Shown: piece after piece, positions 1 to 64,000 of the stretch
Position numbering within the stretch: position 1 is the first letter of the stretch
Layout of the letters: every line of letters starts with the position of its first letter
NCBI GenBank assembly: GCA_016930675.1
Contig: JAFGGG010000043.1
Span: 1-64,000, forward strand
Length of the DNA stretch: 64,000 bases
Direction of reading: 5' to 3'
Origin: Spirochaetales bacterium
GTDB taxonomy: Bacteria > Spirochaetota > Spirochaetia > SZUA-6 > RPPD01
Position numbers and translations under genes: made by a program
Notes under the pieces: generated by a model
Seen by the model: only the letters and a program-made list of their open reading frames with translations
What the model was told of the DNA's origin: nothing
Database searches by the model: none

Positions 1-137
1 AATATAAAATTGTATAATCATTATGGTTAGATTTTTATGTGAGGCATTACTTTTTTTCGGTTAGATTTTTAATGAGGCAATGCGCGCAATTGACTGCTCC
101 TGCCTTTTAAAGTACACTATTAAATAGTTTTTACTTC

Positions 138-374
138 ATGGAGAAACAAATGAATTATAGAGACAGAATCACCATAAACCACGATATTATGCTGGGAAAA
201 CCGGTTATTAAAGGAACCAGGATAACCGTTGAATTAATTCTTAAAAAATTGTCTGAGGGCATGACTATCGAGCAGATTCTATCAGCATATCCGCATTTAA
301 AACGTGAAGATATCCTCGCAGCGCTTTCTTACTCGGCAGACGTAATATCAAAGGAGGAGCTTATTGCCACTTAG
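138..374 (+). CDS. DUF433 family protein (antitoxin-like)
   Basis: 78 aa; 'ITINHDIMLGKPVIKGTRITVELILKKLSEGMTIEQILSAYPHLKREDILAAL' is the typical DUF433 pattern. Confidence 0.9.
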   Translation: MEKQMNYRDRITINHDIMLGKPVIKGTRITVELILKKLSEGMTIEQILSAYPHLKREDILAALSYSADVISKEELIAT

Positions 375-528
375 CATATTGGCAGATGAAAGCGTCGACT
401 TTAGAATTATAGAGTATTTAAGAAATAAAAATCTTAACGTCATATCCGTATTGGAAAAACATAAAGGTATTCCGGATAAAGATATTGAAATAACACCTAA
501 AAAAATCAGAATAAGAGACCTTATTTAG
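364..528 (+). pseudogene. Internally deleted DUF5615 PIN-like toxin partner
   Basis: Overlaps the DUF433 stop; TTG start gives (L)PLSILADESVDFRIIEYLRNKNLNVISVLEKHKGIPDKDIEITPKKIRIRDLI*, 54 aa. N-terminal half is DUF5615-like; the domain core is missing. Confidence 0.6.
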
Positions 529-658
529 GACTCAGTCACTTATGATTCTATATATAAATAACATTACTTCTGAATTCCACTGCATTCTCTGTGCGCTTTG
601 CGTGAAATTATTATCACTTGAAAATTTACTATTTAATCGCTAAAATATTCTTAACGAT

Positions 659-838
659 ATGAAAAAAAAGATCCATATAAGCAGTTTAAAAGCTGAAGAC
701 AAAAACGATACTCGCTATTGGCTTGGAAAATCCGCAGCCGAGCGTTTCGAAGCGCTCGAGATATTACGACAAAGGTTTTTCGGATATGATGAAACTACCC
801 AAAGATTTCAAAGAACTATTGAATATCTTCAACGATAA
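659..838 (+). CDS. Short conserved-type protein upstream of a nucleotidyltransferase (59 aa)
   Basis: MKKKIHISSLKAEDKNDTRYWLGKSAAERFEALEILRQRFFGYDETTQRFQRTIEYLQR*; resembles small partners seen before DUF6036/AbiEii-like nucleotidyltransferases; just under the ORF-track size cut-off. Confidence 0.65.
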   Translation: MKKKIHISSLKAEDKNDTRYWLGKSAAERFEALEILRQRFFGYDETTQRFQRTIEYLQR

Positions 839-1226
839 CCACGTCGAATATTTAATAGTAGGCGGATACGCAGTCGCATATTATGGGTATGTCAGAGCAA
901 CAAACGATATTGATATCTGGATAAGTAACGAGAAATCAAATATACAAAGAGTCATTAAAAGTCTGATGGATTTTGGTTTTCCGAAAGGAGAATTAAAACC
1001 TGATGCTTTTGAAAAAAACGACCGGATAATAAGGATGGGTGTTCCTCCTTTCCGCATCGAGCTTTTAACCGGAGTATCCGGGCTGAATTTCAAGGAAACA
1101 TTTCCTACCAGAAAAATAGTACAAATTGATGATATTGATATTTCGATTATTGATCTGGAACATCTAAAAATCAACAAAAAAGCTGCCGGTAGATATAAAG
1201 ATCTCGATGATCTAGAAAACATATAA
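786..1226 (+). CDS. Nucleotidyltransferase (DUF6036/AbiEii-like)
   Basis: 'VEYLIVGGYAVAYYGYVRATNDIDIWI' NTase motif; start moved from 723 to MMKLPKDFKELL because the 5' part overlaps the 59-aa ORF in another frame. Confidence 0.75.
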   Translation: MMKLPKDFKELLNIFNDNHVEYLIVGGYAVAYYGYVRATNDIDIWISNEKSNIQRVIKSLMDFGFPKGELKPDAFEKNDRIIRMGVPPFRIELLTGVSGLNFKETFPTRKIVQIDDIDISIIDLEHLKINKKAAGRYKDLDDLENI

Positions 1227-1227
1227 A

Positions 1228-4200
1228 TCAAAGCCCCCCGAACAACTCCTCCCACTCCACCTCATGTTCGATATATACCGCCTCACCGCTGCGCAGGGCG
1301 AATAAAAAGCATTCGATCTTTTTATCCGTCAGCTCGGCACAGGCCTTTTTATACAGGGCAAGCTGCAGGGCGTACTCCTGCGGATTAAGCAGCTTATCGG
1401 TTTTGAAATCAAGAACATAGGCCTTGTCTTCCGTTTCAAAGAACAGGTCGATGATCCCGTGGATAAAATAACAGTCGGCTCCCCTCTCCCACTTGTATAA
1501 AAAGGGAAACTCGGTTTCTACTGAGCCGGCCTGCGCCAAAAGCCCGCCGTACCCGGATGAGAAAAAGTTTTGGGCCAGTTTTTGGGCTGCGGCGGCCGTC
1601 TCTGCGCGCAGCTCCTCGGGAATAGCTTCCATATATGCAAGCGGAATTTCCTGCGCCATATCCTGTACGGCGGCCCCGGTTTTAATCCGGGTGTGGATCA
1701 GATAATGACTGAGAATGCCCAAGGCCGCGGCCGCTTTTTCATCGGACAAACGGGCATCGATGGGCAGATCCGGCAGATCGATCGGCTTCACAGCGGCAGC
1801 GCGGTCGGCCATCAGGTTTTTATACAGCAGATTGAGTTCGGTTACGCTGTACTCAATCTGTTTGAACTCACGCTTTTGTTCCGGCAAAGAATGGTATACG
1901 TCTTTGAGCGTGTCCGGATCCGCCGCAGCGGGGCGGCTTACAATCCGAAAGTACTCGTGGCCGGTAAGATCATTGATGATGTGCTTTTTAAACGTAAAGG
2001 CACCGCCCTGCGCTTCCGGATGCGACCCGACGCCCCTGCCCCCCACGCTTTCAGTCCCCGCGCTGTCATACATGCCCAATCCCTGCAAGAGCATATTCAG
2101 ATGAGCATTGGGTGTGGTGCGGTTCTGCCTGTTGTGGCAACCGGAAATTATCAGGTGTGATTCGGCCCTGGTAAGCGCCACGTAAAGCAGGCGTTTTAGT
2201 TCGGCGATCTCTCTTTTTTCATTCTCCTCGCGGCTTATAGCGTAGAAATAGTTATCCGTTCCCAAATTAACCGAAAGCCCGAACCGCGGTGAGATATAAT
2301 AGAGCGCGCTTTTATCCTCACCCTTGCCCTTGTTGCCCGTGTTGGCCAGCACCACAATGGGAAACTCCAAACCTTTGGCCTTGTGAATGGTCATAAGCTG
2401 CACACCCTGCTCATACTCCTTTAGGATCTCCAGGTCCTCCTGCTTTTCATATTTACCCAGATTTTTGCGTACCATATCCAGAAAGCGGCTTAAGCGCCAG
2501 CCCCGGGCGTCGGCCCGTTCGGCCAGGCGAAAAAAATAGTCGTAGTACTCTAAAAAGGTATGAAACTGCGGGTTCTTCAAAATATGATAGCGATAGCCGA
2601 ATCCGTACCAGATATCAAACACAAGCTCGGTAAGCGGAACCCTGTCCGCCTTGGCTTTGATCTGCTCATACCGCTCTCTGCCCGCCTCATATTTTGCCGT
2701 TTCTGCGGGCTCAAGCTCCGCAGCCGCGAAGGGCAGCTCTTCTGCGAGCATAACAGTTACCAGCGCGTCGTCCGACAGATTCACCAGAGGTGAACGCAGC
2801 AGGGCCGCGTAGGCCACCCGGTCCTCCGGATGTACCGCCAGCTGCAGCAGGTTATACATATCATTAATCGGCGCCTCCAAAAACAGGCTCCTCACCCCTT
2901 CGGTGGTATAGGGTATGGAAAACAAACGCAGCATACGCTCGTAAATAATCTGATTGCTGGTAGAACGCATCAGGATCACAAAATCGTTGAAACCGGCGGG
3001 CCTTACGGTTTCACCGTCGCAGACCGGGAACTTTTTTTGTTGCACGGCCCGGGCCAGGAATTCAGCCACCCGAAAGGCCTCGCTCTCATCATTGCCGTAC
3101 TCACTCTCGCTGTCCGGATTGGCGTTATATGTCTTATAGAGGAAATGAACTTCAGGCACAACCCGGTTCGCGTCTTTAGAAGAGCTGAGTTCCTGAAAGC
3201 GGGCCTCATAATCTTCCTGCGCGCTTTGCAGCACGCAGCGGAACAACAGGTTGAAAAAAGCTATCAGCCCGGGCTCGCTGCGGTAATTATTGTGCAATAA
3301 GAGCGCGCTGCCCCCGTAGCGGCACAATTCAGCATGCAGGGCCTTAAACACGCTCACGTCCGCTCCTCTGAAAGCGTAGATGGACTGTTTTTCATCACCC
3401 ACAAATAAAAGTTTATCCTGTTCCAGGTCGGCGGCTTCAGGGATCCGGTCCAGGCTTAGAGTGTTCTTTTCAGCAAGCAGATAGAGCAGCTGTTTTTGCA
3501 GCAGATTGTTGTCCTGGAACTCATCGATCATGATAAAACGGTACTTTGTTTTGTAGTAGCCGCGCAGTCCCTCGTTGCGTCTCAGCGCCTCAACTGCCAT
3601 TTCCGCCACATCATTGAAACTTACCAAACCCAGGCTGCGCTTCCTGGTGTTTACCAGCGTTTGAAACTCGGAGAGCAGGCTGAAGATGTCCCGCAGCTCT
3701 TCGGCTTGCGCCAGACTCTCCAGGACCAGTATGAGTACCTGCTTCGCGGATCTGAACTCGTCAATCAGGGATTTTAAATCTTCAATGGTTTGGGAGCTGC
3801 CGCTCCCTGGTTTTCTGATAACAAGACCTTTTAAAAGCCCCAGCACCTGCTCATACTCACGCCGGGCTACCAGATCCTCTAGGTTTTTTAGCTCCGCTAC
3901 CGCTGCCCGGGCATTGGCAATTGATTTTTTACCGTCCTCCTCAAGCGCGGCTATCTTTGCCGCGCTGTCCGACAGGGCCTTGGTCTGGATTTCAAGCCTT
4001 TGTCGGAGCTCCGCGTACTGCGCGGCATGCATTTCAGTGAAATCAAATTCACGGGCCAGATTAAAATAAGACTCGGCCAGAGGCTGTAAAAATTCAAACA
4101 GCACTCGTTCGAAACCGTGCCGCCGCAGCAGCACAGCCAATCCCGGCTCCTGCCAGCGCCTAAGCAGAAAATCAAGACTTACTTCAGACAGAGCCTGTGA

Positions 4201-4569
4201 GAGCTCCGCAGCTTCGTATGAAAAATCAGCGGCCAGCCCGAAGAGCTCGCCGGCGTTTCTTACGATCTGAGCGCAGAAGCTGTCCAGTGTGGATATCTGA
4301 GCTCTGCTGAAATCCTTAAGCTGCTCTTGAATTAATGGATCCCGTTCCTGTTTCAGCCTGCGGTATATTTTCTCATACATCTCGGCCGCGGCTTTTTTGG
4401 TAAAGGTCAGAGTAAGAATCTCATCCACACGGGCCTTTTTGTTTTTAAGCAGCCAAAGGTAGCGCTCGGCCAGAACCGAAGTCTTACCCGCTCCCGCGCC
4501 CGCCATCACAACCGTGTTCATTGCCGAACGGATTGCCTTCTGCTGTTCCTTATCAAAGCGGATGTTCAC
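1228..4569 (-). CDS. UvrD/RecB-family ATP-dependent helicase-nuclease (AddA-like)
   Basis: Walker A 'VVMAGAGAGKTSVLAERYLWLL', 'IDEFQDNN', 'FVGDEKQSIYAFRGAD', 'LMTIHKAKGLEFPIVV', 'VALTRAE'; C-terminal 'YVLDFKTDK...QLALYKKA' RecB-type nuclease. Confidence 0.92.
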   Translation of the reverse strand: MNIRFDKEQQKAIRSAMNTVVMAGAGAGKTSVLAERYLWLLKNKKARVDEILTLTFTKKAAAEMYEKIYRRLKQERDPLIQEQLKDFSRAQISTLDSFCAQIVRNAGELFGLAADFSYEAAELSQALSEVSLDFLLRRWQEPGLAVLLRRHGFERVLFEFLQPLAESYFNLAREFDFTEMHAAQYAELRQRLEIQTKALSDSAAKIAALEEDGKKSIANARAAVAELKNLEDLVARREYEQVLGLLKGLVIRKPGSGSSQTIEDLKSLIDEFRSAKQVLILVLESLAQAEELRDIFSLLSEFQTLVNTRKRSLGLVSFNDVAEMAVEALRRNEGLRGYYKTKYRFIMIDEFQDNNLLQKQLLYLLAEKNTLSLDRIPEAADLEQDKLLFVGDEKQSIYAFRGADVSVFKALHAELCRYGGSALLLHNNYRSEPGLIAFFNLLFRCVLQSAQEDYEARFQELSSSKDANRVVPEVHFLYKTYNANPDSESEYGNDESEAFRVAEFLARAVQQKKFPVCDGETVRPAGFNDFVILMRSTSNQIIYERMLRLFSIPYTTEGVRSLFLEAPINDMYNLLQLAVHPEDRVAYAALLRSPLVNLSDDALVTVMLAEELPFAAAELEPAETAKYEAGRERYEQIKAKADRVPLTELVFDIWYGFGYRYHILKNPQFHTFLEYYDYFFRLAERADARGWRLSRFLDMVRKNLGKYEKQEDLEILKEYEQGVQLMTIHKAKGLEFPIVVLANTGNKGKGEDKSALYYISPRFGLSVNLGTDNYFYAISREENEKREIAELKRLLYVALTRAESHLIISGCHNRQNRTTPNAHLNMLLQGLGMYDSAGTESVGGRGVGSHPEAQGGAFTFKKHIINDLTGHEYFRIVSRPAAADPDTLKDVYHSLPEQKREFKQIEYSVTELNLLYKNLMADRAAAVKPIDLPDLPIDARLSDEKAAAALGILSHYLIHTRIKTGAAVQDMAQEIPLAYMEAIPEELRAETAAAAQKLAQNFFSSGYGGLLAQAGSVETEFPFLYKWERGADCYFIHGIIDLFFETEDKAYVLDFKTDKLLNPQEYALQLALYKKACAELTDKKIECFLFALRSGEAVYIEHEVEWEELFGGL

Positions 4570-4598
4570 TTGTCTGTCCTTACAGAGTACTCCCTGTC

Positions 4599-5318
4599 TT
4601 ATTTTTCATGCAGTCTGTGGAACGCATAAATACCGATATAGGTGATCAAAATAAAAAATCCCACGCTTAACGAAAAAAGCAGGGCCTTCAGGTAAAAAAG
4701 ATTCCCCACTATTTCTTTTAAGGAGATAAACGGATATATCATAATATCCGTGCTGTTTAAGCGCACGAACCTTCCCAGATAAATACCGAATCCGCTTAAG
4801 ATGCACGCTCCGAGCACGATAATCCAGCCCGCACGTTTACCATAGAGTTTCTCGAAAACCTGATGCACAAACAGCAAAGAAAACAGCCCGATCAGATGTC
4901 CCATAATGGCGAAGGCAGCGTTGAGAATGATATCGTACCAGATCAGAGCGTTGGCCGTAACCAGCTCGTTCATATCCCGGTAATACATGCCCATACGAAT
5001 CAGGTGCACCACGTCGGTAAGGATGTAGGGCGCATTAGGATAAAACACAAGCCAGAGAAAACTTAAGATCACGGTTATGATCCGCGTGGGCCGCGAGGAT
5101 TTTTCTCCGCTGTACAGCCAGAGAATAACCAGTGAAATCCCGAAGGGTATCCAGGCTAAAAACAGGTTCCAGATCAGAAACAGGTAGATATAGCTTCCGG
5201 TAAACAGGATGCGCACCGCTAAAAAGGCCGCGCAGCCGGCGGAAGACAGGAGCAGCAGGAAAAACAGGTCTCTCAGTTTCTTTTTGGAATAGCACTCGAT
5301 CACTGTGCCGTTTAACAT
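4599..5318 (-). CDS. DUF1361 membrane protein
   Basis: Multi-TM; 'WLVFYPNAPYILTDVVHL' signature. Confidence 0.8.
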   Translation of the reverse strand: MLNGTVIECYSKKKLRDLFFLLLLSSAGCAAFLAVRILFTGSYIYLFLIWNLFLAWIPFGISLVILWLYSGEKSSRPTRIITVILSFLWLVFYPNAPYILTDVVHLIRMGMYYRDMNELVTANALIWYDIILNAAFAIMGHLIGLFSLLFVHQVFEKLYGKRAGWIIVLGACILSGFGIYLGRFVRLNSTDIMIYPFISLKEIVGNLFYLKALLFSLSVGFFILITYIGIYAFHRLHEK

Positions 5319-5525
5319 CTGGCTTAACCTTTCCGTACGCGGTAATGGTACTCCTATTAATAACTTAAATTGCCCAACTAATCCAGAGATTAAAGGGCAA
5401 AAATAATGGTAAAATCAAAATTCACCAACTATTATCCTTTCAGAGCTTTACATTCCCGGCGGTTTTTAAATATAGTACAACCAGGCGTCTGAAGACCTGT
5501 AACCCTGAGGACCGGAAAGATTTTT

Positions 5526-7061
5526 ATGAGAAAAAAAACCATTCTGATCTGGTTTATATTTTGTCTGCTTATCTCTTTTCCTCTGCGGGCCGATATCTCC
5601 GTTGCTCCCGAAGCGTGGGACCTCGGAGCCGTAAACAGCACCAGCATACTCAGTAAAGAAATAACCATTGCCAACAGCGGATCACAGCCTGTAACAGTCT
5701 CTATAGTGGAGACCTGCGACTGCCTTTATCCGGATGTAAAAGAGATCAAACTCCAATCCGGAGACAGTCGGAAGATCGTCCTTTTCTTTGATCCTGCTGA
5801 AGAACAGGGCGCTGTTGAGAAACTCCTTATAATAGAAAACACATCGTCTGCACAGGAAAAAATACTTTTTACCCTGCACGCCGACGTGAACAGCGGGAGC
5901 GCGGAAATTAAGGCGTCTCCCGCGGCCGAGCCGCAAAGCACGCCCACAGAAACGGAAACAGCGGAGAACCACACCCGGGTTTCCGACTCCGGCACTCCGG
6001 ATAATCTCACCGTTTACCTCTATTACAGCTTCGGCTGCAAGTCCTGCGAACGGCTGCTTACCTCATTTTTCCCGATAGTCGAACAAAAACTTGGCATCAC
6101 ACTCACAATTATCAAAAGGGATATTCTGCAGGCAGCGAGTATGCGGGAGTATGAATCCAAACTGCAGCAGTTGGGTGCTTCCATGCGCGAATTCCCGGCT
6201 CTGCTGCTCGGAAGCACGCTGCTGCAGGGCGAGCAGGAAATACGCTCAGGCACGGCTACAGCCGCAGCAAGCGCGCTGGAACGGTCCGCCGGCCCGTCCG
6301 AAAAACCGGCGGACGCTGCCTCTGAAAAACAGAAGGTGCTTCCGGAACTGCTGTTTTTCCCGGTTTTGGCCGCGGGCCTCGCCGACGGTATTAATCCTTG
6401 CGCTTTTTCAACGCTTATCTTCCTTATAGTGAGTCTGGCTTATGTGGGCAGACGTAAAAGCTCTATTCTGCTTACGGGAATCTTTTTTACCGTCGCCGTG
6501 TTTATCACCTACTATCTTGTAGGAGTAATCGGGACGAATTTCATTTATTTTTTCAGATCACTGCCTTTTGCCGCAGAAATCTTTATCGGGTTCAAAATAG
6601 TGATCATTATTTTACTGTTGGTATTCGCAGGATTGAGTATTTATGATGTTGTTTTAATTGCCCAGGGACGTACCAGAGAAATGGTTCTGCAGCTTCCAAA
6701 AAGCATCAAACAGCGTATTCACAAGTCGGTAAGAGCATATGTTTCCTCTCTGGCGCTGATTTCGGGAGCATTATTATTGGGGTTCTATGTTTCAGTGTTT
6801 GAGCTGGCCTGCACAGGTCAGATTTACTTTCCCGTTATTGCCGCTCTGGCCCAGACAGAAAGCAATGTTTCCACCTATTTTTATCTGGTCATCTATAATA
6901 TTGGCTTTATATTACCATTACTGCTGGTCTTTATTTTTATTTATTCGGGTGTAAGTTCGGAAAAGATAACTTCGGTTTTTCAGAAGCATATGGGAGTGGT
7001 CAAAATAATACTGGCGGTTGTGTTTGTTTTATTGGCTGTATTTATAATAGTTTTTACCTAA
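5526..7061 (+). CDS. DUF1573 + thioredoxin-like + DsbD/CcdA-like membrane fusion
   Basis: Signal peptide; DUF1573 'VETCDCLYPDV'; CxxC 'YSFGCKSCERLL'; membrane 'ADGINPCAFSTLIFLIVSLAYVG'. Confidence 0.8.
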   Translation: MRKKTILIWFIFCLLISFPLRADISVAPEAWDLGAVNSTSILSKEITIANSGSQPVTVSIVETCDCLYPDVKEIKLQSGDSRKIVLFFDPAEEQGAVEKLLIIENTSSAQEKILFTLHADVNSGSAEIKASPAAEPQSTPTETETAENHTRVSDSGTPDNLTVYLYYSFGCKSCERLLTSFFPIVEQKLGITLTIIKRDILQAASMREYESKLQQLGASMREFPALLLGSTLLQGEQEIRSGTATAAASALERSAGPSEKPADAASEKQKVLPELLFFPVLAAGLADGINPCAFSTLIFLIVSLAYVGRRKSSILLTGIFFTVAVFITYYLVGVIGTNFIYFFRSLPFAAEIFIGFKIVIIILLLVFAGLSIYDVVLIAQGRTREMVLQLPKSIKQRIHKSVRAYVSSLALISGALLLGFYVSVFELACTGQIYFPVIAALAQTESNVSTYFYLVIYNIGFILPLLLVFIFIYSGVSSEKITSVFQKHMGVVKIILAVVFVLLAVFIIVFT

Positions 7062-7076
7062 ATTATTTCCACTTAT

Positions 7077-7135
7077 CAAGATCAACATGCCACCGGTAAA
7101 GCTGGCGGCTTTTTCGGAAGTAAAGCCGCCTTAAT
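7077..7135. repeat. Dispersed hairpin repeat family 2, short copy; terminator-like
   Basis: acatgccaccggtaaagctggcggctttttcggaagtaaagccgcc; 9-bp stem GGCGGCTTT/AAAGCCGCC; shares GGCGGCTTTTTCGGAAGTAAA with the other copies. Confidence 0.6.
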
Positions 7136-8051
7136 AATATTCATACACTATATACAACCGCACTCCTTCATCATCGTGGTATGTTTTTTTTATTATTTTT
7201 TCACCGGAATCATATTTATAAATGAAATAACAAAAAACCCTGCCGTTTTCATCCTGCCTCTGATCTTTAATGATCCTTCCGTCAAGATCATATTCCTTTA
7301 CGTCTATAGATCTTTTTTCGCCATTAATATATTCGGTTTCTTTAATGCTTCTTCCTTTGTCATCGTATTCGATTTCTTTCTGTAAAAGGCGTTCCCCTTT
7401 TTGTACTGCATATTCGGTCAACACTGCGACATTACAGCCTTCACCGTAAGCATATTCCGTGTAAGTCAGAACACATTTATTTTTCTCATCATACCATTCC
7501 ACACTGATTAGATTGTTCTTGGCGTCGTATGTGTTTTTATACAGGTGTGAATACACTATTCTGCCCGGCGGCTCTAAATAGCCATTACCATTAATGCAAC
7601 TATGTTTTATCGCCTTTATTATATTGTTCCGATCGTCATATTCATATTCCCAATACAAGATTGTCATCCATGAACCGTTTTCTAATGCCGTCCAGCTGAA
7701 GTTGATTTCCTTTATTACATTACCCTTTGCGTCGTACTCGAAAACCGTTTTTGTTTGGGAAAACTCACGTCCCTCTCGTGCCCACAACTCTTCAATTAAA
7801 TACCCCAGATCGTTATATTTATATGTTGCAGTACAGGTGGTGTTTGAATCGCTTTCAAAGCTTACTTTTTTACTTACTCTTTTGTTCGCGTCGTATTCGT
7901 ATCTATTTTCCCATTCCAGCCTTCCGCCGGGAAGGTACTGGGCCTCTCGTTTTAATAATCCTGATCCGTTCGTGCCGGTGCTTTGGGTATACGCAAAGAA
8001 TATATGCAATAAGCAAAATGGTACAATGCAAAGGATTTTTCTCATACTCAT
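7131..8051 (-). CDS. YD/RHS-like repeat secreted protein
   Basis: Start moved to MSMRKILCIVPFCLLHIFFAYTQS (signal peptide); repeated 'EYDxxGxxIKE' units; the longer ORF extension runs through a dispersed repeat. Confidence 0.65.
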   Translation of the reverse strand: MSMRKILCIVPFCLLHIFFAYTQSTGTNGSGLLKREAQYLPGGRLEWENRYEYDANKRVSKKVSFESDSNTTCTATYKYNDLGYLIEELWAREGREFSQTKTVFEYDAKGNVIKEINFSWTALENGSWMTILYWEYEYDDRNNIIKAIKHSCINGNGYLEPPGRIVYSHLYKNTYDAKNNLISVEWYDEKNKCVLTYTEYAYGEGCNVAVLTEYAVQKGERLLQKEIEYDDKGRSIKETEYINGEKRSIDVKEYDLDGRIIKDQRQDENGRVFCYFIYKYDSGEKIIKKTYHDDEGVRLYIVYEYY

Positions 8052-8092
8052 ACTAATATATTCTAAATTATCAAATCCAAAAATCAAGCAAT

Positions 8093-8222
8093 AAACATAC
8101 CACCAGCAAAGCTGGTGGTATGTAAGGGAGCACCCCATAGGGGTGCAAGGTGGGAGAAAAAGCCACCGCTCAGTCAGCATCTTTTCAACCACCACCATAG
8201 GTGGCGGCTGTTTCAGAAGTAA
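8093..8222. repeat. Dispersed hairpin repeat family 2, long copy
   Basis: Successive hairpins: ACATACCACCAGC-aaa-GCTGGTGGTATGT (13-bp perfect stem), GCACCCC-ata-GGGGTGC, GGTGG..CCACC, CCACC-ata-GGTGG; aligns with 58971-59088. Confidence 0.8.
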
Positions 8223-8277
8223 ATTACTAAATATTATAATTTATATTTGATCAAACAACCGTGATATTCTTTGGACA

Positions 8278-8306
8278 TTGACAACCTCCTTAAATACACA
8301 TATGCT
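8278..8306 (+). promoter_or_regulatory. Sigma70-like promoter for the 8339 operon
   Basis: TTGACA-17 bp-TATGCT. Confidence 0.5.
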
Positions 8307-8338
8307 TTTATAAAAAGTTAATCAAAAGGAGTAATAAA

Positions 8339-8905
8339 ATGAAAAAATACATTATATTACTGCTGATAATCATTATGCCCTTCTCCTGCAAAAGCATTCC
8401 CGAACCTGAAAACGAATCCGACTCTCTGATTATCGGCAGTGTGGTCTGGGATTTTCCGGACGGTCTTTTCCAATTGGAACCCAGGACACTTCGGAATAAT
8501 ATTACGATTGCTTTTGTCAATCTCACTACCTCTGAACAATTTAAAGTTAATACTTCAGACGGTTATTTCAATTTTATATGCAACGGTAATGATAAGTTTA
8601 TGCTGCAATACGTAATGTATCAAGACCCCTCCCCCGCTAAAAGCTATACGGTTAGTTACCCATTAAATCTCCGGATCGACAGCAAACCAAGGAAAATAAT
8701 ATATGTCGGCCACATACTAATAACATTTGCCAGCCCCGGAATATCGGAAGCAAAAGAAGGAGACGCGATGATAACCACATCATGGCGTTTCAGAGAAAAT
8801 TATGTTATTGAGAATAAAATAGAAGATGCTAAAGCATATGTAGCGGATAATGACGGCAATAATGTATGGAGAGATTACACCATATTGAATTTATATGAAA
8901 AGTAA
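8339..8905 (+). CDS. Hypothetical lipoprotein
   Basis: MKKYIILLLIIIMPFSCKS lipobox; 11-nt overlap with the next gene. Confidence 0.7.
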   Translation: MKKYIILLLIIIMPFSCKSIPEPENESDSLIIGSVVWDFPDGLFQLEPRTLRNNITIAFVNLTTSEQFKVNTSDGYFNFICNGNDKFMLQYVMYQDPSPAKSYTVSYPLNLRIDSKPRKIIYVGHILITFASPGISEAKEGDAMITTSWRFRENYVIENKIEDAKAYVADNDGNNVWRDYTILNLYEK

Positions 8906-10442
8906 ATTTGTCTTTATCCTCTTATTAATTTCAGCTTCAAGCTGCATCTCGATCAACAATAATATCGACAATATTTCACTGCTATCAGAAGGCGACTGTG
9001 AACAAGAATATTACAATCTATTAAAGAGCATGGAAGCTCATAAAGGAGATATCAAGCTTATCAAGGCCGACAATCTTTTTACTTTTCTCGACGGGTTTTC
9101 GGTTGTATACTCAAGCCTTTCCCGCGACCTTCAACTCGCCGAATGGCTGAAAGTATTGAGCATCGGCGATCCTGAAAAGCTGTGCCTGGCCAGAAAAAAC
9201 CGGAATGACTTCATTAACCTTAATAAAAACAGCTTTTGGATGCTGCGCAAAAACAGTCACAGCACATCCGCCGAGCAAAGGCTGCGCGTGGAATTATGGG
9301 AGAGCATATTCGAGAAAGATATATCAAATCCGGGCGCTAAGGGGTCGGCGGAAATCAGCAAAGAAATCAGGGAGATCGAAGACGATATCCTGAAAGCCGG
9401 CAACCGTGACCTTCAGGTCTTATTGAATCAGGAAAAACAGTTTAAGCAATTATTTAAATTGAGGAACCGGTACGCGAAAATAAAGGGTCATCAAAATCAT
9501 CTATACTATATTTTTACACCGAATGAAGTTGAAGAATATAATCTTGTTAATAAAATTATTTTACGTAACCTCCCGCAACAACTGGAACCCAAACAAAATA
9601 TCGGCGGGTTGATTAATCCCGACAAGGCTGAATATTTTAATATCATAAAAAAGTCAACTCAAGGAATGGGTCTCGCCATAGATACCCAAAAAATCAAATA
9701 TTTTATTACTCATGAATATACATACAACAGGACCTTCATGACGATAATTGAACCCAAGAACGAATGCCGCATCTACATATTTTTCCCAAATTTTAAATTA
9801 TATCCCGATGAGTACTTGAATTACCTTTCTTTTTTGATGCATGAAACAGGACACGGCCTGCATTTTCAGTATATGAATATAGAACCGGCAATCTTTAATT
9901 TTTTCGATCTTACTGTCACGGAGACGGTAGCGATTTTTTTTGAAAACATGGTATTCACAAAAGAATGGATACAAACATATTTTCCCCGTCAGTTATCCGC
10001 AGCGGAAATGAACATAATCATAAAAAACAGAAAAACCTCAATCTTGGAATTCTTTCGCTTCGCGATTTTTTTGTGGATGTTTGAGAAATCGGTTTACACC
10101 GATCCCGATCAGAACATGGAAGAACTGTATAAAACCTTATCGGCTCAACTGAATATGCCGAAAACCAGCCAGTATAGGCTCTGGTATGACACCTCTATTT
10201 TTGCCTCACACGATCTCTATTACATTCACTACGCTCTGGCCTATCTCTACGCGTATAAATTGAAAATACTGCTGGAAAAAAAATACGGGCCCTACTTTTT
10301 TAAAAATCCTGAGGCCGGTAATTTCTTGGTGCAAAACCTGTTTGCATACGGCAGGTCCTTAACGCGCAAAGAAATTTTCAAAAGAATATTCGGTAATAAT
10401 GATCTGCCTGTCAAAGAGTATATCGCCTATTTAATGGAGTAA
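8895..10442 (+). CDS. Lipoprotein zinc metallopeptidase, gluzincin (M3/M2-like)
   Basis: Lipobox 'LLISASSCIS'; 'FLMHETGHGLHFQY' HExxH with downstream 'TVTETVAIFFENM'. Confidence 0.7.
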   Translation: MKSKFVFILLLISASSCISINNNIDNISLLSEGDCEQEYYNLLKSMEAHKGDIKLIKADNLFTFLDGFSVVYSSLSRDLQLAEWLKVLSIGDPEKLCLARKNRNDFINLNKNSFWMLRKNSHSTSAEQRLRVELWESIFEKDISNPGAKGSAEISKEIREIEDDILKAGNRDLQVLLNQEKQFKQLFKLRNRYAKIKGHQNHLYYIFTPNEVEEYNLVNKIILRNLPQQLEPKQNIGGLINPDKAEYFNIIKKSTQGMGLAIDTQKIKYFITHEYTYNRTFMTIIEPKNECRIYIFFPNFKLYPDEYLNYLSFLMHETGHGLHFQYMNIEPAIFNFFDLTVTETVAIFFENMVFTKEWIQTYFPRQLSAAEMNIIIKNRKTSILEFFRFAIFLWMFEKSVYTDPDQNMEELYKTLSAQLNMPKTSQYRLWYDTSIFASHDLYYIHYALAYLYAYKLKILLEKKYGPYFFKNPEAGNFLVQNLFAYGRSLTRKEIFKRIFGNNDLPVKEYIAYLME

Positions 10443-10449
10443 CCGTCGC

Positions 10450-12078
10450 CTAAAAAACAAACTCCTGCACACCCGTTTCATCGACTACCGTTGATTCGGA
10501 TTGATTCTTCGGTATACGGCTGGTAACCCGGCACGAATACACGGTTCCGGGCGAGAGGTATCCATCAACAGCAGACAAAGGAATCGCCGCTTCTATAATG
10601 CCCTGTCCGCCGGCAACGGCACCGATCGCTGAAGTCTCGGCCTCGATATTGTCCGCGTTTTTCTTCTCCAATACAATTCGTAATTGTCTGTCCGTATATG
10701 ACATAATGATACTGAGGATCCGCTTATTCTGCTTCATTATATCTATACGATATTCAATGGCCATAAGATCGCTGATATTGCCTCCTGCAAATTTTATGCC
10801 GGAAAAGAGGGTATCATTGTTCTTTGCCATGAATAAATACGTAATATCAGCCTCCGGCGTATCAAGATCAATATCACCCGCAGGATCGCGAACAACCGGC
10901 TGCAAAGACTGCCAATCGTTAATCTTGCCGTCGATAGAAATCGTTTTATGTTTTAGCCGGGAAACAGTTTTAATCCCGCCGTCCTCTGCGTATACTTCAA
11001 GACTTTCTTCATCACCCGGGGACAGTGTTCGCGTGTCTTCGGATTCGATTACATGTTCTTTTTTAAGCATGATGTGTAATGTTTTGTCTTCATCAATTCT
11101 TATTATAGATTCGTGTGAAGCATAATCCGGCCGGGTTACTTTAAGCTTTATTTCCCGGCCCTTTGCAACAAGGAAGGTAAGTTTACCTTTACCCTTGTTT
11201 TGACCATTAACAGAGATAGTGGCGTCCGCCGGTTCGGGTTGTATCTCGCAGGTAGCAGTCTGCTCGGAATCGGTGAAAGATGCGAGGTTACTCTCCTGTA
11301 CCTGAAGCAGAGCGGCCCTGTGCCCGGCGCTTAACGGAGTGGTGGAGATTTCCGTGCTGTCCAAGGTAAGTTCAAGCTCCCGGCCGGACTGTAAAATGTA
11401 CTCTTTATCCGCGATATTGGATTTTGTTTTTATGCTTAATTTTCCTTCCAACAGCGCGATGCGGGTAACCCTGTTCTCTTCCGCTCTGACTATAAAAGTG
11501 GTACTCTTAATACCGATAATACAGTTATCCGTAACAAGCCTCAGGTCCAAAGGCCGATCCGGCTTTTTGATATGCCCGATCAATGTACCCCGGACAAGCC
11601 GGACTGTCAGCATGTTCTCCCTTTCATCAAGAGTTATGACACTGCGCTCGGCAAGCCGCAGCAAGGATATTTTATTTATGCTTACATCGCAAGAAGCCCC
11701 CTCCGCAACAGTGAGAGTAATGCCCGGTTTAAGCTTTTCCCCCACCTTTAATGCTACAGGCTCTTCATTATAGACAGCGGTTACGTCTCCGCAGAGCGAG
11801 CTTGCCATAAGAGACGGGTAAGCGGAGTCCGGCCCAAAAAAAAGCGGTGAAAACATAAAAAACAGAGTAAGAATCAAAGCGCACACCAAACCCGAACCGG
11901 CAAACACAAGCGCAAGCCTGTGTTTCCATATCACGCCTCTGCTTTTTTCACTATCACTATCTGTCTGATCTATAATCCTGTACAATTTATTTTTTAAGTG
12001 TCTCTGCAGGGAATCATTTTTATAACGGGGAGCACGCACATTTTTTAAAAAATCATAAAGCTCTTGGTTTTTTTTCAT
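10450..12078 (-). CDS. FecR-domain protein with PEGA and CBM9/DOMON-like C-terminus
   Basis: One TM helix, FecR region 'LRLVTDNCIIGIKSTTFIVRAEENRVTRIALLEGKLSI', PEGA 'CEIQPEPADATISVNGQNKGKGKLTFLV', 'SIDGKINDWQSLQP'. Confidence 0.75.
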   Translation of the reverse strand: MKKNQELYDFLKNVRAPRYKNDSLQRHLKNKLYRIIDQTDSDSEKSRGVIWKHRLALVFAGSGLVCALILTLFFMFSPLFFGPDSAYPSLMASSLCGDVTAVYNEEPVALKVGEKLKPGITLTVAEGASCDVSINKISLLRLAERSVITLDERENMLTVRLVRGTLIGHIKKPDRPLDLRLVTDNCIIGIKSTTFIVRAEENRVTRIALLEGKLSIKTKSNIADKEYILQSGRELELTLDSTEISTTPLSAGHRAALLQVQESNLASFTDSEQTATCEIQPEPADATISVNGQNKGKGKLTFLVAKGREIKLKVTRPDYASHESIIRIDEDKTLHIMLKKEHVIESEDTRTLSPGDEESLEVYAEDGGIKTVSRLKHKTISIDGKINDWQSLQPVVRDPAGDIDLDTPEADITYLFMAKNNDTLFSGIKFAGGNISDLMAIEYRIDIMKQNKRILSIIMSYTDRQLRIVLEKKNADNIEAETSAIGAVAGGQGIIEAAIPLSAVDGYLSPGTVYSCRVTSRIPKNQSESTVVDETGVQEFVF

Positions 12079-12608
12079 AATTTAACCCTGTCGCCCGAAG
12101 CGATAATTTTTTCCAGCTTTTTTAATATGCGATGCACCCTGGTTCGAATTGTGGTTTCTTTTAAATCAAGAATCTCGGCCATTTCCTCATATTTCTTGTC
12201 TTCAAAAAAGTGCATCTCCACGATTACGGCCTCTTCCGGTTTTAGTTTCTTTAAAGCCTGCTTTACGGTCCAGTATTGGGCAAAGCTTTCGCTTTTATCG
12301 CTTCTTTCATCAACCAGGTAATTTCCCAGCTGTATCTTCTCGTCATCAATGCTTAACGTGGCTTTTTTCCTCTTACTATTAAGATATTTTAAAAGCTCAT
12401 TTGTTGCAATTTTATACATCCAGGCTGAAAAATTTTTTATTTCCACGTTTTTGGTTTTGATGTATTTAAGCGCGTCGGTAAAGGCGTTGGAGGTGAGATC
12501 CTCCGCTACTTCAGGGAGAGCTACGGTGCGCAGAATAAAGTTATAGATCTTGGGGAAGAACTCATCATACGCAGCGATAAAATCTCTTTCTGAATTTACG
12601 GAAATCAT
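12075..12608 (-). CDS. ECF-type RNA polymerase sigma factor
   Basis: 'RDFIAAYDEFFPKIYNFILRTV...EDLTSNAFTDALKYI...NFSAWMYKIATNELL...KYEEMAEILDLKETTIRTRVHRILKKLE'; 4-nt overlap with FecR; start at MISVNSERDF. Confidence 0.85.
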   Translation of the reverse strand: MISVNSERDFIAAYDEFFPKIYNFILRTVALPEVAEDLTSNAFTDALKYIKTKNVEIKNFSAWMYKIATNELLKYLNSKRKKATLSIDDEKIQLGNYLVDERSDKSESFAQYWTVKQALKKLKPEEAVIVEMHFFEDKKYEEMAEILDLKETTIRTRVHRILKKLEKIIASGDRVKL

Positions 12609-12614
12609 AGTAAT

Positions 12615-12675
12615 AATTGAAATGTTTTTTACTTCCGAAAAAGCCGCCACAGATGGTGGTTTTTTCGCCCACTTA
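12615..12675. repeat. Dispersed hairpin repeat family 2, minus-oriented short copy
   Basis: Reverse complement reads gggcgaaaaaaccaccatctgtggcggctttttcggaagtaaaaaac. Confidence 0.6.
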
Positions 12676-12833
12676 TTGATATGTTCTTTTATCATTTGTG
12701 TCAAGGTAAATTTTATAGTCGGAACGCTTATTAAAAAACCACGATACTTCCTATGTACAACGGATTTTGGCAAGCGGGTTGCAATACAACAAAATAAGCG
12801 CTGTTATCCAGACGCGTCTTTTAGCATTATGCT

Positions 12834-14552
12834 TTAAAACCCGACCGCAAGATATAAAGACAGCCATGATGCATATTCTTCACCATCTTCAAAACCGAAA
12901 ATATTATACCCTATCTGGTATTCACAGCATAATAGAAACATGGGATCTTCACTAAATCCCAACTGAACTCCCCCTCCGCCGACAAGATAAGCGCCGCCAT
13001 CCTCCATAAAATCCATATTTATTCGCATCATAAGACTACCTGATACATAGGGTATAATTGAAAGAACGGAGACTTTTAGCGGTAACTGAAGATGATTGGC
13101 CCACACAAGCTGAAAGGTTGAGGTGTTAATCTCCGAACCGAAACCATCGTCAACAGTAAAGGGACGAATACCGAATTCCACTCCCGTAGTAATATAGTCG
13201 TAAAATTTAAAATGTACTCCACCGCTCCACATCGGTGTATCGATCATTTCAAAATCAAGCTGGACCCCGCCGAACACAAACATATTATATGGTGTGTTCA
13301 TTATAAAATCTTCTTGTTTATCTTTTTTGGAAGAAAAAATTTCGCCCTCTACCTGAAAATCATTCACATACCAGTCACCTTGCTCGTAAACCCAGGAGCT
13401 CGATAACTTTTTTTCTGCCAGAGTAAAGGAAACAGTTGTTTTGCGTGAGTTATCAGTAACATCTCCTTCTACTGCCATAAAACTCAGGTTGGGAGTTTCT
13501 TCCTGTTTAACAAAGTGCATATAAATTCCATACGCGATGGCTATGCGGGCAGCTTCAATGGGAGATGCGCTATAAAATACTCTGATAATTTCATCATGTA
13601 TCTCCTTAGGCGCGTGGTACACAACTTCGGAAAGCGCGGCTTCACCGTTCTTCCAAACATATGCAAGCGAAATAAATTGCGCTATCCGCTTGTATGCATT
13701 TCCTGAAGTTGAAAAAGCCGTCACAAAATCCCGGCAGCTTTTTTCCAACGCGGCGTTTGATTGTTCTTTAACCGGATGATGGGTTGCCGAGAGGGATGTG
13801 TCTATAAAGGTCTTGACTGCCGCTGCGGGGATTGAGAAATTTGTCGCCTGCCTGCCGATAATCTTCCACGTATTAACACCGATTACTTTATATCCCGCGT
13901 TATATCTGTCGTCGGCGACAAGCAAAGGACCGCCTGAATTTCCGGAATCAACCTGGGCCGAGTGCTGAATAAGTGTGGTTTTTTTAGGATCGACAAGCTC
14001 CGGGACTTTGGCGAAAGCATTTGTAATATTACCTTTTCCCAACTGCCACATGGGACTACTGAGCAAACCCGGATAACCCGCGGTCCATACTTCAAGACCG
14101 TCTTTCAACCGCATATCCGAATAGGAAAGCCCCGATCTGAAAGGGCGCTTTTCGCTTTGAAAAGCAATAAGCGCCAGATCTAATGTTTTATCAACAGCAA
14201 GCACGTAACAGTTCTGATAGACAATTATTGTGCCGTCTTGTTTCTCAAACTCTAGATTTACCGATTCCGCTTCCGCTACAACATGATAATTTGTTACAAC
14301 ATAATTTGCTCCATTAGCCGCCACATAAACAAAACCGGAGCCGTATGTACCTTCGGCATAAGCCGCAAGCATATCCGCTATTTCAGTATAACCAATCCAG
14401 CTCATGGTAGTACTTAACGAGCTGAAAAACTCCCTTGTCTGCTGGCTATAAACCGGCCGGACTATGGGGATATAATCCCTTAGTTGAGCAGAAAGAGAAA
14501 ACGTAATAAATACGATTAATAAAATTCCAAAAACGGTTTTTTTATATGTCAT
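12834..14552 (-). CDS. Trypsin-like serine protease (S1C-like) with C-terminal beta-barrel-like region
   Basis: Triad: 'VTNYHVVAEAE' (His), 'DKTLDLALIAF' (Asp), 'QVDSGNSGGPLLV' (Ser); C-terminus of alternating aromatic strands ending in 'YLAVGF'. Confidence 0.75.
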   Translation of the reverse strand: MTYKKTVFGILLIVFITFSLSAQLRDYIPIVRPVYSQQTREFFSSLSTTMSWIGYTEIADMLAAYAEGTYGSGFVYVAANGANYVVTNYHVVAEAESVNLEFEKQDGTIIVYQNCYVLAVDKTLDLALIAFQSEKRPFRSGLSYSDMRLKDGLEVWTAGYPGLLSSPMWQLGKGNITNAFAKVPELVDPKKTTLIQHSAQVDSGNSGGPLLVADDRYNAGYKVIGVNTWKIIGRQATNFSIPAAAVKTFIDTSLSATHHPVKEQSNAALEKSCRDFVTAFSTSGNAYKRIAQFISLAYVWKNGEAALSEVVYHAPKEIHDEIIRVFYSASPIEAARIAIAYGIYMHFVKQEETPNLSFMAVEGDVTDNSRKTTVSFTLAEKKLSSSWVYEQGDWYVNDFQVEGEIFSSKKDKQEDFIMNTPYNMFVFGGVQLDFEMIDTPMWSGGVHFKFYDYITTGVEFGIRPFTVDDGFGSEINTSTFQLVWANHLQLPLKVSVLSIIPYVSGSLMMRINMDFMEDGGAYLVGGGGVQLGFSEDPMFLLCCEYQIGYNIFGFEDGEEYASWLSLYLAVGF

Positions 14553-14694
14553 TACAGCACCTTTTATAAAGGAATATAGATCCCCTGCAATCTTTTTATC
14601 AGTTATAATTTATTTTTTAGATACAAATCCGTGTTAATTGTTACAAAAAAATTGAATTAATACAAATATTTTACTACGTCGGCACAATCTTTTA

Positions 14695-15696
14695 CTAAAA
14701 TGATTTTAGCGGCAGATATCCGTTCGCTTCGATAAGCCTCTGTCCCTGATCTGAAAGCAGCCATTCTTTTATTTTATATGCAGCACTTTCTTGTGGCATA
14801 TCGGATCTTACTACAATATAGAGTTGCCTGATTAACGGATATGTCCTGTTTCGTATTGAGTCCCGGTCAGGGATTACACCGTTTACCGCTATCCGTTTAA
14901 TCATTTTATTCTGTGTCAAATATTCTTCAAAATAAAAAGCGGAATACCCGATCCCTCTCACATCTTGCTCTAACATATTAAGTGGTCCGATCATAGCTAT
15001 TAATACAAGCCGGGGTAATCCATGCATCATTTTCTTTCCCTTCATCACAGAACGGACCATATACGCATGATCGTCCGAATTTTCTCCACTTATATATGCG
15101 TTTATTTTGGCTGGCTCAAAGCCAAGTTCCGCCCAATCTGTTATTTCCCCGCTATAAATATCCTGAATCTGTCGAATAGTAATATTTTGCAGCGGATTTT
15201 CTATATTAACAATAAATACTAAAGAGTCCAAAGCCACCGCTTGTATGTCAAAAACCACATCCTCAGTCTCAGCCAAAAGCAGTTCATCACGGGTTGGTTT
15301 TCCGCCCACAAGAATCAGATCAAACTCTTTTCGCGCTAATCCAGTGTACGCATAATGGGTGTCGGAGTGACTAATTTTCTCATAATAAAGGTTGCTAAAT
15401 CGATTTCTCTCTTCTTCATTCTCTATACTATCGACCTGTGGTATGACCATTGTGGTACCTGTAAAAAACTTTTCCCACTGCCAGGGCATACCAATCAGCT
15501 CGCACGCTATAATTGCTCCCAAAGGCGCGGTGGCCCCAGTATTACATACTCTCGGGTAAGTATCGATGGTAAGCTTCGGTTTATCCGTACTTTCGCACTC
15601 GACATCCGAGGCAATAAAGAGTACCATAAATATGCAAAACAGGAACACATACACGATGAATGACGGATTAATACATATTTTCTTCTTGATACTCAT
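14695..15696 (-). CDS. PstS-like phosphate/solute-binding protein
   Basis: Start at MSIKKKICINPSF; 'IQDIYSGEITDWAELG', 'YSAFYFEEYL', C-terminal 'WLLSDQGQRLIEANGYLPL'. Confidence 0.8.
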   Translation of the reverse strand: MSIKKKICINPSFIVYVFLFCIFMVLFIASDVECESTDKPKLTIDTYPRVCNTGATAPLGAIIACELIGMPWQWEKFFTGTTMVIPQVDSIENEEERNRFSNLYYEKISHSDTHYAYTGLARKEFDLILVGGKPTRDELLLAETEDVVFDIQAVALDSLVFIVNIENPLQNITIRQIQDIYSGEITDWAELGFEPAKINAYISGENSDDHAYMVRSVMKGKKMMHGLPRLVLIAMIGPLNMLEQDVRGIGYSAFYFEEYLTQNKMIKRIAVNGVIPDRDSIRNRTYPLIRQLYIVVRSDMPQESAAYKIKEWLLSDQGQRLIEANGYLPLKSF

Positions 15697-15816
15697 TACG
15701 AAACTCCTTAACTCTATACGTCTTATAAGCAGTATGCCGGTGTTTGTAAAATTAAATGTCAACAATGGGTAAAAAATTGTAAAAAAATATAAAATTTTAA
15801 TCCTTTACATAATTTC

Positions 15817-16902
15817 TTATTCAATTTTGAGGGCATCTAATTTATTAGATTTTACCACACCTCGTTCCGTTATAAAAGCAGTAATCAGACGCGCCGGAGT
15901 AACATCAAAAGCATGGTTCAACGCAGTACTGCCCGTACCGAATAATTGCACCCTTTCCATCTTTCCCCGTTTTATCCCATTAATGTAGAGAACCTCTTCG
16001 GGATCTCGTTTTTCAAGCGGAATGTCCCGACCGTTTGCCAGGTTCCGGTCTATGGTCGGTATGGGCAGCGCCACATAGAAAGGAATCTTATTGTCATAAG
16101 CGGCCAGGGCCTTCAAGTACGTTCCTATTTTATTGGCCGTATCGCCGTTAACCGCCACTCTGTCCGCGCCCACAATAACCATATCGACCATGCCTTGCCG
16201 CATCAGTAAACCGCCCGCGTTATCGCAGACTAAGGTATGCGCAATCCCCTGTTCCCGCAGCTCCCATGCGGTCAGCCTTCCCTGGTTTCTGGGGCGTGTT
16301 TCATCCACCCACACATGCAGGGCAATACCCTGTTTGCGGGCCTGATAGATGGGGGCGGTAGCCGTGCCAAAATCGATACAGCCCAGGGCTCCCGCGTTGC
16401 AGTGGGTGAGAATCTGCACCGGCCGGCCTTTGTTTTGGGCACTTATTCGCTTGATTATTGTCAAACCATAGTGACCGATAGCCCGGCAGCGCTCGACATC
16501 ATCCTCCGCGATCCGTTCAGCCACCTGCAGGGCGCGTTTTTTTTTGTCCATAGGATTGTCAGCCTTTTGTAACTGCGCCCGCTGCCTATCCAAAGCCCAC
16601 ATCAGATTAACGGCAGTAGGTCTGGAAGCGGCCAGGCTGGCAAAGCTTTGTTCGATAAATTCGTCACTCCGCCGCTTTTTTTCGGCTTGGGCACATGCCA
16701 GATAGATACCGTAGGCCGCGGCCGCTCCTATAAGGGGTGCTCCCCTTACATGCATCTCCTTGATTGCCCTCACCATCTGTTCCACAGTGCGAATTTTCTC
16801 GACCACAAATTTAAAAGGCAAAAAGCGCTGGTCTATGACGCGCACGTGCTTCTTGTCGGGCGCGAGCCAAATTGTACGGTACTGTCTGCCCTGTATAAGC
16901 AT
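15817..16902 (-). CDS. mtnA: S-methyl-5-thioribose-1-phosphate isomerase
   Basis: 'VRAIKEMHVRGAPLIGAAAAYGIYLA', 'ILTHCNAGALGCIDFGTATAPIYQA', 'IVGADRVAVNGDTANKIGTY'; start at MLIQGRQYRTIWL. Confidence 0.93.
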   Translation of the reverse strand: MLIQGRQYRTIWLAPDKKHVRVIDQRFLPFKFVVEKIRTVEQMVRAIKEMHVRGAPLIGAAAAYGIYLACAQAEKKRRSDEFIEQSFASLAASRPTAVNLMWALDRQRAQLQKADNPMDKKKRALQVAERIAEDDVERCRAIGHYGLTIIKRISAQNKGRPVQILTHCNAGALGCIDFGTATAPIYQARKQGIALHVWVDETRPRNQGRLTAWELREQGIAHTLVCDNAGGLLMRQGMVDMVIVGADRVAVNGDTANKIGTYLKALAAYDNKIPFYVALPIPTIDRNLANGRDIPLEKRDPEEVLYINGIKRGKMERVQLFGTGSTALNHAFDVTPARLITAFITERGVVKSNKLDALKIE

Positions 16903-16945
16903 TGCATTGTCTCCTTGTAAACAGGCTTCTGTATACTCCGCATCA

Positions 16946-17545
16946 TTATTCGGTAAAAACATCCGACAGCAAAATACTGCAGGCACCGCTTCCCAAATCG
17001 GAATGGCATACGGCCCGAGATAATAATCTATCGATATTTTCAAACCTTTTATGTCTATTGCCTATTATGAATTCAATATTTTGAAAGCAGTTTGTTGCAG
17101 GCAGGTCACCCAATGCTCTTCCTATCTGTATTTTATCTCCCGGGTACATGGTAAACGAAAACCACGAAACGTTTTTATCAGAAGATTCAGAGACTGTCAC
17201 GCATCTCTTTCTTACATAATTGACGTAGCGATCATATTCATATGATCCGAAAATATAGTTATTTTGTTCAAAACTCGCTGCATCTTTAACAGGCATTTCA
17301 GAACCATAGATCATAAGTCTATTGAAATTATTAATACAGGTTATAAAAACCTGGGGTGATGTATTCTTTATTTTGAAAATCTGCTTTTCAATGTACATAT
17401 TTTCTATGGTTTGTGCTATAACAGTCACGCTATCATCGGTATTATTAACCAGATAAGTCGTTGTCCATTTATCACAACCTGATAAAGATACTAATAGTAA
17501 AAGTGAAATCATTGGATATTTTAGCTTAAATAACAGCAGTTGCAT
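16946..17545 (-). CDS. Hypothetical lipoprotein
   Basis: 'LLLLVSLSGCDKW' lipobox. Confidence 0.6.
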   Translation of the reverse strand: MQLLLFKLKYPMISLLLLVSLSGCDKWTTTYLVNNTDDSVTVIAQTIENMYIEKQIFKIKNTSPQVFITCINNFNRLMIYGSEMPVKDAASFEQNNYIFGSYEYDRYVNYVRKRCVTVSESSDKNVSWFSFTMYPGDKIQIGRALGDLPATNCFQNIEFIIGNRHKRFENIDRLLSRAVCHSDLGSGACSILLSDVFTE

Positions 17546-17727
17546 TTTTTCCTGTACTCACACCTATACCGGTATAATCCGGGCCGCGAAAGAAGATCAC
17601 ACCTTTCTACTATAAAACGGTGTTTTTTGCAAGCTTCGGGGCACTCAAACAGATTTTGTTAAATCATCATTGACAAAGCAATTTCCGCCGTATACTCTTT
17701 AAGAGAGAAACAAAGAGGGGCAAGGCT

Positions 17728-18066
17728 ATGGATGAGACCATTATGTCGAACAGCAAAGTCGGCAAACGTTTAAAGGGTTATAAAAAATTCGATGTGTTCA
17801 GTCTTACTTTTCAGGGAAAATCAATGCCCGTGGTAAGCTCCATCACCGTGGGCAGAGACAGAAAGAATAATATTCAAATTGACGATAACCTTACTTCCCG
17901 CCGGCACGCGGTAATTCAAAAGATCAAGGACGCCTACTTTATCAAAGACCTTAACAGCACAAACGGCACTTTTGTGAACAATAAACAAGTGCCGCAGGCA
18001 AAATATATAAAGCTGCACAGGAATGATGTAATTAAAATCGGTCGTACGGAAATAATAGTCACTTAG
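17728..18066 (+). CDS. Stand-alone FHA-domain protein
   Basis: 'ITVGRDRKNNIQIDDNLTSRRHAVIQK...FIKDLNSTNGTFVNNKQV'. Confidence 0.92.
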   Translation: MDETIMSNSKVGKRLKGYKKFDVFSLTFQGKSMPVVSSITVGRDRKNNIQIDDNLTSRRHAVIQKIKDAYFIKDLNSTNGTFVNNKQVPQAKYIKLHRNDVIKIGRTEIIVT

Positions 18067-18068
18067 AA

Positions 18069-18190
18069 GAGCTTCTTGCAAAAATATTATTTTTGCAAGA
18101 AACTCCTAAAATGGAAATTGTCAACTTATTATGGTATAAAGAATAAGTATTTTGCGAACTTAATATATTTTGAGTTTTGCAATTTTCTCA
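18069..18190. repeat. Dispersed palindromic repeat family 1, copy 1
   Basis: gagcttcttgcaaaaatattatttttgcaagaaactcctaaaatggaaattg...tatggtataaagaataagtatttt...tttgagttttgcaattttctca; high identity to 47680-47800. Confidence 0.85.
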
Positions 18191-18249
18191 GAAAACTAAA
18201 AAACCAAAACTAAAAAGCCTAACTCTTTAGTTTTTTTTTTAATACTACA

Positions 18250-18278
18250 TTGACAACCTGCTTTGCATCCCCTATCAT
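18250..18278 (+). promoter_or_regulatory. Sigma70-like promoter for the OmpA-family lipoprotein
   Basis: TTGACA-17 bp-TATCAT; aaggagg RBS before 18317. Confidence 0.55.
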
Positions 18279-18316
18279 GGAACCAGATATTTCTTAGCAA
18301 AAGGAGGACAAGAAAT

Positions 18317-19471
18317 ATGAAAAAAATCCTTATTTTATTAATGGTGGTGAGTTTCGTATTTGCGATGTGTAAATCGACCGATCAAACAGCCACGGAAAGT
18401 TCCCTCGGCAATCCGATGCTCACTGAACCTAATCCAAATGATCCTTTATACACAGACAATATGGCCTTTTCACCAAACGGAGACGGTAAACAGGATACCA
18501 TAAAAGTGATTCCCAATTTGCAGGATACCGAAGGTGTAAGCAAGTATGAACTGCGCATAAAGGATGCAAAAGGCAATACAGTAAAACAGATGTCAGGCGA
18601 CCTCAAGGGCCTAAAAACCTATTCCTGGGACGGAAAGGACGATAATGGCAAACTCCTGCCTGAAGGTATGTACGTCGCGGAAATAACCTTGATAAATGCA
18701 TCGGGAGAGAAAAAAGTTATCAATTCGAACTACTTCAATCTGGACAACTCTCCTCCGGAAGTAGCTATGCTCCTGGCACCTTTGCCGTTCTCACCGGACG
18801 GTGACGGTGTAGCGGACACGCTTACCCTGACCTTAACGGCTAACGATATAAGTCCCGCGGCCAGCTGGGATGTTAAAATAAAAGATGCAAACAAAAAGTT
18901 GTTCCACACTCTAAAAGGAAAAGATACGGTTCCCGCTCAAAAAACATGGAACGGTTATTCCGCAAACGGTACACAGGTTAAATCCGCTTCCACCTATACG
19001 GTGGAGTTCAGCGTGATTGATAGGGCGGGGAACGCGGCTTCAACGTTGGCCGAACTCCCCATTGATATTCTGGTTTTTAAAGTGGGCAGCAAACGCAAAC
19101 TTTTCGTGCGCTCAATTACATTTAAAGCCTATAAGACCTCATTTTCAAACATTAATACTGGAGAGGTTAAAGATGTTGTGCGCTGGATCGCCAACATCCT
19201 AAAGAAGAATCCCAGTTATAATCTGATTGTTGAAGGCCACGCTCTTAATATCTATGAAAACAAACCTGATAAATATCAGGAGGAAGAAGCCGTGCTCATT
19301 CCTCTGTCCAAGCAGCGGGCAAAGATCATAAAAGACCTCATTGTGGCAGAGGGGATCGACGCGGACAGAATCACCATCCAGGGCTTGGGAAGCAGCGAGC
19401 CGATCGTGGCTCCGAGCGACGCTTCAAACCGCTGGAAGAACAGACGGGTTGAGTTCCTGCTTGTAAAGTAA
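18317..19471 (+). CDS. OmpA-family lipoprotein with FlgD/CHU_C-like Ig repeats
   Basis: Lipobox 'VSFVFAMCKS'; 'FSPNGDGKQDTI' and 'FSPDGDGVADTL'; C-terminal OmpA 'NLIVEGHALNIYE...LSKQRAKIIKDLIVAEGIDADRITIQGLGSSEPI'. Confidence 0.85.
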   Translation: MKKILILLMVVSFVFAMCKSTDQTATESSLGNPMLTEPNPNDPLYTDNMAFSPNGDGKQDTIKVIPNLQDTEGVSKYELRIKDAKGNTVKQMSGDLKGLKTYSWDGKDDNGKLLPEGMYVAEITLINASGEKKVINSNYFNLDNSPPEVAMLLAPLPFSPDGDGVADTLTLTLTANDISPAASWDVKIKDANKKLFHTLKGKDTVPAQKTWNGYSANGTQVKSASTYTVEFSVIDRAGNAASTLAELPIDILVFKVGSKRKLFVRSITFKAYKTSFSNINTGEVKDVVRWIANILKKNPSYNLIVEGHALNIYENKPDKYQEEEAVLIPLSKQRAKIIKDLIVAEGIDADRITIQGLGSSEPIVAPSDASNRWKNRRVEFLLVK

Positions 19472-19492
19472 ATATTTTTTTGTATAGCCAAC

Positions 19493-19524
19493 CAAGGGCT
19501 GTCTTTAAGACAGCCCTTTTTTTA
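19493..19524. terminator. Bidirectional intrinsic terminator
   Basis: AAGGGCTGTCTTTAAGACAGCCCTTTTTTT hairpin plus T-run between convergent genes. Confidence 0.85.
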
Positions 19525-19553
19525 TCAATGTTTTATCAATAATAGAAAAAATG

Positions 19554-19985
19554 TCAGGCTTTACGTGTCTTGGCCAGCATAATGCAAAGCAGACCGTCTC
19601 TGAAGCTGATGGAAATATTTTTATTTTCCACATCATTGGGAATAGTAAAGGAACGTGAAAAACTCGGCTTTCTCCGTTCTTTAAGCAAATAGATGTAGTC
19701 TCTCTCCGTCTCACCGTCTTCTTGATTTGATTGCAGGGTAATAAGTTTCTCATCGATCTTAACCAGCACATCCGTGCCGGTTAAACCGGGCAGCTCCGCT
19801 TCCAGGATATAGCAGTCCTTTTTTTCTTTTATATCAACGGCAGGATAACTGTCGACAAAAAAAGGCGTATGGGCAAAAAAATCTTCATATTCATCGCTTA
19901 ACGGATCCTGGGCCACGGCTAAATTTTCCACGGCGTCTTCCTCAGTTGCCATATCTTTTTCCTCCTTATCAATAACAACAGGCAT
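19554..19985 (-). CDS. Hsp20/alpha-crystallin family small heat-shock protein
   Basis: 'YPAVDIKEKKDCYILEAELPGLTGTDVLVKIDEKLITLQS...FSRSFTIPNDVENKNISISFRDGLLCIMLAK'. Confidence 0.9.
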   Translation of the reverse strand: MPVVIDKEEKDMATEEDAVENLAVAQDPLSDEYEDFFAHTPFFVDSYPAVDIKEKKDCYILEAELPGLTGTDVLVKIDEKLITLQSNQEDGETERDYIYLLKERRKPSFSRSFTIPNDVENKNISISFRDGLLCIMLAKTRKA

Positions 19986-20297
19986 TGTTCATATAATATC
20001 TGCAAAAACCATGCCAAAATAATTCAAGAATTATAATTCTATATAATAACAGTAATTATAGATACAGCCTCAATCTCAAACAGCTGTATTTGACAAATTT
20101 TCATCTAACTGTATCATTTATCATACAGTAACTTTATTTTTGCGATACATTCTCCCCTCAAAAGCGAAGTACTGAAAATGATAATAATTGGGCGCATACT
20201 ATTGACTATCCTTTTCCTGTTTTGTTATCTTTATAATTCCATTAGTCATGCATTAATAAATTAATTTCCCTCTTTCAAAGGAGAGATCAGAAAATAG

Positions 20298-23200
20298 ATG
20301 AAAAAAGCACAATCAACAACTAAAACCCTGGGTATTTGTCTGGGCGCGTCCACAATCTCCGCCGTGGAACTCATGCAGGAGAACAGCGGTATTTCTATTG
20401 CACAAACCATCATCCTGCCCCATGAAGGTAATCCGAAAAAAGTATTCGGCGAACTTATAGATAAATTCAAAAACAACGATCACAAGGTACTGGTAACCGG
20501 CCGAAAATTTCGTAATTTTGTACGCCTGCCTAATATTACCGAACCTGAAGCCATAGAATACGCTCTTGAGTTTATTTCCAACGGCAGTAAAAAATATGAC
20601 GCCATAGTATCCGCTGGCGGTGAAACCTTTATGGTTTACAGACTGGATCACAATCACAAGGTGGCGGGAATTTCAACAGGCAATAAATGCGCCTCAGGTA
20701 CCGGGGAGTTTTTTCTCCAGCAGATAAAGCGCATGAATCTCGGCATTCATGAAGCGGTGGATCTGGCCGATAAAGGCACACCCTACGCGGTCAGCGGACG
20801 CTGTTCCGTATTCTGTAAATCCGACTGCACCCACGCCCTGAACAAGGGAGAACCGATTGCCAATGTAACCGCGGGTCTCTGCCAAATGATTGCGCAAAAG
20901 ATAACCGAGCTGCTGGCAAAAATACCTCACGAAAATATCATAGTAGTGGGCGGTACGGCGCAAAACAAAGTAGTAATCGATAATATAAAAAAGGATATAA
21001 AAAACGTGCTGGTTCCTTCCGAAGCGGCTTATTTTGAAGCCCTGGGCGCCGCGCTGGCCGCTTTTAACCGCGGCAAAAAACTTTCCGCGAAGTTGTACAA
21101 TGAAGGCCATTCCAGCTTTTCCTTTCTGCCGCCGCTAAAGGATTTCGAAAATTTGGTCACGTTCAATAATATTACTTACGCCAAAGCCAAAACGGGCGAC
21201 ACCTGCATCATAGGACTCGACGTCGGGTCCACCACCACTAAAGCGGTGCTGTTAAGGGCAGAGGATGATGTATTTCTGGCCTCCGTTTATTTACGCACCA
21301 ACGGTAATCCGGTGGAGGCATCCCGTCAGTGTTACGAAAGCATTTTAAAACAGCTCGGCGGAACCAAGGTTAATATAATCGGCGTCGGAGTAACCGGCTC
21401 GGGTCGTCAGATCGCCGGCCTCTACTCACTGACCGACGGGATTATCAATGAAATAATCGCTCACGCTTCGGCCGCCGTATATTTTGATCCTGACGTGGAC
21501 ACGATTTTTGAAATCGGCGGACAGGACGCGAAATACACCTATATCACCAATTCGGTGGCTTCGGACTACGCCATGAACGAGGCCTGTTCCGCGGGAACCG
21601 GTTCGTTTCTGGAAGAAGCGGCATACGAATCATTGGGTGTCAAGGTTGAAGACATAGCCGAGCAGGCCATTCAGGGGGAGCGTCCGCCCAACTTCAACGA
21701 TCAGTGCGCCGCTTTTATCTCCTCCGATATCAAAAACGCCACCCACGAAGGAATTTCACGCCATGATATTTTAGCGGGGCTGGTATACTCCATCTGCTTT
21801 AATTATATCAACAGAGTAAAAGGTTACCGCCCTGTGGGAGAAAAGGTGTTCGTGCAGGGAGGAGTATGTTATAACCGGGCCGTACCTCTGGCCATGGCGG
21901 CCATCCTACGCAAACCGATCGTAGTGCCGCCGGAACCCGGACTCATGGGAGCCTTCGGCGTGGCCCTGGAATTGAAGAAGCGTTTGGATCTGGGTTTGGT
22001 CGAGAAAAAGCAGTTCGATCTGAAAAGCATGATCGCGCGCAAAGTAACTTATGAAAAACCTTTTATCTGCGCGGGCGGCAAGGAAAAATGCGACCTTAAA
22101 TGCAGTATCAACCGCATCCGCATAGAGGACAACCTCTATCCTTTCGGCGGCGCCTGCAACCGTTATTATAATCTGCGCTTTAAAATCAAGATGGATCCGG
22201 AAGAGCTCGATCTGGTTAAGGTGCGCAACCGGCTCCAGTTCGAAAAGTACGCTCCGCCCGCGGCGGCAAAATTGGAAGGGCCGGTAATCGGGATTAACAA
22301 GAGCTTTCTCTCGGACAAGCTCTTCCCCCTCTATTATAACTTTTTCACCGCTTTGGGTTGCAGAGTCATTGTTCCCCATGAGATGAATCATGAGGCACTG
22401 GATCGGCAGACCTCGTCAATGTGTTATCCCGCTCAGGTTGCCATCGGCTTTTTCGACACACTCACCGGCCGGAAACCGGACTACTATTTTATGCCGCATG
22501 TCGAAGAGCTGTATGTTCACAAAGGCAATACGCGAAAAGAATTTTCCTCAACCTGTATTTTTATTCAGGGCGAGGCGTTTTGGATGCGTCAGATCTTTAA
22601 GGACAAACCTTTAACAGATAAAATAATCGCTCCCACCATCAATTTTAACGAAGGGTATGAAAAAGGCCGTCCCGCTTTTTTAGCCGTTGCCAAACAGCTT
22701 AAAATGGCAAAAAAACAGGCTGAACAAGCTTACAGCAAGGCTGTGTCCATGCAGATGGCCTTTGAAGAGGAATGCTGGGCCATCGGTAAAAAGGCTATCG
22801 AGGATCTCCACAACCAACCCGATAAAATCGCGGTTATTGTATTGGGACGTCCCTATAATGCCTTCAGCGATGAAGCCAACAAAGGCATCCCCAAAAAAAT
22901 TACCACCAGAAACCATCTGGTAATACCCGCGGACATGGTGCCTATTGATAATGAGCCGCTGGCCTTTCCTCATGATGATTATCTGCACTGGGAAATCGGA
23001 CAGCAGCTTATCAGGGTTTCCCAGGTGGCAAAGCGCGATCCCCAGCTGTTTGCCGTGTATATCACGAATTTCCTGTGCGCCATCGATTCGCTGCTCGTCA
23101 CCTATTTTCGCAAGATTATGGGGACCAAACCTTCACTAACGCTCGAGCTTGACGGACACACAGCGGACGCGGGTATTAATACGCGCATCGAAGCCTTTTT

Positions 23201-24638
23201 GGATATCATTCACAACTATATCCAGGTACAAAAAAGCGCGCAGCTTTTAACTCAGAACCACTTCACACCCGCGCACATGAGTATAGAACATAGAGGAATC
23301 TTCTTTGTGGATACGGAGGGTAAACGGTTCCCGTTAAAACATCCGGAAGTTACCATGATCATCCCTTCCATGGGCGATCTGGGAAACCGTGGTTTCGCGG
23401 CTGTGTTCCGAAAACTGGGGATAAAGGCCGTGGCACTGCCTATTGCCGATATCGAAGTCCTGCGCTTCGGACGCGGAGTTACTACCTGTAAAGAATGTCT
23501 GCCCATGATCATCTGCGTGGGATCCATGCTTAAATATCTGGAAAACCATAACAATCCGAATGAGAAGCTGGTGGTTTTTCAACCACGGGCCGCGGGATAC
23601 TGCCGCCTGGGCCAGTATCACGTATACATGAATATACTTATTCGCGAGCGAAAGCTTTCCAATGTGGCGGTACTGTCTTTAGCCAATGAAGAGCGCTATG
23701 CGGGCGTGGGACCCACCTTTGCTCTCTCGGCCTGGGAAGCGATTGTGGTCAGCGATGTGATGGACGATATCCGCAATTCGATTATGGTTCTGGCCCAAGA
23801 TCCAACGGAGGCCATGCGGGTTTTCAATGAAGAATACGACAAGATTGTCGATACCTTTGCCGGCAAGATCAAACATTCAATCTACCGCCAGCTTAAGCTT
23901 ACCGCGGGGCGCCTGGCGCAGATACCTCTAAAAATGACCATCGAGCAGGCGCCTCAGGTCATTGTGATGGGTGAGATTTTTGTGCGCCGCGACTCCTTTT
24001 CCAACCAGAACATCGCCAAGATGCTGGCCGAGCGCGGATTCGTGGCCCGGCTTTCTCCCGTAATGGAGTGGATATACTACCTCAACTATATGATCAAACA
24101 CGGACTGCACAAATCGGATCACACCCTGCTGGGCGCGCTGGAATTCTTTGTTTCCGATAAAACACAGCATATAGTCGAAAAGCGTATAAAAAAGATACTT
24201 GCCGCCTCCGGTCTTTATGAAACGGAGCTGATAGATATTGAAGATATCGTCAATTTTTCCAAGCATATCGTACCGCCCACCTTAAAAGGCGAACCGGGCA
24301 TGATTATGGGTATGCTCATGCGCGACGCCCTGAACAAATACGCCGGCATCATCAATATCGGTCCTTTCGGCTGTATGCCCGTGCGCTTTACCGAAGCGGT
24401 AGTTTCCAACAACACGGATATGCAAAGCAAGCTTGAAGCATACGAGCAGGCGGGAGAGGACAAACAGGCTTTTATCGAGCGGTTCGTCAAGGACGAACGC
24501 ATTCCTTTTCTTACCGTGGAATGCGACGGTAATCCGTATCCGCAGTTACTGGAAGCGCGGTTTGAAAGTTTTTGTCTGCAGGCGTCCCGTGTGGCTTTGA
24601 AGCAGGGTAAACAGACTGGTATGCATATCAGTGTTTAA
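20298..24638 (+). CDS. Giant acyl-CoA dehydratase activase-related protein (two BcrAD/BadFG ATPase modules + DUF2229 + HgdB-like C-terminus)
   Basis: 'LGICLGASTISAVEL', 'GNKCASGTGEFFLQQ', 'IGLDVGSTTTKAVLLRAEDD', 'EIGGQDAKYTYI', 'ACSAGTGSFLEEAA', 'FGGACNRYYNLR', 'GPFGCMPVRFTEAVV'; 1446 aa. Confidence 0.88.
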   Translation: MKKAQSTTKTLGICLGASTISAVELMQENSGISIAQTIILPHEGNPKKVFGELIDKFKNNDHKVLVTGRKFRNFVRLPNITEPEAIEYALEFISNGSKKYDAIVSAGGETFMVYRLDHNHKVAGISTGNKCASGTGEFFLQQIKRMNLGIHEAVDLADKGTPYAVSGRCSVFCKSDCTHALNKGEPIANVTAGLCQMIAQKITELLAKIPHENIIVVGGTAQNKVVIDNIKKDIKNVLVPSEAAYFEALGAALAAFNRGKKLSAKLYNEGHSSFSFLPPLKDFENLVTFNNITYAKAKTGDTCIIGLDVGSTTTKAVLLRAEDDVFLASVYLRTNGNPVEASRQCYESILKQLGGTKVNIIGVGVTGSGRQIAGLYSLTDGIINEIIAHASAAVYFDPDVDTIFEIGGQDAKYTYITNSVASDYAMNEACSAGTGSFLEEAAYESLGVKVEDIAEQAIQGERPPNFNDQCAAFISSDIKNATHEGISRHDILAGLVYSICFNYINRVKGYRPVGEKVFVQGGVCYNRAVPLAMAAILRKPIVVPPEPGLMGAFGVALELKKRLDLGLVEKKQFDLKSMIARKVTYEKPFICAGGKEKCDLKCSINRIRIEDNLYPFGGACNRYYNLRFKIKMDPEELDLVKVRNRLQFEKYAPPAAAKLEGPVIGINKSFLSDKLFPLYYNFFTALGCRVIVPHEMNHEALDRQTSSMCYPAQVAIGFFDTLTGRKPDYYFMPHVEELYVHKGNTRKEFSSTCIFIQGEAFWMRQIFKDKPLTDKIIAPTINFNEGYEKGRPAFLAVAKQLKMAKKQAEQAYSKAVSMQMAFEEECWAIGKKAIEDLHNQPDKIAVIVLGRPYNAFSDEANKGIPKKITTRNHLVIPADMVPIDNEPLAFPHDDYLHWEIGQQLIRVSQVAKRDPQLFAVYITNFLCAIDSLLVTYFRKIMGTKPSLTLELDGHTADAGINTRIEAFLDIIHNYIQVQKSAQLLTQNHFTPAHMSIEHRGIFFVDTEGKRFPLKHPEVTMIIPSMGDLGNRGFAAVFRKLGIKAVALPIADIEVLRFGRGVTTCKECLPMIICVGSMLKYLENHNNPNEKLVVFQPRAAGYCRLGQYHVYMNILIRERKLSNVAVLSLANEERYAGVGPTFALSAWEAIVVSDVMDDIRNSIMVLAQDPTEAMRVFNEEYDKIVDTFAGKIKHSIYRQLKLTAGRLAQIPLKMTIEQAPQVIVMGEIFVRRDSFSNQNIAKMLAERGFVARLSPVMEWIYYLNYMIKHGLHKSDHTLLGALEFFVSDKTQHIVEKRIKKILAASGLYETELIDIEDIVNFSKHIVPPTLKGEPGMIMGMLMRDALNKYAGIINIGPFGCMPVRFTEAVVSNNTDMQSKLEAYEQAGEDKQAFIERFVKDERIPFLTVECDGNPYPQLLEARFESFCLQASRVALKQGKQTGMHISV

Positions 24639-25642
24639 TGCAGCACAACACGCATGATTTTATCTCTGACCGCCTCTTTAATGGAGACAAAAGCGAGACT
24701 TAAACTGGCATCTTTTTCCGAAACCCTGGCCACGCGTGTCTGAAGCACAAGCGGTTCATCGGGCTTAAGCTTCATCAGTAAAATAAGCTCCATCCCTCTA
24801 AACGCCTTAATCCCCGGATTTTTTACCTTTGCCCCGCCTCCTCCCAGATCGAGCAGGTAGGTATGATAGGTTTTACCGGCGGAGCCGGGCACTTTCAGGA
24901 CCGCGGGAAGGTGCAGCGGTTTTCTGTAATAATTGCGGTTCTGCACGCGCTCCAGATGTTCGGAATGCGCCACCTTAAGCCGGTTGTCTCCGCTTTCAAT
25001 AACATGGGTGCGTACCATATAATACCCCGACCGGGAATCAACCTCCAGCAGGATCGAATCTCCGCTCCCTGCCTCCGCTTTGGTGATTATGGTGAGTCCC
25101 TCCTCATCTATCGCGTCGATTCTTCCTTTGACCGTGCCCGCTTTTTGCAGGTTGAGTTTGACATAAATACCCGTAACAAATTCCGCGGTGGAATGCAATT
25201 GATGCGATCTTTCCCTCCCGCCGCCATGACTTTCACTTGATAATCCCAGCTTGATCCTGATTTTGGCCACCTGTTCATCGTCAATCCCTTCTTTTTCCGC
25301 CATCAGCCGGGCGCAGGTGGTGAAGGTATGCGCATGAGTGAGGATATCACTGAGATATTTCTTGTCACGGGGAAAATAGCGGGCCATTTTTTCAACGAAC
25401 GTGGTTTCTTGAGTGGTAAGTCCTCTTTTTATAATGATGTTTTGAAAACGCTCCCGTGAGCGTTTGAGAGTTTTTCGTCTGTTTCTGATCTGGGAAATAA
25501 TAAACAGCAGCAGAGCTAAAAATAAAAGCCCGAAAAGCACGGCGAACAGAATGAATTCCAGAGGACTTTTTTGAAATCCACTGGCCACAGAATCGAAAAA
25601 TTCATTCAACTTTTCGGCATCGAAAATAATTATTTGAAACAT
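24635..25642 (-). CDS. Membrane-anchored PilZ-domain protein
   Basis: N-terminal TM; 'RVQNRNYYRKPLHLPAVLKV...YLLDLGGGGAKVKNP'. Confidence 0.75.
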   Translation of the reverse strand: MFQIIIFDAEKLNEFFDSVASGFQKSPLEFILFAVLFGLLFLALLLFIISQIRNRRKTLKRSRERFQNIIIKRGLTTQETTFVEKMARYFPRDKKYLSDILTHAHTFTTCARLMAEKEGIDDEQVAKIRIKLGLSSESHGGGRERSHQLHSTAEFVTGIYVKLNLQKAGTVKGRIDAIDEEGLTIITKAEAGSGDSILLEVDSRSGYYMVRTHVIESGDNRLKVAHSEHLERVQNRNYYRKPLHLPAVLKVPGSAGKTYHTYLLDLGGGGAKVKNPGIKAFRGMELILLMKLKPDEPLVLQTRVARVSEKDASLSLAFVSIKEAVRDKIMRVVLH

Positions 25643-25754
25643 GGCATTCTATTAATAAATATAAAAACTTTAATAATGATAAACAAGCACGCCCGCAAGT
25701 AAATTAATACGCGGCATGATGCTGTTATGAAAATTATTTTATCATGCTATCCTG

Positions 25755-26009
25755 CTAAGTAACCTTATAGACAACATCATGAGATCTTATTTTTTCAGGC
25801 ACTTTGATTCCCACGGCCGATCCGGGTCCGGCTTCCTGTACACTTTCATGCTCGATCTGCATGGATTCGATTGTAAAAGTAACATCCGTGGTATGCCCTT
25901 GAACGTGCAGGGTATCGCCCACGCGAATGGTGTCATTTTCAACAGTAATCGCCGCCACTCCGATATGGGCGAAATAATCTTCGATTTTACCAATTTTTAC
26001 TTCCGCCAT
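25755..26009 (-). CDS. EF-Tu domain 2-like small protein (translation elongation factor-like)
   Basis: MAEVKIGKIEDYFAHIGVAAITVENDTIRVGDTLHVQGHTTDVTFTIESMQIEHESVQEAGPGSAVGIKV. Confidence 0.8.
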   Translation of the reverse strand: MAEVKIGKIEDYFAHIGVAAITVENDTIRVGDTLHVQGHTTDVTFTIESMQIEHESVQEAGPGSAVGIKVPEKIRSHDVVYKVT

Positions 26010-26124
26010 ATTAACTCCTTTATTAACTGAAATTATAGTATCAGTATAAATGATAGCCATAAAATTTCAAGAACAGGGATTCTAAATTTGCATAATTATG
26101 TTAAAAATAGTATAAAATACCGTA

Positions 26125-27210
26125 ATGCAGCCTAAAAATTATTATTTAATATTTGTTATGTTATTACTATTCAATTGCTCAACCAATAAAGAACCGATCA
26201 AAGAGACGACCTATAATGATAAGATCGATTATATCATGACCCAATATTTATTGAACAATTCTCAATGTGTAATATCCGAGATTGATGCCATTGAAAACGC
26301 GTCTCCCGAGCAAAGGGCAATCTTGGACTATGTAAAGGGATTATCGTATTTTAAGTTGGGTCTTTATCACGCGGCTGTCAATTCGTTTCTGGCGGCTGAA
26401 AAGAACATTCCGATGAAGCAGGAACTATATAATAATATCGGAATTTGTTATTATTATCTGGGTGATTATGAGAATGCCCTGAGATATCTCCATGAGGCTT
26501 TTCTTTTTGACCCGGCTTATAAAATCGCCGTGGATAATTATAATCTAGTGGCATCCGAAGATCGAACGGATGAAAGTTTTCTGGAAATACCCCTTCAAGC
26601 CTTTTCGGATAACTGTTCCATATATTTATGCGCTGGCTGGATGAATTATTATCTCGATCGGTTTCCCGATGCGGTTTATTATTTTAAAAAAGCGATTGAG
26701 ATCGCGCCCGATTATGTAATGGGATATATGGCGTTAGGTTTTCTTTACGATACCGCGAAAAATTATGCCAGTGCGTTGGAATACTATCGGCAAGCCATCG
26801 AATTGGATTCACTCTATCCCGATTTATGGAATAACATCGGAATTACGTACAGTCATTTATCAATGCCTGATAAATCAAAAGAGAGTTTTTTAAAAGCCAT
26901 TGAGCTGAATAAAGATTACCCACACCCTTATAACAATTTGGGCTTTTTATACTTACATGAAGATATAAATAAATCAATCTATTATTTTGAACGTGCCCTG
27001 GCCAAGAATAATTATTATCCCGAACTGCTCGCGGAAAGCTGCGGCGGGTTGGCGCTAGCACTCTACTTTCAAGGCAGCTTGCAGAAAGCACATGAATTGA
27101 AGCAAACCGCCTTGGAGCACAATTATAAAATGAGTGAGATCATCTATCTGAAAGAATACTTACACTGGCCGGATGATTTTATTAACATATTCATGGAACA
27201 AATAGAGTGA
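26125..27210 (+). CDS. TPR lipoprotein
   Basis: 'MLLLFNCSTN' lipobox; repeated TPR units such as 'YVMGYMALGFLYDTAKNYASALEYYRQAIELD'. Confidence 0.85.
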   Translation: MQPKNYYLIFVMLLLFNCSTNKEPIKETTYNDKIDYIMTQYLLNNSQCVISEIDAIENASPEQRAILDYVKGLSYFKLGLYHAAVNSFLAAEKNIPMKQELYNNIGICYYYLGDYENALRYLHEAFLFDPAYKIAVDNYNLVASEDRTDESFLEIPLQAFSDNCSIYLCAGWMNYYLDRFPDAVYYFKKAIEIAPDYVMGYMALGFLYDTAKNYASALEYYRQAIELDSLYPDLWNNIGITYSHLSMPDKSKESFLKAIELNKDYPHPYNNLGFLYLHEDINKSIYYFERALAKNNYYPELLAESCGGLALALYFQGSLQKAHELKQTALEHNYKMSEIIYLKEYLHWPDDFINIFMEQIE

Positions 27211-27218
27211 GGGCTTGA

Positions 27219-28691
27219 TTATTTTTTATCGGCCTGTAAAAATTTCAGAATATCGTTATATTCCCCTTCAGTAACCTTGTCCGATTCCCGGCAAACAGTC
27301 AGAAAATCATAAATATGCAGATACGAATGCAATGCAATCCCATGCTGTTTCAGTTCGGCTCTGCAGGTAAGCCCGCGTTCGATCAGCACAGCCAGATCGC
27401 CGACCTTAAGACCCTGCTCCTGTAAAATACTCACAGCCTGCAGCTTGCTTGCTCCCGTGGCGATGAGATCGTCCAGCAGGAGAACTTTTTCACCCGCTTT
27501 GTATTCTCCCTCCACAGGCTTCTTTGTACCGTGCTGTTTTATTTCCATACGTGGAAACACAAGCGGTTTGTCCAGCATCAGGGCGACCAATGTGGCGAAA
27601 GGCACGGCGGCAAAAGGGATTCCCGACAAGCGGTCGAATTTAAGCTCTTTCACCATACTACAGTATGCCGCGGCCACCCGGCTTAAAAGCAGCGGATGCG
27701 AGATAATAAGCCGCAGATCGATATAAAACGGCGAGGTAATTCCCGATTTTAAAGTAAATTTTCCCAATTTGAAACAGTCGGCATGGATAAGTTCCGATAT
27801 AAGATCGCGTTTTTTCTGAGTTAGTTCCGCTTCCTGCTTTATCCGAGGTGTCTTTTGAGCACGGGCACTCCCGGCACCAACAGAATGTGCAGCAGCCGGC
27901 TTTTCTCCGGCCCGCCGCATTTCTTCCACGGCCAGCCGTGCCGCCCGAGCGGGATCAGCGGCCTGTGTTATGCCTCGTGAAATAGTAAGCAGTATGCCCA
28001 TCCCGTCACTGCGCATACCCGCGACCAACGCCTGATCTATTCTGCCCCCCTGTGCGCCTATACCCGGTGCCAATAACCATACGTCGGGCACATCCTTTCT
28101 TATTTTGGCCAGCGCGTCATAATCGTTTCCGGCCACGACCAGACCTATCCGGTCGCTCCAGCCTGCCGCCTCCCGTGCTACGCGCAGATAATACTCCCCG
28201 ATACCATGAGGATCGCATACTCTGATCTCCTGCATAACTGCCGAACCGGGGTTGGAGGTACGGCAGAGCACAAAAAGCCCCCTGCCCTCGTACTCTAAAA
28301 AGGGCCCGACGGACTCTTCACCGAGATAAGGATTAAGGGTAACCGCGTCTGCCCGCAGGCGGTCAAAAATCGCGGCTGCATAGGCTACGGCCGTATTCCC
28401 GATATCACCCCGCTTGGCATCCACAATCACGGGAATCTCATCCGGGATCAGCTTGTTTATGATGTGTTCGAGGGCCTGTAAACCATCGGGCCCGTATGCT
28501 TCGTAGAATGCTATGTTGGGTTTAAAACAGGCCGCGTACTCCCTGGTCTGCGATATAATTTTTTCCGCCCAGCTTACAAGCGTTGAAAAACTGTTTTCTG
28601 CTGCCGGTTCATCCTGCGGATCCAAACCCACACAAAGCAGCGTGTCCTTTTTTTGAATGCGTTCCTCCAGCATCCGAAAAAAATCTTTCAT
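27219..28691 (-). CDS. pyrFE: Fused orotidine-5'-phosphate decarboxylase / orotate phosphoribosyltransferase
   Basis: N-terminal OMPDC 'LCVGLDPQDEP...VDAKRGDIGNTAVAYA...LLAPGIGAQGG'; C-terminal OPRT 'FTLKSGITSPFYIDLRL...VLLLDDLIATGASKLQAV'. Confidence 0.92.
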   Translation of the reverse strand: MKDFFRMLEERIQKKDTLLCVGLDPQDEPAAENSFSTLVSWAEKIISQTREYAACFKPNIAFYEAYGPDGLQALEHIINKLIPDEIPVIVDAKRGDIGNTAVAYAAAIFDRLRADAVTLNPYLGEESVGPFLEYEGRGLFVLCRTSNPGSAVMQEIRVCDPHGIGEYYLRVAREAAGWSDRIGLVVAGNDYDALAKIRKDVPDVWLLAPGIGAQGGRIDQALVAGMRSDGMGILLTISRGITQAADPARAARLAVEEMRRAGEKPAAAHSVGAGSARAQKTPRIKQEAELTQKKRDLISELIHADCFKLGKFTLKSGITSPFYIDLRLIISHPLLLSRVAAAYCSMVKELKFDRLSGIPFAAVPFATLVALMLDKPLVFPRMEIKQHGTKKPVEGEYKAGEKVLLLDDLIATGASKLQAVSILQEQGLKVGDLAVLIERGLTCRAELKQHGIALHSYLHIYDFLTVCRESDKVTEGEYNDILKFLQADKK

Positions 28692-28867
28692 GTATGCTTC
28701 TCCTCTTAGCAAAACGGGATTGCCGCCGCGCGGCACAGCGTTAAAACAGCCGGCCGCCCCGACTTCGGGCTTGTCACTGTATCATAACGTATGTCATTAT
28801 AATAGACAAGATGATCCGGTCACAGCCGATATCATTTAATTATAATAATTTCCGAAAGGTCCTTGCC

Positions 28868-29539
28868 ATGATGATAAGAAAAATATTAAGCATCTCACTG
28901 CTTTACATGATAAGCGCGGTTTCCGTGATCAACGCCCAGGATTCTGCAATCGGAGCGGACATACGCGAAGATGAAAACGGGATTCGCAATGTGTACATAA
29001 CCAAAGACAGCAAGGTTACCAGTATAACCAAATTCAAAAATCCGCATCACATTTACAGCGCGGAATTTTCTCCTTCGCAAAAATGGCTGCTGATAACGCA
29101 CATGGACTATAAGCCGCTCAAACTGGCGGTATATGATTTATCCACATACAATCTTGTCAAGCGCACAGAACCCGGACACGGCTGGCATTTTTCCTGGACA
29201 ACTGCGGACACTATCATCCACTACTGGGGCTGCGGTTCAAGTTGTGTACAATATACGTTATATGACCATCATTTGAATGTGATGTTTACAAAAGGTACTA
29301 CTGGCATCACCATCTCTCCTGCAAGAGATAAAATGATAACGTTCCCTTCAACTGCTGCAGATGACGAGGGAATAATAGTATATTATTTTAAAAATCCAAA
29401 TAAAGAACACAAAATATCGATTGCTCACCTTTCCAGCGTGGCACGAATCATATAGGCAGATAATAATACAGTAATCATCGAATATTATCATAAAAACGGC
29501 GAACGCCTGCGGATTACAAAACAGCTGCCGGCCGATTAA
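28868..29539 (+). pseudogene. Secreted hypothetical protein with in-frame amber (TAG 29453-29455)
   Basis: ORF stops at ...SSVARII*, but the frame continues ADNNTVIIEYYHKNGERLRITKQLPAD* to 29539. Confidence 0.6.
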
Positions 29540-29602
29540 GTGTTTATTGGTGCTTTAAAACGGGATTCACATCACGAGAAAATGTTTAATATTGCATACA
29601 TT

Positions 29603-30913
29603 TCACCGCGCCCGCCTGGCCATAAGCAGCACGGTCCGCTCAGCCGTCTGTGCAGGGATAAGGTTGAACTCTTTCAGCCGGTTCATAAGCTCCACCTTGT
29701 TGCCCACCTTCAGTTTGTTATAGATATTGGTGATGTGGCGCTTGAGCGTGTTCTCCGTCACCCCCACGGCTTCGGCTGTTTCGCGGTTGGTGTAGCCCTC
29801 GCTTAAAAGCTGCACAATTTCGGCCTCGCGCCCGGTTATCCGGTAAAAGGCCTTGAGCTGCCTGAGCTCCTTTACCTCCCTGCCCACCACCAGCACGCCC
29901 AGGGCGTCGCCGAAGCGGTCTTTGACCAGTGAGAACCTGGCGTCCATGAGTATATCCTCGCTTTTATGATTTTTAAAGTTCAGGCGGCAGGCGAAGTTCG
30001 ACGCCTTTTGTTTTATCAGGTTTTCGATCTCCGTGCGCAGCTCCGCGAACCGGGGAACAAAGGGCTCAAGCGAGCTTCCTTCCATTTTATCCCCGCCCAA
30101 AAGGGCCCTGGCTTTGTCGTTTACCGTGATGATCTCGCCTCTGGTGTTGATGAGCAGGATGGGCTCCTCTATTCTGCTCACGATGTCCTTGTTCACCAGC
30201 TCCGGAGTGAGGGCGAGCAGGCGGTAGCGCGACAGGCAGATCCAGAAGCCGATGGTCCAGAAAATATAAAATAATGCCCCGCTGCCTATCCATTCGTATT
30301 TAAGCAGCTTGAGTATGTTAAAAAACAGAACCATATAAATCAAAAATGCAAGTGTGGCTGCAAACAAAGAAATAAGCAGAACCAGGGCCTGTCGTTTCTC
30401 TCTTTTTACGGCAGTGCGGAAAAACCAGATTATATTGATAACCACGAACACAAGGGTAAAGAAACCGAAAAAAGAGCAGTACAGATTGAAATTGGCCTGG
30501 CCCTCGATGCTGAACAGGCGCCAGGAATCTTCATAGCGGATGAAAGTTACATAGGGCCAGGTTAAGGAGTTTTTAACGGCCATGGCCGCGCCCGGTATAA
30601 GCAAAGCGGCATAATGAAACCATCTCAAACGAATCAGTCTGGACAACTGCAGCGACACGATAACAGCCAAAATAGGAAGAAACACACTCAGCGATGTACC
30701 GTGAATATAAACAAATAAAATTTGATCTTCACTTTTAAAAAGCTGATATAAAATCGGCGCGAGACAGCCTTCCACAAGAATCATTGTCAATATAAAATAA
30801 GTTATATGTATCTTGTGCCTGGGATTCAAAAAAAGCACATGCAGGCCCATGTACAGATTGATGAAGAGGGCTATCATGCATAAAAGCATAAACACAATCA
30901 TAAATGCCGGCAC
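29603..30913 (-). CDS. 7TM (histidine-kinase N-terminal type) + PAS + LuxR-type HTH membrane transcription factor
   Basis: Seven hydrophobic segments; PAS 'EEPILLINTRGEIITVNDKARALLG'; HTH 'ITGREAEIVQLLSEGYTNRETAEAVGVTENTLKRHITNIYNKLKVGNKVEL'. Confidence 0.85.
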   Translation of the reverse strand: MPAFMIVFMLLCMIALFINLYMGLHVLFLNPRHKIHITYFILTMILVEGCLAPILYQLFKSEDQILFVYIHGTSLSVFLPILAVIVSLQLSRLIRLRWFHYAALLIPGAAMAVKNSLTWPYVTFIRYEDSWRLFSIEGQANFNLYCSFFGFFTLVFVVINIIWFFRTAVKREKRQALVLLISLFAATLAFLIYMVLFFNILKLLKYEWIGSGALFYIFWTIGFWICLSRYRLLALTPELVNKDIVSRIEEPILLINTRGEIITVNDKARALLGGDKMEGSSLEPFVPRFAELRTEIENLIKQKASNFACRLNFKNHKSEDILMDARFSLVKDRFGDALGVLVVGREVKELRQLKAFYRITGREAEIVQLLSEGYTNRETAEAVGVTENTLKRHITNIYNKLKVGNKVELMNRLKEFNLIPAQTAERTVLLMARRAR

Positions 30914-31003
30914 CGTGATGTTCTGTTGTTGAGATAATTATAATAGAAATAAAAAGAGGTGTAAAACAGATTTTTTTAGCGAATTACCCGGAGGACCGCG
31001 CGT

Positions 31004-31437
31004 TCACCTGCACAATTTCTGAAAATCCTTATCGCCCCGGAGATTCATGTAAAAGAGATTCAGTACGGCGCTGTCTTTGTAAGAGGCGTCAAGATCGACG
31101 GCCTTCTTTAAATCGGAGAGCGATTTGTTCTTGTCGCCCTTCATGCAGTACGCGCCGCCGCGATTAAAGTACGCGTCCGCGAAATTGGGATTCAGTTTGA
31201 CGGCCTTGTCAAAATCGAATTTCTTGCTCCAGCAAATACCGCGGTTGAAGTAGGCCGCGGACAGGTTCTTCAGGGAAAGCTCTCCGGAGTCAATGGCTTT
31301 TGTGTAAAGCCTGACGGCCGTATCCCAGTAGCCGCTTTATGCGCCGCGATGCCTGCTTCCAGATCATCAAAGCCATCGGCCCAGACTAAAAAAGCTGTGC
31401 ACGCGAGTAAAAATAAAACATATGACAGCTTGTTCAT
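31004..31437 (-). pseudogene. Frameshifted small TPR protein
   Basis: MNKLSYVLFLLACTAFLVWADGFDDLEAGIAAHK then a shift to GYWDTAVRLYTKAIDSGELSLKNLSAAYFNRGICWSKKFDFDKAVKLNPNFADAYFNRGGAYCMKGDKNKSLSDLKKAVDLDASYKDSAVLNLFYMNLRGDKDFQKLCR*. Confidence 0.75.
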
Positions 31438-31491
31438 TCCGCCTCCCTTCCGGGCAAGCACTGAAACAAGTGCAGGCTTGCCGGTATGACA

Positions 31492-31521
31492 GGCAATGCG
31501 AAGATTGTATTTCGCATTGCC
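31492..31521. repeat. Perfect inverted repeat
   Basis: GGCAATGCGAA-gattgtat-TTCGCATTGCC, 11-bp stem. Confidence 0.8.
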
Positions 31522-31600
31522 CGCCTCCTTATTATATATAGAAATGAATAACCCGCCCGGGAAAATGCATCCGGGCGGACTGTCTATTAATCAACTTGCC

Positions 31601-32911
31601 TTATTCCTTTTTATAAACATACGCCGCGCCGCAATCAGTGCCGGTCCCGTTCTCACCATACGCTCCCACGATGGCATAATCTCCTGCCATAGCAACTGAA
31701 CAACCCAAATAATCATCATCTGCCGCGTCGCTTGCCGTAAGTTTTGTCACCTCTCCCCAATTGTCTGATCCTCCCTGATTGCGGTAATAGATATACACCG
31801 CCCCGCGATCACTGCCGGCTCCGTCTTCTAATTCTGCTCCGACGATGACGTAATCAACAGATATGGCTACTGAACTACCAAAGATATCACCATCTGCCGC
31901 ATCACTTGCCGTAAGCTTTATCACCTCTCCCCAGTTGTCGGCTCCTCCCTGATCGCGGTTAAAGATATACACCGCCCCGCGATCACTGCCGGCACCATCT
32001 TCCTCTTCTGCTCCTACAATGGCATGATCTTCTGAGATAGCCACAGAACAGCCAAAATAATCAACATTTGCCGCATCACTTGCCGTAAGCTTTTTAACCT
32101 CTCCCCAGTTGTTAGCCCCGCCCTGGTCGCGGTGATAGATATACGCCGCGCCGCGATTACTGCCGGCACCATCTTCAAGCCATGCGCCCACAATGGCATA
32201 ATCACCTGAGATGGCTACCGAACGGCCAAATTGATCTGTATCTTCCGCATCGCTGGCCGTAAGCTTTGTCACCTCTCCCCAGTTGTCGGCTCCTCCCTGA
32301 TCGCGGTTAAAGATATACGCCGCGCCGCGATTACTGCCGGCCCCATCTTCCAAAAATGCTCCCGCAACAGCATAATCCCCTGAGATGGCTACCGAACAAC
32401 CAAAATAATCATCATCTGCCGCGTCGCTGGCCGTAAGTTTTTTAACCTCTCCCCAGTTGTCGGCTCCTCCCTGATCGCGGTTAAAGATATACGCCGCGCC
32501 GCGATTACTGCCGGCTCCGTCTTCATAGTAGGCACCAACAATGGCATAATCACCTGATATAGCTACTGAGTAACCAAACAAATCAGTATTCTCCGCGTCA
32601 CTGGCCATAAGTTTGGTCACCTCTCCCCAGTTGTTTGATCCTCCCTGGTTGCAATAATAGATGTAAGCCGCTCCACGATTGCCAATTACTCCGTCTTCAT
32701 AGGGTGCACCCACAATGGCATAATCACCTGATACGGATACTGAATCGCCGAACCAATCATCAATTTCCGCATCGCTGGCCGCAAGCTTCTTTACTTCACT
32801 AAAGGACACCTCACCGCCTCCTCCTCCGCCTCCACTCTGCAGCGAACAGTCGGGAGTCAAAAAAATTGCCGCAACAACAAAAACAAATAAAAAGCCTTTT
32901 TTCATAATCAC
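31601..32911 (-). CDS. FG-GAP/beta-propeller repeat lipoprotein, seven tandem ~58-aa repeats
   Basis: Lipobox '...FLTPDCSLQSGGGGGGG'; repeats 'NWGEVxKLTASDAxxxDxFGxSVAISGDYAIVGAxxEDGAGSNRGAAYIFNRDQGGAD'. Confidence 0.9.
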   Translation of the reverse strand: MIMKKGFLFVFVVAAIFLTPDCSLQSGGGGGGGEVSFSEVKKLAASDAEIDDWFGDSVSVSGDYAIVGAPYEDGVIGNRGAAYIYYCNQGGSNNWGEVTKLMASDAENTDLFGYSVAISGDYAIVGAYYEDGAGSNRGAAYIFNRDQGGADNWGEVKKLTASDAADDDYFGCSVAISGDYAVAGAFLEDGAGSNRGAAYIFNRDQGGADNWGEVTKLTASDAEDTDQFGRSVAISGDYAIVGAWLEDGAGSNRGAAYIYHRDQGGANNWGEVKKLTASDAANVDYFGCSVAISEDHAIVGAEEEDGAGSDRGAVYIFNRDQGGADNWGEVIKLTASDAADGDIFGSSVAISVDYVIVGAELEDGAGSDRGAVYIYYRNQGGSDNWGEVTKLTASDAADDDYLGCSVAMAGDYAIVGAYGENGTGTDCGAAYVYKKE

Positions 32912-33013
32912 GCCTCCTAAAAAAATATATATAAGGTAAATAGATAGCCCGCCGCGTAATTTCTGACATCACCCGAAAGTAGTAGATGAGAAAAATATTG
33001 TAATTATTGCTTT

Positions 33014-33721
33014 TTATGCCCCGGATTTCAGCAGAACAACCCTGTCCGCCGTCTAATCCGGGATAAGGCTGTTTTTATTTCACCTTGAGTGTTTATAAGC
33101 ACTACAAGTTCATCGACTCTGGTAACTACGTCCCTGCTTACAGGCTCTGGTGTAAGCGAAAGCATGCGGTAGCGCGACAGGCAGATCCAGAAGCCGATTG
33201 TCCAGAAGATGAAAAACAGGATACCGTCACCCAGCCATTCGAATTCGATCCATTTGAAGATATGCAGCGCAAAAACCATATAAAAAATAAATTATAAAAT
33301 GATCATGGCAGTCAATACTCGATAAGCGCCATGAATTCCCGTAACGCATGAAGGTTGCATAGGGAGTGGTCAGAGAGTTTTTTACCGCTATAACAAAGGC
33401 GGGCAGAAAAATCAGGACATAATGATACTTTTTTAACTCAATCAGTTTGGACAGCTGAAGTATTAGTATAACAGTCAATGGCATGATAAAAAAATTCAAT
33501 GACGTATCGTGCTTATACAGTAAAAGAATATTCTCTTGTTTTTCAAAAAGCTGCATCGATATGACTGAAAGAATACCAATCGACAGGATAAGACTTAATA
33601 AAAAGTAAGTGATATGTGTTTTATGCTTCGGATTTATAAACAGGACATGAAGGCCCATATAAAGATTGATGAAAAGGATTATCATACAGATGAGTATAAA
33701 TCCGATCATAAAAGTGATCAT
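33014..33721 (-). pseudogene. Degenerate, internally deleted paralog of the 7TM-PAS-LuxR regulator
   Basis: Frame 1 MITFMIGFILICMIILFINLYMGLHVLFINPKHKTHITYF...; frame 2 MVFALHIFKWIEFEWLGDGILFFIFWTIGFWICLSRYRMLSLTPEPVSRDVVTRVDELVVLINTQGEI; frame 3 LIPD*TADRVVLLKSGA*, matching LIPAQTAERTVLLMARRAR of the intact copy. Confidence 0.8.
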
Positions 33722-33934
33722 TATGATAGGATATTATTGTAAAATAATCAAATATATAAATTACGAAATCACCGCGAGGAGCTGAGACCGGGAGAAAAAC
33801 AGAGAATGATTTAAGAAGTTATAGGTTTATTTGTATTATCCTTTTCTATAAAACCAATCCTCCATGAGGTTATCAGCTGTTTGAATATCATGTTACCATG
33901 TCTGCCGTCTATTCAATAGATATTTAAATAGAAT

Positions 33935-33964
33935 TTGAATTTTGTTTATAATATATTATATAAT
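33935..33964 (+). promoter_or_regulatory. Promoter-like element upstream of the OM-barrel gene
   Basis: TTGAAT-18 bp-TATAAT. Confidence 0.45.
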
Positions 33965-34000
33965 AATTATACAATATTAATTAAAGAGGAGGAGTTATTT

Positions 34001-34657
34001 ATGAGAAATACTCTGTATAAGGTATTGATTGTTTTTCTGTTGTTTTTGGTACCGGCTGCGGCTTTCAGCCAGGACATAAAGATTGGGATAAAGGCCGGAG
34101 TAGGACTGCCGTTTTACACGGGAGAGGATTATGACAATTTTATTTCTCCATTGGAGACACAAATTGTTATCGGATGGGGAGGAGGAGCATTCATTTCGTT
34201 GGGATTTGATATGATAGCCATTCAGGTAGAACTGCTGTATACCGCCGCCGGAGGACAGTTTGGGGATTCTTCCGGTTCATGGGTGAATTATGACAATTTT
34301 TTGGAAATACCGGTATTGGTGAAACTGAGATTCAAGATATCGGAGATGACTGCTTATGTTTTTGCCGGACCTGATGTTTTAATTAAAGCCGGAGATTTCG
34401 ATTTCGAAACATTTGATGCCGATGGCAACAGCACCGCCACCGGAAACTGGATTGATGACAATTTGGAACCGGTACAGTATGGTTTGGTTATCGGAGGCGG
34501 GCTCGATATACCAATGGGCAGTTATTTTATATCTGTTGACGTACGCTATATGTTAGGTATCACGACAAGACATAATGAAGACATGCCTGCTCTTACCGGT
34601 CAGGAATGGTACCAGAATAATATTCAGCTTATGGTTGGTTTCGGAATAAGTTTGTAA
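34001..34657 (+). CDS. Outer-membrane beta-barrel protein
   Basis: Signal peptide MRNTLYKVLIVFLLFLVPAAAFSQ; 'IKIGIKAGVGLPFYTGEDY...YGLVIGGGLDIPMGSYFISVDVRYMLGI'; gaggagg RBS. Confidence 0.75.
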   Translation: MRNTLYKVLIVFLLFLVPAAAFSQDIKIGIKAGVGLPFYTGEDYDNFISPLETQIVIGWGGGAFISLGFDMIAIQVELLYTAAGGQFGDSSGSWVNYDNFLEIPVLVKLRFKISEMTAYVFAGPDVLIKAGDFDFETFDADGNSTATGNWIDDNLEPVQYGLVIGGGLDIPMGSYFISVDVRYMLGITTRHNEDMPALTGQEWYQNNIQLMVGFGISL

Positions 34658-34976
34658 TATTTACCGAACACTGCCATTCAATTTGAATTACGATCTCTGC
34701 AATAAGCTGCCAAATAATCAGGATGGCTTTCCGGTTTTTGGGGACAAAAGACAGTATCGATTAAAAAGGCCGCATGTGTCGGCAGCAGGTTTTTTATGTT
34801 TCCATGGTTATTGAACAACGGAAATAGTATCTAGTTATCTATTCTATGCCGCAATTTGCTACAGGGTATCCAATAATATTTTTTAACATCTTTTCTTGAC
34901 CTGACTATAGCTTTACAGTTTATCTTCTTATTAAACGGGTCTCGAGCCCCAAAATTCTAGTAAAACACATGGAGGT

Positions 34977-35543
34977 ATGAAACGTATGGACACGAAAAAA
35001 TCGGACAACATCGTGCAGTCTTACCTGCGGCAAAATCCCAAATTACAGAGGAGAGCTTTGAGCTTTTCCGCGACCTGGCATACTACGGCGGACAAACTCT
35101 TTCCCCTGTTATGTCCGGCCAGAGAAGCCGACTGGATTCCCGGCTGGAATTGCAGGATGATCTATTCAGGTACGGGTTACGCGGAAGACAAATGCGTGTT
35201 TACCACGGATGCAGCCAATCCGTTGGGAAGCGGTACGTGGGCGTTCACGCGTTATGAACAAAATAAGCTGGTGAAATTCGTGCGCATCGATCAAAATATC
35301 TTCACCCACGCCGGCATAACACTGACGGACAATAATGACGGAACGGTTACGGGAACATGGAACCTTATTGATACCGCGTTAACGGAAAAAGGCAATAAGC
35401 AGCTTGAAAAGCAGCCAGATCCTGATGAATCGGCACGGGCAATCTTTCACATGATCGACACTTATCTTAAAAAGGGGAAAAAACAGGGCAGAGCTTCGCT
35501 GTTCATGAAAATGCTTCACGGGCATAAATCGGGCGGAGATTGA
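34977..35543 (+). CDS. SRPBCC-fold protein
   Basis: 'SFSATWHTTADKLFPLLCPAREADWIPGWNCRMIYSG...TLTDNNDGTVTGTWNLIDTALTEKGN'. Confidence 0.65.
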   Translation: MKRMDTKKSDNIVQSYLRQNPKLQRRALSFSATWHTTADKLFPLLCPAREADWIPGWNCRMIYSGTGYAEDKCVFTTDAANPLGSGTWAFTRYEQNKLVKFVRIDQNIFTHAGITLTDNNDGTVTGTWNLIDTALTEKGNKQLEKQPDPDESARAIFHMIDTYLKKGKKQGRASLFMKMLHGHKSGGD

Positions 35544-35585
35544 CTTTAAGGCGGGCGCCCACTATACTTCTTATGAAAATAACTC

Positions 35586-36158
35586 ATGCCTATGTATTTG
35601 ATTCGTGAGCTGGCTCGCAAATATAATCTTACCCGCTCCTCACTGCTGTATTACGATTCCATCGGCCTGCTGTCGCCGAGGGGCAGAACGCAGGCGGGGT
35701 ACCGTGTGTATAACGATGGAGACGAAAAACGGCTTGCAAACATCATACTCTTTCGCTCCATGGGCATATCGCTCAGCCAGATAAAAGAACTGCTGGAAAA
35801 CGACCATTCCAAACTGGCCTCGGTACTGTTTAAACGCCTGGGGCATTTGAATCAGGAAATCGCGGCTTTAAGAAATCAGCAAAAAAATATTATTAATCTG
35901 CTGAAAGAGGTGGGAAATTTAAAAAAGTTCATAGACACCCTGAAAAACAGGCGTGTGAATATGTCTCTGCTGGACGGTATCGATCCGCTGGAATGGCACA
36001 GGCGGTTTGAAGAAATGTCGCCGGACATCCACGGGGAACTGCTGGCCATCATCCGTTCCATACCTGAAGAAGTGAAGAAACATCATCTCAGCGCGCTTGC
36101 ATCCCTACCGGAAAAGCAGAGAAAAGAACTCAACAGATTTATAGAGAGGATCCACTAA
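35586..36158 (+). CDS. MerR-family transcriptional regulator
   Basis: 'LIRELARKYNLTRSSLLYYDSIGLLSPRGRTQAGYRVYNDGDEKRLANIILFRSMGISLSQIKELL'. Confidence 0.9.
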   Translation: MPMYLIRELARKYNLTRSSLLYYDSIGLLSPRGRTQAGYRVYNDGDEKRLANIILFRSMGISLSQIKELLENDHSKLASVLFKRLGHLNQEIAALRNQQKNIINLLKEVGNLKKFIDTLKNRRVNMSLLDGIDPLEWHRRFEEMSPDIHGELLAIIRSIPEEVKKHHLSALASLPEKQRKELNRFIERIH

Positions 36159-36163
36159 AAATT

Positions 36164-36883
36164 ATGCACGTAAATGCAATCGACATCAACGCGGGGGCCT
36201 TTCCCACAGACGAGTATTATCCTTTCAACCTGGAGATCATGCGCAAAACACCCGGGCTGGAACTGAAAAAAGCGGTAAGTTTTTTTGTGGGGGAAAACGG
36301 TTCGGGCAAGTCCACCCTGCTCAAGGCCATTTCCACGGCCTGCGGTTACTATATCTGGCAGGGAGTGACGCGCCAGCCTGCCTTTACCAATCCCTACGAA
36401 AAGTACTTGTACAAGCACCTTACCGTACACTGGGTGAACGGCAGAACACCCGGTTCTTTTTTCGCGGCCGAGTTGTTTAAAAATTTCTCCGTGATATTGG
36501 ATGATTGGGCAAGAGACGATCCCGGTCTGCTTGACTATTTCGGCGGATCATCACTCGTGGCCCAATCACACGGCCAGAGTCATATGGCCTTCTTTAAAAG
36601 CCGCTTCGAACGCAAGGGGCTTTATCTTCTGGATGAACCGGAAAACGCCCTCTCCCCTCTGCACCAGATCGAGCTGCTGCATCTGCTGCGCGACATGTCC
36701 CGCGACGGGCACGCCCAGTTCATCATCGCCTCGCATTCGCCGATCCTGCTTGCTTTGCCCGAAGCCGACATCTTCAGTTTCAATCATGTTCCTATAAAAA
36801 AGATCTCGTATGAACAAACCGATTATTATAAGGTGTATAAAGAATTCCTGAACAACAGGAAAAAATATTTATCTGATGTATAA
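36164..36883 (+). CDS. AAA/ABC-type ATPase
   Basis: 'VSFFVGENGSGKSTLLKAIS', 'LYLLDEPENALSP', 'FIIASHSPILLALPEADIF'. Confidence 0.85.
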   Translation: MHVNAIDINAGAFPTDEYYPFNLEIMRKTPGLELKKAVSFFVGENGSGKSTLLKAISTACGYYIWQGVTRQPAFTNPYEKYLYKHLTVHWVNGRTPGSFFAAELFKNFSVILDDWARDDPGLLDYFGGSSLVAQSHGQSHMAFFKSRFERKGLYLLDEPENALSPLHQIELLHLLRDMSRDGHAQFIIASHSPILLALPEADIFSFNHVPIKKISYEQTDYYKVYKEFLNNRKKYLSDV

Positions 36884-36925
36884 TATTATAAAAGTGTGTA
36901 TTATCACAAAAAATCGGAGGATTGA

Positions 36926-37351
36926 ATGAAAAAAATATTATTACTCCTTACAGCGGTATTACTGTTTTCGGGATGCGCATCAACTTTCTTCATCAATGGT
37001 GCCGACAAAATTCCTGAAAACCAGCGTGTGAAAATTGTCCATGACAAATACATTGCTATTGGCAAAATAGACGACGAGTGGGTCCCTGCAACAGCCAGAA
37101 GCATGGGCTCTCCGCAGGAGTACACGTACTTCCTTACACCCGGAGCTCATATCGTGCATATACAATATATCACAATGGAGGACGAGGGATTCGCGATTAT
37201 TATCCGTCCCGGCGAGGATGCAGAATTCAAGAAGGATACCAGGAAGGATCCTGTTGAGTTGAGGTATGTATTTGAGGCAGGGAAAACATATGTGATCAAC
37301 TATACATTCCCTGACGAGTATTCTATTAAATATTCCATAGAAGAACGCTAA
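36926..37351 (+). CDS. Hypothetical lipoprotein (DUF2846-like)
   Basis: 'LLLTAVLLFSGCAST' lipobox; 'YTYFLTPGAHIVHIQYITME...FEAGKTYVINY'. Confidence 0.55.
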   Translation: MKKILLLLTAVLLFSGCASTFFINGADKIPENQRVKIVHDKYIAIGKIDDEWVPATARSMGSPQEYTYFLTPGAHIVHIQYITMEDEGFAIIIRPGEDAEFKKDTRKDPVELRYVFEAGKTYVINYTFPDEYSIKYSIEER

Positions 37352-37454
37352 AGGTTTGGTGAAGCGCACTAGACGGCAGTGCTCTCCTGAAGCCCCTGTA
37401 CAGACCAATGACAATAGTATTCTTGAAAATTCGCGGTGCTATTTTAGCTTTACT

Positions 37455-37483
37455 TTGACACTCCTTTTTAAATAATATATAAA
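37455..37483 (+). promoter_or_regulatory. Sigma70-like promoter for the aconitase gene
   Basis: TTGACA-17 bp-TATAAA. Confidence 0.6.
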
Positions 37484-37556
37484 TGATGAATTGACGGCCT
37501 TTTCATTAAGGGGCCGGGCGGCAATCGACCCATTCAATTTTAAAACGGAGGAAGCT

Positions 37557-39476
37557 ATGGGCTTAACGCTTACGGAAAAAATTCTTAAGGCTCACCTGGT
37601 CTCAGGATCGGTTAAACCCGGAGACGAGCTGTCCGTTAAAATCGACCAGACACTGACCCAGGACGCGACCGGCACCATGGTCTACCTGCAGTTCGAAGCC
37701 ATGGGCCTAAAGCGGGTTCGGACCGAACTCTCCGTGTCTTACGTGGATCATAACACACTGCAGAACGATTTCCGCAACATGGACGACCACCGCTATCTGC
37801 AGAGTGCGGCCCGCAGGTTCGGCATCTATTTTTCACGGCCCGGCAACGGCATCTGTCATCAGGTGCATCTGGAACGTTTCGGCAAACCGGGTAAAACCCT
37901 CCTCGGCTCGGACTCCCATACCCCGACCGGCGGCGGATTAGGCATGCTGGCCGTCGGAGCCGGAGGTTTGGACGTGGCCGCGGCTTTGGCCGGGGAGCCG
38001 TTCTCGCTTAACATGCCTCAGGTTGTTGGAGTAAAACTCACCGGAAGCCTTAAGCCCATGTGCGCGGCCAAAGATGTTATTCTTACCATTCTTCAGCAGG
38101 AAACCGTAAAGGGCGGCGTGGGCAAGGTATACGAATACTTCGGTCCGGGCGTGGCGACTCTTTCGGTTCCTGAACGCGCCACCATTACCAATATGGGCGC
38201 GGAGCTGGGCGCCACCTCATCGATTTTCCCATCGGACGAGATAACCAAAAGATTTCTTACCCTGCAAAAGCGCGAACAGGACTGGTCCGAACAGCACGCA
38301 GATAGCGATGCTCACTATGACAGAATTATCGAGCTCGACCTTGGCAAAATCGTGCCCATGGCGGCCCGGCCCCATATGCCGGACAGAGTGGTGCCGATAA
38401 GCGAGATTGAAGGGCTTATAATAGACCAGATCGCCATCGGATCCTGCACCAACTCTTCGATTAATGATCTGGGTATAGCGGCGGACATTCTGGGGGGAAA
38501 ACACATTCCCGAAACTGTTTCTTTGGGGATTTCTCCCGGCTCGCGGCAGGTGCTGCTCAGCGCCGACCGGGCCGGTATCCTCTCCAAGCTTATCACGGCG
38601 GGAGCCCGCATTCTGGAAAGCGCCTGCGGCCCCTGCATCGGCATGGGATTCGCGCCCTGTTCGGGAGGAATCTCGGTGCGCACCTTTAACAGAAACTTCA
38701 AGGGCAGAAGCGGAACCGGGGACGCTGCTGTTTATCTGGTTTCACCGGAAACCGCCGCGGCCGCGGCTTTACACGGAAAGCTTGTCGATCCGAGAAAGCT
38801 GGCGCTTACAAAAAGGGATTATTCCGAATTTACCGAAATCGACGACTCCATGATCATAGCACCGGCTAAAGAAAACACGGCCGCAGAGATAATCCGGGGT
38901 CCGAACATTAAACCACTGCCTTTGGCGAGCCCACCCCCTGATTCAATTCAGGCCGAGGTGTTGATCAAAACCGGAGACAATATCACCACGGATCATATCA
39001 TGCCGGCGGGAGCAAAAATTCTGCCGCTGCGCTCCAATATTCCCGAAATCGCCAAACATGTGTTCGAACAGGTGGACACGGAGTTTTACAACCGGGCGAA
39101 CAAGGCAAAGGCCGGAATAGTGGTGGGCGGCGAAAATTACGGTCAGGGATCTTCCCGCGAACACGCTGCCATTGCCCCTATGTTTTTAAAGGTAAAGGCG
39201 GTTATCGCCAAGAGCTTCGCCCGCATTCACAAAGCAAACCTCATCAACTTCGGGATCCTGCCGCTGGAGTTACAGAACACGGATGATTACGAACAGCTTG
39301 CTGTGGGCGATCAACTTACCCTCTCGGCAGTGCCTGAAAACCTAAAAAGCGGCAACCCCATTCCGGTGCGCAACAATACCAAAAACAGAGATTTTTTTGT
39401 CACCTGCGATCTTTCCCCGCGTTTTAAACAGATAATTCTGGCCGGCGGCAGACTGAACGAGATAAAAAACCGCTAG
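37557..39476 (+). CDS. acn: Aconitate hydratase
   Basis: 'LLGSDSHTPTGGGLGMLAVGAGGLDVA', 'IGSCTNSSINDLG', 'ACGPCIGMGFAPCSGGISVRTFNRNFKGRSGT', 'GENYGQGSSREHAA'. Confidence 0.92.
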   Translation: MGLTLTEKILKAHLVSGSVKPGDELSVKIDQTLTQDATGTMVYLQFEAMGLKRVRTELSVSYVDHNTLQNDFRNMDDHRYLQSAARRFGIYFSRPGNGICHQVHLERFGKPGKTLLGSDSHTPTGGGLGMLAVGAGGLDVAAALAGEPFSLNMPQVVGVKLTGSLKPMCAAKDVILTILQQETVKGGVGKVYEYFGPGVATLSVPERATITNMGAELGATSSIFPSDEITKRFLTLQKREQDWSEQHADSDAHYDRIIELDLGKIVPMAARPHMPDRVVPISEIEGLIIDQIAIGSCTNSSINDLGIAADILGGKHIPETVSLGISPGSRQVLLSADRAGILSKLITAGARILESACGPCIGMGFAPCSGGISVRTFNRNFKGRSGTGDAAVYLVSPETAAAAALHGKLVDPRKLALTKRDYSEFTEIDDSMIIAPAKENTAAEIIRGPNIKPLPLASPPPDSIQAEVLIKTGDNITTDHIMPAGAKILPLRSNIPEIAKHVFEQVDTEFYNRANKAKAGIVVGGENYGQGSSREHAAIAPMFLKVKAVIAKSFARIHKANLINFGILPLELQNTDDYEQLAVGDQLTLSAVPENLKSGNPIPVRNNTKNRDFFVTCDLSPRFKQIILAGGRLNEIKNR

Positions 39477-39477
39477 C

Positions 39478-39522
39478 CCGCTGGTTTTCCTGGCGGCTTT
39501 TTCTGAAGCAAAAAGGGCTGAT
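39478..39522. repeat. Dispersed hairpin repeat family 2, short copy (terminator-like)
   Basis: cccgctggttttcctggcggctttttctgaagcaaaaaggg. Confidence 0.5.
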
Positions 39523-39525
39523 TTT

Positions 39526-41145
39526 CTAAATTAAAATACGCGGCATAAAAAACCAGAGAGAAAAAATAAAAAGCAGCACTCCGGAGATAAGCAGTGAATA
39601 ACGACTCAATTTGTTAAAGATATCAAAAGCCACATGACGCACCATAAAAACGGCCATGGCTATCATTGCCAAAAACACAAAAATGCCAAGTCCGAAAAAT
39701 GGAATAATCAGAGGGACCAGTTCCACCTTGCCTATGGCAAGCAGCATGGTAAGGATTGCCCAGCCAAAGGGGCAGGGAGCGAGCCCCGTAAGAATGCCCA
39801 CAACAATCGCGGACTTTTTATTTTTTATGATGTTGGGAGTCACCGGATTATCTTTGTTCTTTATTTGATGAGTGCCTTTTAAAATCATAAAAACCGATAT
39901 GAAAGCCAAACCGATTCCGCCCGCGATTTGCAATATATACGTAACAGCCGCTGAATCAACAATAGACGCGAAAAGTGAAAAGGCGAAAGCCAGGAACACT
40001 ACATCAATTAAATGGGTAATGGTGAAGGTAATTATAAATCCCAAAGCATGGGGAATTTTTTTATTGCCCTCGGTAAGATAGGCAATTAATATCCCTTTTC
40101 CATGCCCCGGCATGGCGGCGTGCAAAAAGCCCAAGGCAAACACCGAGACGAGTAAAATAAGCAGACCTCCAAAAGAAAACTCTCCCGTGAAAAGGGTTTT
40201 CATATCACCTAAAATCTGCTCCAGAAAACCGGTTTCTGGTACGCGCGAATCCGTAATATTGTATTGCTTGATAAGATTGGGCAGTCCGACCTCGGAACTG
40301 CTCATAAGCACTTTTCCGCTTTCCAGTTGTTCTTTAAGCTGCGACTCGTCAATAGTGGAGGCGATCACATTTTTATCCGTATACGTTGTGCGTGTACCTG
40401 CCTGAACATCACTGCTGGCCTCATTGATCTTATCTCTTGACTGACCGTCGGAAGGACTCGGATCAAAAGGATCCCAGCCGAAGTTGAACTCTTCGGAATC
40501 GGTATACCCGTCGAAATCCGTATCCGGCGCGCCCGGATTTAATCCGTAAAGCTCCTCAAAATAATCGTTTAAACCGTCGCCGTCGGTGTCTTTTTGGTCG
40601 TCATTAAAAGCGGAAAAATCGGGATCCTCCGGATCAAACTGCCACTCCCTTATTTTACTCGTAAGCAAGACTTCTTTACTATCCTTAAATAAATTGCCGC
40701 TTTCATCCAAGAGCACAATTTTGTTGGTCTGCGTGCTAAATTGTTCGATAAAAAGATCGACATTAAAAACAATCGGATAGTCGTCCTGGTCCAGTTCAAT
40801 AAAGAAATTTATATACACACCGGAAGCGAGAATCTGAAAAACCTCCGCGTCTTCTATTGCCAACCTGGTTTTTTCTAGAAGCCCGTTCTTACCGTATACC
40901 TTAAAATGCTGATTAAAATAAGGCAGCAGGATCAGTTTAAGCTCATCGATCGAAAGCCTTTTGGGATCGACCTTGTTATCCTGAGCCAGCTTGGTTACTT
41001 CAAAAGGGTGAAGATAGCTTGTGCCGAATACTCCCTCTTCCTTAATCTGCACGGTGGTAATCGAGATATCCAATGGATGGGAAAAACCGCTTGTCCCGAT
41101 AATTATTAATATAAAAATGAGAATATATATTTTTTGAGTGTGCAT
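39526..41145 (-). CDS. NicO-like (nickel/cobalt) transporter with periplasmic domain and Ca-binding TSP3-like repeats
   Basis: 'DTDGDGLNDYFEELYGLNPGAPDTDFDGYTDSEE'; membrane 'GFLHAAMPGHGKGILIAYLTEGNKKIPHALGFIITFTITHL', 'GLAPCPFGWAIL'. Confidence 0.8.
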   Translation of the reverse strand: MHTQKIYILIFILIIIGTSGFSHPLDISITTVQIKEEGVFGTSYLHPFEVTKLAQDNKVDPKRLSIDELKLILLPYFNQHFKVYGKNGLLEKTRLAIEDAEVFQILASGVYINFFIELDQDDYPIVFNVDLFIEQFSTQTNKIVLLDESGNLFKDSKEVLLTSKIREWQFDPEDPDFSAFNDDQKDTDGDGLNDYFEELYGLNPGAPDTDFDGYTDSEEFNFGWDPFDPSPSDGQSRDKINEASSDVQAGTRTTYTDKNVIASTIDESQLKEQLESGKVLMSSSEVGLPNLIKQYNITDSRVPETGFLEQILGDMKTLFTGEFSFGGLLILLVSVFALGFLHAAMPGHGKGILIAYLTEGNKKIPHALGFIITFTITHLIDVVFLAFAFSLFASIVDSAAVTYILQIAGGIGLAFISVFMILKGTHQIKNKDNPVTPNIIKNKKSAIVVGILTGLAPCPFGWAILTMLLAIGKVELVPLIIPFFGLGIFVFLAMIAMAVFMVRHVAFDIFNKLSRYSLLISGVLLFIFSLWFFMPRILI

Positions 41146-41271
41146 TATCTATATATCCAGTATTTGTTTCTAACTTTACTATTTATCAAGACTTTACTAT
41201 ATTATGCTCAAAGCATAGTAAACATGATAGGAATTATATAAACTTTTTAAATCTTAGACAAGAGTTAAGTC

Positions 41272-42054
41272 ATGGCAACTTCATCCTATTTACATATCGC
41301 GTTAAAAGCGGCCGGGGCAGCGGCGGAGATACATAAACGTTATTTTAATAATGACGCAAAGGTCCGCGCCAAATCCTCACATTTCAATCTGCTTACCCAG
41401 GCGGATCTGGAAGCGGAACAGGCCATAGCGCGCATAATAAAAAATGAGTTCCCGGATCATAATATCATCGGCGAAGAAAACCAGTACGAGCGAACCTCCT
41501 CCCCCTATTCCTGGATCGTAGATCCTCTCGACGGCACCAACAATTTCGCGCACGGGCTGCCCATCTTTTCCGTGTCCATTGCCCTGGCCAAAGATAACGA
41601 GCCGATTATCGGCATCGTATTCGATCCCATGCGTGACGAGCTTTTCAAAGCGGTTAAAAATGAAGGCGCCTACCTGAACGATAAAAAAATAAAGGTGTCC
41701 GGCAGCGCCCTCCTTAAACAGAGCCTGCTCATAACCGGTTTCTATTACGACAGATCCCGGGCCATGAAACGTACACTGGATGATATCTATCATTTTTTCT
41801 CTGAGGGAATCATCGGCCTAAGACGCCTAGGATCCGCCGCATTGGATTTATGTTATGTAGCCTCTGGACGGGCGGACGGGTTTTGGGAATTTTTACTCAA
41901 TCCGTGGGATTTCGCCGCCGGTTCACTTATTCTGAGGGAGGCAGGAGGCAAGATTACCGATTTTAAAGGCCGCGCCATCCGGCTTGACCCCACATCCGTT
42001 TTAGCCTCCAACGGGCACATTCACGATCAGATGCTTGAGGTTTTACATAGATAA
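41272..42054 (+). CDS. suhB: Inositol monophosphatase family protein
   Basis: 'IIGEENQ', 'SWIVDPLDGTNNFAHGLPIFSVSIAL', 'LNPWDFAAGSLILREAGG'. Confidence 0.92.
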   Translation: MATSSYLHIALKAAGAAAEIHKRYFNNDAKVRAKSSHFNLLTQADLEAEQAIARIIKNEFPDHNIIGEENQYERTSSPYSWIVDPLDGTNNFAHGLPIFSVSIALAKDNEPIIGIVFDPMRDELFKAVKNEGAYLNDKKIKVSGSALLKQSLLITGFYYDRSRAMKRTLDDIYHFFSEGIIGLRRLGSAALDLCYVASGRADGFWEFLLNPWDFAAGSLILREAGGKITDFKGRAIRLDPTSVLASNGHIHDQMLEVLHR

Positions 42055-42068
42055 TAATTTTTAACTAC

Positions 42069-42098
42069 TTGACAGTTTGAGAGTAAATTCTCTAGAAT
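42069..42098 (+). promoter_or_regulatory. Sigma70-like promoter upstream of ileS
   Basis: TTGACA-18 bp-TAGAAT. Confidence 0.55.
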
Positions 42099-42103
42099 AG
42101 CAC

Positions 42104-42161
42104 ATTCAAAAAGCCACATACTCCCCGAGAACGGTGGTATGTGGCGGCTTTTTTTAAAAGC
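42104..42161 (+). terminator. Intrinsic terminator-like hairpin in the ileS leader; repeat family 2 related
   Basis: AAAAAGCCACATAC...GTATGTGGCGGCTTTTTTT. Confidence 0.7.
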
Positions 42162-42208
42162 AAATGATCCGGCCGTAGAAACCGTACCATAGAAATGAGG
42201 AGGATATT

Positions 42209-45200
42209 TTGTATAAACCGGTTGATCCGAAAGTTGATTTTGCTCGCATGGAAGAGGACATCCTCACATTCTGGGCCCAACATGATACCTTTAAAAAATC
42301 GATTGCTCAACACGAGGGCAAAGAGGAATACGTTTTTTACGACGGACCTCCTTTTGCCACCGGCTTGCCTCACTACGGTCATTTTGTGGCAAGCACCATA
42401 AAGGATATTATTCCCCGCTATCAGACTATGAAGGGTATTAAAGTGGACCGTCGTTTTGGTTGGGACTGTCACGGTCTGCCCGTGGAATACGAAATGGAGA
42501 AAGAGCTTGCGATCTCAGGCAAACGTGAAATCGAAAAATACGGGATCGCTAAATTCAATGAGGCCTGCCGCTCCATAGTGCTGCGTTACACCAAAGAATG
42601 GCGTACGGTCATAACCCGCATCGGCCGCTGGGTGGATTTTGATAATGATTATAAAACCATGGACCCCGACTATATGGAATCAATCTGGTGGGTGGTAAAA
42701 GAGTTGTGGAAGAGGGAGCTGCTTTACGAAGGTTATTATATCCTGCCCTACTGTCCGCGCTGCTCCACGGCTCTCTCCAATTTCGAACTCAATTTAGGCG
42801 GTTATAACGATGTGCAGGATCCGGCCATTACCGTACGTTTTCAATTGAAAGATCAACCCGATACCTTCATCATCGCCTGGACCACGACTCCGTGGACGCT
42901 TCCCTCCAATTTGGCTTTGGCCGTTGGAGAGAAGATCGATTACGTAAAGGTCAAGGACAAGGATGTTTTTTATATCCTGGCCAAAGACCGGCTGTCCGCT
43001 TATTATAAAGATCCCGGTGAATACACTATTGTGGAAGAGTTTAAGGGTGAACAACTGGCCGGACGCTCTTATGCGCCCTTGTTTCCCTATTTTAAGGAAC
43101 TGGCTGAAAAGAACGCGTTTACCGTGTTTTTGGGGGATTTTGTGAGCACGGAAGACGGAACCGGAGTGGTCCATATCGCGCCGGGTTTCGGTGAAGACGA
43201 CTACAACACGCTTAAAAATACGGACATTCCCACGGTTTGCCCCGTGGACGCGGAAGGAAATTTCACGGAGGACGTCAGCGACTACGCAGGTCTTTTTGTA
43301 AAGCACGCGGATAAGAGGATCATTAAAGACTTAAAGGAACGGCAAAAAATCGTAAAGCACGAAACCTACAACCACAGCTACCCGCACTGCTGGCGCTGCA
43401 AATCTCCGCTCATTTACAGGGCCATCTCTTCCTGGTTCGTCAACATCCAAAAGATAAAACAGAATCTCCTAAAAGCCAACGAGCAGATCTATTGGATGCC
43501 GGATCATCTTAAACTCGGCCGGTTCGGCAAGTGGCTGGAAGGCGCCCGCGACTGGGCCATTTCCAGAAACCGCTATTGGGGCAATCCCCTGCCTATCTGG
43601 AAGTGCGATTCGTGTCAGGAAAAAACCTGTCTGGGCTCCCGCGCCGAACTGGAACAAAAGTCCGGTAAAAAAGTGGAAGACCTGCATAAGCACTATATTG
43701 ATGAGATTACCTTTGCCTGTAATTGCGGAGGAACCATGCGCAGAATCCCCGAAGTCCTGGACTGCTGGTTCGAATCAGGAGCCATGCCCTATGCCCAGAA
43801 CCACTACCCTTTTGAGCATAAAAAACATTTCGAAGAGCATTTCCCCGCTGATTTTATAGCCGAAGGGCTGGATCAGACACGGGGCTGGTTCTATACATTG
43901 ACCGTACTGTCCGCCGCGCTGTTCGACAGGCCCGCCTTCGCCAATGTTATCGTAAACGGTCTGGTGCTGGCAGCGGACGGCAAAAAAATGTCCAAGTCGG
44001 AACGTAATTTCACGGATCCCATGAAAGTAATCCACGATTTCGGAGCCGACGCCTTGCGGCTTTATCTTATGCACTCCGCGGTGGTCAAGGCCGAAGATCT
44101 GCGTTTTTCCGATGACGGGGTAAAAGAAGTACTTAAAAACATCATTATTCCGCTGTGGAACAGTTACAGTTTTTTTGTCACCTATGCCAATATCGATAAC
44201 ATGCAGCCGCAGGCCGCGCCGGTAAATCCTCCCAATCCGCTTGACAACTGGATCCTTTCCGAAGCTGAAAGATTGGTAGCCGAGGTGACTTTGCAGTTCG
44301 ATCAATACGATCTGCAAAAGGCCATAGATCCGATCGTTGATTTTATCGATCTGTTGAACAACTGGTATATCCGACGCTCCCGCAGAAGGTTCTGGCGCTC
44401 TGAAAACGATCTTGATAAAAAGCAGGCTTACGAGACACTCTACGCCGTGCTTATGAAACTCATTCTCGTGGCGGCGCCTATCATCCCCTTTATTACCGAG
44501 GAGATTTATAAAAACCTTAAAACCGGACACATGCCGGAATCGGTTCATCTGTGCGCCTACCCGGCAGCAAACAGCGCCCTGCGTAATCCGGAACTTGACC
44601 ATAAAATGGCGCTTACCCGTCAGGCAGTGACAATGGGCCGGGCCATCCGCTCGCTTCACAACCTTAAAACCAGACAGCCGTTAAAAGCGCTGCATCTGGT
44701 TACCAAAGATAAAAAAGAAAAGGCCATCCTTTCCGAAATGCAGGAGATCATTAAAGAGGAGCTCAATGTTAAAGAAGTGATTTTCAGGGAGAACGAAGAA
44801 GAGCTCGTTGAATTCAAAGCCAAGCCGAATTACCGCGTACTGGGCAAAACATTGGGTAAAGACATGAAAAACGCAGCGGACCGCATCGCCCGGCTATCCA
44901 CCAAGGAGATACAGGCACTACAGGCGGGCGAAACGCTTTCCCTCAACCTGGGATCACAAAGCGTAACCTTAGGCCTGGACGAAATAATCGTACAGCGTGA
45001 GGAAAAACAAAACCTGAAGGTGTTGAATCAGGACAGTCTTACGGTTGCCCTGGATCCCGAATTGACCACGGAACTTTTAGAAGAGGGGATAGTAAGAGAT
45101 ATGGTAAGGGGAGTGCAAAACTTACGGAAAGAAATGGGCTTCAATGTTACCGACAGAATCACATTGAAACTCTACGGTGCGGACAGTATTTTAAAAGCTG

Positions 45201-45334
45201 TAGAACACTTTCAAGAACACCTGACTTCCGAAACCCTGGCACTATCCTGGGATTGGGAAAAACCGGCCGAAACACATGAAATTGAATGCGGTGCTGAAAA
45301 GTGCTATATTGCAATTGAGAAGGCCAAAGAATGA
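42209..45334 (+). CDS. ileS: Isoleucyl-tRNA synthetase
   Basis: TTG start with aggagg RBS; 'FYDGPPFATGLPHYGHFVASTIKD', 'WDCHGLPVEYEMEKEL', 'ADGKKMSKSERNF'; 1041 aa with long C-terminal domain. Confidence 0.95.
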   Translation: MYKPVDPKVDFARMEEDILTFWAQHDTFKKSIAQHEGKEEYVFYDGPPFATGLPHYGHFVASTIKDIIPRYQTMKGIKVDRRFGWDCHGLPVEYEMEKELAISGKREIEKYGIAKFNEACRSIVLRYTKEWRTVITRIGRWVDFDNDYKTMDPDYMESIWWVVKELWKRELLYEGYYILPYCPRCSTALSNFELNLGGYNDVQDPAITVRFQLKDQPDTFIIAWTTTPWTLPSNLALAVGEKIDYVKVKDKDVFYILAKDRLSAYYKDPGEYTIVEEFKGEQLAGRSYAPLFPYFKELAEKNAFTVFLGDFVSTEDGTGVVHIAPGFGEDDYNTLKNTDIPTVCPVDAEGNFTEDVSDYAGLFVKHADKRIIKDLKERQKIVKHETYNHSYPHCWRCKSPLIYRAISSWFVNIQKIKQNLLKANEQIYWMPDHLKLGRFGKWLEGARDWAISRNRYWGNPLPIWKCDSCQEKTCLGSRAELEQKSGKKVEDLHKHYIDEITFACNCGGTMRRIPEVLDCWFESGAMPYAQNHYPFEHKKHFEEHFPADFIAEGLDQTRGWFYTLTVLSAALFDRPAFANVIVNGLVLAADGKKMSKSERNFTDPMKVIHDFGADALRLYLMHSAVVKAEDLRFSDDGVKEVLKNIIIPLWNSYSFFVTYANIDNMQPQAAPVNPPNPLDNWILSEAERLVAEVTLQFDQYDLQKAIDPIVDFIDLLNNWYIRRSRRRFWRSENDLDKKQAYETLYAVLMKLILVAAPIIPFITEEIYKNLKTGHMPESVHLCAYPAANSALRNPELDHKMALTRQAVTMGRAIRSLHNLKTRQPLKALHLVTKDKKEKAILSEMQEIIKEELNVKEVIFRENEEELVEFKAKPNYRVLGKTLGKDMKNAADRIARLSTKEIQALQAGETLSLNLGSQSVTLGLDEIIVQREEKQNLKVLNQDSLTVALDPELTTELLEEGIVRDMVRGVQNLRKEMGFNVTDRITLKLYGADSILKAVEHFQEHLTSETLALSWDWEKPAETHEIECGAEKCYIAIEKAKE

Positions 45335-45341
45335 TCGCACT

Positions 45342-46235
45342 ATGAAAATACCAACCCTCTCTATCAGTTTAAGCTTATTATTCGTCGTATTGCTTACCGG
45401 CTGCCCCACGATACCAGTGGATAAAACCTCAGGTGATTGGCTCGGTATTCTACCGCGCGGAAACAGCTTTTATATGTACCTTAACCATAAAACCACAAAT
45501 CCCTTGATAAAAGCAATCTTGAAAAAAGCCGGGCAAGCCTCTTCCGATATAGAAGCAATACTGGATCGGACCGAGAAATCTTATATGAGCGTGCTTTTAA
45601 AACCAAAAGCCGATCCGGAGATCTCGCTGGTCTTGCTGGGGGGTTATCCCAAAGGATACATCCACGGCGCCTTGAAAAAGAATAAAGAATGGCAGCAGAT
45701 TGAGGGCTCATACACCTACTTCAAAAATATAAACACGCCGCTGCAGATCGCCATACCGAAAGCATATATGCTGCTGGTTTCAAATAATAACATCGGCACT
45801 ATGCTCACTCACTATGAGGGAGCAAGAATCTTTCCTTTGGCCGAAGACATAGATTTGGATATCGATACCAGCGACCTCCTGCTTTTTTTCCCTTTGGGAT
45901 TGGAAAACGACATGGCCGATAAGCTTAAAATCGACTGGCGCAAGATCAGCATTCAGGAAATATGGATCACAGGCCACAGTAAAGACACTGGGTTTGTATT
46001 CTCCGCTGTCTTTCTTATTGCCAATGACACGGGTGCCCGTTTATTTTCCACGATTTTTAAATTGACACTTATAAGCCTGCTGCGTGAAATCGATGTGGCA
46101 AGCGCGGGCGAGCGTTTGAAAAACGTGCAGGTTCTTATCGAAGGTACCAAGGTGAAAATTACAAATTTTTACCTGAGCGAAGAAGAATTAACCGGTGTGG
46201 TGGCGGGTATTTTACAAAAAAAAGGCCAAGACTGA
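45342..46235 (+). CDS. Hypothetical lipoprotein
   Basis: 'LLFVVLLTGCPTIP' lipobox; 1-nt overlap with hisH. Confidence 0.65.
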   Translation: MKIPTLSISLSLLFVVLLTGCPTIPVDKTSGDWLGILPRGNSFYMYLNHKTTNPLIKAILKKAGQASSDIEAILDRTEKSYMSVLLKPKADPEISLVLLGGYPKGYIHGALKKNKEWQQIEGSYTYFKNINTPLQIAIPKAYMLLVSNNNIGTMLTHYEGARIFPLAEDIDLDIDTSDLLLFFPLGLENDMADKLKIDWRKISIQEIWITGHSKDTGFVFSAVFLIANDTGARLFSTIFKLTLISLLREIDVASAGERLKNVQVLIEGTKVKITNFYLSEEELTGVVAGILQKKGQD

Positions 46236-46849
46236 TGAGTATCGCGGTAGTCGATTATAATGCCGGAAACTTACGGAGTGTTGAAACAGCCTTAAAACAC
46301 CTCCGCGCCGAGTTCTTCATCACAAGTGATCCTGATAAAATACTTAAGGCCGATAAGCTTATCTTCCCCGGCGTGGGGGAAGCGCGAGCCGCCATGAAAG
46401 TATTGCATGAAACAAATTTAGACCAGGCCATAACCGATTATTATAAAAGCGGCAGACCCTTCTTGGGCATATGTCTGGGCAGTCAAATTATATTGGACAG
46501 CTCTGAAGAAAGCCGAACGGCATGTTTGGGTCTGATTCCCGGTGTTGCCCGGCGTTTTCCCCGGCAGGCAGGTTATAAAGTACCCCATATGGGCTGGAAT
46601 CAGGTGTTACATAACGGCAGTCATTATTTATTTAAAGGAATACCGGACGCCGCATCATTTTATTTTGTGCACTCATATTATCCGGATCCGTATGAGCAGA
46701 AAGCACGGATTACGGATACGGAGTATATGATTAAATTTTGTTCGACGTTAAGCGTTAATAATCTTACCGCGGTCCAGTTTCACCCTGAAAAATCAGGTAA
46801 ATACGGACTAAAACTCTTGCAAAATTTTTTGGCCGCTCGCGGTATTTAA
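46235..46849 (+). CDS. hisH: Imidazole glycerol phosphate synthase subunit HisH
   Basis: 'IAVVDYNAGNLRSVETAL', 'FPGVGEARAAM', 'PFLGICLGSQIIL', 'VQFHPEKSGKYGLKLLQNF'. Confidence 0.93.
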   Translation: MSIAVVDYNAGNLRSVETALKHLRAEFFITSDPDKILKADKLIFPGVGEARAAMKVLHETNLDQAITDYYKSGRPFLGICLGSQIILDSSEESRTACLGLIPGVARRFPRQAGYKVPHMGWNQVLHNGSHYLFKGIPDAASFYFVHSYYPDPYEQKARITDTEYMIKFCSTLSVNNLTAVQFHPEKSGKYGLKLLQNFLAARGI

Positions 46850-46867
46850 TTCTACAGGACCATACAG

Positions 46868-47638
46868 ATGTTAGAGAAACGAATTATAATTTGCCTGGAT
46901 GTACGAAACGGACGCACTACCAAAGGAATAAAATTTAAGGAAAATATTGACATTGGTGATCCTGTGGAAATGGCCCGCTTCTATTATGAACAAGGTGTTG
47001 ACGAGCTTGTGTTCTACGACATTACAGCCTCTGCGGAAAAACGCAAAATTATGATTGATGTGGTTGCCCGGGTTGCGGAAAATATCTTCATCCCGTTCTC
47101 CGTGGGAGGCGGCATCGGATCAATTTCCGAAATGCGGAAGGTTCTGCTGGCAGGAGCGGAAAAAGTGAGTGTTAATTCACAGGCCGTGCGCAATCCGTCT
47201 CTTATTGAAGAGGGAGCTTCGCTTTTCGGGCAGCAGTGCATCGTACTGGGTATGGATGTACTACAGGACGACTCAATGCCGTCAAACTACCGGGTTGTAA
47301 TCGACGGCGGGAGAATCCCAACCGAATTGGACGCCCTGGCTTGGGCAAAACAGGCTGAAAACCTGGGCGCAGGAGAAATCGTCCTCAATTCCATAGACGC
47401 GGACGGCACACAGGAAGGTTACGAGCTTACTGTTACCAGGCTTCTTACGGAGCAGGTGGGGATTCCGGTCGTGGCTTCCGGGGGAGCGGGAAAAATCGAA
47501 CACATCCTCGATGTATTTACAAAAGCACATGCCGATGCGGCGCTTATCGCATCCATGGTGCATTTTGGCACATTTACGCTTGCGCAAATTAAATCATTTC
47601 TGCATAAAAATCAGATACCGGTGCGCTTGGATTTCTAA
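46868..47638 (+). CDS. hisF: Imidazole glycerol phosphate synthase subunit HisF
   Basis: '[22 protein letters not shown]', '[11 protein letters not shown]', '[11 protein letters not shown]', '[12 protein letters not shown]', '[12 protein letters not shown]'. Confidence 0.93.
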
Positions 47639-47679
47639 AATCTCTCACGGGGCACACAGAGATATCTATTCTATAAATT

Positions 47680-47800
47680 GAGCTTCTTGCAAAAATGTTA
47701 TTTTTGCAAGAAGCTCCTAAAATGGAAATTGCTAAATTAATATGGTATAAAGAATTAGTATTTTACTAACTTAATACCTTTTGAGTTTTGCAATTTCCTC
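47680..47800. repeat. Dispersed palindromic repeat family 1, copy 2
   Basis: GAGCTTCTTGCAAAAAT-gtt-ATTTTTGCAAGAAGCTC (17-bp perfect stem) then ctcctaaaatggaaattgc...tatggtataaagaattagtatttt...ttttgagttttgcaatttcctca. Confidence 0.85.
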
Positions 47801-47835
47801 AATTGATAATGCTTTTCGTCTGTCACTAGATTTGG

Positions 47836-47982
47836 TTATGTGCCCGTGTAATAAAAATGATACACGCAATCCGGGCCCACAAGTTTACGCGCGGTTTCCA
47901 AAGGGAGTTTGATCTTTCCTTTAAGCAGCAATCTGCGGTATAAGTATTTAATGCGCATTATTTCAGCTGTCTCTGGTTTCAT
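47836..47982 (-). CDS. Candidate 48-aa small ORF
   Basis: MKPETAEIMRIKYLYRRLLLKGKIKLPLETARKLVGPDCVYHFYYTGT*; below ORF-track cut-off, in an otherwise empty 500-bp gap. Confidence 0.3.
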   Translation of the reverse strand: MKPETAEIMRIKYLYRRLLLKGKIKLPLETARKLVGPDCVYHFYYTGT

Positions 47983-48183
47983 GTTTTCTTACATCTAATA
48001 TAACAATTTTTCCGGATAGATACACTTAAGATTTCACAGCAATGCGTTTTTGCTTGAAATTCTCTCTTCAATAATATAAACTCATAAATGTAAATTCATA
48101 TGCAGTATTTATGTTTCATGAGAAAGTTTACGTGCTGTCTTTTTGCACGGCATTTAATTGTTTAACCGGTAGAAGGATTAAAA

Positions 48184-49674
48184 ATGGAGCTGCTCGCAGC
48201 GGATATAAAAAAAATCCAAAGATCAATTCAGAGTTCCGTGCCTCTCTCAATAAAATTGCACTCGATCCCTCATGAGACGGAAATTTATATTGAAGGACTC
48301 CTGGAAGCCTTTCTCAACGAACTGGGACATGAAAATCTAAAGGACAGAATTTCCTATTGTCTGCGTGAAATTGCTTTAAACGCGCAAAAAGCCAATATCA
48401 AACGGGTTTACTTTTTAGAAAGAGATCTGGATATCAATAACAAAAAAGATTACGGTGAAGGCATGAAGCATTTCAAAGATGATACTTCCAACAATATTGA
48501 CTACTATCTCAAACAGTTGAAACAGCACAGCTATTATGTAAAAATCATATTTCACACCAAAGAAAACAATTTTTATATCAGCGTCAGAAATAATGTGGAA
48601 ATAACGAAAACCGAACAGATCAGGGTCTTTGATCGTATCGCCCGCGCCCGCGCCTTTAACTCGGTCGAAGAGGCACCCGCCACCCTGGTTGATGATATCG
48701 AAGGCGCGGGTCTTGGTATTATCATCATTGTGCTCATGCTGAAACGAATCGGTTTGGATGAGGATTCTTTCGACCTTGATTTCTTAGACGGTGAAACCGT
48801 AGCCACCATTACCATACCCTTTTCTGAAGTACATATGGAAAAAATTGACAGTTTAATTAAGGAAATCACCAAAGAAGTGGATGCGCTCCCCCAATTTCCC
48901 GAGAACATAGTACATTTGCAAAAACTCATTTCGGATCCGGACACTGAAATATCCGATATTGCCCGCCAAATCAGCACGGATCCGTCTTTAACCGCGGATC
49001 TTTTAAAACTGGTGAATTCCGCCCAGTTTATGCTTCCAAAAAAAGTAGATAACATCGTGGAAGCCGTAAAACTGGTGGGCTTGCGAACCTTAAAAAATCT
49101 GCTTTATTCTTACGGAACACAAAAGATTTTCTTTAAGCGCTTTTCCGAAATAAAATGGCTCTGGGATCATTCCTACCGCACGGCCTTTTATGCTTACACC
49201 CTTGCCAAGAGTTTCAAGCGTAAAAAGGATATCCTGGATGACGCCTATGTGGGCGGCATTCTTCATGATTTGGGTCAGATAATTTTTGCCTCCATCCACC
49301 CTCAGCTTCTGGATAAAATTAAAAGGTTTTGCATGGCCAAGAATATTCCCCCCAGCATGTTGGAAAATCTTTCCAGCGGCATGAATCACGCCGAAGTCGG
49401 AGCACTTATTGCGGAAAAATGGAACTTCCCCCAACAGCTGATCCAGGCCATCCGCTTTCACCACGAGCCGAACCAGGCGGATGCTCCTTTCCGTGATATT
49501 GTAAATACCGTATATATGGCGAACGCCTTTGCCAATGTTCAAGAGGAAAAATTAAATTACGAACAGATCGACTCTTCAGCCCTTAATGATTTCGGGATAA
49601 AAGACGAAGAACACTTTACCTCAATTCTTACAAGATTATCAAAAGCATTTGAAGATAATATAGCCAAATATTAA
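48184..49674 (+). CDS. HATPase-like N-terminus + HDOD domain protein
   Basis: N-box-like 'LREIALNAQKAN', G-box-like 'DIEGAGLGIIIIVLMLKRIG'; HDOD 'LPQFPENIVHLQKLISDPDTEISDIARQISTDPSLTADLLKLVNSA', 'DDAYVGGILHDLGQIIFA'. Confidence 0.8.
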   Translation: MELLAADIKKIQRSIQSSVPLSIKLHSIPHETEIYIEGLLEAFLNELGHENLKDRISYCLREIALNAQKANIKRVYFLERDLDINNKKDYGEGMKHFKDDTSNNIDYYLKQLKQHSYYVKIIFHTKENNFYISVRNNVEITKTEQIRVFDRIARARAFNSVEEAPATLVDDIEGAGLGIIIIVLMLKRIGLDEDSFDLDFLDGETVATITIPFSEVHMEKIDSLIKEITKEVDALPQFPENIVHLQKLISDPDTEISDIARQISTDPSLTADLLKLVNSAQFMLPKKVDNIVEAVKLVGLRTLKNLLYSYGTQKIFFKRFSEIKWLWDHSYRTAFYAYTLAKSFKRKKDILDDAYVGGILHDLGQIIFASIHPQLLDKIKRFCMAKNIPPSMLENLSSGMNHAEVGALIAEKWNFPQQLIQAIRFHHEPNQADAPFRDIVNTVYMANAFANVQEEKLNYEQIDSSALNDFGIKDEEHFTSILTRLSKAFEDNIAKY

Positions 49675-49741
49675 ATACCCGTTTCCGATCATTTCGCACA
49701 ACAGTCGCTGCACAATGTATAGAAGTACTTGTCTTTTTTAG

Positions 49742-49769
49742 TACTATATATTATATTTTATATATAGTA
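49742..49769. repeat. AT-rich palindrome next to the RBS
   Basis: TACTATATATTATATTTTATATATAGTA immediately before ggagg. Confidence 0.6.
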
Positions 49770-49781
49770 TGGAGGTTATAA

Positions 49782-50009
49782 ATGAGTGTTAATATTTATA
49801 CAACGCCAACGTGCAGTTTTTGTAATCTGGCAAAATCTTATTTCCGACAAAAAAATATTTCGTTTACAGAGTATGATGTATCCAAAGACATGAACAAAGC
49901 CCAGGAGATGGTAAACAAGTCGGGCCAGATGGGTGTTCCGGTTATAGAAATAAACGGCAGGATTATTGTAGGCTTTGACAAGAACCAGATTGAGAGGAAT
50001 CTTAACTAG
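49782..50009 (+). CDS. Glutaredoxin/NrdH-like redox protein
   Basis: 'VNIYTTPTCSFCNLAKSYFRQKNISFTEYDVSKD...GQMGVPVIEINGRIIVGFDKNQIE'. Confidence 0.92.
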   Translation: MSVNIYTTPTCSFCNLAKSYFRQKNISFTEYDVSKDMNKAQEMVNKSGQMGVPVIEINGRIIVGFDKNQIERNLN

Positions 50010-50040
50010 ACAATCATCATGGGTAAAACCAACCACGTTT

Positions 50041-50955
50041 TTAGATGGCTTTTCTACCGGCCTGTTTTAAAACCTGAACTCTTTCGAATTCGGCGTTTTT
50101 GTGTAATGCATCCAATTCTTTAATGATATCGTCAACAACATGTTGTTTTGAGTTTTCAATGAGTTTTGCATGTTTCAAAGATTGAGTCCGGAATTCTTTG
50201 CAGTTAAATACCTTGCTCACCGTGTACATCACAACATCTCTGGTTACGAAATCCTCATCCATTTTATTACTTGGGTTTAAGCGCAATGTATTACCGTTTA
50301 TTGCCACACAAACCATATAATTGAAGGTTTTAAGATATGAATATACCGCTTTAAGACCTTTACCGGTAGACTCATCCCAAGGCCTGAAGCGGGTTCCGGT
50401 CGGAAAAACAAGAATAATTCGTTTATTGTGCTTCAGGTGGGTAATGGCGTGCAGGGCGGCCCGGTTGATTTTAATCTGCTTTATTTTTTCTTCCAACTTT
50501 TTTTTGGTATCCTCAGTATTTTTTGCCGTACTCGAGGGGTAAATAACAACTCTGGTATAAGCCTCTGTAAAAGAGCGTACAAAGTCATTTTCTTCATTAA
50601 GTTTCATCCCCGCAATAGAGACAATCGACTGGCTGACCTTCTCACCTATTTCACCGTGTCTTTCCAAAAGCTCATAAAAATTGGGGATATCAAAGTTGCT
50701 AAAATGCTGCATGAATAATATGCATGATTTACCTGTCTGAGCCAGCTCGTATAATTCAAGTAAATTCTCAAATCCGTTGATCCTGCTTCCGGGCAGCATC
50801 AGTTCGCTTACCACCTGGCTTATCAAAGGTTTATTAGTGGCCAGACCTTCCTGGTAGACATTGTCTTCGGTAATAACCTTATCGATCGATGAGTTTTTTA
50901 TAAGTTTCTTTCTTACTTCTTTGTAAGCATCATTTATTGGTATCATGACATTCAA
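50041..50955 (-). CDS. 1-acylglycerol-3-phosphate O-acyltransferase family protein
   Basis: HX4D 'FMQHFSNFDIPNFYELL'; 'RIILVFPTGTRFRPW'. Confidence 0.7.
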   Translation of the reverse strand: MNVMIPINDAYKEVRKKLIKNSSIDKVITEDNVYQEGLATNKPLISQVVSELMLPGSRINGFENLLELYELAQTGKSCILFMQHFSNFDIPNFYELLERHGEIGEKVSQSIVSIAGMKLNEENDFVRSFTEAYTRVVIYPSSTAKNTEDTKKKLEEKIKQIKINRAALHAITHLKHNKRIILVFPTGTRFRPWDESTGKGLKAVYSYLKTFNYMVCVAINGNTLRLNPSNKMDEDFVTRDVVMYTVSKVFNCKEFRTQSLKHAKLIENSKQHVVDDIIKELDALHKNAEFERVQVLKQAGRKAI

Positions 50956-51021
50956 GAGCCATTCTAATTTGTTTTTTTTATTATTGTCAAGAGTTTTTAG
51001 AGAAATAGGTTGAAGCGATAT

Positions 51022-52449
51022 TTATTCCTGCTTAAGCACTGTTTCGGGGCTGCTTTGCGCCTGGGTCTCAGCCGGCTTTTGAGTTACCTTGACCTCACTA
51101 ATCTTTTCTCTGAGCTCATCCGAAAGCTGTTTATTTTTTTCCGACACAATCTGCAGTAAATCAAAGGCCTTTTGGATTTCATAACTGCCGCTGAGCTGCT
51201 CATGCGCTGCCTGAATAATCTCTTGGGCTTCGTTGTCAACTCTCTTTATTATATCCAGCACCCTCACACTTCCTTCGGACTCTTCGCCTGTATCCGTTTT
51301 TATCAAACTGGAAAGCTCCACCAGATGAGTAATGGAAGTAAGGATCTCCTGCGCTCCGGCCCGCTGTTCACTCATTGCATTGGCAATCTCTACAATTATT
51401 TTTACTGTCTTATCGATATCCTCCAAAATCTGACTAAAAGCTTTTCCCGTCTCCTCGGAAAGTTTGGTTCCGTGCTCTATTTTCTCAAGAGTCTCCTGCA
51501 CATTTTTCTTGATACTTTTTGCTTCCTGTCCCGAATCCGATGCAAGTTTACGGATTTCTTCGGCCACAACCGCGAAACCTTTGCCCGCCTCTCCGGCATG
51601 AGCAGCCTCAATGGCGGCATTCATGGAAAGGAGATTGGTCGTGGCTGCCAAACGGGTGATGCCGCCGATCCCCTCCGCTATTTTTTTGGAAGTGTCGGAA
51701 ATATCCTGCATCGACTGCATCATGGTTTTTATATGTGTTTCTCCCTGACTGGCGATCTGTTCCAGAGTCTGCCCGATTTCTTTTGCGTTTTCCGCGCTCT
51801 TGCTCACGGAATTAATGGAACTCACCATTTGTTCTATGCTGGCCGAGCTCTGCGCTACCGCGCTTGACTGGCTTTCGATATTCTGTTTTATCTTTTCAGT
51901 GGTTTCGTTCATCTTGTTGACTTCTTTAACCGTCTCTTCGATTGCTCCTTTTTGCCTTTCCAAACTCTTGTTGACACTCTCAATTGTGGCAATCATTTCA
52001 CGGGTCGCCACTCCCGTCTCCGATACGGCGGATACCAGGTCCACATTTATCGCTTCAATCGATTGCAGCATCTTTTTCACACCGGAAAAAACAGTATCCA
52101 GTTCAGAGACCATGGTGTTCAGCGCGTTTCCGATCTCGCCTATTTCTTCGTCAGCTGCAAACGTGGAACGTATGGAAAAATCTTTTTCCTTGATATGGTT
52201 AATAATGTTCATGATACCGCTCAGGGGACTGCTCATTCTTCTAAGGAGAATTACCACACCGATTCCCAAAGCGATTAATAGTATCCCGCTAATAATAAAC
52301 AAAATCTTCAATGTGCCGACCACAGGGCCTTGAACGTCAAGCCCGAATAGATTTATCAATCCGAATCCGAATGTGCTTAAAATGAGTATCCCGCAAATGC
52401 TGAAAAATAGAATGCCGTATTTCTGAAAATTTGTGCTTTTTTTATCCAT
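51022..52449 (-). CDS. Methyl-accepting chemotaxis protein
   Basis: TM + HAMP '[28 protein letters not shown]'; hairpin tip '[42 protein letters not shown]'. Confidence 0.92.
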
Positions 52450-52680
52450 TACATACCTCGTTACTATACGCTCTTAATAGCTTAACTGTTTACTATATTA
52501 ACTCTATAATTTTTCGTACCAATTGTCAAAAAAAGTTTATTTTTTTTGTACACATTGCCGTCACCATACCACCGCCCAAGCAGGCGCCCTCAGCGGATGG
52601 GTACGGCGCTTAACCTCTTCACAATTAATAATCCCCCGCCGCTGTTGCAAAAATAGGCAATTTTGATTATAAATCTTAAC

Positions 52681-54453
52681 ATGAAAACATTACCAGCATG
52701 GAAATTAGAGCGTATCTATTCGTCATTTACCGGGAAAAAACTGCAAAATCATTTAAGGCTGCTGGGCAAGCATATCAAGCGTCTTGCCAAGCTAATCGAA
52801 TCTCCTCCTAAGACTCAAGATAAAAGGGCTTACTGGATTAAAGAATTCATTGATTGCTACAACATGTGCAGCGATCTGTTCGTCACTCTCTATGCCTTTG
52901 CCTATATGCACTACACAATTAATACGGCCAATTATGAAGCGATTAAATGCATGAACGACCTGGACAAAACCAAGATCTCTCTGATAAGCTCGATTGTTAC
53001 ATTTCGTAATACACTGGCAGGGGAAAAACAGCTGTTAAAAACAAGCCTCCGCCTGCTACCCGAACTTAAAAACTATGTGTTTTTTTTAAACGAGCAACTG
53101 ATTCTGCAAAAGCACCAGATGACTAAGGAGCAAGAAGAACTTGCAGCGGATCTCTCCCGTTCGGGCGCCGATCTCTGGAGCAGATTACAGGAAGCCGTCT
53201 CCTCTCAGACATCGGTTGTATGGGATGAGGAACATGGAAAGAAAAAGACAATCATCGAACTGCGGGCCCTGGCTCACGAACCCGACAGACAGGTAAGGCA
53301 CAAAGCCTATTCACTGGAGTTATCCGCGTGGGAGACTGTTAAAACCCCGCTGGCCTATGCCCTGAACGGAGTTAAAGGAGTTTCTGTAAGTCTTAATAAG
53401 CGCAGAGAGTATAAAAATACTCTGGAATGCTCTTTGCTCCAGGCCCGCATCTCCCGTAACGTCCTGAATTCACTTATTACCGTTATGGAGAAGGCACTGC
53501 CTGATTTCAGAAGATATCTCAAGGCTAAGGCGAAAATATTGGGTTTAAAAAAATTGGCTTTTTTCGATCTTTTTGCCCCCCTTTCCCCTTCAGCAGAAAA
53601 ATGGAGTTTTAGCCGGGCCAGAGATTTCATAATCCAGGGATTCGCTCGTTTTAGTCAGGAACTAAAAAACTTCGCGCTTAAGGCCTTTAATGAGAACTGG
53701 ATCGATGCGCAGCCAAAAACCGGGAAGATCGGCGGCGCTTATTGTATTTCCCTGCCTTTGCCGCAGGAATCACGTATTCTTTGCAACTTCGACGGTTCTT
53801 TTTCAGCTGTCACCACAATCGCTCACGAGCTCGGCCACGCGTATCACCATCATCTCCTGCGCAAGCACAGCGCCATCCACAGAGATTATCCGATGACTCT
53901 GGCGGAAACCGCTTCCATCTTTTGTGAAAATATTATAATCAACAACGCTTTGTTGAGTTTCCCCGCAGCGGAAAAAATAAACCTGCTTGAAATATTTCTG
54001 GCCGACAGCACCCAGGTTATAGTGGACATCCTTTCCCGCTTTTATTTTGAATCGGAACTGATTGATTTAAGAGCGGAAAAAGAACTTTCCGCGGATGAGT
54101 TAAACAACCTTATGCTCAAGGCCCAGCAAAAGACGTACGGTCAGGCTCTTGATCCCGCGCATCTTCACGCCTTTATGTGGGCGGTAAAAAGCCACTATTA
54201 CCGGTCGGAGCTGGCTTTTTACAATTATCCGTATGCTTTCGGACTGCTGTTCGGATTGGGGCTGCACGCTCTTTATACAGAGCAGGGCGCGAGTTTTACA
54301 ACTGTTTATGATAAATTATTAAAGGATACAGGCCGTATGAACTGCATGGAGTTGACACGGCAGGTGGGATTTAATATCGAATCCACGGTTTTTTGGCAAA
54401 AAGGAATGGACATTATTAAAAAGCGGATCGATGAGTTTGTATCCTTAGCATAG
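52681..54453 (+). CDS. M3 family oligoendopeptidase
   Basis: 'TTIAHELGHAYHHHLL...MTLAETASIFCENII'; PepF-like layout. Confidence 0.9.
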   Translation: MKTLPAWKLERIYSSFTGKKLQNHLRLLGKHIKRLAKLIESPPKTQDKRAYWIKEFIDCYNMCSDLFVTLYAFAYMHYTINTANYEAIKCMNDLDKTKISLISSIVTFRNTLAGEKQLLKTSLRLLPELKNYVFFLNEQLILQKHQMTKEQEELAADLSRSGADLWSRLQEAVSSQTSVVWDEEHGKKKTIIELRALAHEPDRQVRHKAYSLELSAWETVKTPLAYALNGVKGVSVSLNKRREYKNTLECSLLQARISRNVLNSLITVMEKALPDFRRYLKAKAKILGLKKLAFFDLFAPLSPSAEKWSFSRARDFIIQGFARFSQELKNFALKAFNENWIDAQPKTGKIGGAYCISLPLPQESRILCNFDGSFSAVTTIAHELGHAYHHHLLRKHSAIHRDYPMTLAETASIFCENIIINNALLSFPAAEKINLLEIFLADSTQVIVDILSRFYFESELIDLRAEKELSADELNNLMLKAQQKTYGQALDPAHLHAFMWAVKSHYYRSELAFYNYPYAFGLLFGLGLHALYTEQGASFTTVYDKLLKDTGRMNCMELTRQVGFNIESTVFWQKGMDIIKKRIDEFVSLA

Positions 54454-54502
54454 CTTGTTACTTTAAATCTATGAACACCGTGTGCTCAGTGAGAAATAAA
54501 AC

Positions 54503-55711
54503 TCAATCCTCAAGAATAATTATTTCCACCCGCCGGTTCTGCGCCATACCCTCTTCAGTATCATTACTGGCTACGGGCTCGGTTGCTCCTCTTCCTTCAT
54601 AAAGAAAGCGCTCGGCAGGTATGCCTTTGCTTACCAAATAATCCACTATGGTCTTGGCCCGCTCTACGGAAAGGGTATACTGTGATTCTTCGCTTCCCCA
54701 GCGCGCCGTATGGCCGACAACCAGAAAGGTTCTTCCTTCTATTTTTTTAAGAGCTTCCACAAGAGCGTCGAGTCTACTGTATTCCTCAGGCTTAACTACC
54801 GCTTTATCCGCGATGAAATGTATTTTGTTCAGAGTAAGTGCAACTCCCTCTTCACGTTCTTCGACTACGATATCGGGGATATTCGAATCCTCCAACTCTT
54901 CGATAATATCCTTTTTTATCTCATCCCTGTCCATCACCACAATCATATCGAACCAGGTAAGAATAAAGCCTTTGTATAATTCCTCCGTGCCGTTATCATA
55001 CATATAGGTCTCTTCCACCAGATCCCTCATAAACTGCGGCCGTTTGCCTTCACTGTCAAAATAAATGGTCACTACATGCTTGCCGCTGATATTGCGGATG
55101 CGTTCATCGCCGTATACATCATCCCCGGCTTTATAGCGCATAGCGTATTGCGCCTGAATAACATCGCACTCCACTCCGTTATACATTCCCTTGCCCTTAT
55201 ATTCATATTCACAATAAAAAGGCACTCTGGTGAAGACACCGTCATGTAAAGGCTCAACGATCCGCATACCGTAAGCCCGCCACTTTTCACCGACTGTTAC
55301 GGCTTTTTTGGGAAATACCGGAAAACCGCGCAGCAGAGGATAAGCCTGACTCTCATGAATTACGTAATGTCCGTCGGAATTAATCCTAAACCTGGACTCG
55401 ATGGTTTTATCGATTCTGCGGGCAACATGGCGCGTTTCCCGCTTCATCTCCTCCAACACATAAAATTTACCCTGATACACCTCATTCTGTCCGGTCTCAT
55501 CTTCCGCGACCGTTAACACGCCTCTCACCTCCCGGTAGATATATCCCTGATAGCTGCCGTTAACGCGTTTACTGAGGTCATGTCTCTCCGTAAGCTTGAA
55601 TTTTTCTCCGGGGATAAATTGAATTTCAAAGGTCTGCTGGGAATAAATGAAAGCAGGAATTACAAAGCAAAGCATAAATATAACGCATACAACCTTTTTT
55701 CTTATATGCAT
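54503..55711 (-). CDS. OmpA-family outer-membrane protein
   Basis: Signal peptide; C-terminal 'FLVVGHTARWGSEESQYTLSVERAKTIVDYLVSKGIPAERFLYEGRGATEPVASNDTEEGMAQNRRVEI'. Confidence 0.88.
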   Translation of the reverse strand: MHIRKKVVCVIFMLCFVIPAFIYSQQTFEIQFIPGEKFKLTERHDLSKRVNGSYQGYIYREVRGVLTVAEDETGQNEVYQGKFYVLEEMKRETRHVARRIDKTIESRFRINSDGHYVIHESQAYPLLRGFPVFPKKAVTVGEKWRAYGMRIVEPLHDGVFTRVPFYCEYEYKGKGMYNGVECDVIQAQYAMRYKAGDDVYGDERIRNISGKHVVTIYFDSEGKRPQFMRDLVEETYMYDNGTEELYKGFILTWFDMIVVMDRDEIKKDIIEELEDSNIPDIVVEEREEGVALTLNKIHFIADKAVVKPEEYSRLDALVEALKKIEGRTFLVVGHTARWGSEESQYTLSVERAKTIVDYLVSKGIPAERFLYEGRGATEPVASNDTEEGMAQNRRVEIIILED

Positions 55712-55722
55712 AAATCCGCTCC

Positions 55723-56280
55723 TTACTTTAATTTTAGCACAACACCCTGCCTAAAACTATGCATGTCTGTAAATGAATCCTGTCCACTATACCCTATAAT
55801 AAGCTGCAGTTCTTCCTGGCCGTCTTTTATAAAGCCTGATGTTTGCAACTCCACTTCCAACGTAGTCAGATTATCCGTTTCTTTTACTGCCACATCGGTT
55901 ACCACACTTTCCGTAACAAACAGATCTTCATGGCCGTGTCCGACTCCGATCTGCTCTTTAAACTGCGGCCGGCCGTCTTTGACAAAACCGATAATAATAT
56001 GAGCATTATTCATTACTTTAGAACCCAACCCAAGCGAAACCCAGCCTGTTGTTTGCGCCACCAGAGCAAAACTGACTGATTGCTTTTTACGCGCCGCATA
56101 GAGAGTACATTGCGCATACTCCTTTTTAAAGCTGTATTCATCTTGAGTCACCACACCGTCTATCTGAGGCGTATGAGCGGTAACAGCCAAACCGTCTGCG
56201 GACTGGGGCGAATTGCCGCAATTAAAAAACAGCAGACAGGATAATACGGACAAACATAGCGCACATAGTATTAAACGCAT
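55723..56280 (-). CDS. DOMON-domain lipoprotein
   Basis: 'LSCLLFFNCGN' lipobox; 'SFALVAQTTGWVSLGLGSKVMNNAHIIIGFVKDGRPQFKEQIGVGHGHEDL'. Confidence 0.75.
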   Translation of the reverse strand: MRLILCALCLSVLSCLLFFNCGNSPQSADGLAVTAHTPQIDGVVTQDEYSFKKEYAQCTLYAARKKQSVSFALVAQTTGWVSLGLGSKVMNNAHIIIGFVKDGRPQFKEQIGVGHGHEDLFVTESVVTDVAVKETDNLTTLEVELQTSGFIKDGQEELQLIIGYSGQDSFTDMHSFRQGVVLKLK

Positions 56281-56358
56281 GGTACTACCTCCTTTTTAAT
56301 TACTATTAAATAATAACTGAGAATAAAATACAATAGCGATAGATTATTTTAAAAAGGG

Positions 56359-56883
56359 CTAAGCCCAGGTCCGTATTTTATAATCGCGAATGGTTTCTAC
56401 CTTGGTGGGATAAATATTTTCAATAATGTCGTCAGGCTTAAACCACATTTTTACTTCATTTTCCGCGCTTTCATCGGAATCAGAACAATGGATAACATTT
56501 TCCATGATGCCTTTTTTATTGATTCTGCCGTAGGCACCGCGGATTGTAATGGGATCGGCCTCTAATGGATTGGTCGCTCCCGCGATTTTACGGACTTTGG
56601 TAATGGCATCGTCACCCTCATATACCATCACCAAAACCCGCTCATAATCGGGGCCGTATGTTTTGCCGGAAAAGTATTCATACAGATCATTAAAAAAGGG
56701 CTTTTCCTTAAGATGCGCGTAATGCTTTTCCGCGATCTCGCGAGATACTTTTACAATCTTGGCGGCGATTATGCGGAGGCGGGCCTCCGAAAGCCTGGTT
56801 AAAATATTACCCGTCAATGATTTCACCAAAGCGTCGGGCTTTAAAATTATAAGTGTATATTGTGTTTTTTCCTTGTTTTGCAT
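56359..56883 (-). CDS. ndk: Nucleoside diphosphate kinase
   Basis: 'YTLIILKPDALVKSLTGNILTRLSEARLRIIAAKIV', 'IRGAYGRINKKGIMENVIHCSDSDESAENEV'. Confidence 0.88.
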   Translation of the reverse strand: MQNKEKTQYTLIILKPDALVKSLTGNILTRLSEARLRIIAAKIVKVSREIAEKHYAHLKEKPFFNDLYEYFSGKTYGPDYERVLVMVYEGDDAITKVRKIAGATNPLEADPITIRGAYGRINKKGIMENVIHCSDSDESAENEVKMWFKPDDIIENIYPTKVETIRDYKIRTWA

Positions 56884-57007
56884 AGTGGTTGTACTGTATA
56901 CAATTCAAAAAATAAAATCAAGACACAAAAATCATACTTCTATTTTACTGCTTGCTTAATTCGAACAGCACAATTATAATGGTGCTATAGAAAAAGGAGT
57001 ATATGGC

Positions 57008-58441
57008 ATGCCCGCCAGAAAGTTCACACCTATAACCCGCAAGGTGAATGTAATTATCGTGATCTCCTTGCTCCTGGGCATCGGCGGCATAATCGTATTT
57101 TTCTCTCTGGCCTTGATACGGGAGATTGCCGCTTCGCTTGAGAAAAACTTAAAGCAACACACAGACACGGTTAAAGTCTCAATCAGAAGTATTATGGTGC
57201 CGGGATACGCCGATATAGCTACCCGCTACTTTGAGGAGGTAACCGCGGCGAATCCAGATGTATCGGTCAAACTGTTCAGAGAGAACGGAAAACCAGCATT
57301 TTCAGACGACAACACTATCCGCACGGTTAATGAAAACCAGGGTTATGAAAGATTTTCCCCTAACGAGCCCCGGATCGACGTTTCGGATATCCCGGAACAG
57401 CCGTATTTTAAAGACGCGTTAACCGTCTCTCCTGAAGAAAAGCTGGTATCTTTTCAAACGCAAAAAGGCGACGCGATTTTTTTCACAGTCTATGAAAAGC
57501 TGCAGAACCGCCCCAGCTGCATGAAATGCCACGGCGCCACGCATACAATCCGCGGTGTAATCTGCATTGAAAGCAATATTACCGCATCGATTAATAAGCA
57601 AACTCTCTATCTGATAATCTCATACTCTCTTTTTGTGGTTTTATTGATCGGCCTTACCGTAATTCTCACTCAATTCCTCAGACGCACGGTTATTCTGCCG
57701 GTACAGACCATAGGCGCCGTATGCACAAACGTTACCGCGGGTCAGTTCGATAAACGTGTCGATATAAAAAATAACGACGAGATCGGAGTATTAGGCAGTA
57801 CAGTCAATCAAATGGTACAGGGACTCTATGAAAGATTCAAACTCTCCAAGTTTGTCTCATCCTCAACGCTGCAGTCGCTTAAAACCGAGAAGGCCGGAGA
57901 AAAACTGCCCCTCACTATTCTGTTCAGTGATATCCGCGGTTTTACGTCTTATTCCGAGAAAAAACCGCCCGAGGATGTGGTTGAATCATTAAACAAGATG
58001 CTCAACTTTCAAACTGAAATCATTACTGAAAACGGCGGTGATGTGGACAAATATGTAGGTGATGAAATTGTGGCTATTTTCACCACCGAAAATCCCGAAC
58101 TTTCCGCCTGCCGTACCGCCTTGCTCATTCAAAAGGAGCTGTCAGAAAAAAGCGGTTCAGCATACAGCGGTTTACAGGTGGGAATCGGTATTAATGTGGG
58201 AGAGGTTATTTTAGGTATGATCGGATCTGAAAAACGCGCTGATTATACGGTTATAGGCGACAATGTAAATACCGCCTCCCGTCTTTGCAATGCGGCCAAA
58301 GCCGGACAAATTATTATCGCCCACAGTATCTATCAAAGGGTTAAAGCTTCAGTGCTCACGGACGGACCGTTTCGGGTGCGGGTAAAAGGAAAAGATCAGT
58401 ACTTGCGTGTTTATCTGTTAAAGGCGCTTAAAAAGGAGTGA
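57008..58441 (+). CDS. Adenylate/guanylate cyclase with c-heme (DUF3365/Tll0287-like) sensor and HAMP
   Basis: 'RPSCMKCHGATHTIRGVICIE' CxxCH; HAMP; cyclase 'LTILFSDIRGFTSYSEKKPPEDVVESLNKML...VDKYVGDEIVAIF...GINVGEVILGMIGSEKRADYTVIGDNVNTASRL'. Confidence 0.88.
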   Translation: MPARKFTPITRKVNVIIVISLLLGIGGIIVFFSLALIREIAASLEKNLKQHTDTVKVSIRSIMVPGYADIATRYFEEVTAANPDVSVKLFRENGKPAFSDDNTIRTVNENQGYERFSPNEPRIDVSDIPEQPYFKDALTVSPEEKLVSFQTQKGDAIFFTVYEKLQNRPSCMKCHGATHTIRGVICIESNITASINKQTLYLIISYSLFVVLLIGLTVILTQFLRRTVILPVQTIGAVCTNVTAGQFDKRVDIKNNDEIGVLGSTVNQMVQGLYERFKLSKFVSSSTLQSLKTEKAGEKLPLTILFSDIRGFTSYSEKKPPEDVVESLNKMLNFQTEIITENGGDVDKYVGDEIVAIFTTENPELSACRTALLIQKELSEKSGSAYSGLQVGIGINVGEVILGMIGSEKRADYTVIGDNVNTASRLCNAAKAGQIIIAHSIYQRVKASVLTDGPFRVRVKGKDQYLRVYLLKALKKE

Positions 58442-58972
58442 GTGATGAGACAGGTATTATCAGTTATCTGCTTATGCGCGATTTTTTGGAACTGCGCACC
58501 GGAAACAAAAAAATATCTGATACCTGAAGATTACGCTTCATGGAAAAGAACCACCAATGTAGAGTTGAACTACCCCATACCAGGACACCTGGAGCATTAC
58601 CGCAAGATATTCATCAACGAAATCGGAGAAAAAGTGGCAGTGACTACTGTAGACGGCAAGAAACACTATACCTATCCTACGGGAACAATTATTGTAAAAG
58701 AGGTATATCCCGCGCTTGAATATAAAGCAGGCGATAAACCGGGGATGCTTACGGTCATGATAAAAGATTCCGCTCATCCCCAAGCTCGCGGCGGCTGGAT
58801 ATGGATAGTGCAGGATTTAAAGAATCCTCTCAACGAATACACTGTTTTTACAAGTGATTTTTGCCTTGATTGCCATACGGATGCCAATCGCAGACACGAT
58901 CTGGGACCGGGCAATCCGGATGAAGAATTTCGCGATTATGTGTTTTTTCCTTACGAGGGAGGTGTAGAGTAA
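58442..58972 (+). CDS. Cytochrome P460-like lipoprotein
   Basis: 'LCAIFWNCAPE' lipobox; 'YPTGTIIVKEVYPALEYKAGDKPGMLTVMIKD', 'SDFCLDCHTDANRRHDLG' CxxCH; starts 1 nt after the cyclase stop. Confidence 0.75.
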   Translation: MMRQVLSVICLCAIFWNCAPETKKYLIPEDYASWKRTTNVELNYPIPGHLEHYRKIFINEIGEKVAVTTVDGKKHYTYPTGTIIVKEVYPALEYKAGDKPGMLTVMIKDSAHPQARGGWIWIVQDLKNPLNEYTVFTSDFCLDCHTDANRRHDLGPGNPDEEFRDYVFFPYEGGVE

Positions 58973-59088
58973 ACATACCATCGGCAAAGCTGATGATACG
59001 CGGGGGAGCGAAGGTGGCCGAAAAAGCCACCGTCTACTGACCATCTTTTTAACCGCTCCTATAGGTGGCGGCTTTTTCGGAAGCAAAA
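58971..59088. repeat. Dispersed hairpin repeat family 2, long copy
   Basis: aaacataccatcggcaaagctgatgatacgcgggggagcgaaggtggccgaaaaagccaccgtctactgaccatctttttaaccgctcctataggtggcggctttttcggaagcaaa; aligns with 8093-8222 apart from a ~16-bp indel. Confidence 0.8.
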
Positions 59089-59093
59089 AAGAA

Positions 59094-59681
59094 CTAGATT
59101 TTTATATCCATTGAATTTTCAATGGAAATTTTCAAGAATTTTATTATATCGGCTTCTTTAATATCAATTGAACTGGCGCGGGAAAGTCTTACTGCATTTA
59201 AAATTCCTAAAAAAAAGACCATTAGAGCCGTCTCAATAAAGCGTTTGTTAAATCCATTAATAGTCGGTTTGCTTTTCGAAATGGAGCGAATAAGCTCGTA
59301 GATCATAGTACTTAAGACCTCGATCTTTTCTTCAATTTTCGTGAAAGCGATAGCTTCGGATAAGAGTATATTAATAAGATCCACATCCTTAAGTATTTCC
59401 GGAAGAAATTTTTCAATAATAGCCTTAAGCTTGGATTCATCGCTTTCCTGAGAGGAAACGGTCTGTAAAAGCCGGTCATAAAGATCTTTCCAGCCTTCCT
59501 CGACAATTACTTTCATTATTTCATCTTTGCTTGGAAAATAAGTATAAATACTTCCCACCGGCAGGTTGGTTGCTTTTACTATATCCGATATAGATGTGTT
59601 AAAAAAACCTTGTTTTGAAAAGAGTGTTTTCGAAGCTTCCAAGATTAAAGCGCGCTTATTTTCATCCTTTAATCTCGCCAT
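59094..59681 (-). CDS. TetR-family transcriptional regulator
   Basis: 'ALILEASKTLFSKQGFFNTSISDIVKATNLPVGSIYTYFPSKDEIMKVIV'. Confidence 0.93.
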   Translation of the reverse strand: MARLKDENKRALILEASKTLFSKQGFFNTSISDIVKATNLPVGSIYTYFPSKDEIMKVIVEEGWKDLYDRLLQTVSSQESDESKLKAIIEKFLPEILKDVDLINILLSEAIAFTKIEEKIEVLSTMIYELIRSISKSKPTINGFNKRFIETALMVFFLGILNAVRLSRASSIDIKEADIIKFLKISIENSMDIKI

Positions 59682-59802
59682 ATTTCCTCCATTTAATCAC
59701 AGAAGCATTTTATGTATTACTTTGTAAAATTATCTTTATAATAGTAATTATTTTATATGATCGTGTAAATAGTAAAAGACCATGAACTGTTATTTTAAAA
59801 GC

Positions 59803-60864
59803 TTAATCGGAATACTGCTTGCTTATTTCATAAAACCGGTTTTTTTGTTCTATAAAAATATCCACGATTTTGGGATCAAAATGCAATCCGGAATCCGTTT
59901 TTATTATTCGTTCTGTTTTTTCTTTTGTATATGCTTCTTTATATATTCTTTGATTCATCAACGCGTCATAAACGTCCGCCAAAGCAACTATGCGTGCTTC
60001 CAATGGAATACTCTCAGATTTTAAGCCCTCAATATAGCCGCTGCCGTCCCATTTCTCATGATGGTATAAAGCGATATTTTTCGCCATAGCATCAATCTCC
60101 GGTGAATCCAGGATTTTAAATCCAATGACAACATGCTCTTTCATCTTTTCATATTCGTCTTCCGAGTATTTACCTTTTTTCTTCAAAATATTATCCGGAA
60201 TACCCACCTTTCCTATATCATGCAGCGGTGAATATACTTTTATCTTTTTGATAAAATCCAGACTACAGCCGTAATTCTCAGCTAAAAGCACGGAATATGC
60301 GCTTACCCGTTTTATATGGTTACCCGTGTCAATATCATTATAAATATTTGCGTTTTCAAGCGCCGTAATTAAGGCAACCGTTAAATTATTTACTTTCTTT
60401 GTCTTTTCTTCTACCAGATGAATAAGGTGTATCTCACTGTTTTGCAGTAAGGAATTCTTTACTTCCAACTCATTCAGCACCCGTTTAAGCTTTAAATGAG
60501 TGTTAACCCTGGCAATCAATTCAGCTTTATTAAAAGGTTTGGTTATATAATCAACCCCGCCGACCTTGAATGCCTTTACAATGTTGTCTACATCTCCCAG
60601 TCCGGTAACAAAAATAATTGGAATTTCCTGCAGCAATTTGTTGTCATTCAAATACTGGGCAACCTGTATGCCACTCATTACCGGCATCATAATGTCCAGG
60701 AGAATCAAATCAGGCAGATTGTCCGTTCTATTTTCAAACAGTTCAATCACATCCTGTCCGCTTTTGGCCATCATTATGTCACAATCCGCGTTCTTTTGCA
60801 GAATTGAAGCAAGAAGTTTCCTGTTTTCCGCTACATCATCAACAATAAGTACTTTAGCTGCCAT
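59803..60864 (-). CDS. Response regulator with HD-GYP-type output
   Basis: REC 'VLIVDDVAENRKLLASIL...DLILLDIMMPVMSGIQV...ITKPFNKAELIARV'; HD-GYP 'SPLHDIGKVGIPDNILKKKGKYSEDEYEKMKEH...ALYHHEKWDGSGYIEGL'. Confidence 0.92.
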   Translation of the reverse strand: MAAKVLIVDDVAENRKLLASILQKNADCDIMMAKSGQDVIELFENRTDNLPDLILLDIMMPVMSGIQVAQYLNDNKLLQEIPIIFVTGLGDVDNIVKAFKVGGVDYITKPFNKAELIARVNTHLKLKRVLNELEVKNSLLQNSEIHLIHLVEEKTKKVNNLTVALITALENANIYNDIDTGNHIKRVSAYSVLLAENYGCSLDFIKKIKVYSPLHDIGKVGIPDNILKKKGKYSEDEYEKMKEHVVIGFKILDSPEIDAMAKNIALYHHEKWDGSGYIEGLKSESIPLEARIVALADVYDALMNQRIYKEAYTKEKTERIIKTDSGLHFDPKIVDIFIEQKNRFYEISKQYSD

Positions 60865-63800
60865 TATTTATCAATCCTTCCATTTTTCGCATTAATGTAT
60901 CCAATCCCTCTTCGTCAAAGTTTTCCGCTATTTTTTCAAGCTCTTCCTTAATCGAAACCGCGACGTCCGCGGCCTGCTCCTGTGAAAGCCTATGAGCTAT
61001 TTCCAACAATTTTTTTTGATTAAAAATCTTATAATTTTTTTTCAACTCGGATAAGACTCGTTTAAGCGAGGTCTTAGTTTTATTATCCAGCTCTGTCTTT
61101 TTAGCATTCTTGGCATAAGCGAGTACTAAATTTTTTACATCATGGATTGTTTTTATAAATTTATCTTGATTAATCGGTTTCGATATATAACCGTTACATC
61201 CCGCTTTGGTATATTTCAAGGCATCGCCTTTCATGGCATATGCCGTGAGCGCAATAACATACAGGTCTTTCAAGTCTTTATGACCCCTGATTATTTTAAT
61301 TACTTCAAGACCGTCCATAATAGGCATCTGCATATCCAACAGCAGCAGATTATACTTCTTATCGTTTTTCAGTCCTTCTTGCAGTAAATCCAAGACAAGC
61401 CGGCCGTTATTAGCGATATCAAAACTTATGTTTAACTTTTTCAAATAAATTCCAATCAGCTTTTGATTCAATTCATTATCTTCCGCGATCAACACCCTAA
61501 AGTCATTTGAATTTTCAGCTCGTAACGTTGGAGTTAATCCCCGAATTTCCTCTAAATAATAGCTTGGTATCTTATTAACCAGTTCTTTTACCACGGACAC
61601 TAACGGAATTATTTTATTAATTCGAGCATCTTCTTTATTCATCTCTTTATCGATCTTTAAAAATATATCGTAAATTTCACTTATATTAAGATTGCCGTAA
61701 ACACTTTTCAGGTCATGACTCAGTTTTTTAATCTTGTCCGGATCATTATGCAATACAGCCTGTTCCAATTCGGAGATTCTTTCAGGAAGTTTTTGTATTC
61801 CTTGAATAATTAATTCCTTCAGCTGAGGATCCCCTCCCGCCTGTTTCAACCAGTACTGAACCATCCTCTCGTCACGAAGTTTTTTCCTTACTTGGGTTAC
61901 CGGATTCTCAGCTATCTGTTTTAAGGGAATTTTTATAGTGAATGTGGAACCGGCCGCGATCCGGCTCTCTAAAAAAATCCTGCCCCCCATTTTTTCTGCG
62001 AGCCCTTTGGAAATGGCCAGTCCCAGGCCGGTTCCGAAATATTCCCTGGTGGCAGAATTGTCAACCTGAGAAAACGGTGAAAAAATTGTCTGTTGTTTGT
62101 CTGCGGCGATTCCGATTCCCGTATCACTCACGCTGATTGTGAGTGTCTTCTTGTTTTCATACCGGCAATCAATACGAATTTCACCCTGCTTTGTGAATTT
62201 AAACGCGTTGCTCACCAGATTCAATATTATTTGGTTGACCCTTCTTTCGTCACCATACAGATATTCAGGAACTGATTCGGCGACTTTAATAGCAAAGCCG
62301 ACATTCTTTTCACTGGCTTTGAGAATAAACATTTTTTTAATATCATCCAAAAGATCTCTGATAGAAAAGCTGGCGTTTTCGAACTCAATCTTATTCGCTT
62401 CCATTTTTGAGAAATCAAGAATGTCATTTATAATTTCCAGCAGACTGTCGCCTGCTTTCATGATTATTTTCAATTTATCCTTTTTCTGGGGATCTTTCTC
62501 TTCTTCCAGTAACAACTCGGTAAATCCGATGATCGAATTCATAGGCGTTCGAATTTCATGACTCATATTCGCTAAAAATTCACCCTTAGTCTTATTGGCG
62601 CTTTTGGCAGCCTCCATGGCGGCCAGCTGCAGCTCTTCCGCTTCCTTCTGCTGCTTGAAAAGCAAAGCGCCTTTAAGCGAGCTGCTTATATAACCGCGCA
62701 GAGTTTCATACACTGTTTCGATTCGTGAACCCAATTCAAAGAAGATAAAGCCGAAGTGCTCATCCCGAAAGAACAACGGCATCAGCACCATGGAGTATCT
62801 TTCACGAGTCGGCAAATATTTACGCTGACATAATTCAAGCGTGGGAAAGTGAACACTACCCTCTTTGGAAGTAAAACTTTTATGTTTATTAAATGCCAGC
62901 AGTACTTGAGACGTATGAGGAACATCCCAAAAGTATTTTGATATCTTTTTAACCGGTCCGTCAAAAAAGGCAATTGTACACATATTAATTCCCATATACG
63001 GCAGTTGTTCTTTTATATCCTCAAGCAGCTGATTCAATTCGAACGAAGAAATCAAGACACTGCCCACCGATCGCAAGGTCCATACCATATGTTTTTCATT
63101 GACGCTTTGAAATGGATCGGATCTAAGCAGCATTTCACTTAAAAAAATTTGAATTTTTTTATAAAGCAGCTCAAGAAAAAGCATGGCATTATTATCTTTT
63201 AAAGTGAGAACCGCATTGGTATATAAGGTTTTTATTACACTCTGCCAGAACGATTCATGCTTTGTCATTCCCGTTTTTGAAATCGGCAGATCGCCAATAA
63301 GATAAAAAAAGGCTTTATTCTTATAATCTTGGTTTTTTAAACATTCGATCATACCATCCAGTATTTCCTTCAACCAGTCAAAAAGCGCTGTATTATTTAT
63401 TCCTTTGGCTTTTAATTCTCGCGTCGTATTATCAATGATCCGCGCTTTGTTTTCTTCCAAATCCATGTGTGAGCTGTCATCGCACGCGGGTTGATGTTCT
63501 ATTGTGGAATCAATATACAGCATGGAAGGGGAAAAACAGCCGCACGACTGTCTGATTACCGCTTTGGAAGGCAGATACGAAATTTCAGGCACCTTTTCTC
63601 CATTAATTCGAGCCAGCACAATTTCCAGTGCTTTTCTGGCTTGGTTGTGCATAGGTTGGGTAACCGATGTCAATGGCGGATTGAAAACCTTTGCCAGTTT
63701 AATATCGTCGAAACCGGTAATGGCAATATCCTGCGGTACTCTGATACCCTTTCCCTGTAAATACTTCAAAGCTCCTAATGCCATATCGTCATTAGCCGAT

Positions 63801-64000
63801 ACCACGGCATCACAGTGTTGTTTCCTTTCTTCGAGCAAGATGCGCATGGCTTCGGCTCCCTTATCGTAGACAAAATTACCGGTAACAACCAAATCAGGAT
63901 TAAAGGGCAGATTGTGTTCCTCCAGTGTTTTTTTATATGTTTCAAAGCGAATATCCGCTTCCTGATAACCCTCAGGCCCTCTGATATGGGCGATATGTTT
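60854..64000 (-). CDS. Hybrid sensor kinase: LacI-type binding domain + HisKA/HATPase + Hpt-like + REC (start beyond window edge)
   Basis: 'DAVVSANDDMALGALKYLQGKGIRVPQDIAITGFDDIKLAKVFNPPLTSV'; HisKA 'FLANMSHEIRTPMNSIIGFTELLL'; 'TGLGLAISKGLAEKMGG'; Hpt-like 'IKKLSHDLKSVYGNL'; REC 'FRVLIAEDNELNQKLIGIYL...LLLLDMQMPIMDGLEVI'. Frame stays open to 64000. Confidence 0.9.
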   Translation of the reverse strand, partial: KHIAHIRGPEGYQEADIRFETYKKTLEEHNLPFNPDLVVTGNFVYDKGAEAMRILLEERKQHCDAVVSANDDMALGALKYLQGKGIRVPQDIAITGFDDIKLAKVFNPPLTSVTQPMHNQARKALEIVLARINGEKVPEISYLPSKAVIRQSCGCFSPSMLYIDSTIEHQPACDDSSHMDLEENKARIIDNTTRELKAKGINNTALFDWLKEILDGMIECLKNQDYKNKAFFYLIGDLPISKTGMTKHESFWQSVIKTLYTNAVLTLKDNNAMLFLELLYKKIQIFLSEMLLRSDPFQSVNEKHMVWTLRSVGSVLISSFELNQLLEDIKEQLPYMGINMCTIAFFDGPVKKISKYFWDVPHTSQVLLAFNKHKSFTSKEGSVHFPTLELCQRKYLPTRERYSMVLMPLFFRDEHFGFIFFELGSRIETVYETLRGYISSSLKGALLFKQQKEAEELQLAAMEAAKSANKTKGEFLANMSHEIRTPMNSIIGFTELLLEEEKDPQKKDKLKIIMKAGDSLLEIINDILDFSKMEANKIEFENASFSIRDLLDDIKKMFILKASEKNVGFAIKVAESVPEYLYGDERRVNQIILNLVSNAFKFTKQGEIRIDCRYENKKTLTISVSDTGIGIAADKQQTIFSPFSQVDNSATREYFGTGLGLAISKGLAEKMGGRIFLESRIAAGSTFTIKIPLKQIAENPVTQVRKKLRDERMVQYWLKQAGGDPQLKELIIQGIQKLPERISELEQAVLHNDPDKIKKLSHDLKSVYGNLNISEIYDIFLKIDKEMNKEDARINKIIPLVSVVKELVNKIPSYYLEEIRGLTPTLRAENSNDFRVLIAEDNELNQKLIGIYLKKLNISFDIANNGRLVLDLLQEGLKNDKKYNLLLLDMQMPIMDGLEVIKIIRGHKDLKDLYVIALTAYAMKGDALKYTKAGCNGYISKPINQDKFIKTIHDVKNLVLAYAKNAKKTELDNKTKTSLKRVLSELKKNYKIFNQKKLLEIAHRLSQEQAADVAVSIKEELEKIAENFDEEGLDTLMRKMEGLINNGS

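Follow-up and report, generated by a model that had tools for sequence, protein, structure and literature searches.

MITEs of the IS1182 type are already known as a kind. MITEPye1 of Paracoccus yeei, the published example, is a non-autonomous, intergenic element with 4-bp direct repeats and long predicted stem-loops; its terminal repeats resemble those of IS1182-family elements (ISPye18), and it is thought to be mobilised in trans (PMC11578231). MITEPye1 occurs in 1-3 copies per chromosome and has 18-bp repeats (PMC11578231). IS1272 of Staphylococcus, also a member of the IS1182 family, is reported to target stem-loops and to replace them without a target duplication (PMC5678879).

The window analyzed here, a 64,000-nucleotide stretch from a Spirochaetales bacterium, holds two copies of an unannotated 121-bp repeat, family 1, which is new as a family. 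Family 1 very probably consists of non-autonomous MITEs of the IS1182 kind, mobilised in trans by an IS1182-type transposase whose nature is judged from the elements of relatives. It would thus belong to a known kind, since MITEPye1 has already been published as an IS1182-type MITE. Compared with MITEPye1, to which it is likened by description, family 1 has 21 copies, a one-sided 37-bp terminal palindrome, variants carrying cargo, and a clustering at stop codons. It differs from IS1272, within the same broad family, in making 4-bp duplications and in having empty sites that are not stem-loops. ISUnCu17-like IS1182 insertion sequences share the end motif GAGnnnnTTGCAAAA and the 4-bp target duplication, but they are autonomous elements of ~1.2-1.5 kb with a DDE transposase gene, whereas the MITE is geneless and has the ends alone in common with them.

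Copies, borders and target-site duplications

Copies A and B in the window are 90% identical over 122 nt in a pairwise comparison. The BLAST E value of 2e-42 excludes chance as the source of this likeness and bears out the sequence-only reading, which had described two near-identical copies. That reading gave copy A a span of ~120 bp, 18069-18190. The element does lie there, but comparison of all copies sets the borders of the unit from GAG to CTC, 121 bp, so that copy A ends at 18189 and base 18190 belongs to the target duplication. The features of the two copies are as follows.

18065-18068, no strand: left 4-bp target-site duplication of copy A, AGAA (from the sequence, copy table and per-position identity)
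18069-18189, + strand: MITE copy A, 121 bp, hairpin end first (from the sequence, BLAST, copy table and covariance model)
18069-18083, + strand: left terminal inverted repeat of copy A, GAGCTTCTTGCAAAA; the same motif ends IS1182-type insertion sequences
18069-18105, + strand: left terminal palindrome of copy A, 37 bp, 17-bp stem with one C.A mismatch, 3-nt loop ATT
18106-18174, + strand: internal part of copy A, AT-rich, with imperfect inverted repeats not conserved across copies
18175-18189, - strand: right terminal inverted repeat of copy A, GAGAAAATTGCAAAA on the - strand
18190-18193, no strand: right 4-bp target-site duplication of copy A, AGAA
47676-47679, no strand: left 4-bp target-site duplication of copy B, AATT
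47680-47800, + strand: MITE copy B, 121 bp, hairpin end first, 41 bp after hisF
47680-47694, + strand: left terminal inverted repeat of copy B, GAGCTTCTTGCAAAA
47680-47716, + strand: left terminal palindrome of copy B, perfect 17-bp stem, loop GTT
47786-47800, - strand: right terminal inverted repeat of copy B, GAGGAAATTGCAAAA on the - strand
47801-47804, no strand: right 4-bp target-site duplication of copy B, AATT

The terminal inverted repeats, GAGCTTCTTGCAAAA on the left and GAGGAAATTGCAAAA on the right, carry GAGnnnnTTGCAAAA at both ends of the element, which has no coding capacity and contains no ORF of note in its 121 bp. Copy A follows the TAG of a 112-aa protein with an FHA domain (Pfam FHA), and the upstream neighbor of copy B is hisF (Pfam His_biosynth). 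The distances of 3 and 42 bp from the stops given in the sequence-only reading become 2 bp (FHA) and 41 bp (hisF) with ORF ends at 18066 and 47638. The AG of the left AGAA at 18065-18068 forms the last two bases of the TAG stop of the FHA gene.

Two copies were claimed from the window; the genome-wide covariance search proposed with that claim brings the total to 21. The genome searched comprises 3.23 Mb in 46 contigs and is 78% complete. BLAST finds ~20 copies in it, and a covariance model built on 13 full-length copies finds 21 places, its other matches, outside the 21, being either weak remnants or the terminal palindrome read on the opposite strand. The copies are ~82-97% identical to copy B, a divergence of up to about 18%, and their lengths vary from 87 to 249 bp. 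Three longer copies (186, 187 and 249 bp) have a second repeat inserted mid-element, one copy shortened to 87 bp retains a perfect target duplication, and L019, L028 and L350-L354 are truncated or decayed remnants. The element is absent from the two genomes of the same taxonomic family.

Several lines of evidence indicate that these copies, which occupy unrelated sites, arrived by transposition. The 4-bp flanking duplication is perfect in 16 of the 20 scoreable copies and matches at 3 of 4 positions in the other 4, whereas left and right flanks taken from different copies yield only 9 4-bp matches in 380 pairs. This is the outcome of the check for target-site duplications that the sequence-only reading had suggested. 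The duplication has a fixed width: perfect matches fall to 1/20 at width 3 and 0/20 at width 5, and per-position flank identity is 18-20/20 within the 4 bp against 1-12/20 beyond. When the element and one duplication are removed, the gene ends at the same codon position with its stop kept at 14/14 gene ends. These empty sites are computed reconstructions; no actual empty allele was seen, because a further genome from the genus was not found.

Family 1 is therefore a MITE family, given its 4-bp duplications, its GAGnnnnTTGCAAAA ends, and rebuilt sites that restore gene ends. It displays the features by which MITEs are recognized, as it is short without a transposase gene and has terminal inverted repeats, a fixed-length duplication, and dispersed copies. 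An unannotated dispersed repeat is thus settled as transposon-derived, and the earlier proposal of a mobile palindromic unit holds, resting on the terminal inverted repeats, on 4-bp duplications in essentially all copies, and on the restored empty sites.

A different route of spread is known for REP/BIME palindromes, which move by a RAYT (HUH) transposase or in the manner of IS200/IS605, with no need of terminal repeats or duplications. Family 1 resembles such extragenic palindromic repeats in having one end that is a strong hairpin, in its extragenic copies, and in the existence of composite copies. However, HUH transposition leaves no target duplication, and REP/BIME units lack both target duplications and DDE-type terminal repeats. 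Family 1 has both: exact 4-bp duplications in 16/20 copies and a motif common to the two ends that also occurs on insertion sequences with DDE transposases. The duplications in effect rule out a REP/RAYT or IS200/IS605 derivative, a reading to which we give next to no weight.

Ends shared with IS1182-type insertion sequences

The end motif and the duplication length of family 1 are shared with insertion sequences elsewhere, and therefore IS1182-type transposition is indicated. A related end pattern occurs 12-39 times in each of three same-order genomes (G008, G013 and G022), where its reversed control is almost absent, and several of the short elements in them are flanked by 4-bp duplications. 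When public genomes were scanned for the exact 17-base left end, ~20 sites came from Spirochaetes bacterium GWE1_32_154. These mark a different MITE family, flanked by perfect 4-bp duplications, in which a left hairpin end and a right end enclose a variable middle, as they do in family 1. The MITEs of these four genomes resemble family 1 in end motif and 4-bp duplications but have unrelated interiors, as separate families from the same ends.

The same scan matched a decayed insertion sequence in Aestuariivita sp. CAR1_bin_6 (L284), 615 bp long with the same ends, whose remnant reads as a transposase C-terminus; it appears to be an internally deleted IS1182-type element on its way to becoming a MITE. 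Its transposase match in the same Aestuariivita genome (L292) adjoins a GAGCCTCTTGCAAAA end. The best NCBIfam model for the L292 protein is IS1182, and its plasmid relatives are annotated as IS1182 or ISUnCu17 (PGAP: IS1182). ISUnCu17 of Aeromonas caviae extends from GAGCCTCTTGCAAAA to (reverse) GAGCTTCTTGCAAAA and is flanked by the duplication ATGA. In Comamonas its duplication is TGGT and in Acinetobacter TTAG.

Closer to the window, genomes of its own class contain insertion sequences of 1217-1481 bp bearing the end motif, with 0-1 mismatch per end and perfect duplications: ACTT (L323), ATTG (L324), TTTA (L345), GCCT (L326), TAGG (L327), CTTA (L328), TTAA (L330) and TCTA (L349). ISUnCu17 and several of the class elements have a 15-base motif at each end. 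In two cases, L325 of genome G059 and the right end of ISUnCu17, 16 of the 17 terminal bases are those of the MITE left end. Through such IS1182-type elements, present in the class and on proteobacterial plasmids, family 1 also has ends common to an autonomous element, which lends further support to a mobile palindromic unit.

All six transposases scanned have IS1182 as their best NCBIfam match. Their scores of 80-105 bits fall below the curated cut-off of 270, as does that of ISUnCu17 itself, so these proteins would be divergent members of IS1182. The transposases also score against IS5-family models, and the genome of family 1 lacks a transposase that would prove the pairing, both of which would suit mobilisation by a DDE transposase of another family acting on the same ends (IS5-like, IS701 and similar). 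Against this, an IS1182-like transposase is present in every genome with a full insertion sequence of these ends. Searches for an ISAzo13-type mobiliser (PF07592) in this genome and in relatives found no element with these ends, nor did searches of relatives for an IS701-type mobiliser (PF13546), where a single match, L177, was left out of close inspection. A mobiliser from another family is accordingly improbable, and an IS1182-type enzyme remains the preferred candidate.

No DDE_Tnp_1 (PF01609) and no ISUnCu17-type transposase was found in the 78% complete draft; insertion sequences are frequently missing from draft assemblies. We infer movement in trans because no IS1182-type element was found in this incomplete genome. 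Relatives contain a few PF01609 transposases, none with these ends, and viral contigs scanned for the end motif showed no paired ends at insertion-sequence length. A literature search returned no paper linking TCTTGCAAAA with a transposase and inverted repeats.

In the proposed mechanism, an IS1182-type transposase would bind both ends of the 121-bp unit in trans, excise or copy the unit, and join it at a 4-bp staggered cut, repair of which would produce the 4-bp duplication. The source of the enzyme may have since been lost, may lie in an unassembled part of the genome, or may have been present only transiently. The combination of GAGnnnnTTGCAAAA with a 4-bp duplication provides a testable signature tying MITE families of several Spirochaetota to IS1182-type transposases. 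If this reading is true, mutation of GAG or TTGCAAAA in the ends would be expected to abolish transposition.

The terminal palindrome and the RNA reading

The left 37 bp form a near-perfect palindrome. The 17-bp first stem described in the sequence-only reading is perfect in the copy at 47680 but has one C.A mismatch in the copy at 18069. Over 19 copies, double-sided changes occur in 6 of the 17 pairs, as in CTTCATGT/ACATGAAG and CTTTGTGC/GCACAAAG, and 0/500 shuffles reach the observed values. The second half, described as an imperfect cruciform, is indeed one in the copy at 47680 but is broken in the copy at 18069 and in most others; 1/13 copies retain the pair that closes GGTATAAAG...CTTAATACC. 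Because it shows no covariation above shuffles and several inner pairs fail, the second cruciform belongs to copy B and does not characterise the family. The search for compensatory changes, likewise suggested at the outset, thus succeeds in the left hairpin and fails in the second half.

The structured 3'-UTR RNA, also raised in advance, would be an attenuator, terminator or mRNA-stabilising hairpin selected for its RNA fold. Favoring this, the fold is much more stable than that of shuffled sequences (z of -10.2 for the copy at 47680 and -4.5 for the copy at 18069), the left hairpin has its six double-sided pairs, and half of the copies lie <=15 bp from a stop codon. However, any DNA palindrome folds about equally on both strands, and the reverse strand of these copies folds nearly as well (z of -9.6 and -3.6). 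No Rfam match occurs in the window at the gathering threshold.

The loop and the stem suggest another origin for the covariation. The three-base loop reads GTT in 5 copies, whereas 6 have the reverse complement, AAC, and CTT and AAG are also found; these orientations are counted per copy and not as flip events. Conversion between GTT and AAC is not readily achieved by point mutation. At position 4, the C.A reflects a change of one arm in some copies, and in one copy both arms bear this change. This arm pattern is what arm-to-arm copying or hairpin inversion would give. Since both are DNA processes, covariation in the left hairpin is no proof of an RNA role. The left end may have become a near-perfect 37-bp palindrome by repeated copying of one terminal-repeat arm onto the other within a DNA hairpin.

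Genomic location also weighs against an RNA function. Stop-adjacent sites are balanced in orientation, 7 hairpin-first and 7 hairpin-last, and several copies (L003, L004, L005, L013 and L028) lie between divergent genes. Together with strand symmetry, the second half devoid of covariation, the lack of Rfam matches, and 4-bp duplications that mark arrival by transposition, this makes a structured 3'-UTR RNA very improbable. Caution is due before hairpins of this sort are taken for riboswitch-like RNAs.

Gene ends and inserted repeats

A stop codon lies within 15 bp of one end in 11 of 21 copies, whereas 8% of the window's intergenic bases lie that close (binomial P ~1e-7, with a null drawn from one 64-kb window and simple ORF calls), and the duplication often overlaps the stop codon. 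Although intergenic DNA makes up only ~10% of the window, simple ORF calling shows no copy splitting a gene that joining its flanks would clearly make whole, a 143-aa frame at L002 being a weak exception. The GWE1_32_154 MITEs are stop-adjacent in 5/17 cases (8.5% expected), and 4 of 13 other elements, comprising eight insertion sequences and five MITEs, have a stop no more than 7 bp away.

Part of this clustering could be due to purifying selection against other sites, and a target preference for gene ends is possible. It is conceivable, if rather doubtful, that elements of this end group target the stop codon or gene 3' end and that the 37-bp palindrome flips and copies its arm, so keeping a perfect transposase-binding end. 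If true, targeting might act via some feature of terminating transcription or translation, and would allow elements to multiply in compact genomes without gene damage. Stop-codon clustering offers a simple hypothesis for how a small element multiplies in a genome that is ~90% coding. Three features merit specialist attention: the palindrome, which is confined to one side and apparently flips, the copies with cargo, and the clustering at stop codons.

Two copies have unusual structures. L350 (G000 C36:274178-274208) is possibly a minimal element of ~37 bp, GATGAAATTGCAAAAATGTTATTTTTACAAGAAACTC, with imperfect flanking repeats CAAT/CAAC, in which the terminal palindrome alone may act as the unit. 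L009 (G000 C46:3073-3196), 124 bp, has TTTTTCTTCCAACTT in its loop, possibly a footprint left after loss of an inserted element of the second family.

This second repeat family has cores in the window at 7115, 8214, 12637, 39503 and 59078, and also lies inside the family-1 copies L014, L015 and L018. It starts with TTCCGAAAAAGCC(A/G)CC and has one or two strong hairpins, and its longer copies end in ...GTATGTTGAT. All five window copies directly follow TTTAC or TTTGC; within the MITE, the second family follows the native TTTTAC of the loop, without duplication. It looks like a miniature element of the IS200/IS605 type (HUH). Three MITE copies that differ in their target duplications carry it at a single loop position, which suggests that the composite elements transposed. 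In the GWE1_32_154 MITE family (among L178-L254), the middle modules are interchangeable, either a TGCGATTATATCGCA hairpin or a GGTTGCATGCCCGAGCAGTAATGTAC... block, so that constant IS1182-type ends enclose modular interiors in more than one spirochaete.

Elsewhere in the window, a 436-aa ORF at 31601-32911 (- strand) contains six in-register 174-bp direct repeats (31613-32782) that are 73-79% identical, and its protein is built of 58-residue repeats.
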